Shown here piece by piece: positions 1 through 34,010 of a stretch of DNA of 34,010 bases. The notes below the pieces were generated by a model, which saw only the letters and a list, made by a program, of their open reading frames with translations, was not told the DNA's origin and searched no databases. The position numbers and the translations under genes were made by a program. This DNA is from a virus: IMG/VR virus record IMGVR_UViG_3300027770_000160, positions 1-34,010 of that record. The stretch is one strand, 5' to 3'. How positions within the stretch are numbered: position 1 is the stretch's first letter; the number at the start of each line of letters is the position of its first letter.

Positions 1-2
1 GA

Positions 3-31
3 TGCCCGCCGGTGTTTCGCACCGACGGGCA
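3..31 (-). terminator. strong hairpin of the junction array (also 33886-33914)
   Basis: On minus-strand RNA the arms pair for 12 bp around a 5-base CGAAA loop. One pair is a G-U wobble that would be a mismatch if read on the plus strand, so the structure fits RNA from the minus strand. No U-tract follows. It belongs to a series of hairpins after the last late gene. Confidence 0.55.
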
Positions 32-46
32 CCAGGCGGATTGCAC

Positions 47-72
47 CCGTCGCAACGGGGGAAATGCGACGG
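47..72 (-). repeat. 8-bp-stem hairpin of the junction array
   Basis: CCGTCGCA at 47-54 pairs with TGCGACGG at 65-72 across a 10-base loop. It is non-coding and lies between the hairpins at 84-111 and 3-31. A second copy is at 33930-33955 because of the terminal overlap. Confidence 0.5.
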
Positions 73-83
73 ATGCTGCGCGC

Positions 84-111
84 AACCGGCGCGCGGGGAA
101 ACACGCCGGTT
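84..111 (-). terminator. hairpin overlapping the stop codon of the last late gene
   Basis: AACCGGCG at 84-91 pairs with CGCCGGTT at 104-111, a perfect 8-bp stem with a 12-base loop. The TAA stop of the 98-aa gene (112-110) is partly inside the stem. No U-tract is present, so it may help termination or protect the 3' end instead of acting as a classical intrinsic terminator. Confidence 0.5.
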
Positions 112-406
112 ACCCGTTCGGCGTGACGGTCATGATGATGGCGACCACGGTCCCGATGACATTGTCAACGCCTTGCTCAAACGGCCTCACGTACTCGCCT
201 AAGCCCAGTAGGTTCAGCAACGCGTCCACACTGCCCGCGCTTGCAACCGACTTCGCGACCCAGATCACGCCTCGCGCAATCGCGATCCCCATCGTCGTGA
301 CAGCAACGATGCGTCGCCAGTGACGACCGGCCGAGCGCGTCCACGCGATTGACGCTGTGAACGCGATCCACAGCGCATCCTGTACGAGATCGCGCGTGCG
401 CATCAT
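110..406 (-). CDS. small membrane protein, possible lysis-region holin-like protein
   Basis: 98 aa. I chose ATG 406 because GGAG lies 7 bases upstream; the longer reading frame runs back through a hairpin and is not protein-like. Hydrophobic stretches lie near residues 8-20, 31-52 and 80-95, the last close to the C-terminus (ending VVAIIMTVTPNG). It is the last gene of the leftward late unit, after the endopeptidase and the 85-aa membrane protein, which suggests a lysis role (second holin, antiholin or spanin-like). No family was recognised, so the function is inferred from position and hydrophobicity only. Its stop codon lies in the stem of a hairpin. Confidence 0.55.
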   Translation of the reverse strand: MMRTRDLVQDALWIAFTASIAWTRSAGRHWRRIVAVTTMGIAIARGVIWVAKSVASAGSVDALLNLLGLGEYVRPFEQGVDNVIGTVVAIIMTVTPNG

Positions 407-424
407 CGGCGTGCTCCATATACA

Positions 425-469
425 CGTATGCCCGCCCCACGGTGGGTTGCCGTGCAGGGCGGGCATACG
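425..469 (-). repeat. large perfect inverted repeat upstream of the last gene
   Basis: CGTATGCCCGCCC at 425-437 pairs with GGGCGGGCATACG at 457-469. Inside, CACGG (438-442) pairs with CCGTG (450-454), leaving a two-base bulge and a 7-base loop. It lies in the 163-bp gap between the 85-aa membrane protein and the 98-aa gene, about 19 bases before the latter's start. No U-tract follows on the minus strand. It could stop, slow or protect the transcript between the two genes. Nothing else is seen in this gap apart from a 16-codon frame not supported as a gene. Confidence 0.7.
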
Positions 470-569
470 GGTTGCGCTCGTCCGGGTGGTTGAAGTCCAA
501 ATGAGCGCGCGACGCACCTACGGGGTCGCGTCGAGTGCCTTAACTCCGGGTCTCGGCATTGCGATCATA

Positions 570-827
570 TCACGCAGTGGAAGTGGCTGTGCCACCACCA
601 CCGGACCCCGCGGACCCTGGCGGGTACCCGTTGCCGTTCGGCACCGGCGGTTGGCCGGACCCACGGAACAACCAGCCGGCCACACTGCCAGCGGCGCCCA
701 CGAGCGCTGTCTCCGCCGCGGCTGAGCGTTCCCACAGCGCGCTCCAACAGATCGCACCGATCACGAGGATCGCGATGACGCCACCGACGCCTTCGCGGAA
801 CGTCCACACCGGCTTTTCAGGCAACAC
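570..827 (-). CDS. putative holin
   Basis: 85 aa with a GTG start, overlapping the end of the endopeptidase gene by 11 bp. Two hydrophobic segments are visible: GVGGVIAILVIGAICWSAL near residues 13-31, and ALVGAAGSVAGWLF near 41-54. A glycine/proline-rich, probably disordered tail follows. Small proteins with two membrane segments directly after an endolysin gene are usually holins, which form the membrane lesion that releases the lytic enzyme. The family was not recognised by motif, so the call rests on size, topology and position. Confidence 0.55.
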   Translation of the reverse strand: MLPEKPVWTFREGVGGVIAILVIGAICWSALWERSAAAETALVGAAGSVAGWLFRGSGQPPVPNGNGYPPGSAGSGGGGTATSTA

Positions 828-1539
828 CGGCGGACGCCTCGGCTGGTGGCGCTACCGCTTCGAGTTCGGCAACCCGTGCCTTAAGTGCCCCGATCTCCTC
901 GATCCATCCGGCAAGGCTGGCGCTGTTCGCCGACCACGCCTTCACGGCGCGCAACAGATCCGGCACTTCCGATGCCGGGTAGCCAGTCTCGGCCAGCGCG
1001 TCTGCGATTGCTTTCAGTTCCGGTGTCACGGCGTCCTCCTGGTGCGTCTCCGCCCACGCATCGTACGCGTGCGCGACAAGGATCGGGTCGTAGTATTGCG
1101 CTGCCACCGCCTCGCGTGCCTGCCCCTTCGGCCAATACCGCCAATGTGGCGGCTGCTCGCGGGACACCTCGAAGTGCAGGTGACAGTACTCCCAGCCGCC
1201 GGACCGTCCGACCGCTGCAATCGGTTGCGTCCGTTTCGCCGTGGTCCCGACCTCGGTGTACGTCGCGTCACTCAGATGGCAATAGTGGACGTATGCGCCC
1301 GCATACGGCCCGGCGTCAAGACGCCACCACTGATGCAGTCCGAAGCCGGTCAGGTCGACGACGTGCGCCATGAGCGTCTGATCGGTGATCGCCACCACCG
1401 GCGCACCGCAGTCGGCATTGCCACCTCCGCCGCTATTGAAGTCGATGCCTGGGTGGAAGCAGGATGCCCCGTTGTCATCGAGGTACCCCCATCCGCCCAT
1501 CGTCGGATTGTGCTCGGTGCTGTCAATCTGCGGAAACAC
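817..1539 (-). CDS. M23-family metallopeptidase, phage endolysin
   Basis: About 240 aa. The LytM/M23 zinc signature is clear: HPGID (His29, Asp33), YCHLSD (His88) and CHLHFE (His120, His122). M23 enzymes cut peptide cross-links in peptidoglycan. The C-terminal 90 residues are alpha-helical with a coiled-coil-like end (WIEEIGALKARVAELEAV) and may bind the wall or form oligomers. I prefer GTG 1539, with AGGGAGG 9 bases upstream; ATG 1548 directly abuts that site with no spacing. It overlaps the preceding gene by 17 bp and the holin-like gene by 11 bp, giving a compact lysis module. It could also be a virion-associated lysin, but the neighbouring membrane proteins favour host lysis. Confidence 0.88.
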   Translation of the reverse strand: MFPQIDSTEHNPTMGGWGYLDDNGASCFHPGIDFNSGGGGNADCGAPVVAITDQTLMAHVVDLTGFGLHQWWRLDAGPYAGAYVHYCHLSDATYTEVGTTAKRTQPIAAVGRSGGWEYCHLHFEVSREQPPHWRYWPKGQAREAVAAQYYDPILVAHAYDAWAETHQEDAVTPELKAIADALAETGYPASEVPDLLRAVKAWSANSASLAGWIEEIGALKARVAELEAVAPPAEASAGVA

Positions 1540-1798
1540 GCTCGTCATCCTCCCTGGACCAGAGATCCCATTCGTTCGATACGTACGCGTCACGGTTGCG
1601 CTCGGTGTGTGCCAGCCGGTACAGGCCGGGTTCCGACCGCACGTACGCGTGTACCGGGCATCCGCACGATTGCACCGCCATCGTGGACGTGGCGAACGCG
1701 CGCCCGTTCGGACAGTTGCGCCGTGCAATCGCCATGAGTTCATGCAGGCCGGCCTCGCTGCCCCCGGCCTTGGCCCACAAACTAGCGATGGTTGCCAT
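1523..1798 (-). CDS. small protein of unknown function before the endolysin
   Basis: 91 aa. ATG 1798 is taken as start because GAGG lies upstream, while the TTG at 1813 has no ribosome site. The sequence is soluble in character, with a cysteine group (RRNCPNGRAF then SCGCPVH) that could bind metal, and an acidic/basic tail. It lies between a membrane mini-peptide and the M23 endolysin and overlaps both. I do not recognise the family. A lysis or tail-associated role is only suggested by position. Confidence 0.5.
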   Translation of the reverse strand: MATIASLWAKAGGSEAGLHELMAIARRNCPNGRAFATSTMAVQSCGCPVHAYVRSEPGLYRLAHTERNRDAYVSNEWDLWSREDDERVSAD

Positions 1799-1877
1799 TC
1801 CGCCCAGCCTCAATCGTGTGCCCGATCATCGCGATGACGATCCACATGAGGATCGCGCCGATGCAGATGCGGATCAC
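1782..1877 (-). CDS. 31-aa single-span membrane peptide (tentative)
   Basis: The GTG at 1877-1875 overlaps the TGA of the preceding gene as GTGA, the coupling style used throughout this genome. The peptide is strongly hydrophobic over residues 2-20 (VIRICIGAILMWIVIAMIG) and ends in a basic tail. It overlaps the next gene's start by 17 bp. Its size and position next to the endolysin would suit a small lysis accessory peptide. A frame this short can arise by chance, so this is tentative. Confidence 0.4.
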   Translation of the reverse strand: MIRICIGAILMWIVIAMIGHTIEAGRNGNHR

Positions 1878-2182
1878 GGCAATGGTTCCACCGGCGGTGC
1901 TGTCCACACACCGTCGATCAGGGACCACCCTGGCGGCGGTGGTGGCGGTGCCCATATATCGTCTGTCAAGACCCAATGCGATGGCGCAAAGACATCCCGA
2001 GAGGCATCGTAGCGGTATCCCGGTGCGGCAAACACACCGCGCATCCCGTTATCCTCAAACGTCCTGACCCACTCGCCTCCAAGCATTGCAGTCAGGTACG
2101 TTGCGCCTTGCGTTTCGTCTTCTTCGCCGAGGACGACGACCTGTTGCACCATACCCTGATCAACACGCGCGTAATATGCCAT
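1874..2182 (-). CDS. conserved tail-fibre-associated small protein
   Basis: 102 aa, starting MAYYARVD. It resembles a class of small phage proteins next to tail-fibre genes: an N-terminal beta strand with YARV and VVLGEED, a central W/G-rich region, and a C-terminus of alternating tryptophan and proline (APPPPPPGWSLIDGVWTAPP). These are thought to decorate or assist the fibre; the function is not proven. It directly follows the glycine-rich fibre gene, sharing its stop/start junction. I am fairly sure it is a real gene and unsure of the role. Confidence 0.65.
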   Translation of the reverse strand: MAYYARVDQGMVQQVVVLGEEDETQGATYLTAMLGGEWVRTFEDNGMRGVFAAPGYRYDASRDVFAPSHWVLTDDIWAPPPPPPGWSLIDGVWTAPPVEPLP

Positions 2183-3126
2183 CAGTCTCCCCTCGCGATG
2201 GCGAGTACCACGATGCCGTCGCCGCCCTTGCCGGATGCGGTGTACCCATTGACGCAGGATGACCCGCCACCTCCACCGCCCAAACCGTTAGTCCCGGCAG
2301 TTGCGACGGTTTCGCCGAGTGATGGCAAATCAAACGCACATGCCCCGGTACCTCCACCGCCACTGCCACCGGATGGACCCGCTATCACTGTGCCTGTCGT
2401 GTAATAGCACCCACCGCCTCCACCCGCGTACACAGTTCCGTTTACCGCCCACGCCTTGCCCGTCCCGCCCGTACAGCCCGTCGTGCTTGACAACACCGCA
2501 GTGCCGACTGCACCGTACCCACCGCCTCCGGCACCCGCACCGCCATAGGTCGCATTGCCCGCACCGCCAGCGAACCCCTGCGACCCATACGACGCTGCCC
2601 CACCGGCTGTCGATCCTGGCACCCCTCCGCCACCAGACCCACCCGCCAAGGCCGCTCTTGTTGGAGCTGAGCTACATCCACCGCCTCCGCCACCCTTGGC
2701 AAGGAACGGCCCAAACTGGCTATCGCTGCCAATGTTTCCGGCGAGAGAGTTGCCGGGACTCGCAGTAACCGACGAGCCTCCCGCCCCGATGACGACAGGT
2801 TCGGATGTGGTGCCTAACGTGTAAGTGACTGCAATGACTCCGCCACCGCCACCACCACCGGCAATATACGATCCGCCTGACGCGCCGCCCGCAACCACCA
2901 AAACTTGCGCCGTCACATTCCGGCTTGCGTACACCGACCCGGTACCGGAACTCCACGTATACGTGTCATATACGCGACCCTGATACGTCAGGGTTCCCGT
3001 TGCGGGACTGCCAGTGGTGGTTATAGTCAATGCGCCTCCTGCACCACCCGCCGCCGTATTTGAACGCACGAGGCTGCGCCACTTTGCCCCGGTAATATTG
3101 GAACCGCCAGCGTTGCTTACACTCAC
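2182..3126 (-). CDS. glycine-rich tail fibre / receptor-binding protein
   Basis: About 314 aa. Much of the protein is runs of glycine with serine and alanine (GGGGGGG, GGAGAGGGGYG), the hallmark of glycine-rich adhesin domains in phage fibres (polyglycine-II-like packing in known examples). It ends GIVVLAIARGD. The start is uncertain. GTG 3126 opens the first protein-like stretch (VSVSNAGG). An ATG at 3164, overlapping the upstream stop as ATGA, encodes [13 protein letters not shown] and then a stop that itself overlaps GTG 3126; in sense these look like one protein split by a one-base shift. A GTG at 3186 in frame gives an unlikely N-terminus. Confidence 0.75.
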   Translation of the reverse strand: MSVSNAGGSNITGAKWRSLVRSNTAAGGAGGALTITTTGSPATGTLTYQGRVYDTYTWSSGTGSVYASRNVTAQVLVVAGGASGGSYIAGGGGGGGVIAVTYTLGTTSEPVVIGAGGSSVTASPGNSLAGNIGSDSQFGPFLAKGGGGGGCSSAPTRAALAGGSGGGGVPGSTAGGAASYGSQGFAGGAGNATYGGAGAGGGGYGAVGTAVLSSTTGCTGGTGKAWAVNGTVYAGGGGGCYYTTGTVIAGPSGGSGGGGTGACAFDLPSLGETVATAGTNGLGGGGGGSSCVNGYTASGKGGDGIVVLAIARGD

Positions 3127-3160
3127 GGCCCGGTCAACCCGTACGCGGTGATGTCGATCA

Positions 3161-4123
3161 TCATGACACCTGCACCCCATCGGCACTGATCACAACATCC
3201 GGCGAGGTCGCGGATGCCACAAGGTACCGCCAGGTCGTATCAAGAACGTGACCGGCACTCAGTAGCACGCTGTCGTTCGCCGCTATCGTTGCGTCCCCGG
3301 TGATTGTCCAGTCCCCGTGGTAGGCGTCGCGCTTGGACTTCGATATGCGGTACGTCGCCGAGGATGCGCCATTGTTCGCGATGCTGAGATTGGATAGCAC
3401 CGTCATCGTCGAGGCAGTCGCCCCGTTGTCGTACACCGTCGCACTGGCCGGGTTCGCGGTGATCGTCGCGCTCGCGAACGTGCCCGTGATCGTGGTGGAA
3501 GTCACGGTCTGCGACGCGGACACGGTGTACGTTCCCGTCCCGCCTTTGCCAGTCCCGAGCGCGGTGATCGTGGTTCCGCCCGTCACGCCGGTCCCGCCCA
3601 CGGTCTGCCCGACGCGCAGCCTGCCAGACGTGACCGCGGTCACCGTCAGGGTCGTCGTCGCAATGGACCCGGTTACCACGGCGTTCGTCGACTGGCCGGC
3701 GTACAGGGTCGTCGAGGTCACCGTCTGCGACGCGGACAGCGTGTACGTGCCCGTGCCTCCGGTCCCGGTTCCGAGCGCGGTGATGTACGTCCCGGCCGTC
3801 ACGCCGGTCCCGTCCACGGTCTGCCCGACCGCAAGCGTTCCGGAGGCTACCGCGCTGACGGTCAGCACCGTTGTCGCGATTGCAGCCGTCATCACGACGG
3901 CATCCTGATAGGTTGCAAACGCAGTCCCGGTCCCGCCCGTCGAGGTTCCGAGCGCGATGATTTGCAACCCCGGTGCCAGGCCAGTCGCGGACAGTTGCTG
4001 CCCGGTTGCCAGCGTGCCCGTCAATGCGGTGACGTTCACCGTCAGGTTCGATACCGTCGCGGTCAAACTCCCTGCAACGATGCCGGGTCGCACGAACCCG
4101 AGTGCTTTTACGGTTTCCGGCAT
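3161..4123 (-). CDS. tail fibre protein with internal repeats
   Basis: 320 aa. The Thr/Val/Gly-rich sequence contains three related units, near residues 18-78, 80-140 and 152-212, each with a core like [25 protein letters not shown]. Copies two and three are very close and 72 residues apart. These are beta-structured repeats typical of fibre shafts. The last 95 residues are non-repetitive ([21 protein letters not shown]) and may bind the next fibre component. GGGAGG lies 6 bases before the ATG, which overlaps the preceding stop as TAATG. It is likely a structural tail-tip protein; adhesion is inferred. Confidence 0.75.
3476..3883 (-). repeat. tandem 216-nt coding repeats in the fibre shaft
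   Basis: Residues 81-152 and 153-216 of the 320-aa fibre protein are near-copies, sharing GQTV.GTGVT.GT and [14 protein letters not shown] more distant third copy precedes them. They arose by tandem duplication within the gene and may vary in number between relatives. Confidence 0.7.
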
Positions 4124-4401
4124 TACATGCCTCCCAACAAAAACGACTTTTGGAACCCGCCCCCGCCGATTGATTGTTCCGCGCCGGCAGCGCCAGCCCG
4201 GTAATACAACGCTCCATCCGTCTTCGCGTACACCGCCGTCAGTCCGGCCCCTGGTGCACTCGGACTGGACGATTGCTGCACGAACGTGTGCACCACGCCG
4301 TCCGGCGATATCACGAGGATATTGCCTTTGACGGTATTGTGATCAGAAGCAAGGATCGTGTCGGTGCCACCGACGACCGTCCGCATTGTGCCCCAGGCCA
4401 T
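4123..4401 (-). CDS. small tail-fibre / tail-tip protein
   Basis: 92 aa. An ideal AGGAG lies 7 bases before the ATG. The middle contains [23 protein letters not shown], a pattern common in phage fibre and tail-tip proteins, and the protein ends in a glycine-rich segment. It sits between two other fibre genes and shares a TAATG junction with the repeat-bearing fibre gene. It is probably a minor structural part of the adhesion apparatus; no enzyme motif is seen. Confidence 0.65.
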
Positions 4402-4411
4402 GATCGTGCTC

Positions 4412-4876
4412 CTACGTTGTTGACAGTGTAACCGTCCACGATACCGTGGCGGTCTGGCTAGACGTCTTAGACCAGGACGTCAGGATGCGCGCAAACAGCG
4501 TCCCGGAACCCGCCGTAGCAGTTGCCCCGGTAAACAGTCCGAGTTCCGTCCACGACCCGTTTGCGACAGACGTCGGATAGAACGCCTCCAGCGTCGCCGT
4601 CGCCGAACTGACTTCGGCAACCGATGCGTTTCGCCACGTGGCGGTATCCGGGGTCACGAGCGCGGTGTCACCCGCGTTAACGGCCGTCGTCCCCGTCCCG
4701 AGTTCGAGGTACCACGACGTGGCGCTGAACGTATCGGCACCGATCAGCGCGGATGCGAGTTGGTTCAGGCCCGCGGTTACCACGAGGTTTGGCCCCTCGG
4801 CAACCACGACATCGTCGACCCGGACGGTGACGTACCCACGCACGCCGATGCTGTTATTGGTATATACCGCGTCCAT
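4412..4876 (-). CDS. tail-tip / fibre structural protein
   Basis: 154 aa, almost all predicted beta structure. It opens GVRGYVTVRVDDVVVAEGPNLVVTAGLNQLASAL and continues with Gly/Thr-rich strands ending in a WTVTLSTT tail. A similar opening (a declared value, then 'N.VV..G...la..l') is frequent in small phage tail-tip proteins. It overlaps the preceding 69-aa gene by 23 bp and comes just before other fibre genes. Structural role inferred from context and composition. Confidence 0.6.
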   Translation of the reverse strand: MDAVYTNNSIGVRGYVTVRVDDVVVAEGPNLVVTAGLNQLASALIGADTFSATSWYLELGTGTTAVNAGDTALVTPDTATWRNASVAEVSSATATLEAFYPTSVANGSWTELGLFTGATATAGSGTLFARILTSWSKTSSQTATVSWTVTLSTT

Positions 4877-5063
4877 ATTTCGTCACATCGTACTTCGGCG
4901 TGGTAGGCGCCTCGACAGTCACGGTGACCGCCTCCGAGCGCATATAAACGATCTGATCCGCCGCGATGAATTGTTGCAACGGTCGCCCCCGGACGTCCGA
5001 GGATGCAGGACGCAACCCGTCAATGATGCGCGCCATGACGCGCGTGATGTCCTCAGCAGCCAT
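4854..5063 (-). CDS. small tail-module protein of unknown function
   Basis: 69 aa from ATG 5063; the longer frame would run 51 bp into the preceding gene. It opens with an amphipathic helix (AAEDITRVMARIIDGLR), followed by Gln/Val-rich strands and a KYDVTKYGRGIY end. Spacing to the tail-hub stop is 2 bp. I do not recognise it; it is probably a structural or assembly factor because all neighbours are. Confidence 0.5.
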   Translation of the reverse strand: MAAEDITRVMARIIDGLRPASSDVRGRPLQQFIAADQIVYMRSEAVTVTVEAPTTPKYDVTKYGRGIYQ

Positions 5064-5065
5064 TG

Positions 5066-6463
5066 CTACAACTCTCCATATATATCGGTTGACAGCGTCA
5101 GGTCGACCTGCCACTGGTCCGGCGTGGCAAACCGCTTCTGGACGTCAGTCACGTACAGGTCGACGCCGAACGCGAATGCGCCCCCGAACCGTCGGTCCGA
5201 CGTGAACCGGAATACCTGACCGTCACGCCAGCCGGACCCGAACACGCGTGCGGTCCCGACCCATTTGTGTGCACGGGTCGCCAGGTAGAGTTGCGCCCGC
5301 GCCTTGATCGCGTCCTGCGACACGTTCACGAGTTCGGACGCGCTGAACACATCCTCGTAGACGCCCGTCGAAACGGACGACCCTTCACGGGTCAGCACCT
5401 CGGTGATTGATGCGCCATCAACGACGCGGTTCACCTTGGGCTCAATGTCGAGGTACGGGTATGTCACCGCAACCGTCGCCCCCGCAGGAGGCACGGTCTC
5501 AAAGCGGACGCCCCAGTTCGGCAGGCACAGAAGTGCCTTGTCTCGCGTGTTGCCGTCACCGGGTTTCCCGTCAATGTTCTCCCGCAATAGTCCGCCGTTG
5601 GTTGTCGTATACAGCGTCGGTGGACCAATCAGTGGCGTCACGGTCACCGTCGTCCCGTTGTACGTTGCTGGCTCATATCCCAGCGGGAAGAACGACGCAT
5701 ACCCGTCGGCTGTCGCCAATGGTTGCGCGAACGATAGTGGTGCGCCGTCATCGTCCGTCGCCACCGACTTCGCGTCCTTGATGAACACGACGTTCGTGAT
5801 CTGGTCGCCGACTTCCTCAAGGACGAGGTCGCCAATGGTCGTCTGCGTTTCCCACGTCAGGCTCGCAACCGGCGCTGCGGATGCAGCCCCGGTCAACGGC
5901 TGGAAGACGACGTTGCGGTCGTAATCGACGTACCACTTGTACCCGACGATTTTCGCGATGCGGTCAATCGCGCTTGATGGCGCCTCGAAGTCGTACACCT
6001 GTTGCGGGATCACATTGCCGTCTGCGATCAGCGACTGCCCCCACGTGATCGCACCCTGATTGCACGTCCCGGTGATGATCGCCTTGACGATGTTTCCCGC
6101 AAGATCGGTCGTCGCCTCGTCGTCACCGGCCGGGATCTTCACGCCCTGAACAAGGTAACGGTCAAACCATCGCGTGTAATCGCTGCAATCGACCGCGTAC
6201 ATGTACGATGATGTCCCACCGGATGATTCCGACACGCGCTGCGTCACGCCTGCGAATTCCTTCGTCCCATCCACGGTCAGGATCACTTCGCGTCCGGCAC
6301 GCGGAATTGCCACCGCCGGGGTCGTCCCCGAGAACGGCACCACGACCTCGAACGACAGCGTCCCGGCGCGATCCCGCAACGATGAACGCACCGCGATGCT
6401 TTCGATGCGCGTGTACGCCTCATACGCGGTACCACCGATTGTCAGGGTCACCGAGAGTGGCAC
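5066..6463 (-). CDS. tail hub / minor tail protein
   Basis: 465 aa from GTG 6463; the longer frame begins inside the tape-measure gene. The N-terminal region (VTLTIGGTAYEAYTRIESIAV then LSFEVVVP and REVILTVDGTKEFAGVTQRV) is typical of tail-hub proteins with a gp27-like fold. These close the tail tube at the tip and anchor fibres. It directly follows the tape measure gene, the expected place for this role in siphoviruses. The C-terminal part (ATRAHKWVGTARVFGSGW...VTDVQKRF) is also typical of these proteins. No peptidase motif was recognised. Confidence 0.75.
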   Translation of the reverse strand: MPLSVTLTIGGTAYEAYTRIESIAVRSSLRDRAGTLSFEVVVPFSGTTPAVAIPRAGREVILTVDGTKEFAGVTQRVSESSGGTSSYMYAVDCSDYTRWFDRYLVQGVKIPAGDDEATTDLAGNIVKAIITGTCNQGAITWGQSLIADGNVIPQQVYDFEAPSSAIDRIAKIVGYKWYVDYDRNVVFQPLTGAASAAPVASLTWETQTTIGDLVLEEVGDQITNVVFIKDAKSVATDDDGAPLSFAQPLATADGYASFFPLGYEPATYNGTTVTVTPLIGPPTLYTTTNGGLLRENIDGKPGDGNTRDKALLCLPNWGVRFETVPPAGATVAVTYPYLDIEPKVNRVVDGASITEVLTREGSSVSTGVYEDVFSASELVNVSQDAIKARAQLYLATRAHKWVGTARVFGSGWRDGQVFRFTSDRRFGGAFAFGVDLYVTDVQKRFATPDQWQVDLTLSTDIYGEL

Positions 6464-6464
6464 G

Positions 6465-9140
6465 TCAGGCGGTCCCGAACGGCAGTCGCCGTTGCAGTCC
6501 GAGTTGACGTCTGAACGCGTCGGCGGCTGCGCGTCCGGCGGTTGCGCCGTCGGCAAACCCGCTTACGTTGATGATCACGGTATCAATGCCTCCGGCACCG
6601 AACGATCCAAGCGGTGACGCGCCAGGCATCGTGTCAAGTGGCACAAGTGCCTCGGGTCCAGCCTCGCCGATCATCGCCATCGTCGGTTGCGTCACGATGG
6701 CACCACGCGCGCCGACGGTCTTGAAGTTGTGCACGACCCATCGCGCGGTTCCCACGAGGTAGGTGTGCGATGGATGATCGACGTGGATGTTGTGGACCGT
6801 CGCGACCCGTCCAGCATCGTGCGATTCCTCGACAATCTCCCGCCCGGTTGCAGTCATGACCACCGACCCTGCCCGTAATTCGTCAGCGCGTCGCCATCCG
6901 TCCGGCGTCAGGAACGGATGTTCCGCCGTGGTGCTGACCACGTCACCGTAAATGCGCAGGTGCCACACCGGATGATCTGCGTGCACGAGCGTGTCCGCGA
7001 CGGTCGACATGACAACGGTCCCGGTTTCCAGGTCGTACACCTCGACGATGTCGCCAGTCACGATCTCCGCGATCCTCATCAGACCGTTTGCTGTCCACAC
7101 CCGCGTGTCCGCCGTGAAGCACGCGAACCCCCGTCGGCCACCAGCAACGGCCTGCACGATGGTCGCTGCAATCCCCGCAACCACGAGCGCGGCTGCCGTC
7201 AACGTCGCGCTTGAGGTTTCCCCGCCGACGCCTTGCGCCACCGGCGGAACACTCAGTCCCTGTGCATTCGGACCCGTCGAGTCGGTGACCGCGTTGTCCG
7301 CCTCAATGGTGCGGTGCACCGTCGTGATCATCCGCGGAATTGATGCGAGCGCGTCGATGATCGACCGGATGCCTGACTCCACGCCCCCAAAGTCGATCCC
7401 GAACGCGATGATGATCAACGTGGGAATCAAGGACAGGCCGTACATCAATTTCGCCACCGCGTCAAGCGCCTGCGTGACTATGCCGGAGACCTCGAATTGC
7501 CAAGGCGCGTCCGGTGTCACGATCTCAATGATGCGCGTCCTGAGATCTGCAAGTTTGTCCAGCGCATCGGTCACGATACCCCTGACGGTAACCGTCCACG
7601 GCTCTGCGGGTTCGCGCAGGCTCGTCGTGCGCTCCTTGATGTCATCCATCGACGCGACTGCGTCGCCAGTGTCGGCCGTCACCTTGATGGCGACATCCCG
7701 ACCCATCAACGTGTCGAGTTTGTTGCGGACCTCGTCATACCCGCTCAGTGCGAGATTGACGAGAATTTCCATGCCTTTGAGACCAGGCACGACGAACTCG
7801 GCAATGTTCCATAGCACCTTGATATTGATGTCCGAGAATGTCGGCAGTTTCAGGACCGCCACGTCCCACAGAACCTTGATGGTTGCAACGGGATTGGTCA
7901 CAAGTTTGGCGATCCACCCGAGCAGTTCGACAATCCAGTCGCGTGCCTCGGCGAAGATCTTCGGCCATTCGCCAATCCGCGCGCCCCATGCCATGACCCA
8001 GTCGATGCCAGCCTTCAGCGCGTTGCCAAGGGCACGCAGGTAATCCCACACCGGCTTCAGCAAACGTGCCACGAATTGCAGCCCCGCGCCCAACACACGC
8101 ATGACGAGCGTAAACGCCTTCAGCGCAATCGTCAGGAACGGTAGGACCGCACGACCCATGTCAAACAGGATCGTCATCACCGGCCGGATGACTTCTAAGA
8201 CCGCCTTGAACGCCTCTCCGGCGGCTGCAAGGAAGTCCTGGAACTCCTGCGACGCGGTGATCGCGCCAATGCCCGCGTCAAGGTCCGCCAAGAGGTCAAT
8301 CATGCCCCGCAGGTACTGCTTGGTCAGCGGTTCGAGCGCCTTGCCGAGCGTCGCCAGACTGCGCGTCAGTTTCGCGTCCATCGTGGACGACAGTCCCTTG
8401 ACCGACTGCGAAGCGCGCTCGGTTGACCCGCCGAACTGCTTTTCGATCTGGTCAATGAGCAGCGGCAGAACCTTCTTCGAGACCAATTGCCCCTTCGATG
8501 CCATTTCGCCAAGCGCGGATGTCGATACGCCCATCGCGTCGGCCAGCATCTTTTGCGCCGGTATGCCCGCTTCCGCAAACTGGTTCAGTTCCTCCTGGCT
8601 GACCTTGCCTTTCAGCAGCATTTGCGAGAACGCAAGTGACGCGCGCCCAAACGTTTCGGCGCTGTCGCCGCTGATGTCGGAAAGTCCCGTCATGACGCGC
8701 GTCAGATCCTCGGCTGCGACGCCTGCGCCCAGTAGCCGCTGCGCGGATTGCATCACCGCCGCGTCGTCAAATGGCGACCAGTCCGCAAACTCCTGCAATT
8801 TCTTGAAGGTCGCGTCGGCCTTTGCGGCGTCGCCGGTCAAACGTAACAGCGTATTCCGGTATCCCTCGACTTCGGACGCTGCAGCCACACTCGCCTTGAC
8901 GACGGCGATGGTGCCTGCCACCAGCGCTGCCGTGGCTGCGACCGCAACGCCGATCCCGATGGCCGCCATGTTGGCACCGCCACCGACCGACGTCAATGCC
9001 CGCGCTGCGCCGAGCGCGCCACCGGACGTACCGGACATCCCGGAGTTCAGTCCGTTCAGTGCCCCGTTGATGCGCTTGAGCGCCGGGGTCGCCTGATCAT
9101 TGACGACGGCATTGATGCGCAGGTTCGCGACGTTCGCCAT
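6465..9140 (-). CDS. tape measure protein with embedded Hint (intein-like) domain
   Basis: 891 aa, the longest gene. AAGAGG lies 5 bases before the ATG. The N-terminal third has the tape-measure signature (KLQEFADWSPFDDAAVMQSA, RLLGAGVAAEDLTRVM, FAEAGIPAQKMLADAMGV), followed by long hydrophobic helices. Residues 674-805 form a Hint domain: it starts CFTADTRVWT, has TAEHPFLT in the middle and ends YLVG...WVVHN. After it comes the classic tape-measure end, GAIVTQPTMAMIGEAGPEAL. The residue after HN is Phe806, not the Cys/Ser/Thr needed for normal splicing. The protein sets tail length and is ejected with the DNA. It follows the tail chaperone gene, as expected. Confidence 0.93.
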   Translation of the reverse strand: MANVANLRINAVVNDQATPALKRINGALNGLNSGMSGTSGGALGAARALTSVGGGANMAAIGIGVAVAATAALVAGTIAVVKASVAAASEVEGYRNTLLRLTGDAAKADATFKKLQEFADWSPFDDAAVMQSAQRLLGAGVAAEDLTRVMTGLSDISGDSAETFGRASLAFSQMLLKGKVSQEELNQFAEAGIPAQKMLADAMGVSTSALGEMASKGQLVSKKVLPLLIDQIEKQFGGSTERASQSVKGLSSTMDAKLTRSLATLGKALEPLTKQYLRGMIDLLADLDAGIGAITASQEFQDFLAAAGEAFKAVLEVIRPVMTILFDMGRAVLPFLTIALKAFTLVMRVLGAGLQFVARLLKPVWDYLRALGNALKAGIDWVMAWGARIGEWPKIFAEARDWIVELLGWIAKLVTNPVATIKVLWDVAVLKLPTFSDINIKVLWNIAEFVVPGLKGMEILVNLALSGYDEVRNKLDTLMGRDVAIKVTADTGDAVASMDDIKERTTSLREPAEPWTVTVRGIVTDALDKLADLRTRIIEIVTPDAPWQFEVSGIVTQALDAVAKLMYGLSLIPTLIIIAFGIDFGGVESGIRSIIDALASIPRMITTVHRTIEADNAVTDSTGPNAQGLSVPPVAQGVGGETSSATLTAAALVVAGIAATIVQAVAGGRRGFACFTADTRVWTANGLMRIAEIVTGDIVEVYDLETGTVVMSTVADTLVHADHPVWHLRIYGDVVSTTAEHPFLTPDGWRRADELRAGSVVMTATGREIVEESHDAGRVATVHNIHVDHPSHTYLVGTARWVVHNFKTVGARGAIVTQPTMAMIGEAGPEALVPLDTMPGASPLGSFGAGGIDTVIINVSGFADGATAGRAAADAFRRQLGLQRRLPFGTA
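6726..7121 (-). other. Hint / intein-like domain inside the tape measure gene
   Basis: Encodes residues 674-805: Cys674 (block A, CFTADTRV), TxxH at 738-741 (block B), His792 (HTYLVG, block F) and the terminal His804-Asn805 (block G). At 132 aa there is no room for a homing endonuclease. The +1 residue is Phe, so complete protein splicing by the standard route is not expected. Cleavage at either end remains chemically possible, as in bacterial intein-like and toxin Hint domains. Confidence 0.88.
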
Positions 9141-9142
9141 GG

Positions 9143-9678
9143 TTACCTCTTCCGGTTCGCCCGTGCCTTGCGGTCACGCTCTTGCCGGACCTGCGCCTCG
9201 TAACTTTCAACCAGGAGCAACCGTGTGCGCCAGAGCGGTTCAAGCCGGACGAGTTGTTCCGGCGTCCACCCGTAGCGCCTCATCAGAAGCACATCGGACG
9301 TCCACGCCGGGCCCTCGGCCCGCCCCTCTACCCAGTGCCAGAGTCGCTCCCGCTCACTTTTGGGACCGTCACCAGTTCCCCGACCAAGGTCAGGATCGCC
9401 TCGACGACGTGCGCCGGTAGCCGGTCCAGAGTTTCCGTCGTCACCGGCACTGGCAATTCCTCGCCGGTATCGACGTCCGTCAGTGACCATCCCGTGATCA
9501 TTGACGCCACCTGCGCCAATGACCGCAGGAACTCATCCTCGATGGACGATGCGCGGATCATCCGTGCCTTCGTCGTCCACCGCATCGCCTCGGGATGTTC
9601 GACGTCGACCCAGTGCCCCGGTTCCCCGGATGCATCGAGTGCCAGCCTCACGGTGCGAAGTGGTTTCGCGTATCCCAT
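9143..9678 (-). CDS. tail assembly chaperone, frameshifted long form (gpG-T type)
   Basis: Product of a -1 shift on CCCAAAA at 9364-9358. Zero-frame codons read to Lys107; reading then backs up one base and continues for 71 residues to 9143 (SERERLWHWVEGRAEG...KARANRKR), giving 178 aa. In lambda and many siphoviruses the G and G-T proteins bind the tape measure and guide tube assembly, and neither enters the virion. The arrangement (tube protein gene before, tape measure after) is exactly as in that system. The extension frame has no good start of its own. The coordinates span both frames; the join is at 9358. Confidence 0.8.
9328..9678 (-). CDS. tail assembly chaperone, short form (gpG type)
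   Basis: 116 aa, starting MGYAKPLRTVRLALDASGEPG. It is an acidic, mixed alpha/beta protein with W31-P-like small-chaperone features and stops at TAG 9328. It lies between the tail tube and tape measure genes, the standard slot. The zero frame contains the slippery heptamer nine codons before its stop, so both the short and long forms should be made. The family was recognised from gene order and the overlapping frames more than from sequence motifs. Confidence 0.8.
   Translation of the reverse strand: MGYAKPLRTVRLALDASGEPGHWVDVEHPEAMRWTTKARMIRASSIEDEFLRSLAQVASMITGWSLTDVDTGEELPVPVTTETLDRLPAHVVEAILTLVGELVTVPKVSGSDSGTG
9358..9364 (-). promoter_or_regulatory. programmed -1 frameshift site CCCAAAA
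   Basis: Zero-frame reading is GTC CCA AAA GTG. The XXXYYYZ heptamer CCCAAAA lets both tRNAs re-pair one base back on CCC and AAA, after which AGT GAG CGG continues the long chaperone. A downstream stimulatory structure was not worked out. Confidence 0.78.
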
Positions 9679-9687
9679 TGCTTCCCC

Positions 9688-10647
9688 TTAATATGCAGTC
9701 TGCGTGTTATTCAGGACAAACTTGCACGGCCCGCCATCGGTCGTGTTGTGAAGGCATCGGCCGGACAACGTGATCTGGTACAGGCCTCCCCCAAGGTCGC
9801 GCGTCGCCGGACCATCGCCGAATGACGCTTGGGTCGCGGTGAACACGAGGGATCGCAGCGTCGTCGTCGCGCCGTACGTCCAAGTCAGGACGATGGCGGA
9901 CTCGTTGAACGCACCGGATGTTCCCATGTATTTAGCCAGATCGTCCACGGACGATGTGCCCGTGTCCAGACTGATCGAGAACGTCGCCTCAAGTGGCTGC
10001 TCGTCAATGCGCGACGGGTCACGGCTTCCGGTCGTGTGAACCAGTTCCTGACCGCGCGCGAGGGTAAGTTCAAACGACGTGACGCGGTTCTGCGCGCTCC
10101 CGCCAATCGACACGGTCGTGTCAATGCCGATCCAGGGCTTGTTGGTTTCCGCGGTCAGCGACGCCGTTGCGGTTCCGCCCGATACACCAGTGACCGAAAC
10201 CATCGAGGTCGAGTGCGTAAGCAGGCCATCGGCTGCGGTGAACGCCAACCGCAGTTCAGAGACCTTCGCCCCAGCATATTCGCGGTACGCGATGGGATTG
10301 GCGTCCTCAACCGTGAATGACGGCACGGCCGATCCGAGCGTGATCGTGTGCGGGTACACACCCGACACGGCGGTGCCCGTCGAAACGGTGCCCATGATGC
10401 CCGCCAGAAGATTTCCCGCAATGTCCGGCAATAACGGACCCTCAAGTGAGAGGCTCGCGCTTCCGCCACCTTGCAGGAGCGCAAAATCCATCGCAGCGAT
10501 GCCACGACGGGCGCTGTCACGAACCGCAGCGTACTCGTTCGCGTACGTCGGGTCGGATGTGACCGGCAGAACCTTGGTCGCTGGGACCGCGGTTCCCCAC
10601 GTCGACTCCTTGCCGAACTGGACTTTCGTTGTGCTAAGGATTGGCAT
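9688..10647 (-). CDS. major tail tube protein
   Basis: 319 aa. GGAGG lies 6 bases before ATG 10647. The opening (LSTTKVQFGKESTWGTAVPATK) matches the common start of siphovirus tail tube subunits (a K/G-rich 'gkEttyGta' turn). A beta-rich body follows with strands such as FSISLDTGTSSVDDLAKYM and a C-terminal LYQITLSGRCL. Such proteins stack as hexamer rings to form the tail tube. Its position directly before the chaperone pair and after the tail terminator supports this. It is a little long for the family, perhaps because of a surface domain. Confidence 0.85.
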   Translation of the reverse strand: MPILSTTKVQFGKESTWGTAVPATKVLPVTSDPTYANEYAAVRDSARRGIAAMDFALLQGGGSASLSLEGPLLPDIAGNLLAGIMGTVSTGTAVSGVYPHTITLGSAVPSFTVEDANPIAYREYAGAKVSELRLAFTAADGLLTHSTSMVSVTGVSGGTATASLTAETNKPWIGIDTTVSIGGSAQNRVTSFELTLARGQELVHTTGSRDPSRIDEQPLEATFSISLDTGTSSVDDLAKYMGTSGAFNESAIVLTWTYGATTTLRSLVFTATQASFGDGPATRDLGGGLYQITLSGRCLHNTTDGGPCKFVLNNTQTAY

Positions 10648-10849
10648 CGGTTGCCTCCGGGGTCGGCGTCACGACCGTGTTGGTTGACGATGCGTCCGTC
10701 GATGGCACGTCCTGCCATCCGGCACGACGCAGATCGTCGGCGTCGATTTCGTCAATGTTCCACGCGCCACCCTTCGGCTCGTAGGCGCGTGGTCCCATCG
10801 ACACACGCGTCACGTCCGACTCCGCGGGCGGTTGCAATTTCACGGCCAT
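10634..10849 (-). CDS. small acidic protein between tail terminator and tube
   Basis: 71 aa from ATG 10849, with GGAGG 7 bases upstream. It is acidic, with a conserved-looking middle (GPRAYEPKGGAWNIDEIDADDLRRAGWQ) and a Thr/Pro-rich tail. It overlaps the tube protein start by 14 bp. It is not recognised; small proteins in this slot are sometimes head-tail joining or minor tail factors, but nothing in the sequence proves that. Confidence 0.6.
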   Translation of the reverse strand: MAVKLQPPAESDVTRVSMGPRAYEPKGGAWNIDEIDADDLRRAGWQDVPSTDASSTNTVVTPTPEATDANP

Positions 10850-10851
10850 TG

Positions 10852-11301
10852 TCAAGCCTCCACCCACGTTGTCGCGTGGTACAGATCGCATTCGAGCGTC
10901 AGATCCGCGCCCATGAACTCGTTCCCGTTGTATTCAACCATACCGATTGTGGCACGTGTCAGCCGGACCTGACGCACGGTGTTCGCCAGATCCTGATTGG
11001 CTGCGATCAGCGCCCGATACGCGTCCACGAATGCCAGGACGGCAGGATGCGCGCGTGCCATCGTCGGCAGGTTCGTCAAATACATCACCGTGATGGTCGC
11101 CTGCTCGAATTGGAACCCCGTCGGCACCTGTCCGAACGGGTATTGATCAAACGTTGAAGACGACCAGTGATGAACCACGGCCGGCAACGCCGCGAGTTGT
11201 TCCGGCGGTTGGCTGAATATCAGGTTCGCCCGGACGCCGAGTGCCACGGTTGCAGCCTGCGCCACGGTTCCGAGTTGCGTCAGGGCATCCACGACCGTCA
11301 T
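10852..11301 (-). CDS. tail terminator / minor tail protein
   Basis: 149 aa from ATG 11301, overlapping the preceding stop as ATGA. It is mixed alpha/beta, with an N-terminal helix (VVDALTQLGTVAQAATVALGV), a strand-rich core and HPAVLAFVDAYRALIAANQ. The position right after the gp10-like head-tail protein and before the tube protein is the normal place of the tail terminator, which caps the finished tube and joins it to the head. Identification is by gene order and general character; the family is poorly conserved in sequence. Confidence 0.65.
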   Translation of the reverse strand: MTVVDALTQLGTVAQAATVALGVRANLIFSQPPEQLAALPAVVHHWSSSTFDQYPFGQVPTGFQFEQATITVMYLTNLPTMARAHPAVLAFVDAYRALIAANQDLANTVRQVRLTRATIGMVEYNGNEFMGADLTLECDLYHATTWVEA

Positions 11302-11804
11302 GGCAGCGACCTTGCGATCTGCGCAAACTTTGCCTCGACCGCCTTGGTTTCCTTGGCGACACTTCGCCGGATGACCGCCTTCATGGTCGGAATCGCCTTG
11401 GATATCCATCCAAGCGTCGACTGTCCGGCGCGTGACGCCGAAGTACCGACGCCGTCGGCACTATAGTGATATCCGGACGCGCTGCGCCCCTTGATCTTCT
11501 TCGCGTAATTCAGCGCCCACCCATACCGGAACCCGTCAGGGCTAATCCCCGCACCGGCCGAAACGCTACCCATCTGCGGCTTGGAATTGCCCTTGACGTC
11601 AAAGTAGCGCTGCTTCACTGCGGATAACAACGCGCCGGACCGCTCCGGCACGAACGCCGTGATGCGCTTTGCGCCTTGCGCTGTCGCCGACTGGATGACG
11701 CGACGCATCGCATCGCGGTAAACCGCGTCGCCCCCGAGCGCCTTCGAGATGCCCCGGAGTCCCGTGATATCGACGCGGATCGTGTTGCGACCACGCGATG
11801 CCAT
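11298..11804 (-). CDS. HK97 gp10-like head-tail joining protein
   Basis: 168 aa. The opening (IRVDITGLRGISKALGG then ITAFVPERSGALLSAVKQRYF) is the usual pattern of the gp10 family: a self-interaction region followed by 'P..tG.L..s'. These proteins help complete the head-tail interface. It lies between the gp6-like connector (shared TGATG junction) and the tail terminator. The middle YGWALNYAKK and the basic C-terminal helix (KAVEAKFAQIARSL) are also typical. Confidence 0.8.
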   Translation of the reverse strand: MASRGRNTIRVDITGLRGISKALGGDAVYRDAMRRVIQSATAQGAKRITAFVPERSGALLSAVKQRYFDVKGNSKPQMGSVSAGAGISPDGFRYGWALNYAKKIKGRSASGYHYSADGVGTSASRAGQSTLGWISKAIPTMKAVIRRSVAKETKAVEAKFAQIARSLP

Positions 11805-12406
11805 CAGGCCGCACCCAGTCCGCCACCGTGGCGGTACGGTTCAAGCATTCGGCGGACCATCGGATGCAGGCCCGCCTGGATGATCGGTCCGCTAAACTCC
11901 GCGCCCCCGGTGATCGGCGCGCCACCGCTGACTTGCTGGCGATACACGAGCGAGGATTGCATGATGCAAGCCTCTTTGACCACAAGCGGTGCGGTTGCGC
12001 CGTACCCGAACGTGGCAATAACCCGTACGCCACGTTCGTGCATCGGAAAGAGGTTCGATGACAATGGCGACAGAATCACCTGCGTATACGCCTTGCCCTT
12101 ATTGGCTGCGTTGAACGGCGACGCGTAGCCGGTGCTTATTACCGTGTATGTTGACCAGTCGCCCGCGCTGTCATATGCCACCGAGGTCAGGGTCGTGAAC
12201 GGATCGGTATTGACCGTCCACGGCCCAGTCGCCCGGTAGTAGCGCGTTTGGCCGAGAGGCTGGATGTCCGCACCGACATAATCATCAATCTGCCTGGACA
12301 CAGCGTGGACGATCCGCGTGATGCGGTCGTCATCGACCGAGTCGGTGATCCCAAGTTCGGTCTTGACGTCGTCCTCGGTGCAGTAGATGTCCGTCGGCGC
12401 TGGCAT
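11804..12406 (-). CDS. gp6-like head-tail connector
   Basis: 200 aa. TAAGGA lies 5 bases before the ATG. The N-terminus (CTEDDVKTELGITDSVDDDRITRIVHAVSRQIDDYVG) is the characteristic paired-helix start of head-tail connector (gp6/gp15-type) proteins, which dock below the portal after packaging. The body has beta strands and a C-terminal helix ending GGGLGAA. It follows the capsid gene closely. The C-terminal part is longer than in short connectors of about 100 aa, but similar long forms are common in phages. Confidence 0.85.
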   Translation of the reverse strand: MPAPTDIYCTEDDVKTELGITDSVDDDRITRIVHAVSRQIDDYVGADIQPLGQTRYYRATGPWTVNTDPFTTLTSVAYDSAGDWSTYTVISTGYASPFNAANKGKAYTQVILSPLSSNLFPMHERGVRVIATFGYGATAPLVVKEACIMQSSLVYRQQVSGGAPITGGAEFSGPIIQAGLHPMVRRMLEPYRHGGGLGAA

Positions 12407-12414
12407 GTCAGTCC

Positions 12415-13659
12415 TTAGGAGGCCGGATGAACGTACAACTTGACAGGGTTGTAGGTGGTCGTGTTTGCAGCCACCAATCGCCCGCCCGTCCTCTGGAAGG
12501 CGTAATAGCCTGTCTGAAGTGCATCTGCATAACGCTCGGTCATGCGAACGAGTTGCACGCCGGTGACGTCACGAATTACATACTTGGAAAAATCACCAAA
12601 CGCGATTGACTTCGCCGACGCGGCTGCGGTTGCGACGTCGTTGTTGACGACAATTGGGTAGCCCATCAGCATGTCCGGCTGGCCCATCTGCACGGCTGGT
12701 TCCCAAAGTGGCCGGGACTGCCCGTCAACGAGTTTGCGCACGATGGCGACGGTTGCGTCCTTCATCATCCACCTGGCGTTCTGGCGATACGCCGAGTCGA
12801 CCGAATAGACGAGGTCCACGAGGTCGGCATACAGCACGGTCGTGGTCTGGCCTGCGGCCCCGGTCTTGCCGGTAGCAGCCCCGACGATGACGCCGTACGG
12901 CTGACTTGATCCGGTACCCGTCGTCCAGTGCGCGTTCTGCGCGCGTCCGAGACGCTCGCCGAGCGCGTTGGCGATGAACTGGTCAAGAGGAAACTCGCTG
13001 TCCTGAAGCAACTGATTGGACACCAGGACCAGTCCCGAGGTGTACATGTAACTTGAAACCGTCAACTGACCAAACGTCATCGCGCTTTCGGAAATCGCGC
13101 TGTTCTCGGAGAGGATGGAACCGCTGACGCCGGTCTCGTCAACCGTCGGCAGGAGAAGGTCCGCGCCGGACTGTGTCGGGTAGACGGTTGACACCGAAAG
13201 CATCCCGCCGAACGCGCGACGGGCGGCCTCGATGCCGGACCCGAACTCGTAATTCACGAGATACCCACCGGCGGTCGTAGTTCCGACGGACTGTGCGCGA
13301 CCCTCGGCCAGACGCTGACGGTTGTAGGCGCGGAGTTCAGGATCGAGATTCTCGTCAGTTCCGCGCAGCCACGCGTTGAACGCGCGCTTCTGCGCCTCGA
13401 TTGACAGGCCCGCGCCGGTTGACGCCTTGCGCTCTTCGGTCTCAACAACGGAACCGCGCAGCGCGGTTTCCTCGGCTGCAAGACGCTGTGCCTTGCCAAG
13501 CGCGTCGATGCGCCGGTCAAGTGCGGACAAGTCCTTGTCCAGTGCCTCGAAACGGGTTTCGGCCTGTCCGTCCCAGTTCGCCTGGTCCTCGACGATTGCG
13601 CGCATTTCCAGCGCCAGCCGATTACGACTGTCGCGGAGTTCAGTAAGGTTCGACGCCAT
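12415..13659 (-). CDS. major capsid protein, HK97 fold
   Basis: 414 aa from ATG 13659, with AGGAG 7 bases upstream. Residues 1-60 form a charged coiled coil (LTELRDSRNRLALEMRAIVED) equivalent to the delta scaffolding domain removed on maturation. After a linker comes the typical capsid start SVGTTTAGGYLVNYEFGSGI, then strands and the P-domain helices. VYPTQSGADLLLPTVDE and the AHWTTGTGSSQPYGVI region are usual for the family. The length fits a precursor of about 420 aa. It directly follows the protease, which would cut the delta domain. The Lys/Asn cross-link pair was not assessed. Confidence 0.93.
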   Translation of the reverse strand: MASNLTELRDSRNRLALEMRAIVEDQANWDGQAETRFEALDKDLSALDRRIDALGKAQRLAAEETALRGSVVETEERKASTGAGLSIEAQKRAFNAWLRGTDENLDPELRAYNRQRLAEGRAQSVGTTTAGGYLVNYEFGSGIEAARRAFGGMLSVSTVYPTQSGADLLLPTVDETGVSGSILSENSAISESAMTFGQLTVSSYMYTSGLVLVSNQLLQDSEFPLDQFIANALGERLGRAQNAHWTTGTGSSQPYGVIVGAATGKTGAAGQTTTVLYADLVDLVYSVDSAYRQNARWMMKDATVAIVRKLVDGQSRPLWEPAVQMGQPDMLMGYPIVVNNDVATAAASAKSIAFGDFSKYVIRDVTGVQLVRMTERYADALQTGYYAFQRTGGRLVAANTTTYNPVKLYVHPAS

Positions 13660-13669
13660 TGTGCTGCTC

Positions 13670-14320
13670 CTAGAGGCTGGTGACGCGTACCCGCGCACGG
13701 GCAAGCGTCAGTGTGGTTGACCGCGGATTGGTCAGGATTGCTGGCACCCGGACGGACCGGACCGCCACCGAGGTTTGCTGGTATGCCGGGTACGTCACCG
13801 CCGAAACGTCAAACAAGTCGCAATCAAGCAACTCGCGGACGTACCCCGTCGATCCCGATCCGGACCAGCGGTCCGTGACTGCCCGGAATGCGAACGACGC
13901 TTGATTGACGTCCCCGCGCCGGACCAATTCCACGACGTCGCGGCCCAGGCTCGTGTCCGGTAACAGGCACGAGAAGTAGAGGCCGGTCTCGTCTTCGCGC
14001 AGCGTCAAGGTGCCCGAAGCGGTGCGACCGAGTGGTGCCTCGGCCTCGTGGTTCCAGAGGCAGCGAACGTCCTGAGAGGCTGCCAGTGCGCGCGTGAACG
14101 CGCCACGGCGGATGATCTCGGTGAATTGCATCCCGTAGCCACCGTTGCGGCTGTCATCCTCTTCGGACTGCAGCGCCTGTGACGGTACGTCAAACAGTGC
14201 GGCGTAGCCCTCCAGGCGCAATCCCGTTGCAGGATCATCAGCGCCACGGAGTTCGACGCGCGCGCCCCGCAGTTCCAGCCGATCAGGGGCGGATGCGCGC
14301 TTTTCCTCGATTGCGACCAT
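13670..14320 (-). CDS. prohead maturation protease, HK97 family
   Basis: 216 aa from ATG 14320, with AGGAG 5 bases upstream. The motif LWNHEAEAPLGRTASGTLTL holds the catalytic His, and VNQASFAFRAV the catalytic Ser region, both in the HK97/U35 protease pattern. The family cleaves the scaffold part of the capsid protein inside the prohead. It lies immediately before the capsid gene. Between the portal and this protease there is, unusually, a tail-fibre gene and its partner. The frame extending to 14395 runs into the partner gene and lacks a better ribosome site. Confidence 0.9.
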   Translation of the reverse strand: MVAIEEKRASAPDRLELRGARVELRGADDPATGLRLEGYAALFDVPSQALQSEEDDSRNGGYGMQFTEIIRRGAFTRALAASQDVRCLWNHEAEAPLGRTASGTLTLREDETGLYFSCLLPDTSLGRDVVELVRRGDVNQASFAFRAVTDRWSGSGSTGYVRELLDCDLFDVSAVTYPAYQQTSVAVRSVRVPAILTNPRSTTLTLARARVRVTSL

Positions 14321-14384
14321 CGTGTCTCCTGTTGGTCGCGCGACCGGCGCGGTAGGGGTCATTGCCACTTTACAGGGTTTGACG

Positions 14385-14651
14385 TCATTCCGCAACAGGC
14401 AACGTCACCCCAGTCGCCCTTGCCAATGCGTTCCGGGCCGCCTCGGGCAGGGTGGACTGTCCCGCGATCCACGTTGCAAGCGCGGTCCGTTCGGCCAGTT
14501 CCAACGCCTCCTTGGCATCCTTCTCGGCGCGTTCGGCCTCGGCACGGGTCATGTCCGCATCCCGTTGCGTGATCTCCTCCGCCGTCAACGGTCGGACGGT
14601 CTCCACGCCGGTTTCACAGTTCAGTTCGATGGCGATGGGTGGTTCATTCAT
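14385..14651 (-). CDS. small fibre-associated protein
   Basis: 88 aa. It starts IAIELNCETGVETVRPLTAEEITQRDAD and then forms a long charged helix (MTRAEAERAEKDAKEALELAERTALATW). This shape (short strand region, 'LT.EE...R', then Ala/Glu-rich helix) is common in small proteins next to phage tail-fibre genes. The ATG overlaps the fibre stop as TAATG. It probably assists or attaches the fibre; this is inferred from position. Confidence 0.6.
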   Translation of the reverse strand: MNEPPIAIELNCETGVETVRPLTAEEITQRDADMTRAEAERAEKDAKEALELAERTALATWIAGQSTLPEAARNALARATGVTLPVAE

Positions 14652-16414
14652 TAGGGCATTCCGTAGAGTCGAAATGTTGAGCCAATGGTCATATTAGCGA
14701 TCTGACTTGTTATAGACAGAGAGGTAATTGCTGCTCCAAGAGTATCATACCCGTATATACGAGACGAACTAATAGCACTGCCAACAGGAGTACTTACTCT
14801 TGATCCAATAAAGTCGGCATGTGACCAATGGGTCTGTGTGCTTGTGTAGTTATATATATATACTGATATTGGAGACCGAGACGTTATTGCGTTAAGTGTC
14901 GCTCCAGAACCCATAGTTCCGGGCGCATATGCTATATATATAAAAGTATCATTAATCCATGCGGTATTTGCGACACCGACATTATATGATCCAAAAAAAT
15001 GGTAATTATACGATGATGTCGATACTCCATTGTATCTTACATACACATAATCATCTAATCCTGCCACCAGACTGCTGCAAGATCCAGTGATGTATAGGGT
15101 TGTGTATGTTTGCGGAATTGAAGAAAATGTAACGGTATTAGTTGCACTCCCCAACGTGGTTGACGCGAGAAGCACCGGCATGCTCGCCGTTGAGTGGACG
15201 TGATCTGAACGGGCAAGGGTGCTTGCGCTCCCTGATGCAGCCGTGGCACCGCCCGTCACCGCGCCCGGTATGCCGAACGCCTCGCGACTATGCCGATGAT
15301 CGGACAGCGCGACGGTGGTTGCGGTGCCCGTCGCCGCCGTGTCGCCGACTGCCGATGCGCCTGCGATGGCTGATCCAGGCATGGCATGGACGTGCGCTGA
15401 GTTGGCGACGGACGCGGCTGCGCCGGTGACGACGGTACCGCCAATGGTGAGCGCGGTCGGCGCTGCATACGTCGGCGTGACCGTCACGCTGCCTGTGGCT
15501 GCGCTGACGCTTATCCCGGTGCCTGCCAGCGCGGTGACGCCCGTGTTGTTGACCGTCATCGTCGTGGTGCCACTGACCGAGATCGCCGTGCCAGCCACGA
15601 TGCTGTTCACGCCCGTCGCACTGACGGTGAGCGCCGTGGTGCCTGACACGCTGATGCCGGTGCCTGCGCTCACGCTGTTGACGCCGGTCGCGGATACGGT
15701 GAGCGCCGTGGTGCCCGACCCGGCAACCGTGATTCCGGTGCCAGCCGTGACGCTCGGAGCGGTAATCGTCACTGCGCCGGTGGCTGACGACACGCTGATG
15801 CCGGACCCGGCCAAGGAGCGCACGCCGGTATTGGTGATTGTGAGATCAGAGGTGCCCGTGATTGACAGGCCGGATGAAACGGAAACGCTGTTGATAGTTC
15901 CGGCTCCGCCACCGCCCGTGCCTGATCCGACCGCACCAGGCACGCCCGGTGGACCCATGGCACCACGCGGCCCGCTCGGTCCGCGATCGCCTTTTTCGCC
16001 CTTCGGTCCCGGCACCGGCGCGGTCGATTCCAGCACGTCAACGCGGTCGACCACCTCAGTGATCACGCCATCCTGTCGCGCGTCTGTCGCCTCGTTGGCC
16101 GTCAACCGTTGCGCAATGCGCACGAGTTCTTGCGCCTGTGCCGCGGTCAGTTCGCGTGTTTCGCCATGCGCCTGATCAATCGCCGACGCGACCTGCTGGA
16201 CGCTTCCGAGGTCGGCGCGCAGGCCGTCAATCAGGCCATCCTGACGCTCGTCCACGCCGTCGGTTGCAACGTGTCTGGCGCGCAATTCGTCCAGTGCCTC
16301 GCGCCGTGCCTTTTCCACATCGTCGATGCGCGTGTGGATCGCACGGGTACGACGCCCCATCTCGCGTGCCAGGATGTGCGCGGCTGCCTCACCGCGCGTA
16401 GTGCCTTCGCTCAC
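14651..16414 (-). CDS. tail fibre with collagen-like stalk and AT-rich distal tip
   Basis: 587 aa, GTG start overlapping the portal stop as GTGA. Residues 1-130 are coiled coil (IDDVEKARREALDELRARHV). Residues 135-165 are collagen-like Gly-X-Y (GPKGEKGDRGPSGPRGAMG). About 198-315 are beta repeats (TAGTGISVSGTTALTVSATGV). His motifs SDHRHS and SDHVHS near 371-407 are typical trimer-forming elements of fibres. From about residue 412 the protein changes to a Tyr/Ser/Thr-rich tip that probably binds the receptor. That tip DNA (about 14654-15165) is clearly AT-richer than the rest. Position between portal and protease is unusual for a fibre. Confidence 0.85.
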   Translation of the reverse strand: MSEGTTRGEAAAHILAREMGRRTRAIHTRIDDVEKARREALDELRARHVATDGVDERQDGLIDGLRADLGSVQQVASAIDQAHGETRELTAAQAQELVRIAQRLTANEATDARQDGVITEVVDRVDVLESTAPVPGPKGEKGDRGPSGPRGAMGPPGVPGAVGSGTGGGGAGTINSVSVSSGLSITGTSDLTITNTGVRSLAGSGISVSSATGAVTITAPSVTAGTGITVAGSGTTALTVSATGVNSVSAGTGISVSGTTALTVSATGVNSIVAGTAISVSGTTTMTVNNTGVTALAGTGISVSAATGSVTVTPTYAAPTALTIGGTVVTGAAASVANSAHVHAMPGSAIAGASAVGDTAATGTATTVALSDHRHSREAFGIPGAVTGGATAASGSASTLARSDHVHSTASMPVLLASTTLGSATNTVTFSSIPQTYTTLYITGSCSSLVAGLDDYVYVRYNGVSTSSYNYHFFGSYNVGVANTAWINDTFIYIAYAPGTMGSGATLNAITSRSPISVYIYNYTSTQTHWSHADFIGSRVSTPVGSAISSSRIYGYDTLGAAITSLSITSQIANMTIGSTFRLYGMP

Positions 16415-18189
16415 TTTTCCGCTCCGAGACTCTCCCGGATCGCCGACGCGATACCGGGGACATCGAGGGACCGCATCGCCATCCCGACAAGCGCGGTGAC
16501 GTCGTCCTCGTGATCGCCGGACAATGTCCGGCCTTCGGTCATTGGCGCATCCGCGCCGTCAAGTTCAGCCACGCGCGCCTTCGCCCACCGCATCGCGCGC
16601 TCGGATTCAGGGCGTGTGCCACCGCCCCACAATGCATGCGCCACAACACCCGGTGACGGGTAGTTGTCCGATTGCGGGTCCGCGTCCGGTGATTGCAAGT
16701 CGACCATGTGCCTCGCAAACCACGCCGCCATGCGACGCGCCTTGTCCTCGCTCACGGTGCCCGCTGCCATCTCGCGCGCTTCGCGCACGGTGCGTGCCAC
16801 GATGCCGTCGCCGGACAATCCCTGTTCATGCCATGCAAGACCCCGGCGTGCGTTCCGGCGCATCCACCCAGGCGCACCGAGCGCGCGCATCTCGATGCCC
16901 GCGGATGCATCGTCCGGCAACGCGTTGCGGTGCGTGATCTCTTCGACGAGCGCGCGCACCGCCGGTGCGTTCGGCAATGGCACGGGTCCGGCCATCGGCC
17001 CGAAGTTGAGCGGCTGGATCAGGCTATCACCGTCGACGCCGACGCTGTTGAGGTTCTCAAGCGCACGGATCTCGTTCACTGACAACCAGCCCCACTGACG
17101 CGCAACCGCGTACGCATCGTAGCGCGACTTGATATCGCCCCGCAGGAGCGCGTCGACTGAATGTTCCACATACAGTGCCTGACGCTCGGAGGGATAGAGC
17201 AGGGTCGCGTACGCCTGTTCCAGTCGCACGCACCACGGCCGGATCGTGTGGACAACGAACTCAATGCTTTGGTGTTCGATGTTGGAATACGTCGCGCGCT
17301 GAAGATCGCCCATCAGATGCAGGGGCACGCGGAAGATGCGCGCAATCTCCTCAATGGAGAAGCGGCGCTGTTCGACAAACTGCGCATCCTGCAGAGGCAT
17401 TCCCATCGACTGCCACTCGATGCCCTCTTCAAGCACCGCGACGCGGTGTGCGTTTTCCAGTCCCCGGTGCGCGGTTTCCCACGATTGTTTCAACCGGACG
17501 GCTGCGTCGTTGGACAAGCGCCCGGCGACTTTCAGCACGCCGCCAGGACGGCCGTTGTTGCCAAAGAACCGTCCGGCAAACTCGCGCTCGGCCTGTTCCA
17601 ACCCGACCGCGTCACGGTGTACCGCTATCGGGGACAGGCCCATCAGGCCATCGGACGACAGGCCACGAACGTGCAGGATTTCATCCGCGGAATAGACGCG
17701 CTGTCCGCCATCATGCGTCGACACGACGTACACGAGGCTAGGAACAGGATCGTTTTCGGTTGCGACATCAATGCGCGCAGTCACGCGGTCCGGCCGAATC
17801 GGCCACAGATACCGGGGTCGGCCCGACGGGTATCGGTCGATCCACGTATACGCGTTGCCCCACAGGAGCAGGCTGGCGAGTTGCTGTTCGCGGTACTCCA
17901 CCGCGGTTTGCCTCGGGTTTGGCCGGTCGTGCAAGATCGGATACAGCGGATGTTCGGTCGCGATGACGCGCCCGCCGTTCCGACGCTCGTACACGCGCAA
18001 CGGCAGGGTCGCGATGGATTCGCTGATGATCCGGACCGCTGCCCAGACGGCAGTCGACCCGACCGCAGTCGCCGGGGTCACCGGACGTCCCGTCGTGTTC
18101 GCGTTCCCGGCCATCGCCTGCGCCAGGTGCGGCCACCAGTAGTTGCGGTTTTCACCGCTGCCGAATAGGGCGCGTCCGATCACGCTCAT
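16411..18189 (-). CDS. portal protein, HK97 family, with C-terminal extension
   Basis: 592 aa from ATG 18189, with GGAGG 8 bases upstream. The body has portal signatures: ATAVGSTAVWAAVRIISESIATLPLRVY, HPLYPILHDRPN, LLLWGNAYTWIDR and the late RIFRVPLHLMGD..ATYSNIEHQSIEF. The portal is the dodecameric DNA gate of the head. The last 160 residues are extra: GWMRRNARRGLAWHEQGLSG, EDKARRMAAWFARHMVDL and YPSPGVVAHALWGG. I recall this kind of segment from separate or protease-linked phage proteins, so this looks like a fusion. It is coupled to the 57-aa membrane peptide by ATGA. Confidence 0.92.
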   Translation of the reverse strand: MSVIGRALFGSGENRNYWWPHLAQAMAGNANTTGRPVTPATAVGSTAVWAAVRIISESIATLPLRVYERRNGGRVIATEHPLYPILHDRPNPRQTAVEYREQQLASLLLWGNAYTWIDRYPSGRPRYLWPIRPDRVTARIDVATENDPVPSLVYVVSTHDGGQRVYSADEILHVRGLSSDGLMGLSPIAVHRDAVGLEQAEREFAGRFFGNNGRPGGVLKVAGRLSNDAAVRLKQSWETAHRGLENAHRVAVLEEGIEWQSMGMPLQDAQFVEQRRFSIEEIARIFRVPLHLMGDLQRATYSNIEHQSIEFVVHTIRPWCVRLEQAYATLLYPSERQALYVEHSVDALLRGDIKSRYDAYAVARQWGWLSVNEIRALENLNSVGVDGDSLIQPLNFGPMAGPVPLPNAPAVRALVEEITHRNALPDDASAGIEMRALGAPGWMRRNARRGLAWHEQGLSGDGIVARTVREAREMAAGTVSEDKARRMAAWFARHMVDLQSPDADPQSDNYPSPGVVAHALWGGGTRPESERAMRWAKARVAELDGADAPMTEGRTLSGDHEDDVTALVGMAMRSLDVPGIASAIRESLGAEK

Positions 18190-18359
18190 CGCTGTTGCCT
18201 CCGTGACGCGCCCAACGCGCCGATCCACAGCAGGATACCGATAAGGCCGAGGATCACTAGCGCAGCCGGTATCGACCACATGCCGACGCCGGTGACTAAC
18301 AGTATCACGCCAATGATGCCGACCGCGTCGATCATGATTGCGCCAACCTCGTCGCTCAT
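18186..18359 (-). CDS. 57-aa two-span membrane peptide between terminase and portal
   Basis: Short but well framed. Its ATG (18359-18357) overlaps the terminase stop as ATGA, and its own TGA overlaps the portal ATG in the same way. The sequence has two hydrophobic segments (VGIIGVILLVTGVGMW and PAALVILGLIGILLWIGAL) and a basic tail (ASRRQQR). GGAGG inside its end serves as the portal ribosome site. Such perfect double coupling argues for a real gene. Function unknown; possibly a membrane protein made early in the late programme, or a stray holin-like peptide. Confidence 0.65.
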   Translation of the reverse strand: MSDEVGAIMIDAVGIIGVILLVTGVGMWSIPAALVILGLIGILLWIGALGASRRQQR

Positions 18360-19888
18360 AGGACCAGCATTCCCCGCTCCTCGTAGACCGATGCGCCCGC
18401 GCCTGCGTTCCGTGACGCCCGGTCGATGCCCATGATCAGCGCCACAATGCCGTCAATGCGCTGTCGCGCCTTGTGTTTTGCCGGTCGCACGTTGCCCGCA
18501 GCGTCGCTGATCACGACCAGATTGTCCGCCTGCCAGCGTAGGATCGGATGGTTCGCGTGCCTCAGTTTGCGCCCCAATGTCAACCCGAGCAACGCGGATG
18601 TCGGCGCTGCCATCGAGGCCATGCCTTGGCTCATCGGTGCCATGTCAATGCCATCCGCCATCAACTCCTGCACGAGTTGCGTAGCCGCCCATCGGTCGTA
18701 ACTGATCCCGCCAACGACGTACCGCCGGGCCAGCGCGTTGACTTCGGCACGGACGTGCGCGTAATCGACCACGTTGCCTGGCGTCAGTGTCAGCAGTCCC
18801 TGCCTCGCCCACACGTCGTACGGCACGCGATCCCGTTCGGACCGGCGCTTGATGTCCTCGGCTGGCAACCAGAAACGCGGAACCACATCGTAGTTCCCGC
18901 CACCGCGCGGGAACACGAGGACGAGCGCCGTCATGTCCGTTGTCGCGGATAGGTCCAGCCCGCCGTAGCAGACTTCACCGTCAAGTTCGTTTTCAAGGTC
19001 CGCAAACGTCACGCCGCCCGCGCAATCGGACCACGCTTCCATCGGCAGGTAGCGGGTCTCCTGATTGACCCATTGGCACAGGTGCAACCGCCGGAACGCA
19101 CTTTCATACGCCGGAACCGCCTTCGCCCTGGCGCATTCGCCTGCAAGATACTCCTCGGTCACGGTGTGCCCGAGTGATGGATTCGCCTTGCGCCAGACCG
19201 CCGGATCATCCCACGGTTCGTCTGGTTCGGCCCCGTACAAGACAGGCAAAAACGACGGATCATCCACGACGCCATCGCGAACCCGCTCGGCATATTCGTG
19301 CAACTGCCCGCCAAGGCTATTGGATTCGAACCCCGCCGTCGTGATGCCGATCATGAGGGGTTGACGACGCGCACCCGTCGAGGTCGAAAGGACGTCCCAG
19401 AGTTCCCGTGACGGCCATGCGTGGACCTCATCGCCGATGATGCAACTCGCATTGAATCCGTGCGACCCGCCTGCGTCCGATGCAATCACGCGCAAAACAG
19501 AGTTCGATGCGCTGTGGATGATCCTGCGCGTTGACGGTACGACCTTCAGGAGTTTTTTCAGGTGCGGTTCCTGCGCGACCATCTCGCGCACGACGTCGAA
19601 CACAATCGCCGCCTGGTCACGATCGACGGCTGCCAGATACACCTCCGCGCCCGGTTCGTTGTCGGCCACAAGTGAATAGAGCGCGATCCCGGCCGCGAGC
19701 GTGGACTTGCCGTTCTTGCGTGGAACCTCGACGTACGCGGTGCGGTACTGACGCGTGCCATCCGGACGGATCGTGCCGTATATCCGGTCAATGATCGCGG
19801 ACTGCCACGGTAGGAGTGTCAGCGGTTGCCCCGCCCATTGACCCTTGGATTGACGCAGGTTCCCGATGAAGTCGACCGCGAATGTCAC
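18356..19888 (-). CDS. terminase large subunit
   Basis: 510 aa, GTG start overlapping the small subunit stop. The N-terminal ATPase has GQWAGQPLTLLPWQ, then Walker-A-like VPRKNGKS at 55-62 and Walker B IIGDE near 150-154. The C-terminal nuclease region has GGLDLSATTDMTALVLVF and SYDRWAATQLVQEL, with acidic residues placed as in Terminase_1 nucleases. It pumps DNA into the prohead and cuts it. The N-terminus is short compared with relatives, beginning close to the ATPase domain. Genes in order small subunit, large subunit, portal are standard. Confidence 0.93.
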   Translation of the reverse strand: MTFAVDFIGNLRQSKGQWAGQPLTLLPWQSAIIDRIYGTIRPDGTRQYRTAYVEVPRKNGKSTLAAGIALYSLVADNEPGAEVYLAAVDRDQAAIVFDVVREMVAQEPHLKKLLKVVPSTRRIIHSASNSVLRVIASDAGGSHGFNASCIIGDEVHAWPSRELWDVLSTSTGARRQPLMIGITTAGFESNSLGGQLHEYAERVRDGVVDDPSFLPVLYGAEPDEPWDDPAVWRKANPSLGHTVTEEYLAGECARAKAVPAYESAFRRLHLCQWVNQETRYLPMEAWSDCAGGVTFADLENELDGEVCYGGLDLSATTDMTALVLVFPRGGGNYDVVPRFWLPAEDIKRRSERDRVPYDVWARQGLLTLTPGNVVDYAHVRAEVNALARRYVVGGISYDRWAATQLVQELMADGIDMAPMSQGMASMAAPTSALLGLTLGRKLRHANHPILRWQADNLVVISDAAGNVRPAKHKARQRIDGIVALIMGIDRASRNAGAGASVYEERGMLVL

Positions 19889-20337
19889 GCGCGTCGCTCA
19901 CGCAGGCGCATCATCGCCTCGATTGGCGACACCGGCGCAAGTTCCGGACGCTCGGCCGGGACCAGCGTCGGCAAACGTGACGCCGGGGTCATTCCAAGTT
20001 CCCGCGCCATCATCCTGATCTTCTCGGCAAGCGCGATGCTGGTGGACAGGAGCGGATGCGGTTTGCCGTCGATCATCAGACCCTCGACTTCAATGACGGC
20101 GTCAATCATCTTCGCGCGATCAACCGTGATCGCAAAGCGTTCGATAATCGGACCCTGGTTCGCGTGCAACCGCCCATCCTCGCGCAAATAGGCGACGGTT
20201 TCCGCCCAGATGCGCTCGGCATTCGGCGTCAATCCGTGAGGCATCTGCGGTTCTGATCCGACGATCTCATCAATTCGCAGTTTTGTGCGGTCGCGGTCTC
20301 GCGATTGTGCGGTCTTTCGCACGCCCCGGACGCTCAT
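19885..20337 (-). CDS. terminase small subunit, P27-like
   Basis: 150 aa; AGGAAG lies 5 bases before the ATG. It is basic at the start (RKTAQSRDRDRTKLR), then LTPNAERIWAETVAYLREDGRL and IERFAITVDRAKMIDAVIEVEG, and HPLLSTSIALAEKIRMMARELGMTPASR. This order (nucleated helix bundle and the late 'a....lG.tPasR') is the P27 small terminase pattern. These proteins recognise the packaging site. It overlaps the large subunit by GTGA and comes right after an HNH gene, as often seen with P27-type terminases. Confidence 0.88.
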   Translation of the reverse strand: MSVRGVRKTAQSRDRDRTKLRIDEIVGSEPQMPHGLTPNAERIWAETVAYLREDGRLHANQGPIIERFAITVDRAKMIDAVIEVEGLMIDGKPHPLLSTSIALAEKIRMMARELGMTPASRLPTLVPAERPELAPVSPIEAMMRLRERRA

Positions 20338-21449
20338 TACTTCTTCCTATTCTCGGTCGCAACTGGCGTCATGATGATCGTTCCGAATGCTCCGCGTATC
20401 TCAATAATCATTGGTAGGGCGGTCTGAATTGCACCACTCGGATTATTCTGTCGCCTTGAATTGCAGCCACGATGTGCCACGCGGACATTCGTCCACGAAT
20501 GTCCGCCACCGTGCGAAGAAGGGACAATGTGATCTACTGAAGGATAGGCGTCGGACAGGTGATTTGCGTCAGCATCGGTGTTCCGTCCGCATATCGCACA
20601 TCGTATGCCGTCACGCTCGATGAGTCGTTCCAAAGTGATCTTTCGACCGAACGTTTCACTAGTGGCTCCGCGTTTGATGGCTTTCCTACGAGCGCGCGAT
20701 GCTCGCTTATTTTCCTGACTGGCAATAATGCGGCATTCTGCACAAAAAGTGGCTTTGTGTCCCAGCCACGTCCGTCCGCATCGCCCACATGACCAACGAC
20801 GTTGTGCAAGTTGTCGCTTGTGCTCGATTCGCTGTTTTGCCAGTCGGCAATCCCTGCTGCAATACCTGGCCGGTGACGAAGGTGATATTGGTTTGCCGCA
20901 AACTCGGCAGAATTGTTCGGTAACTTCTGGCTTCGGTTTTGCTGCGACGAGTCTGCTTTGTATATAGCACTGATGCGAACAATACTTAGACGCATCATTA
21001 GGACTGTTTCCTCTTACAAACTCGTTTCCACATCTGGCGCAGGTGTGTGTTTTTGCAGCCAGCCGACACTGACCGCATCGGTCATGCAACGGTGCGGCAA
21101 CGCCTCCAAACTCAACACCGCAGACGACACAGGATTTTCTTCGCGGATCGCCGCCAGACTGTTCCCATGCGCGGGCCTTTGCCTTTAGGGAGCGCAAACT
21201 ATTTCGTTCTGTGGATCGCAAATGCCTGCATTCATCACTGCAAGTCCAAGATGCTACGCCACGGTCTCCGCGAATAAATCCGATTCCGCAAACCATGCAC
21301 GGACGTGGTTCCGACTGCCAATCACGCTTCCGTGACGCGCTGATGCAGTCGGCGTTGGTGCATACAACAGGCCATGGACCCCTCGTCCCAGGTCGATGCA
21401 GTCCTGCTCCACAAACTCTGCACTTGTGGATTGATCCCGCGTCCTTCAT
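20337..21449 (-). CDS. HNH endonuclease with a long array of CxxC zinc modules
   Basis: 370 aa from ATG 21449 (AGAGG 9 bases upstream); GTG 21473 is less well placed. The first 270 residues hold about a dozen CxxC or CxxxC pairs (CRVCG, CMVCG, CSDEC, CVVCG, CARCG, CSHQC, CSRDC, CGRCG, CAEC), i.e. roughly six treble-clef-like zinc modules. A basic linker and an HNH nuclease core follow (VDHIVPSSHGGG...NVRVAHRGCNSRR). The DNA is AT-richer than its neighbours, mainly 20.7-21.25 kb, which suggests separate origin. It may be a free-standing homing endonuclease, or may aid terminase. Nuclease call is firm; role is inferred. Confidence 0.85.
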   Translation of the reverse strand: MKDAGSIHKCRVCGAGLHRPGTRGPWPVVCTNADCISASRKRDWQSEPRPCMVCGIGFIRGDRGVASWTCSDECRHLRSTERNSLRSLKAKARAWEQSGGDPRRKSCVVCGVEFGGVAAPLHDRCGQCRLAAKTHTCARCGNEFVRGNSPNDASKYCSHQCYIQSRLVAAKPKPEVTEQFCRVCGKPISPSSPARYCSRDCRLAKQRIEHKRQLAQRRWSCGRCGRTWLGHKATFCAECRIIASQENKRASRARRKAIKRGATSETFGRKITLERLIERDGIRCAICGRNTDADANHLSDAYPSVDHIVPSSHGGGHSWTNVRVAHRGCNSRRQNNPSGAIQTALPMIIEIRGAFGTIIMTPVATENRKK

Positions 21450-21477
21450 AATCGCCAGCCTCTTAGGGGCCACGCAT

Positions 21478-21954
21478 TCATTCCGAGGTTGGCGCTGGGA
21501 TACAAGGCAGGGTGCCCGATGGCGACCCCCGCCCCGGCCCCTCGACCTGTTGTTGCATGTTTTGCATAGTCCGACCGATGCTTGGACGCTCTATTCGCGT
21601 CTCGCGCGTTCCGTCGGGTCGCACCCAGTCGCGACGGCCATGCGCCTGCTCGGCTGACCGTTTGCCGTGGCACGAGAGACAAAGCACGCGCAGATTGGCC
21701 TGTTCATGACCGCCGCCCGCGGACAACGGCACGATGTGATCAACGGACAGTTGCGTCGTCGCATTGCACCACTCGCACCACGGATGATCACGCAATGTGC
21801 GAGCGCGGGCGCGATGCCACTCGGCCGTGTGATACACAGGTTCGACCGCCTTGGCGGGCGGAGCGGTCCGATGCGTCCCGCACTTGCGACTGCCTGGCAC
21901 CGACCTGCCTCGGCATCCCGTGACCAAACAGAACGGACGCGGTGCCACTGCCAT
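21478..21954 (-). CDS. HNH endonuclease (terminase-associated type)
   Basis: 158 aa from ATG 21954, with GGAG 8 bases upstream. The core is complete: HTAEWHRARARTLRDHPWCEWC, then LSVDHIVPLSAGGGHEQANLRVLCLSCHGKRS, with Cys60/Cys63 and Cys92/Cys95 for zinc and Asp72-His73 for catalysis. Many siphoviruses have such a small HNH enzyme by the terminase, where it can be needed for packaging (known for HK97 gp74). Here it lies before the larger HNH gene. The C-terminal 40 residues are probably disordered. It overlaps the preceding gene by one base (TGATG). Confidence 0.88.
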   Translation of the reverse strand: MAVAPRPFCLVTGCRGRSVPGSRKCGTHRTAPPAKAVEPVYHTAEWHRARARTLRDHPWCEWCNATTQLSVDHIVPLSAGGGHEQANLRVLCLSCHGKRSAEQAHGRRDWVRPDGTRETRIERPSIGRTMQNMQQQVEGPGRGSPSGTLPCIPAPTSE

Positions 21955-22187
21955 CAGCGTCGCTCCACGTCGGTTGGTCCGTGACGCGTGACATTGGCGC
22001 GCCGGTTGGTCACATGACCGCACCGTTCGCATGTCACCCGGACCATCGCTGCCGCCGGGTCAATCACCGTCTCGCGACCACGCACGCGTGACACGACGGC
22101 ACCGGACGCCTCAACGACGCCAAGGACGTGATTGCATTGCGCGCACCGGATCGTTGCCACGTCGTCCCAATCATGCCACACGCTCAC
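21954..22187 (-). CDS. small zinc-ribbon protein (Com-like shape)
   Basis: 77 aa, GTG start overlapping the RusA stop as GTGA. Two CxxC knuckles (IRCAQCNHVLGVV and VTCERCGHVTNRR) are separated by about 34 residues, giving one zinc ribbon with a basic end. The layout resembles the small Com-type translational activator of Mu, but that likeness is only in form. It could bind nucleic acid and regulate a neighbouring gene. No other function is visible. Confidence 0.6.
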   Translation of the reverse strand: MSVWHDWDDVATIRCAQCNHVLGVVEASGAVVSRVRGRETVIDPAAAMVRVTCERCGHVTNRRANVTRHGPTDVERR

Positions 22188-22525
22188 GACAGCGCTACCA
22201 CGCTGACCTCGACGCGTGGTGCGCGCTTGTCCTCGTACCGCTGCGCGGTGATCTGCTCGACCTGCTGGTCATCATGGTAGGCCAGCGACTGGAGCGCGTC
22301 GAGGGTCGCCTTCAAAATATTGTCCAGGTCTCCCCGTCGGCGTGGCCGGTACACATCGAGGAACACCGCCACGGGTCCGAGGATCGGCGTGACGCCTTGC
22401 ACCATCGCGATCATCCGCACCGCATGCCGGAATGCCAACGCCTCCGGCGTCAGTGCCAGATGGCCCCGCGCCCGACGGTACATGTGGTTGACGGTCGGTG
22501 GGTACGGCAGGATCAGTGTTGTCAC
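22184..22525 (-). CDS. rusA: RusA-type Holliday junction resolvase
   Basis: 113 aa from GTG 22525, with GGGAGG upstream. It starts LILPYPPTVNHMYRR, the conserved substrate-binding opening of RusA proteins. The catalytic acidic motif RPRRRGDLDNILKATLDAL (Asp66, Asp68) and the following YHDDQQVEQI (Asp85, Asp86) are intact. The enzyme cuts branched DNA as a dimer, resolving replication or recombination intermediates before packaging. It lies just upstream of the zinc-ribbon and HNH genes, at the transition to the packaging module. Confidence 0.9.
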   Translation of the reverse strand: MTTLILPYPPTVNHMYRRARGHLALTPEALAFRHAVRMIAMVQGVTPILGPVAVFLDVYRPRRRGDLDNILKATLDALQSLAYHDDQQVEQITAQRYEDKRAPRVEVSVVALS

Positions 22526-22854
22526 AGCGCCACCTCCCACGTGGACCGCGGGCACACGAACCGGATTGTCCGCGGTACGCCGCCCGTGACGCTGTCGCCC
22601 GGTTCGAACGCCCACGCGACAAGCACGAATGATCGCCAGTGGTTAGCGTTGCCGAGTTCCTCGTCCTCCGCGTCGGCCTGGCGGATGGCGTCCCACAACT
22701 CCTCGGGCGACCCGAGATCCGGACGCGGTGGGTAGATGATCCGGAGTTCCTGCAAGACGTCCTCGGTCTCCACCTGCATCGTGACACCGCACGGTTGCGC
22801 CCTGATCCACACGATTAGGCGTGCTGGCAACCCAAACCCGTCAATCAATGGCAT
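22522..22854 (-). CDS. protein of unknown function between sigma factor and RusA
   Basis: 110 aa from ATG 22854, with GGGG upstream; the frame continues further upstream, but inside the sigma gene, and reads unlike a protein. It starts MPLIDGFGLPARLIVWIRAQPCG, then an acidic helix region (EELWDAIRQADAEDEELGN) and C-terminal strands (FVLVAWAFEPGDSV). It overlaps the sigma gene stop by 10 bp and RusA by 4. I do not recognise it. The co-expression implied by the overlaps is the only clue. Confidence 0.5.
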   Translation of the reverse strand: MPLIDGFGLPARLIVWIRAQPCGVTMQVETEDVLQELRIIYPPRPDLGSPEELWDAIRQADAEDEELGNANHWRSFVLVAWAFEPGDSVTGGVPRTIRFVCPRSTWEVAL

Positions 22855-23456
22855 GAGTCGTAGCCCCTTTGTGACGCGACCGCCTCGAATGTCCGCCTCG
22901 CACGGAACAGCGCGTGACGGATGCCCCGGCCGGTCTTGCCCTGGCGCTGCGCCGACTCGACGCTGTTGAGTCCTGCCAGCATCGTCCGGACACATCGTGC
23001 CTGGTACGCCGTCATCATGCCGAGCGCCTCATTGACGATTGACGCGACCTCGTTACCGACCGCGCGTGCATGCGGGTCGGTGGCCGGTGACGCCTCGAAG
23101 TGCGGGTCCGTACGGACCGCGTCGCCGGACCCGTTGACGGTTCCGTGGTCCAGCATCCCGTCCGGTGCCAGGCTGACGTGACGCCGGTACGACGCACGGT
23201 TGGCGAGGTCGAGGACGGTGTTGCGCGTGATCGTGTGCACCCACGAGCGCAGCCCGTCGTGGCGTCCATGACCGGGTCTGCGCTCCACGGTCGGTAGGTT
23301 TGCCCACACCTTCGTCCAGACCGTTTGCACGCAATCCTCGGCGGATGCGCTGTCCAAGGTGCGCCCCTTCATCAGGCGCTGCACGTGTCCGGCGACCTCA
23401 CCCTGGAGATCCTCGTAGAGCACCTCGAACGTCACCCGTACATCCGTGTTCAGCAC
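22845..23456 (-). CDS. ECF-like sigma-70 family RNA polymerase sigma factor
   Basis: About 203 aa from GTG 23456. Region 2 is recognisable: FEVLYEDLQGEVAGHVQRLM, SAEDCVQTVWTKVWANL and GLRSWVHTITRNTVLDLANRASYRRHVSL. Region 4 follows near the end: MTAYQARCVRTMLAGLNSVESAQ and GRGIRHALFRARRTFEAVA. A missing region 3 makes it ECF-like. It would direct host RNA polymerase to phage promoters, plausibly late ones, since it precedes the packaging genes. Start is chosen because GTG overlaps the end of the 58-aa membrane peptide. The 130-145 linker is long and Gly/Asp-rich. Confidence 0.85.
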   Translation of the reverse strand: MLNTDVRVTFEVLYEDLQGEVAGHVQRLMKGRTLDSASAEDCVQTVWTKVWANLPTVERRPGHGRHDGLRSWVHTITRNTVLDLANRASYRRHVSLAPDGMLDHGTVNGSGDAVRTDPHFEASPATDPHARAVGNEVASIVNEALGMMTAYQARCVRTMLAGLNSVESAQRQGKTGRGIRHALFRARRTFEAVASQRGYDSCH

Positions 23457-23626
23457 CGGCGGTACGCCCCGCAGGTGCACTCGCGTGATCCCGTCACACG
23501 CCTCTCCCGTTCCGTGATCCACAGTCCGCGTAAGCGGTCCGCATCGAACAGCGCCCACAGTGCGATAGCCAGGAGCATCCCCAGCATCGCCATTTCCAAC
23601 CCGACCGCCAGCCAGTATCCCGCCAT
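23450..23626 (-). CDS. 58-aa membrane peptide preceding the sigma factor
   Basis: Below the usual gene-size cut-off, but ATG 23626 has GGGGG at 5 bases and its TGA overlaps the sigma start by seven bases. One hydrophobic span (YWLAVGLEMAMLGMLLAIAL) is followed by a basic, cysteine-bearing tail (RERRVTGSRECTCGAY). It may simply couple translation of the sigma factor, or act on it from the membrane as anti-sigma proteins do for host ECF factors. The latter is speculation. Confidence 0.6.
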   Translation of the reverse strand: MAGYWLAVGLEMAMLGMLLAIALWALFDADRLRGLWITERERRVTGSRECTCGAYRRC

Positions 23627-23677
23627 TGTATCCCCCGTTCCACCCTCTTAAACGGACGTATTGTCAAGTGGTTGCGG

Positions 23678-23998
23678 TCAATTGGCAGTCGCGACCGGCC
23701 ACCTGACGAGTGTTCCAAGCCTTGCCCGCGCCTGATCGACATCGGCCGCCACGGCATCCTCGAACGCCCCGGTCTCAAGACACTGGGACAGTGCCCACCA
23801 TGTGTGGCTGGTACGCCGTGGTTTGCCACGTGGCGCATCATTATTGGTTTTGCGAATGATCCACCATTGCACAGGCACACCCGTCTGCGCACCGATGCCA
23901 GTGCCATGACTGGTCACAAGCACGTCCCTCGCAACGCCGGACAATGCCACGATCTCCCTGAACAGGCCTCCAGCATCGTCCATCGCGTCCATGTCCAT
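23678..23998 (-). CDS. protein of unknown function after the primase
   Basis: 106 aa from ATG 23998, with AAAGGG 7 bases upstream. Trp-rich in the middle (VQWWIIRKT then SHTWWALSQCLETGAF), preceded by GLFREIVALSGVARDVLVTS. It begins just after the 167-bp non-coding region, so may be the first gene of its own transcript. I do not recognise it. The frame's extension upstream through the A/T-rich region is not protein-like and is rejected. Confidence 0.55.
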   Translation of the reverse strand: MDMDAMDDAGGLFREIVALSGVARDVLVTSHGTGIGAQTGVPVQWWIIRKTNNDAPRGKPRRTSHTWWALSQCLETGAFEDAVAADVDQARARLGTLVRWPVATAN

Positions 23999-24165
23999 GC
24001 ACTTTCCCTTTAGTGGCAGGTTTGTTGATAGTGGCACGTTTTTACCCCGTTTTCGTAAAACCCCCTTCGTGAAGAAAAAAAAGTTGGAACTTTGCTCGTT
24101 TTCGCCCGATTTTTGCCAAAACGCGCCACCGCAACCTGTTAGCGTTCCGGCTAGTGGCGGGTTGA
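23999..24165 (-). promoter_or_regulatory. AT-rich non-coding region with TAGTGGC repeats and T8 run
   Basis: One of the few gaps over 150 bp. It holds three copies of TAGTGGC (24011-24017, 24029-24035, 24152-24158) and, on the minus strand, AAAGT-TCCA-ACTTT followed by a T-run, a weak terminator-like element for the primase operon. A fourth TAGTGGC is in the junction non-coding region (33849). A promoter was not found by eye. It may be an operator/terminator region or a replication origin. Confidence 0.45.
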
Positions 24166-26406
24166 TCATCCGTCAACATCCATGACGTCTCGCGCCAGGC
24201 GGATGCCCGTCCACACGCGTTTGCCCCCCGTCGCCTTGCCCGCGATGAAGCCGCGCTCCCGCAGGAGTATGCCTAGAGCGGTTGGCGTCAAGGGACGCTC
24301 CGATGATGCGGCCGCCCACGCTGCATATGCGCGATGCAGATCGGCGCTTGGCACTTGCAGTCCGTCACGCACCTCGCATGCGGTGTCAAGGAACTCCGCG
24401 AACCAGTCGTTATCAACGCGGTAAGAGTCGGTTGCGGCAAGCACATTACCCGGCGGGTTCAGCCCGTCACGGTGCCATCCGTGCGCGCCCTCGATCAGCC
24501 ACGCAAGGATGCCCTCGGCCTCCGCGCGCAGCGCCTCGGGAAGCGTCTTGTCCTGTTCGTCGTCCGGAATGCGCACGTCGAACGGTATCAGGATCAGCCG
24601 GTCCCACAGCGCCTCGCCACCGTCGCGGACTGTTGGCCGGTGATTGGTTGTCAACCAGATCGAGTGCGACGGCGTGAACGTGAACGGTGCCTCGTACAAC
24701 CGGCGCGCCTGGACGGTGTCATCACCCGTGACCCACTTGACCCGGCCCTCATTCAGCCGCCCGCCTTGATCGGTTTCGGCGCATAGGACGAACCGCGCTC
24801 CATGCAACGACGCGATGTCCGGCGATGCGCCGCCCGCGCCGGACGCGTGCTTCTTTGCCATCAGGATGTCCGACGGCAACACCTGTGAATAGCCTTCGCC
24901 GATGATGTCCCGTATCAATTCAAGCAGCGTGGTCTTGCCATTGCGTCCACCACCGTGCGCCACGAATAGCCGACGTTCACGCGTGCTCCCGGTGATCGAG
25001 TAGCCCAGTGCCTTCTGGATAAAGATGCGCGTCGCCCCGTCCGGCTGGACCCGCGTCAGGAACGCATAGAACTTCGTGATCGGTGGACGAACGCCAGGCA
25101 ACCACGCCAACGGCTTGCCCTTGTACGCCACGATGCGCGTGATGTAGTCCTCGCGCCGATGTGGTGCGAGCGTGCACGAACGCAGGTCCACCGTGCCTGT
25201 AGCCACGTTGAGCGCCCACCAGTCCCTGTCGAGCGCATCCGGCAGGATGCCAACATCCGGCAGGTTCTGCGCCAATGCCAGGCATGCCTCCAACCGTTGG
25301 CGACTTTCTGATCGTTCGGCGTGCTTGACAAGCGCTGTCCGCCGTGCGGATGGCATCTCCGGTGATCGTTCGGCGGATGCCACGTTCGTGAGTTCGCGGA
25401 TCGTCTCCGCGGCCAGCCGCATCACCCCGCCCGTCGCATCCCGCTGCCATCGCATGCCGTCCCAAAGCAGCCATGACTTCCACGCGTGCACGTAGCGAAG
25501 GTTCAGCCCGTGACGTGCGATCAACCGCTCGGCGTTGCCAAGATCGGTCAGTGGCTGGTGGTCAATCGCAGTTGCATCGGGCACATCATCAACCACCGCA
25601 ATGGCCTCGCTTGCCGACGCATCCGTCACGAGCGACTCAAGGTCCGGCAGGGTCGCACCGCCCGCGAGGTAATCCGAGACGTCCGCGCCCTTGCCAGTGA
25701 CCGGCAACGTCACCACGACGACGGATGACGCGATCCCCGCCAGCGCCTTTGCAATCGTGCGCGCCCCGGCCCGTCCAGCATCGTCGTTGTCCGGCACGAT
25801 GCGGACCTCGCGACCCCGCAGCCAGTCGCCGTAATGCGTTTTCCACTTCCCGGCACCCATCGGCACCGTCGTCACGGTCGCGCCCGTGCCTGCCAGCGCG
25901 TCCGCGTCCTTCTCGCCCTCGACGATCCACACCGGACCGTCCGACGCCAGGAGTTCCGGCAATCGGTACAGGACCGTCCACACCTTGGCTAGCGACCATT
26001 CGTAATCCCCGCTCGACAACACCGCCCGTTGCCGGAAGTCCTTCGGCTCGTACCGCAGCGTTTCGTGCACCACGGTTCCGTCCGCATCGCGGTACTGGTA
26101 CGTTGCCACCGCCTTGCGGTTCGGCACCGCCTTGACCGCCGGTCGAGTTGGTTGGACCAGTTCCATTGTCGCCATGTCCTCCGGCCACAGGCCACGCGCG
26201 ATCAGCGCGCGCTTGACATCATCCTGCGGGCATTTGGCATGGCACTTCCACAGCACCCGTGTCCCATCGCTGCTCTCGGCAATCGACAGCGACGCGTGAC
26301 GATCCTCATGCGCCGGACATTTCGCCATCCAGCCCTTCGCATTCCGTCGACCGCCGAGGCTGCGTGCCAGTTCCTCGGCGGTTGGATACCGCGTCATCGT
26401 CGTCAT
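24166..26406 (-). CDS. fused primase and SF3 helicase
   Basis: 746 aa, replication protein. Residues 30-59 form a zinc site (CPAHEDRHASLSI ... CHAKC; Cys30, His33, Cys55, Cys59). A Toprim domain follows with VEGEKDADAL at 162-171 and PDNDDAG at 205-211. From about 290 comes a D5-type region and the SF3 helicase, with Walker A GGGRNGKTT at 485-493, Walker B-like ARFVLCAETD and SIWLTTNHRPTV. It should make primers and unwind phage DNA. The ATG overlaps the previous stop as ATGA. No DNA polymerase gene is seen, so host polymerase is probably recruited. Confidence 0.92.
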   Translation of the reverse strand: MTTMTRYPTAEELARSLGGRRNAKGWMAKCPAHEDRHASLSIAESSDGTRVLWKCHAKCPQDDVKRALIARGLWPEDMATMELVQPTRPAVKAVPNRKAVATYQYRDADGTVVHETLRYEPKDFRQRAVLSSGDYEWSLAKVWTVLYRLPELLASDGPVWIVEGEKDADALAGTGATVTTVPMGAGKWKTHYGDWLRGREVRIVPDNDDAGRAGARTIAKALAGIASSVVVVTLPVTGKGADVSDYLAGGATLPDLESLVTDASASEAIAVVDDVPDATAIDHQPLTDLGNAERLIARHGLNLRYVHAWKSWLLWDGMRWQRDATGGVMRLAAETIRELTNVASAERSPEMPSARRTALVKHAERSESRQRLEACLALAQNLPDVGILPDALDRDWWALNVATGTVDLRSCTLAPHRREDYITRIVAYKGKPLAWLPGVRPPITKFYAFLTRVQPDGATRIFIQKALGYSITGSTRERRLFVAHGGGRNGKTTLLELIRDIIGEGYSQVLPSDILMAKKHASGAGGASPDIASLHGARFVLCAETDQGGRLNEGRVKWVTGDDTVQARRLYEAPFTFTPSHSIWLTTNHRPTVRDGGEALWDRLILIPFDVRIPDDEQDKTLPEALRAEAEGILAWLIEGAHGWHRDGLNPPGNVLAATDSYRVDNDWFAEFLDTACEVRDGLQVPSADLHRAYAAWAAASSERPLTPTALGILLRERGFIAGKATGGKRVWTGIRLARDVMDVDG

Positions 26407-26660
26407 GCCTCACCATCCACGGCGTTCTCCATTGCCTCGATCTCCGCCCAGGCATCCCATGCGATGGTGGCTGGAACGATGAACGCCGATGCGTCCAAGT
26501 CACGCTTGGGCTTCCATGAGCACTCACGGCAAAACCACGCGCCCGCATGTTCATCCTCAGCAAACGCGATGAACCGGGCATCAGGGCACCATTTAGTGCC
26601 GTTGCGCGCGCACTTCGGCCATGCGCACGGCACATTCTCAATCATCCGGACGCTCGGCAT
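26403..26660 (-). CDS. small cysteine-rich protein before the primase
   Basis: 85 aa from ATG 26660; the longer frame runs through a hairpin and is rejected. Cysteines are arranged CAWPKC, KWCPDA and WFCREC, giving a probable zinc-binding N-terminal half, then a helical acidic tail (AWDAWAEIEAMENAVDG). It is coupled to the primase by ATGA. Its position suggests a replication accessory factor, but no family is recognised. Confidence 0.6.
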   Translation of the reverse strand: MPSVRMIENVPCAWPKCARNGTKWCPDARFIAFAEDEHAGAWFCRECSWKPKRDLDASAFIVPATIAWDAWAEIEAMENAVDGEA

Positions 26661-26715
26661 GTTGTCCCGTCCCTTTCGGTTCCAGCCACGATGCATGAAA
26701 CCGCGCCATAGACAA

Positions 26716-26747
26716 TACGGCGGGTTGGCATGCACCAACCCGCCGTA
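26716..26747 (-). terminator. 13-bp perfect hairpin between two early genes
   Basis: TACGGCGGGTTGG at 26716-26728 pairs perfectly with 26735-26747 around a CATGCA loop. It lies in the 110-bp gap between the 270-aa gene and the 85-aa gene. On the minus strand it is followed by TTGTC rather than a U-tract. It probably slows or partially stops transcription, or fixes a 3' end. Confidence 0.65.
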
Positions 26748-26770
26748 CCGCGTGTATCGCTGACCGTTGA

Positions 26771-27583
26771 TCAGAACGGACTGTCGTCCAGATCCAGTTC
26801 CACAACCTCGCGTTCCCACTGGCCCGCCGCCGGACCGGCGACCACCTTGACTGGCAGGCGACCCTTGCCACGCGCATGCGGGTTGAACGGCTCGGGTGCG
26901 GTGCCAGGCAACGGCGTGGCGGTCCGTTGCACGGGTTCCTCCTCCACCTCAACCGGCAACAGCGTCGCATCATCAACCGGCGTCCAGCCATCCTCGGACA
27001 AGCGCGTGAACACGCCGGTGCCGAGGATGTCCCGGTCCGGCAACAGCCTCGCGATAATCCCCGCCTCAAGCGGCTCCTTGCGCGTGTCGATCCACCACTT
27101 GGCATAGCCGGAGTGGTCGTAGTCCTCGTCCGAGAACTCGACCCCCATCATCAGGTCGCTGAACGCAGACCGCACGTCCTGAATTGCTACCTCGTATTCC
27201 GCCTGCGTCAACCGTCCCGCCTTGACGGCACCGGCACCGACTGCCGTGACGCTCTCCAGCCACGTCCGCATCTCGGATGCGCGGGACTGCCGGACGCTTT
27301 GCGCCCACGGCACCTGCTTGGGTCCACCATCGAGCGCGACGCGCTTTCCGGCATCGACCGACGCCTGATCCGACTCCACCATCTTTGCCGTGTAGCAGTC
27401 CCGGCAGTCCCGGTCGCGCTGCGCCTGCACCCACCGGCTGTTGTCCGGATTGGAACCGGCGAACACCTGGATGATGCCGGTGTGTCCGCACAGGTGCGTG
27501 ATCTCGTAGTCTTGCTTCTCACCGCCACCAGCCACCCGTTGGAACTTGGGTAGCGCGCTGCGTTGTGGTCGTGGCATTGCCAT
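26771..27583 (-). CDS. zinc-binding conserved phage protein, long paralogue
   Basis: 270 aa. AAGGAG lies 6 bases before ATG 27583; ATG 27586, also possible, is only 3 bases away. The N-terminal part has THLCGHTG and, 35 residues on, RDCRDCYTAK, together a four-Cys/His metal site. Then come KQVPWAQSVRQSRASEMRTW and later YAKWWIDTRKEPLEAGIIARLL. The same order (CGHT, CxxC, KQVsWA..IR, WWID.R) is in the 126-aa protein at 29489-29869, so the two are paralogues. The C-terminal 75 residues are extra, Glu/Pro-rich and end ELDLDDSPF, an acidic end as in ssDNA-binding proteins. Function unknown. Confidence 0.7.
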   Translation of the reverse strand: MAMPRPQRSALPKFQRVAGGGEKQDYEITHLCGHTGIIQVFAGSNPDNSRWVQAQRDRDCRDCYTAKMVESDQASVDAGKRVALDGGPKQVPWAQSVRQSRASEMRTWLESVTAVGAGAVKAGRLTQAEYEVAIQDVRSAFSDLMMGVEFSDEDYDHSGYAKWWIDTRKEPLEAGIIARLLPDRDILGTGVFTRLSEDGWTPVDDATLLPVEVEEEPVQRTATPLPGTAPEPFNPHARGKGRLPVKVVAGPAAGQWEREVVELDLDDSPF

Positions 27584-27593
27584 CATGGTCTCC

Positions 27594-28013
27594 TTAGAAC
27601 TCGCCATCATTCGCGACCGTCGTCGCGCCATTCATCCCGGACGTCACCGCCCGTGGTTGCACCGGACGCACCGTCGTGCGTGCCTCGCTGTACGTCACCT
27701 CCTCGTATCCCGCCAGCCCGTCACCGGACCCGTAATACCCGGCCATCGCAAGCGCCCTGCCGTACGCCGACGTTTCCGCGGTCTCGACCGGCGAGGACGC
27801 CTGCGCGCCACCACCGGAACCGCGGGTCACCTCGGACGATCCTTCGAAGATGCGCCCGTCGGTAAATTGCACCGTCACCACGACGATCTGGAACTCACCG
27901 ATCGTCACGAACCGCGTCACCGTCGACGCGATCCCCATCGGCCGGATGTGTTCCCCGTGCGCCTGCTGCGCCCGGTGCGCCACCGTCGCGTAGGGTCGGC
28001 CCCGTATCTGCAT
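27594..28013 (-). CDS. conserved phage protein, possible recombination / ssDNA-related
   Basis: 139 aa. It starts MQIRGRPYATVAHRAQQAH and continues FQIVVVTVQFTDGRIFEGSSEV, then the motif VETAETSAYGRALAMAGYYG. I know this pattern (IxGxxYxTVAxR ... AETSAxGRALA) from a widespread phage family. Its ETSA.GRAL element is like one in single-strand-annealing proteins such as Sak and Erf. It lies between DNA-binding and replication genes. The first 119 bp overlap the XRE gene in another frame. Ends NDGEF. The role is suggested, not shown. Confidence 0.65.
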   Translation of the reverse strand: MQIRGRPYATVAHRAQQAHGEHIRPMGIASTVTRFVTIGEFQIVVVTVQFTDGRIFEGSSEVTRGSGGGAQASSPVETAETSAYGRALAMAGYYGSGDGLAGYEEVTYSEARTTVRPVQPRAVTSGMNGATTVANDGEF

Positions 28014-28323
28014 TATTCCGCCCACGTCCCTTTGCCTTCCGTTCCGTGCGCCTGATCAACAGCGCCGGGACCACCCCGAGCGCCTGTGCGATCCGTTCGA
28101 CCGACTCCTTCCGCATCCGTGCCTCGCGCTTGCCGTCGGCGACGTCACGACCACGCTCGGCGCGCACGATGGTGGCATACGACGTGTTCGACAACCGCGC
28201 TAGCGTCTCCATCGACATGCCAGCGAGCAGGCGGACTTGCCTCATCGTCTCGCCGGAGATCCTGACATCATCGCCGTACCCGCGCCACACGACCGTGACG
28301 CTGGCATTCGCAAAGTCCGGCAT
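27895..28323 (-). CDS. XRE-type helix-turn-helix regulator
   Basis: 142 aa from ATG 28323, with GGAGGG 7 bases upstream. The DNA-binding domain is at residues 25-90: TMRQVRLLAGMSMETLARLS, NTSYATIVRAERGR and SVERIAQALGVVPALLI, a normal XRE order. The last 40 residues are low-complexity Gly/Asp/Arg and overlap the next gene in a different frame, so the true need for this tail is doubtful. It could be a Cro/repressor-like protein acting at the palindromic operators in the two early promoters, which is inference. One-base TGATG junction with the preceding gene. Confidence 0.75.
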   Translation of the reverse strand: MPDFANASVTVVWRGYGDDVRISGETMRQVRLLAGMSMETLARLSNTSYATIVRAERGRDVADGKREARMRKESVERIAQALGVVPALLIRRTERKAKGRGRNNADTGPTLRDGGAPGAAGARGTHPADGDRVDGDAVRDDR

Positions 28324-28697
28324 CACCCGTCCCTCCGCGTGATCGCCACCAGCAACTCCTGCCACGCGCGGTCAAGAAACTCGACTTGTCGCTTGTCATC
28401 CAGCCCGTACACCGCCCACGTCAGGTAGTACCCGTCGGCCTGACGTCCGAGCATCGTGCGCCGGACCGCCTCCGGAATGTAGCGGACCTCCACCCGTTCA
28501 AGCGCCTCGTCCGTGTCCCGTGGGACCCCATTGTCATCACCGTCGATTAGGTATTCCCACGCCAAACGAGCGACCAAGTGACCGTGCGCCCACGCTTCGA
28601 CATCAAGCGGTGATCGGAACCGCAGGCGCCCGTCCGTCGTCACCGCGCCGGTGACGGATACCTCGGTGATCACATCATCCATCAGGTCTCCATTCAT
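28323..28697 (-). CDS. hypothetical early protein
   Basis: 124 aa; ATG 28697 overlaps the upstream stop as ATGA. A second ATG at 28682, with GGAG five bases upstream, is also possible. Acidic, mixed alpha/beta: VSVTGAVTTDGRLRFRSPLDVEAWAHG then helices with AWEYLIDGDD and a Tyr/Leu-rich segment (QADGYYLTWAVYGLDDKR). It is not recognised. It is co-transcribed with the XRE gene and the 151-aa gene. Confidence 0.55.
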   Translation of the reverse strand: MNGDLMDDVITEVSVTGAVTTDGRLRFRSPLDVEAWAHGHLVARLAWEYLIDGDDNGVPRDTDEALERVEVRYIPEAVRRTMLGRQADGYYLTWAVYGLDDKRQVEFLDRAWQELLVAITRRDG

Positions 28698-29149
28698 GCC
28701 ATCACCCCGAACCCGGAGCGCATTACGGCGCTGGCCTCATCCTCGTCGCATTCGATCACGCTGTCGCCGGAGGCATCGTCCACAAGGATCGTGAACACGT
28801 CCGGCCTGCGCTCGGGTCGCACGACAACCACCGCAACCGACGCCTGGAGGATGCCACCGCGAACGGGACGGCGATACCGCCCGTACGGTCCGATCATGTC
28901 CCACACGTCCGACCACACCGCCGAGCGCACCGTCAGGACGTTCGGCACATCGACGACCCCGTGCGTGACCACGGATAGGTCCGCCAAGTGCCCGTGATCC
29001 CGCGTCACCGTGATGTCCGCATCGGGATAGCGCGCGGACAACTCCATGTGCACCTGCATTTCGAACGCGTCGCACGATGCGTTGACATCATCGCCGACCT
29101 CGGGACCGACGCCGATGAGCGCCGGTGTGTACGTTACCTCGATCTCCAC
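28694..29149 (-). CDS. hypothetical early protein
   Basis: 151 aa from GTG 29149, with GGGG 5 bases upstream. Starts with beta strands (IEVTYTPALIGVGPEVGD), then an alternating strand/loop pattern; the second half is hydrophobic and basic (GGILQASVAVVVVRPERRPDVF) with an acidic end (VIECDEDEASAV). Family not recognised. It follows a hairpin and so may begin a processed message. Confidence 0.55.
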   Translation of the reverse strand: MEIEVTYTPALIGVGPEVGDDVNASCDAFEMQVHMELSARYPDADITVTRDHGHLADLSVVTHGVVDVPNVLTVRSAVWSDVWDMIGPYGRYRRPVRGGILQASVAVVVVRPERRPDVFTILVDDASGDSVIECDEDEASAVMRSGFGVMA

Positions 29150-29193
29150 CTGTTCCCCTTTCGCGGTCTCGTCAGGAGCGGCCCTACCGCCCG

Positions 29194-29219
29194 ACCACCG
29201 GACCCGCAGGCCCGGTGGT
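29194..29219 (-). terminator. intergenic hairpin after the 66-aa gene
   Basis: ACCACCGG at 29194-29201 pairs with CCGGTGGT at 29212-29219; the 10-base loop can pair further. It lies in the 87-bp gap downstream of the 66-aa gene. No U-tract follows. Confidence 0.5.
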
Positions 29220-29236
29220 TTCGACCTGTCAGCGTG

Positions 29237-29437
29237 TCAGCGCCAATCCTCGACGCCCATGTATTCGATCACGCGCGTCTGACCCTCGTGAATGAGTGCC
29301 TCCATGTTGGCATCCTCGTATCGCGCGGTTTCGCTTACTAACTCCTCGATAACCGCCTCGACCTTATCGGCATCGCCCTCGATACCGTCACGCAAGATCG
29401 CCTCGAAATCGCGTCGTGTGGTTGCTGTCCGTGTCAT
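29237..29437 (-). CDS. small acidic helical protein
   Basis: 66 aa; AAGGGA lies 8 bases before the ATG. Almost entirely helical and acidic: RRDFEAILRDGIEGDADKVEAVIEELVSETARYEDANMEALIHEG. It lies directly after the GAAA-loop hairpin that ends the preceding cassette. Its size and charge recall small early phage proteins that bind host enzymes, but no family was recognised. Confidence 0.55.
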   Translation of the reverse strand: MTRTATTRRDFEAILRDGIEGDADKVEAVIEELVSETARYEDANMEALIHEGQTRVIEYMGVEDWR

Positions 29438-29462
29438 CGTTTCGTTCCCTTCGCTGGCTGGT

Positions 29463-29480
29463 GGCCGGGTTTCCCCGGCC
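29463..29480 (-). terminator. GAAA-loop hairpin, cassette copy 2
   Basis: GGCCGGG at 29463-29469 pairs with CCCGGCC at 29474-29480, giving a 7-bp G/C stem and, on minus-strand RNA, a GAAA tetraloop. The same hairpin is at 33403-33420. It lies 9 bp after the stop of the 126-aa gene and just before the ribosome site of the 66-aa gene. Confidence 0.7.
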
Positions 29481-29488
29481 CGTGTCCG

Positions 29489-29869
29489 TTACGCTGCTGC
29501 GAACACCGGCGCCAGCATCTGCCCGGCCGGTACGGTGCGGTTGTCGATCCACCACGACGCGTCCGTGCGCGCCTCAAGGAGCATGGCAATCGCACGCCGA
29601 AACCGCACGACCTGGCTGGCGTCCGAAGCACCAGCGCGCTGTGTGACCACCTCGTCCCACTTGCTGACGTACTCGGCGCGGATCTTGCGCGCCCATGAGA
29701 CCTGCTTGTCTGACCCCTTGAGCACCGGCATCTCGACTGCGTCGGCGGTAACCGTGTTCGCCTGCTGCGCGATCCAGCACTGCTTGCAAACGCGGGCACC
29801 CTCGCGCTTGTAGTCGTAATTTCCGCCGTAGACCTGCTCGGTGTGCCCGCATGCCCGTCGCATCTGCAT
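29489..29869 (-). CDS. zinc-binding conserved phage protein, short paralogue
   Basis: 126 aa from ATG 29869, with AAGGGA upstream. The first part (RRACGHTEQVYGG then ARVCKQCWIAQQ) is a metal site of the CGHT...CxxC type. Then come GSDKQVSWARKIRAEYVSKWDEVV and ASWWIDNRTVPAGQMLAPVF. It matches the 270-aa protein at 26771-27583 in all these blocks, without its acidic C-terminal extension. It is the first gene after promoter P2, so should be strongly expressed. Family seen in phages and mobile elements; function not known to me. Confidence 0.7.
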   Translation of the reverse strand: MQMRRACGHTEQVYGGNYDYKREGARVCKQCWIAQQANTVTADAVEMPVLKGSDKQVSWARKIRAEYVSKWDEVVTQRAGASDASQVVRFRRAIAMLLEARTDASWWIDNRTVPAGQMLAPVFAAA

Positions 29870-29914
29870 CGTCCCGTTCCCTTCGCCGTGTCCGCGTCTC
29901 CCGCCGACACACTT

Positions 29915-29943
29915 ATTGTGCCACATGGCTATAGCCATGTCAA
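29915..29943 (-). promoter_or_regulatory. promoter P2 with perfect palindromic operator
   Basis: On the minus strand: -35 TTGACA (29943-29938), a 17-base spacer and -10 CACAAT (29920-29915). The spacer contains the perfect 18-bp palindrome ACATGGCTATAGCCATGT (29923-29940). A 45-base leader with AAGGGA precedes the 126-aa gene. The palindrome in the spacer is where a repressor would block polymerase. Confidence 0.8.
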
Positions 29944-29972
29944 GCGTTTGGCGAACCAATCTGGAAACTTGG

Positions 29973-30746
29973 CTACCACTTCCGGCCGCTCGAAATCGTC
30001 CGTCCCATCGCGTCGATGATCGGCATCGCAACCACCGCGGATGCGGGTTGCGCGTCGTTGTCGTACCACGCCTCACCGCGTCCGAGGACGATGACTTTGA
30101 CGCGATCCTCACCAACGCGCCTGGCAATTGCCACCGCGTCGTACGACCGGTCACGGAGCGGACACCAGCCCGCGGTCCCGTGGCTTTCGGGTGTTTGGCA
30201 CGCCAGCACCGGCTTGACGCCATTGCGGTACGGACCACACAACCACCGTGCAAAGTCGTGACCATCGCCCGTCACCGTGCGCCACACGCCGGTACCGACA
30301 ACGTAGATCAATCGGCCGGTGTCGCGCTGGCGCAACATCCACGCCGTTTCCTGATGCAACCACCGGGCATTGTTCGCGGCTTGGATGTTGGCCGCCTCGA
30401 ACGCTGTTTCGCGCCGGTGCGCGCCGGTGCGCTGATACGCATGCAGCACGTAAAAGCGCACCCGACCCTGCGATATCACCCACGCGTCGTACCCGTCGAC
30501 CAAGCGCTCGCGCATCATGTTGGCGTTTAGTGCGCGTCCAACCCGCCTCGGGTCCGGTCGATCAGGACGCACCAATGACACTTTCAGCCGTTGCCCGTCG
30601 TACAACGTCACGCCTGGAGCGTCCAGCACCGCGCGTTTCGCCGTCTCCCAATCCGGCGCTTCCACGAGCGCCAACATGTGCTCGTTGGCGATTTGGTTCC
30701 GCGGATGCGCGCCGTAGCGACGCACCGTCCATTTGTATGTTGTCAC
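29973..30746 (-). CDS. hypothetical protein following the methylase
   Basis: 257 aa from GTG 30746, with GGAG 8 bases upstream, overlapping the methylase stop as GTGA. Starts TTYKWTVRRYGAHPRNQIANEHML. It carries long basic/aromatic stretches (ARWLHQETAWMLRQRDTG) and several Trp/Cys residues (ARWLCGPYRNGVKPVLACQ). No catalytic signature was recognised. A DNA-modification or host-takeover role is only suggested by co-expression with the methylase. Ends ISSGRKW, 30 bp before promoter P2. Confidence 0.55.
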   Translation of the reverse strand: MTTYKWTVRRYGAHPRNQIANEHMLALVEAPDWETAKRAVLDAPGVTLYDGQRLKVSLVRPDRPDPRRVGRALNANMMRERLVDGYDAWVISQGRVRFYVLHAYQRTGAHRRETAFEAANIQAANNARWLHQETAWMLRQRDTGRLIYVVGTGVWRTVTGDGHDFARWLCGPYRNGVKPVLACQTPESHGTAGWCPLRDRSYDAVAIARRVGEDRVKVIVLGRGEAWYDNDAQPASAVVAMPIIDAMGRTISSGRKW

Positions 30747-31774
30747 AGTCCCAACTCCATTTGTGCCCCAAGGCACGCTGGTGATAGCCACAGGCGCTCG
30801 CGCTTGTGCGCCTTGACATCAGTGCTATATCCCGGTCCGCCACCCGCCTTCCCCTGCACCTTGCGCCAGCCGTGCGCCAGCAGCGCATCGTGGTCCTCCT
30901 CGAAGCCGCACAGGACGATGCGCAGGGTCGCATCCGCCGTCAGGCACCACTTCCGCACCGCGTTGGACACGTCCGCATCGACGTGCGCGTACAGGTCGCC
31001 TGACGTCGCGTACGGCGGATCAAGCAGGATGCCCACCGACCCGTCACCGCCACGCGTGGCACGCACCGCGCTTGGTGTCACGACGCGCTTCCAATCCCCG
31101 CACGTGATGCGGACCGATGCCAGCCTCGCCGAGAGCGCCTGCATGTACGTTTGCAATGATGTGACGTTCACGGACAGCATGCCTTTTCCCCCGTCGCCGA
31201 GGTGTGGCAGTTCACGGTTGACGCCTTTTCCCCCGTCGCCGAGGTGTGGCAGTTCACGGTTGACGCCTTTTCCCGCGTTGCCGAGGTGTGGCAGTCCACG
31301 GTTGACGCCTTTTCCCGCGTTGCCAACCTTGCGGAGGTGCCCGTCAACGACGCGCCACGGTCCTGATCCCCACGGGTCTCCGATGCCGCAGGCGCACACG
31401 TACAGCCACCACCCGGCCGCCCGCGCATCGTAATGCAGCGGATCACCCTCAAGCCACGCGACAAGGTCCGCGTCGCGACGCGCCTGGAGCCACGCCAAAC
31501 GTGCGTGATAGTCGATCTCGGTCACCGGCCCGGATGCGGCATCCGCAACCGCGTCCGGCGACAACTGGATGGACCGCCACGTGTTGACCAGCCACCCGTC
31601 CGCATCGTTGAGCGTCTCCACGCGACCGCCGGTGACGGACGGACGCGCCAGCAGTACCGCGGCTGATCCCGCGAACGGTTCCACGTACCCGCCCGGATCA
31701 CCGAGTGCCTGCCAGATCATCGGCGCAGCGCGGTGCTTGCCCCCAAAATAGGGAAACGGCGCCTTCAGCGTCAC
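30743..31774 (-). CDS. dam: DNA adenine methylase, Dam / D12 class
   Basis: 343 aa from GTG 31774, overlapping the previous stop as GTGA. Motif I is FPYFGGKHRAA at 7-17, the SAM-binding VEPFAGSAAVLL follows at 31-42, and the catalytic DPPY is at 252-255. It would methylate adenine in a specific site, protecting phage DNA or marking it. Between these lies an insert of three and a half 14-aa repeats (GNAGKGVNRELPHL type, residues 151-198), in the region where target recognition usually lies. No matching restriction enzyme is seen. It ends QMELGL, as does its upstream neighbour. Confidence 0.92.
   Translation of the reverse strand: MTLKAPFPYFGGKHRAAPMIWQALGDPGGYVEPFAGSAAVLLARPSVTGGRVETLNDADGWLVNTWRSIQLSPDAVADAASGPVTEIDYHARLAWLQARRDADLVAWLEGDPLHYDARAAGWWLYVCACGIGDPWGSGPWRVVDGHLRKVGNAGKGVNRGLPHLGNAGKGVNRELPHLGDGGKGVNRELPHLGDGGKGMLSVNVTSLQTYMQALSARLASVRITCGDWKRVVTPSAVRATRGGDGSVGILLDPPYATSGDLYAHVDADVSNAVRKWCLTADATLRIVLCGFEEDHDALLAHGWRKVQGKAGGGPGYSTDVKAHKRERLWLSPACLGAQMELGL
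31181..31324 (-). repeat. 42-bp tandem repeat inside the methylase gene
   Basis: About 3.4 in-frame copies of a 42-bp unit encoding GNAGKGVNRELPHL with small changes. Each copy keeps the reading frame, so copy number could change without breaking the protein. Confidence 0.85.
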
Positions 31775-32139
31775 AGTCCCAACTCCATCTGTCCCTTTGG
31801 TTCCGTCGCCGTCAACGCCGCCAGGCGCTCCTCGAGGTGCGCCAGCGCCACCGCGCGATCCGTCCCGAGATCCACTTCCGCGTCACGTCCACCGCCCCAC
31901 GGCACCACGGCGTACCGTCCGTCGCGCAGGATGATTTCCCACACGCCTCGCGTCGACCCTTGAGTCACGCTCGTCGGCCTGACGTGGTTCGCACCGTCGC
32001 GGTACAGCGACGCGACGCAGTGCGCCGTCTCGCCTGCGATCCACGGTTGCCAGCGTGGCAGATCGTCCGCCACGCCTTCGAAGATCCGGATACCGAGCGT
32101 CACGATCTCCCCGTCGTATTCCGGGTCGGTGACGCTCAT
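31771..32139 (-). CDS. hypothetical protein between PP-loop protein and methylase
   Basis: 122 aa; GGAGG lies shortly before ATG 32139, which overlaps the upstream stop as ATGA. Sequence: IVTLGIRIFEGVADDLPRWQPW, then VASLYRDGANHVRPTS, VWEIILRDGRYAVVPWGGG and a helical end with KGQMELGL. Beta-rich, no catalytic signature. The last six residues are the same as those of the methylase, and that stretch also carries the ribosome site for the next gene. Probably part of one modification operon; the function is unknown. Confidence 0.6.
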   Translation of the reverse strand: MSVTDPEYDGEIVTLGIRIFEGVADDLPRWQPWIAGETAHCVASLYRDGANHVRPTSVTQGSTRGVWEIILRDGRYAVVPWGGGRDAEVDLGTDRAVALAHLEERLAALTATEPKGQMELGL

Positions 32140-32948
32140 CGTTCCTCCTCATCCACAAAACATCCGCACCCGCCGATGTCGGCGTCATCAATCAACGATG
32201 GTTGCAATTCCGCCCGCAAACGCAAGGTTTGCAACGTCAACGATGTTGATTGTCCGCCGCTTTGCTCCTTCAAGATGGCTACGTCCTTCCCCAAAAAAGC
32301 CGCCATATCAGACTCACGCTTTTCCCATTCCGCAAACCGTTCGGGCATCGTTCGCAGTAGCAGCCGGAAGTGCCCTTGACCGGCGCGGACGCACCCGCCA
32401 CCGCAGTTGTTGTGAGCGAATCCAAGATCGTAGAGACGTGGGGTCACTAAGCCTTCGCGACGCGCCCACGCAAGCAATTCGTGCTTTTCCAGGTATGGCT
32501 TTGCGTTCAAGGGAAATTCCACGGCATATGGTTCGTTGCGCTTGATTGCGCCCGGAATTCGATGCGCCTCTGACCAGTCGATGCCGAGGTACACAATCGT
32601 CTGCAACGGGTCGCAGTTGTCCAGCAGCCATTGGCGGGATGGCTTGACTTTGAGTTCAGTTGAACATGACGCCAACTGAGAGTTACCCAGCCATCGTCGA
32701 TCACGGAAAACTTGCCAGATATCCCGGCCATCCCGGACTGTTACCAGCGTGCCCCCGACGTTCCTAGCGGATTCCGCGATAAACCGATACGTATCGGCAT
32801 CCTCACCAACATGTTCGCTGGTGTTATTGCCCTTGACATCCGCAAACAGCAGAATCAAATGTTCCGTCCCGTGTTCGTCGGCCACGCGTTTAGCCGCTGC
32901 CCACGACCCAATTCCGCCCGAGAACATCACCACGCGCGTGACGTTCAC
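32136..32948 (-). CDS. PP-loop ATPase / PAPS-reductase-like protein
   Basis: 270 aa from GTG 32948, overlapping the upstream stop as GTGA. The PP-loop is VVMFSGGIGSWAAAKR (SGGIGS at 10-15), then LLFADVKG and YRFIAES. CSTELKVKPSRQWL (Cys95) is the usual C-x-x-x-LK-x-x-P element of PAPS reductase relatives. Four more cysteines, NCGGGC at 182-186 and GCGC at 261-263, may hold an iron-sulphur cluster. Proteins of this group transfer sulphur or activate bases (as in DndC-type DNA sulphur modification). Next to a methylase, a DNA-modification role is plausible but not shown. The gene is somewhat AT-richer than its neighbours. Confidence 0.8.
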   Translation of the reverse strand: MNVTRVVMFSGGIGSWAAAKRVADEHGTEHLILLFADVKGNNTSEHVGEDADTYRFIAESARNVGGTLVTVRDGRDIWQVFRDRRWLGNSQLASCSTELKVKPSRQWLLDNCDPLQTIVYLGIDWSEAHRIPGAIKRNEPYAVEFPLNAKPYLEKHELLAWARREGLVTPRLYDLGFAHNNCGGGCVRAGQGHFRLLLRTMPERFAEWEKRESDMAAFLGKDVAILKEQSGGQSTSLTLQTLRLRAELQPSLIDDADIGGCGCFVDEEER

Positions 32949-33379
32949 AGGCCTCGCCTGTACGCGTCGGCGTCCTCTTGCATCGCGTCACGCAGTGCGC
33001 GCAACCGCGCCACCGCCTCCATCAAATGGACGTCAGCCGCAGCGCCCGTCCACACGTCGCGCCATTCGCCGTTGTGTGCCCGCGCCTTGGAGAGTTTCGC
33101 GGCTGACCAATCACGCACCGTCGTCGGTCCCACGATGCGGATCGTGTACGTCCCGTCACATTCGATCAGTCGAACGATCTGACCACCAGCGTCGTTGCGA
33201 CGCTCGCGATCCTCCTGGTTCCACGTGATCAGTCCGAGGTGCGTGACGCTGCGTTCGCGCTCGTTGACCGTGAACCCGCGGTACTGCGGGACCGCGTTGA
33301 CGACGTACGAGTGCGTGTACCGCGTCGGGTCCATCCGCGGTGCCAGTGTTGCCCGGACCTTGGCCGTTCGTGCTTCCAT
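32945..33379 (-). CDS. hypothetical early protein
   Basis: 144 aa; AGGGGG lies 6 bases before the ATG. Starts with a basic region (EARTAKVRATLAPRMDPTRYTHSYVV), then strands (YTIRIVGPTTVRDW) and a C-terminal helix (MEAVARLRALRDAMQEDADAYRRGL). It follows the GAAA-loop hairpin of the first cassette and leads into the PP-loop gene by GTGA. Family not recognised; a nucleic-acid-binding role is possible from the charge. Confidence 0.55.
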   Translation of the reverse strand: MEARTAKVRATLAPRMDPTRYTHSYVVNAVPQYRGFTVNERERSVTHLGLITWNQEDRERRNDAGGQIVRLIECDGTYTIRIVGPTTVRDWSAAKLSKARAHNGEWRDVWTGAAADVHLMEAVARLRALRDAMQEDADAYRRGL

Positions 33380-33402
33380 TGCAATCCCCCTGAAACAAGT
33401 GT

Positions 33403-33420
33403 GGCCGGGTTTCCCCGGCC
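33403..33420 (-). terminator. GAAA-loop hairpin, cassette copy 1
   Basis: Same hairpin as at 29463-29480: GGCCGGG/CCCGGCC with a GAAA loop on the minus strand. It lies 8 bp after the stop of the 81-aa gene. No U-tract follows, so read-through into the next gene is expected. Confidence 0.7.
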
Positions 33421-33428
33421 CGGTGTGC

Positions 33429-33674
33429 CTAGCAGTCTTTTAGCGGCCAGATATCTGCGTTGCTGATTGCAACAGTCGCGCGCGCCTTGCGCGCAACCGA
33501 CGCCTTGCGCTCGATGAGGCTTGCTTCGACTTCCTGAGCAGCAATTACTCGCAAGACGCGAGCAAGCGCCATGTACGCCTCGGTGTTGCCAATCGCGTCG
33601 TACTTGGCCTGTTCAGCGTCAATGATTGCCTTCATCTGGTCGCCCGTTAGATTGGACTTGATCTCGCGTGCCAT
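33429..33674 (-). CDS. first early protein, small helical
   Basis: 81 aa from ATG 33674, with AAGGGA 8 bases upstream; the frame extending to 33731 runs into the promoter. Starts AREIKSNLTGDQMKAIIDAEQAK, all helical, and has a basic second half (IERKASVARKARATVAIS) ending WPLKDC. It is the first gene after promoter P1 and should be made immediately on infection. Function unknown; its charge would suit a host-shut-off or nucleic-acid-binding protein. Confidence 0.65.
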   Translation of the reverse strand: MAREIKSNLTGDQMKAIIDAEQAKYDAIGNTEAYMALARVLRVIAAQEVEASLIERKASVARKARATVAISNADIWPLKDC

Positions 33675-33720
33675 CGTCCCGTTCCCTTCGCCGTTGTGGC
33701 CGTCTCCCGTCCACACGATC

Positions 33721-33750
33721 ATTGTAGCCACGTGGCTATAACCATGTCAA
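33721..33750 (-). promoter_or_regulatory. promoter P1, leading early promoter
   Basis: On the minus strand: -35 TTGACA (33750-33745), 18-base spacer, -10 TACAAT (33726-33721). The spacer contains TGGTTATAGCCA, a near-palindrome matching the operator in P2. The leader ending GGCGAAGGGAACGGGACG before the ATG is the same as in P2. The intrinsic terminator at 33784-33816 lies 33 bp upstream. Confidence 0.82.
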
Positions 33751-33783
33751 CCTTTTAGGGACCAATTCCGGGCAAACGGAAAA

Positions 33784-33816
33784 CCCGTTCCCCGGTGGTT
33801 GTAACCGAGGAACGGG
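33784..33816 (-). terminator. intrinsic terminator at the end of the late unit
   Basis: On minus-strand RNA a 13-bp stem (one G-U wobble) closes a 7-base loop and is followed by UUUU (33783-33780). It is the only hairpin of the junction series with a good U-tract and lies just before promoter P1, so it should stop late transcripts coming round the circle. Confidence 0.75.
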
Positions 33817-33850
33817 CGGGAACCGGACTGGAAGGGGAAGGGAAGCAATA

Positions 33851-33870
33851 GTGGCGGCGGAGACCGCCAC
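33851..33870 (-). repeat. 7-bp-stem hairpin of the junction array
   Basis: GTGGCGG at 33851-33857 pairs with CCGCCAC at 33864-33870 around a 6-base loop. Next to it, CATCC/GGATG (33871-33884) can form a smaller 5-bp hairpin. Both are in the non-coding stretch between the last late gene and P1. Confidence 0.5.
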
Positions 33871-33883
33871 CATCCAAACGGAT

Positions 33884-34010
33884 GATGCCCGCCGGTGTTT
33901 CGCACCGACGGGCACCAGGCGGATTGCACCCGTCGCAACGGGGGAAATGCGACGGATGCTGCGCGCAACCGGCGCGCGGGGAAACACGCCGGTTACCCGT
34001 TCGGCGTGAC
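33884..34010. repeat. 127-bp direct terminal repeat, right copy (circle overlap)
   Basis: Same 127 bases as positions 1-127. It contains the same three hairpins and the same last codons of the 98-aa membrane protein gene, which therefore continues across the window edge. Confidence 0.9.

Follow-up and report, generated by a model that had tools for sequence, protein, structure and literature searches.

A Hint domain of the type-A BIL kind in a phage tape measure protein, and its possible role in cutting that protein

The tape measure gene and its Hint domain

The stretch of DNA analysed here (the window) is an IMG/VR virus record of 34,010 bases with a G+C content of about 62-65%, from a bacterial virus that is known through environmental DNA alone. 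Its minus strand carries terminase, portal, prohead protease, capsid, tail tube and tape measure genes. As is typical of siphophage tape measure proteins (TMPs), the protein matches the TMP_3 / tape_meas_nterm profiles and is encoded after the tail tube gene. TIGR02675 reaches 57 bits on the 891-aa protein (cut-off 21.35), and a Phage_tube_2 gene (9688-10647, same strand) lies a short way upstream of the TMP gene. The interval between tail tube and TMP genes is the usual site of frameshifted tail assembly chaperones. Two short overlapping ORFs lie there (9143-9490 and 9328-9678, minus strand); neither has a Pfam match, and 9328-9678 has one weak PHROG match of unknown function. The features of the TMP gene are as follows.

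6465..9140, minus strand: TMP gene, 891 aa (TMP_3 PF20155 and TIGR02675 over cut-off; tape-measure PHROGs)
8346..8888, minus strand: TMP_3 domain, residues 85-265 (Pfam 92.4 bits, cut-off 41)
7134..7214, minus strand: hydrophobic Ala/Gly-rich, membrane-like stretch, residues 643-669 (Kyte-Doolittle 19-residue mean up to 2.14)
6726..7121, minus strand: Hint domain of the type-A bacterial intein-like (BIL) / PT-HINT kind, residues 674-805, 132 aa (profile and fold matches)
7119..7121, minus strand: Cys674, Hint residue 1, expected to undergo an N-S acyl shift (invariant in 12 aligned rows)
6918..6929, minus strand: TxxH of block B, residues 738-741 (T and H invariant in 12 aligned rows)
6765..6767, minus strand: His792, the block F His (invariant in 12 aligned rows)
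6726..6731, minus strand: His804-Asn805, end of the Hint, expected site of Asn cyclisation (invariant in 12 aligned rows)
6468..6725, minus strand: C-terminal fragment, 86 residues (relatives in 54 viral loci; present without a Hint in L066, L069 and L070)
6504..6548, minus strand: predicted C-terminal helix, residues 865-879, low confidence (AlphaFold model, pLDDT about 56-57)

The residue after the Hint (+1) is Phe806, the first of the 86 residues that remain beyond Asn805. These comprise a variable linker, a G[GA]IVxxPTxAxIGExGPE block (from residue 813) and a DAFRRQLGLQRRLPFGTA end, and no Pfam domain matched them.

Several profiles recognize the isolated Hint. PT-HINT (PF07591) scores 54.6 bits against a cut-off of 27.7, Hint_2 31.7 against 28.4 and TIGR01445 intein_Nterm 31.2 against 24.5, while the Intein_splicing profile stays at 25.4 bits, under its cut-off of 35.8. 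When the whole 891-aa protein is scanned, PT-HINT (49.5) and TIGR01445 (24.9) still pass and Hint_2 (25.8) fails. This Hint is the only PT-HINT match in the whole 34,010-base record. Pfam/TIGR profile scans found no endonuclease family, for which 132 aa would leave little space.

The closest known structure is 2LWY, a BIL from Clostridium thermocellum, which matches the Hint in sequence with an E-value of 1.6e-15. We built a structure model (AlphaFold) from a 12-row alignment of Hints. Its pLDDT is 74-97 per ten-residue block within the Hint, and low in the stretch before the Hint and in most of the end after it. In a Foldseek search with this model, 2LWY ranks first (TM 0.90 by target, rmsd 1.9, 37% identity), followed by a Tetrahymena BIL2 domain and then by inteins. 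The window Hint and 2LWY are alike in fold, size (132 aa and a 138-residue chain, respectively), a TxxH-type block, an HTY motif and the terminal HN.

The presence of a Hint in this TMP is thus real and far above chance. Its coordinates and residues (Cys674, Thr738-xx-His741, His792 and His804-Asn805, 132 aa, minus strand) agree with an earlier note on this DNA. That note had described a complete Hint without endonuclease directly before the TMP end block, and the full catalytic set, the absence of endonuclease families from the profile scans and the position all bear it out, as do the three profiles that exceed their cut-offs on residues 674-805. Every feature of type-A BILs and PT-HINTs that can be judged from sequence and fold is present: the Hint fold, an N-terminal Cys with the block B TxxH, a C-terminal His-Asn (type A, not type B) and no +1 nucleophile. 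The definition of type-A BILs in section 8 of PMC4031507 likewise includes no +1 nucleophile.

Relatives with and without the Hint

Scans of IMG/VR yielded 12 contigs whose TMP holds a complete Hint. An assembly artefact is unlikely, since this architecture recurs in all 12 and their names indicate 11 datasets. Two more contigs (L005 and L008) end inside the Hint. We found 54 loci related to the C-terminal 86 residues, and the Hint is present in 12 of them, always directly before the block and in the same reading frame. The other 42 have no Hint by profile, and some of these end at a contig edge or are distant TMPs. A DNA pattern search for CACAAC before the block returned 28 stretches; six have a Hint, all on contigs that had already been found. 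L067 as a query recovered itself, the L068 contig and one truncated contig.

The Hint ends in VHN in all 12 contigs. Its length is 132 residues in L002, L004 and L014, and an inner VHN lies inside these Hints. The residue that follows is much more variable (F in six contigs, Y in two, R in two, and M and K in one each) and is never C, S or T. The linker after the Asn also differs between relatives, both in length and in sequence.

The earlier note proposed comparing relatives for absence of the Hint, and three (L066, L069 and L070) do lack it while having the same TMP ends. The window TMP and L066 share 67% identity over residues 1-412 and 69% over residues 811-891. Hint-free relatives carry different sequence in the Hint's place. 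Because the part between the conserved ends is different sequence, the change between TMPs with and without the Hint appears to be a replaced middle region and not a clean insertion scar. In L014, which has the Hint, it is the N-terminal half that differs (29% identity over 381 aligned columns); from residue 461 on, identity is 71%.

Selection and history of the domain

The 12-row alignment consists of ten TMP rows, which are 42-96% identical to the window, and two rows from other proteins, L118 (30%) and L028 (26%). None of the 12 departs from Cys1, the T and H of TxxH, the block F His or the final His-Asn. Among eight TMP Hints, a set that leaves L065 and L067 outside, dN/dS is 0.08-0.26 in all 28 pairs. 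For the C-terminal part, it is 0.07-0.43 in 27 pairs, and the remaining pair has no amino-acid change. The Hint is under purifying selection. A decaying pseudo-domain is rejected, given the invariant catalytic residues and low dN/dS.

Synonymous divergence of the Hint is discordant with that of the C-terminal part. Between the window and L004, synonymous differences are 14% in the Hint and 1.4% after it; between the window and L014, they are 26% in the Hint and 55% after it. This discordance (6468-7121, relative to L004 and L014) points to recombination near the junction. All 11 TMP rows fall together (96/96) in a tree of 24 Hints. L067 is flagged there as a long branch, so its position is less sure, and the position of L118, which is about ten residues short, was not used. 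The pattern looks like a single acquisition of the Hint, which may later have moved between TMP bodies.

We rejected a homing intein: no endonuclease was found, a +1 nucleophile is absent and the site is a variable linker. Canonical class 1 inteins have Cys, Ser or Thr at +1, where this TMP has Phe806 and none of the 12 contigs has any of the three. They also occupy highly conserved insertion sites, whereas the flanks and linker of this Hint vary. The class 1 inteins of phage phiCbK, as described in the available part of PMC3556154, share with our Hint the fold, a terminal Asn (in TerL) and a Cys1 (in ribonucleotide reductase). The TerL intein begins with Pro and lies between residues that are absolutely conserved in 50 relatives. 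Such inteins interrupt conserved enzyme sequence; by contrast, the window Hint occurs in a variable linker and is followed in its relatives by F, Y, M, K or R. By sequence, therefore, this Hint is best classed as a type-A BIL kept by selection, and not as a homing intein.

The Hints of polymorphic toxins such as CdiA and RHS belong to the same family and are also placed just before the last domain. In phage records L016 and L017, the Hint likewise comes after a Gly/Ala-rich stretch. With the Hint as a query, a plasmid collection gave ten records, none of which covers 80% of the query. The annotation at the best place is polymorphic toxin-type HINT in seven, RHS in one and the TIGR04388 family in one, and is missing in one. 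The domain may have originated from polymorphic toxin-type proteins. The BIL and PT-HINT examples compared, as far as the sources describe them, belong to toxin-type proteins, whereas the window Hint lies inside a phage TMP and is followed by a structural TMP end. In the available part of a survey of polymorphic toxins, HINT is reported never to occur with the phage-tail-like T6SS or PVC systems (PMC3482391).

The hydrophobic stretch and tail-tip proteins of known phages

We defined a stretch as membrane-like if its 19-residue hydropathy mean is at least 1.6, and left out L002, L003 and L068, which are near copies of tested rows, as well as the Hint-free L070. Such a stretch occurs at most 60 residues upstream of the Hint in eight of ten Hint TMPs tested, and in neither of two Hint-free TMPs. 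The values below the threshold are 1.29 (L023) and 0.77 (L065) among Hint TMPs, and 0.98 and 0.83 in the Hint-free ones. Other hydrophobic stretches are present in all tested TMPs except L023. The association between Hint and membrane-like stretch is a correlation in a small, related set.

The earlier note drew a parallel with lambda, whose TMP is cut during tail assembly. This parallel holds in that TMP cutting is known in both lambda and T5 (PMC10038345), of which T5 is the closer. The available part of that paper places the cut of the T5 TMP (pb2) after R1127, with a hydrophobic stretch before it and, after it, a C-terminal part that is held in the tip, where 35 of its residues are modelled as a trimer in the virion. 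The C-terminal part has a metallopeptidase motif, and the authors suggest that infection expels it. The same text describes the cut in T5 and lambda as proteolytic, names no intein-like domain or phage-encoded cutter, and cites a 1973 title on host involvement for a T5 tail protein. In DT57C, the C-terminal TMP part is reported to remain in the tip after ejection, and a cut is deduced by the authors (PMC10713586, in part). Residues 818-842 of lambda gpH are described as a coiled coil in the tip (PMC10721106, in part).

The order of hydrophobic stretch, cut site or candidate cutter, and C-terminal end is the same in T5 and in the window TMP. Unlike the T5 and lambda proteins, the window TMP holds the candidate cutter inside the substrate itself, and its last 86 residues have no Pfam match where the T5 fragment has its metallopeptidase motif. 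By sequence, eight of the ten Hint TMPs fit the T5/lambda-type layout.

Possible cutting of the tape measure protein by its own Hint

The reading that we favour, with moderate confidence, is that this catalytically complete type-A BIL Hint severs the TMP where the domain begins, where it ends or at both places, while the tail assembles or afterwards. Cys674 would form a thioester that is then hydrolysed, and cyclisation of Asn805 would cut the chain at the Hint's C-terminal end. The N-terminal TMP, of about 673 residues, would then end near the membrane-like stretch and be able to leave the tail later, while the 86-residue C-terminal fragment would sit in the tail tip. The Hint would be excised or stay on one side. 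The work that T5 and lambda are taken to leave to a separate protease would thus be done inside the TMP by its own Hint.

We infer that the Hint is active, which bond is cut and when, and that the fragment sits in the tip; a T5-like cut is suggested because the order of hydrophobic stretch, cutter and C-terminal end fits T5. Autoproteolysis is reported for the BIL domain of CdiA in P. syringae (available part of PMC4725963). The variable flanks and linker seem to favour cleavage, or else a tolerant junction. In addition, the tube lumen would seem to leave little room for a folded Hint on every TMP copy. Other points count against self-cutting. Two of the ten Hint TMPs (L023 and L065) have no membrane-like stretch, type-A BILs can also splice (PMC4031507), and the Hint-free relatives imply that the domain is dispensable for a TMP. 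Moreover, the T5 fragment, with its metallopeptidase motif, is proposed to be expelled, unlike the retained one of DT57C, as far as the available texts go, and the C-terminal helix is a low-confidence prediction.

Splicing is the main rival to self-cutting. By the type-A BIL route, Asn cleavage would produce a new amino end that attacks the thioester, resulting in a continuous TMP of 759 residues and making the Hint a passenger or a timing device. The earlier note considered splicing unlikely because the +1 residue is Phe. The residue is indeed Phe806, but the conclusion was too strong, as type-A BILs, with their His-Asn and no +1 nucleophile, are reported to splice (PMC4031507, section 8). 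Splicing would also be in keeping with the close relatives that lack the Hint and with the conserved catalytic residues at both ends. However, cleavage products dominate in type-A BILs according to the same section, and the Hint's location in a variable linker, with varying flanks and +1 residues, no endonuclease found and C, S or T at +1 in none of the 12 contigs, also argues against it. On balance, we doubt that splicing is what this Hint does.

The self-cutting that we favour presupposes an active domain. If the Hint were instead inactive in these phages, its folded domain could plug the tail tip or act there as a spacer; the other sequence in its place in Hint-free relatives would agree with such a role. 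A plain spacer would need neither invariant catalytic residues nor low dN/dS, which makes this improbable. We think it still less probable that another protein takes over the Cys674 thioester through an amine or thiol, so that the N-terminal TMP is covalently joined to a tip or host component. The BIL2 of the Tetrahymena polyubiquitin locus makes isopeptide bonds (PMC8616854, in part), and BIL2 structures come next after 2LWY in the fold search, but no partner or acceptor is evident here, and a cross-linked TMP would presumably be hard to eject. Finally, PT-HINT is the best Pfam family, and seven of the ten plasmid records with a match carry a polymorphic toxin-type HINT annotation at the best place, so that the Hint might set the last 86 residues free to act as an effector in the infected cell, in line with the release function proposed for polymorphic-toxin HINTs; we regard this as the least probable reading, since these residues, without a Pfam match, are an ordinary TMP end common to Hint-free TMPs, and a released toxin is accordingly unlikely.

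Returning to self-cutting, the kind of domain is known, while a TMP as its host protein and a maturation job for it did not turn up in the literature searched. That literature dealt with TMPs, TMP cutting and BIL/Hint domains, included few subscription papers and was available in part; no Hint-bearing TMP was described in it. If the cutter does sit inside the ruler protein, mutating C674 or N805 would uncouple cutting from assembly, and what the cut is for could be tested directly. A release domain of the polymorphic-toxin type would, if self-cutting is true, be in use as a virion maturation device. More tentatively, a set of phage tail proteins might mature by built-in Hints, the TMP here and in its relatives, and a gpJ-type tip protein with an N-terminal Hint in other phages. 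Self-cleavage would then time the assembly or priming of the tip without a separate protease, by means of a domain from polymorphic toxins. We offer this wider idea as a speculation.

Other Hint-bearing proteins

Searching a phage collection with the whole TMP gave 235 records, and the best 40 of the 235 match between residues 94 and 428, not in the Hint. Three Hint queries gave 4, 7 and 26 records. The annotations under these matches are hypothetical, terminase, portal, helicase, methylase, putative tail, or none. Two phage rows, H51 (the only one annotated as tape measure) and H50 (metallopeptidase), match the C-terminal block and not the Hint. In the genome_contigs collection, three Thermoplasmata loci encode Hint-bearing proteins, which are of a different kind.

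In the virus contigs L026, L030, L031, L033-L036, L039, L042-L044, L048-L052, L054 and L120, a long protein begins with a Hint or has one close to its N-terminus, mostly ending in VHNKGG. Three of these N-terminal-Hint proteins were compared with Pfam. Phage-tail_3 matches all three (L036, L052 and L120), and FNIII-A_GpJ also matches L120, which makes them gpJ-type tail-tip proteins. Nothing in the phage collection matches the L052 Hint region. In L027 (3198-5408) and L028 (3582-5402), the Hint is at the extreme C-terminus and ends in HNKK or HNK before the stop; another HN-ending segment lies just before it.

L118 (2520-5033) encodes a protein of 838 aa in which a PT-HINT precedes a GG-rich C-terminus with a VGD motif. 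It has no PHROG match, and as a query it matched nothing beyond itself. Because PHROGs named no TMP, L118 was left out of the TMP count, and it is possibly a second, independent TMP-like case. L113 and L114 (both 5032-6462) encode Hint-bearing putative tail proteins of equal length and with identical match scores. The hosts listed for these phage records, of 78 kb and 108 kb, are Alcaligenes and Salmonella, respectively.

Follow-up and report, generated by a model that had tools for sequence, protein, structure and literature searches.

Twin early promoters with a shared candidate repressor operator in the genome of an uncultured phage

Two promoters of one phage genome share a -35 hexamer, a palindromic sequence in the spacer and much of a leader, and this raises the question of whether both are controlled by a single DNA-binding protein and, if so, which one. 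The DNA analysed here, referred to as the window, comprises positions 1 to 34,010 (34,010 nt) of IMG/VR record IMGVR_UViG_3300027770_000160. The first 127 bases of the window are identical to its last 127 bases, and by this 127-bp terminal repeat it appears to be the complete genome (about 34 kb) of a phage belonging to an uncultured genus. The main genes form a single series on the minus strand and include head genes of the HK97 type, a tape measure gene and genes for an endolysin, a D5-like primase/helicase, an XRE protein and a sigma-factor-like protein. At residues 674-799 of the tape measure protein (6465-9140, minus strand) lies a Hint / PT-HINT domain with the start CFTADTRV and the end VVHNF, a putative intein-like insertion in a tail protein.

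Promoters and palindrome of the window

Promoter P1 is located on the minus strand at 33721..33750 and consists of TTGACA, an 18-bp spacer and TACAAT (11/12 match). It is the first promoter past the terminator of the late operon, an intrinsic-terminator-like hairpin (33783..33817, minus strand) directly upstream of P1; at the same position the relatives carry a different stem and then a T run. Promoter P2 (29915..29943, minus strand) lies directly after the gene at 29973-30791 and is composed of TTGACA, a 17-bp spacer and CACAAT (10/12), with a TG ahead of the -10. The coordinates of both promoters agree exactly with a preliminary description of this DNA. Of the promoter parts that it took to be shared, TTGACA, the type of -10 and the leader are common to both sites, but the spacers differ in length (17 vs 18 bp). 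When the window was scanned for sigma-70-like sites, P1 and P2 were its two best matches, and the sole further candidate is weak (9/12 match) and located within a coding region. All P1 and P2 sites of the window and its relatives retain the A in position 2 and the T in position 6 of the -10.

In clade 1 (window, L050-L053, L055), both promoters have ATTGGT, followed after a few bases by AAA, immediately ahead of the -35; this is possibly an UP-like element or a further protein site. The operon behind P1 contains a D12-class DNA adenine methyltransferase gene (30743-31774), within which a 42-bp repeat is present three times in frame (31181-31324) and encodes a repeated peptide around GKGVNRELPHLG, as well as a phosphoadenosine phosphosulfate reductase-like gene (32136-32948, minus strand).

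The perfect 18-bp palindrome that had been described in the spacer of P2 was found exactly so at 29923..29940 on the minus strand (ACATGGCTATAGCCATGT, operator O2). At P1, positions 33730-33747 hold ACGTGGCTATAACCATGT with 2 mismatches to ACATGGCTATAGCCATGT, and the operator O1 (33730..33747) reads ACATGGTTATAGCCACGT on the minus strand, with the half-sites ACATGGTTA and ACGTGGCTA, so that its palindrome shows two asymmetries. Besides O1 and O2 the window has no further copy of ACATGGCTATAGCCATGT within 3 mismatches, with 0 expected in shuffles, and a literature search did not turn up the core of the palindrome. The palindrome fills the spacer and overlaps the end of the -35, so that a symmetric operator overlaps promoter elements. 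O1 had been regarded as a degraded version of this palindrome. This is not established, because each of its bases occurs in the perfect operator of some relative, and O1 may rather be read as a mixed pair of accepted half-sites that is not necessarily degraded. An overlapping palindrome at P1 (TAGCCACGTGGCTA, 33725-33738) was rejected as a second operator, as its half-sites overlap in another geometry and both L052 and L053 lack it.

A palindrome placed in the spacer is reminiscent of MerR-type promoters, in which the operator lies in a spacer of 19-20 bp, and the site could accordingly bind an activator of this style. The spacers found here are 17-18 bp long and no MerR domain was detected among the early proteins tested, which makes such activation scarcely credible. 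Due to the normal spacer length between near-consensus hexamers, the spacing of the operator fits steric repression rather than activation of the MerR type. The palindrome by itself is not significant, because perfect 18-bp palindromes anywhere in such a genome have an expected number of 0.285 and at least one was present in 25% of the simulated genomes. The deciding evidence is the location of the operator together with its symmetric evolution across relatives.

Operator variation among related contigs

Related contigs were retrieved from IMG/VR with exact and degenerate DNA scans and with protein scans, and the window proteins were mapped onto them. Syntenic sites were obtained for P1 in 11 contigs (window, L050, L052, L053, L055, L061, L062, L063, L064, L067 and L070/L077) and for P2 in 8 contigs (window, L050, L051, L052, L053, L061, L062 and L077). 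The operator box is present at the same two gene positions in every related contig covering them, which answers positively the search for the same box in related phages that had been proposed in the preliminary description. L047 and L048, two relatives with the XRE gene, end before P2 and are uninformative for this promoter.

In L061, which belongs to a divergent clade and has an XRE protein about 70% identical to that of the window, ACGTGGTTATAACCACGT stands at both P1 and P2 in place of the ACATGGCTATAGCCATGT of the window, and ACGTGGTTATAACCACGT is also found at P1 of L062, L063, L064, L067 and L070. Between the two sequences, positions 3/16 and 7/12 are each altered as a complementary pair. 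Pair counting over 18 sites revealed changes on both sides in 2/9 pairs, with 96.5% of the cells paired. The number of double-change cells was 11 against a shuffled mean of 3.9 (11 being reached in 1/500 shuffles), and the covariation score was attained by 0/500 shuffles, in a set of partial contigs in which the covariation is carried by few independent lineages (two clades). Register-slid controls of the pair counting gave no double changes. The symmetric operator change lowers the -35 from TTGACA to TTGACG, by which the last consensus base is lost. As the arms stay paired while the -35 is weakened, symmetry has been kept over the promoter consensus. The symmetric change of both arms points to a dimer-bound operator with the half-site ACRTGGYTA, and the pattern of the clades is the trace that would be expected from a DNA-binding dimer that acts at both promoters. 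As natural variation, this symmetric change between clades represents strong evidence.

The same data bear on a simpler explanation, namely that the shared sequences stem from recent duplications of promoter and leader, without any part for the palindrome in binding. The two promoters are clearly related, and the roughly one in four chance of an 18-bp palindrome somewhere in such a genome would suit this explanation, which is nevertheless very improbable in view of the symmetric two-arm changes at both L061 promoters, kept across several contigs, and of the diverged flanks. When the two promoters of a single genome are compared, the 21-bp stretch of -35 and palindrome is 95-100% shared, with lower values of 90% for the window and 76% for L062 and L077, compared with 15-47% for the ungapped downstream sequence, and the flanks on both sides have diverged.

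The pair of promoters had further been proposed to be controlled by a repressor with different affinities for the two sites. A shared operator of the repressor type, conserved with symmetric changes, is borne out, but the ranking of affinities is not, as the better site varies among genomes: the perfect site is that of P2 in the window, those of both promoters in L061 and that of P1 in L062 and L077. In the clade-2 contigs L062 and L077 the right half-site of P2 is broken (ACATGGCTATATCCATCT), and tight binding at P2 is therefore not required everywhere.

Matches to the operator consensus in the unrelated contigs L065, L066 and L068 were without TTGAC and without synteny and were taken as chance or unrelated occurrences. 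Low-GC contigs retrieved by the degenerate pattern were likewise set aside as another phage group. This low-GC group (about 32%; L006, L014, L016, L017, L019-L023, L025 and L026) shows the same design with other sequence, in which TTGACAGGGGTATACCCTTGT, with a near-palindromic spacer, precedes a common leader that ends with CCGAGAGGTTTTCCAAATG and stands ahead of many different first genes. In a nucleotide search of phage records, the P2 region gave no match and the rest only a trivial match.

Leaders and accessory-gene cassettes

The leader hairpins GTGTGG-ACGGGAGACGG-CCACAAC of P1 (33693..33716, minus strand) and GTGTC-GGCGGGAGACGCG-GACAC of P2 (29888..29910, minus strand) are located at or near the predicted 5′ ends of the mRNAs. 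Both enclose GGGAGACG, and the z-scores of their folding, from -0.6 to -3.2, are modest. Since the two stems differ in sequence, the stem has been kept through sequence change. The near-identity of the two leaders, as first described, is confirmed by the ribosome-site linker GGCGAAGGGAACGGGACGATG, which is present at the first gene of P1 (33672..33692, minus strand) and at the first gene of P2 (29867..29887, minus strand). The linker occurs a third time, without a promoter and unmentioned in the preliminary description, as CCAGCGAAGGGAACGAAACGATG (GCGAAGGGAACG..ACGATG) at 29435..29457 on the minus strand, ahead of the second gene behind P2.

Accessory open reading frames follow these leaders on the minus strand. 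The first gene behind P1 (33429..33674) encodes 81 aa, for which no family was found, the first gene behind P2 (29489..29869) encodes 126 aa assigned to phrog_16123 (no function assigned), and the second accessory gene behind P2 (29237..29437) encodes 66 aa. The P1 cassette is closed by the GC hairpin GGCCGGGGAAACCCGGCC without a strong T run (33403..33420, minus strand). The same hairpin is present past the first accessory gene of P2 (29463..29480, minus strand), and a second type of closing hairpin, ACCACCGGGCCTGCGGGTCCGGTGGT, is found past the second one (29194..29219, minus strand) and is identical in L077 (contig M). Across the relatives, cassettes end with GGCCGGGG..CCCGGCC hairpins (both in the window, P1 of L050, L055 and L062) or with a ACCACCGGGCC...GGTGGT hairpin.

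Between promoter and core operon an accessory open reading frame is present in 8/8 sites with a leader (P1 and P2 of the window and of L050, P2 of L051, P1 of L055, P2 of L062 and P2 of L077) vs 2/11 leaderless sites (Fisher P = 0.0007, for sequences that are not independent of each other). The linker GCGAAGGGAACG follows the hairpin in 7/8 leader sites, with slight differences before the start codon at P2 of L050 and in L077, and the leader site of L062 has a different ribosome site in its place. L052, L053 and L061 have both operator boxes and no leader, and the leader is for this reason read as a separate module outside the operator logic; it belongs to the gene-cassette story.

Exchange of the accessory genes is suggested by L050 (contig A), in which a homologue 93% identical to the 126-aa P2 gene is located behind P1, and a homologue 98% identical to the 66-aa gene is the first gene behind P2. 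Each copy of the 126-aa gene, in the window and in L050, has the type of leader that goes with the promoter ahead of it, which places the exchange point at the shared linker. In the window the 126-aa gene has a copy of the linker on each side and is followed by the 66-aa gene. This gene order and the flanking linkers fit an exchange via the linker, whose direction and mechanism we infer. P1 and P2 might thus be docking sites at which accessory first genes are swapped as cassettes, with a 5′ hairpin plus linker and a 3′ GC hairpin, so that newly gained genes fall under a single early repressor; this proposal is tentative. If it is true, a phage without recognisable lysogeny genes would have a way of adding or swapping early host-takeover genes under preset feedback.

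Candidate ligand, proposed circuit and known systems

The preliminary description had named an XRE protein as a candidate ligand. This XRE / HTH_3 protein (142 aa; 27895..28323, minus strand) is encoded in the P2 operon, scores above the Pfam cut-offs for HTH_3 and HTH_31 and, besides the sigma-like protein, is the sole recognised HTH regulator among the early products scanned. It is present in every related contig reaching its locus (67-88% local identity), and the stretch of its recognition helix, YATIxRAERGRD, is kept in the relatives. The predicted fold (mean pLDDT 62) has one five-helix domain at about residues 24-99 and a disordered tail, and the best PDB matches of the model, all weak (best E 0.06), were controller proteins of restriction-modification (R-M) systems, DdrO, ClgR and N-domains of repressors. 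The modelled protein resembles Cro more than CI, because it has one domain without an oligomerisation or peptidase domain. Relatives were found neither in cultured phages nor in bacterial genomes. Since neither the recognition helix nor the operator varies much, no independent co-variation between protein and operator singles out XRE. The XRE protein of the P2 operon is likely to be the ligand that binds and represses at the operator, and other early proteins without a recognised fold are possible ligands. At the level of DNA, the repressor reading is well supported by the operator sequences.

Downstream in the transcription unit of P2 and XRE, ahead of the late genes, lies a gene for an ECF-like sigma-70 region 2 protein (22845..23558, minus strand), which is kept in the relatives. 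Between this gene and the late genes no late promoter site was recognised; the stretch is 89% identical to L050 and looks coding.

What the sequences themselves show is a pair of conserved sites, a coordinated symmetric change of the operator arms and a leader tied to accessory genes, whereas the identity of the ligand (XRE), repression, timing and the role of the leader are what we infer. Probably, P1 and P2 are early promoters read by the main sigma factor of the host and carry one dimer operator, with XRE as the likeliest repressor in a feedback circuit and the leader as a separate module. Both promoters would fire at the start of infection. A phage repressor dimer, most likely the Cro-like XRE protein, would bind the ACRTGGYTA operator and block RNA polymerase at both promoters, and as XRE accumulates from P2 they would be turned down together, resulting in negative feedback on the early operons. 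The leader hairpin and ribosome-site linker on accessory first genes would ensure translation and offer homology for gene swaps. By this reading, an uncultured phage genus gains from sequence alone a testable control circuit of one 18-bp operator, one candidate repressor and two promoters from which the whole genome may be driven.

Symmetry of the operator indicates binding of a dimer and does not tell whose dimer it is; the site could therefore serve a host-encoded repressor of the TetR, LacI or XRE type through which the phage senses the state of the host, with the phage XRE otherwise employed. This is unlikely, as the operator is confined to the two early promoters of the phage, behind which every contig that reaches the XRE locus encodes an HTH protein. 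Moreover, the exact operator-promoter sequence TTGACATGGYTATAGCCAYGT is absent from a collection of genomes from 84,980 species, although the host may be outside this collection and its operator might match less closely. Alternatively, XRE might be an immunity-type repressor of a non-integrated (plasmid-like or carrier) state, with the twin operators acting as a lysogeny-like switch. No strong sigma-70-like promoters were found besides P1 and P2, and all main genes lie behind these two on one strand, so that silencing of the whole genome by one repressor is possible; the 127-bp repeat, which closes the contig, would also suit such a state. However, XRE lies inside the lytic operon that would be repressed, no divergent maintenance promoter was seen and no partition gene was recognised, and XRE relatives are missing from the bacterial genomes searched, all of which renders this state quite unlikely. 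The first description had seen no lysogeny genes, and tyrosine integrase (PF00589) and serine recombinase (PF00239) are indeed absent from the window genome. With no integrase or resolvase found, feedback shut-off by XRE is likelier than lysogeny control.

The proposed circuit resembles the Cro/CI-type operators of lambda (OL/OR), 434 and P22, where a small HTH_3 protein of the early region acts on two-fold-symmetric operators of one type that overlap two early promoters. Unlike in lambda-type systems, with three operators in tandem, one operator per promoter is located here in the spacer, both promoters have the same direction, neither an integrase nor a divergent repressor gene is present, and the ligand is a candidate. 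The nearest folds to the XRE model are the R-M controller (C) proteins C.AhdI, C.BclI and C.Esp1396I (weak matches, E about 0.06), small dimeric proteins of one domain that control their own expression via palindromic sites, a plan that the XRE protein may share. C proteins bind as paired operator dimers upstream and are both activator and repressor, whereas the site of the phage is single and placed between -35 and -10, and none of its genes was recognised as encoding a restriction enzyme.

Among actinophages, a repressor of an early lytic promoter with repeated sites, operator and stoperators, is described for Cluster A mycobacteriophages (PMC9283540). These sites are asymmetric, occur in many copies and bind a monomer (PMC9283540, PMC4351075), in contrast to just two symmetric sites here. 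Dyad-symmetric repeats of 17 bp in Cluster O mycobacteriophages and of 18 bp in Microbacterium Cluster EG phages, with a ligand unidentified there, are closer in form, and stable lysogens of Cluster O were not recovered (PMC4351075, PMC7302621). Those repeats number from 8 to >30 and lie between genes and, in Cluster O, also within them, whereas the two copies found here are fixed in early promoters. For the leader, the SAS/ESAS of Cluster K and EF phages offer a parallel, a conserved ribosome-site sequence at the starts of different gene families, often with an upstream inverted repeat (PMC3203893, PMC7302621). The hairpin and GGCGAAGGGAACGGGACG linker, which form the ribosome site of several different genes, follow the same plan. 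The Cluster K and EF consensus sequences (GGGATAGGAGCCC / GGGAAAGGACCCC) are not matched by the linker GCGAAGGGAACGGGACG, which is unrelated in sequence, and the copies number 2-3 here vs 10-19 there. Unlike SAS/ESAS, the elements found here are joined to an operator-promoter and a closing GC hairpin and would bound exchangeable first-gene cassettes. The leader cassettes provide the start-associated repeats of actinophages with a hypothesis, according to which such repeats may be marks of gene-exchange and translation modules behind controlled promoters.
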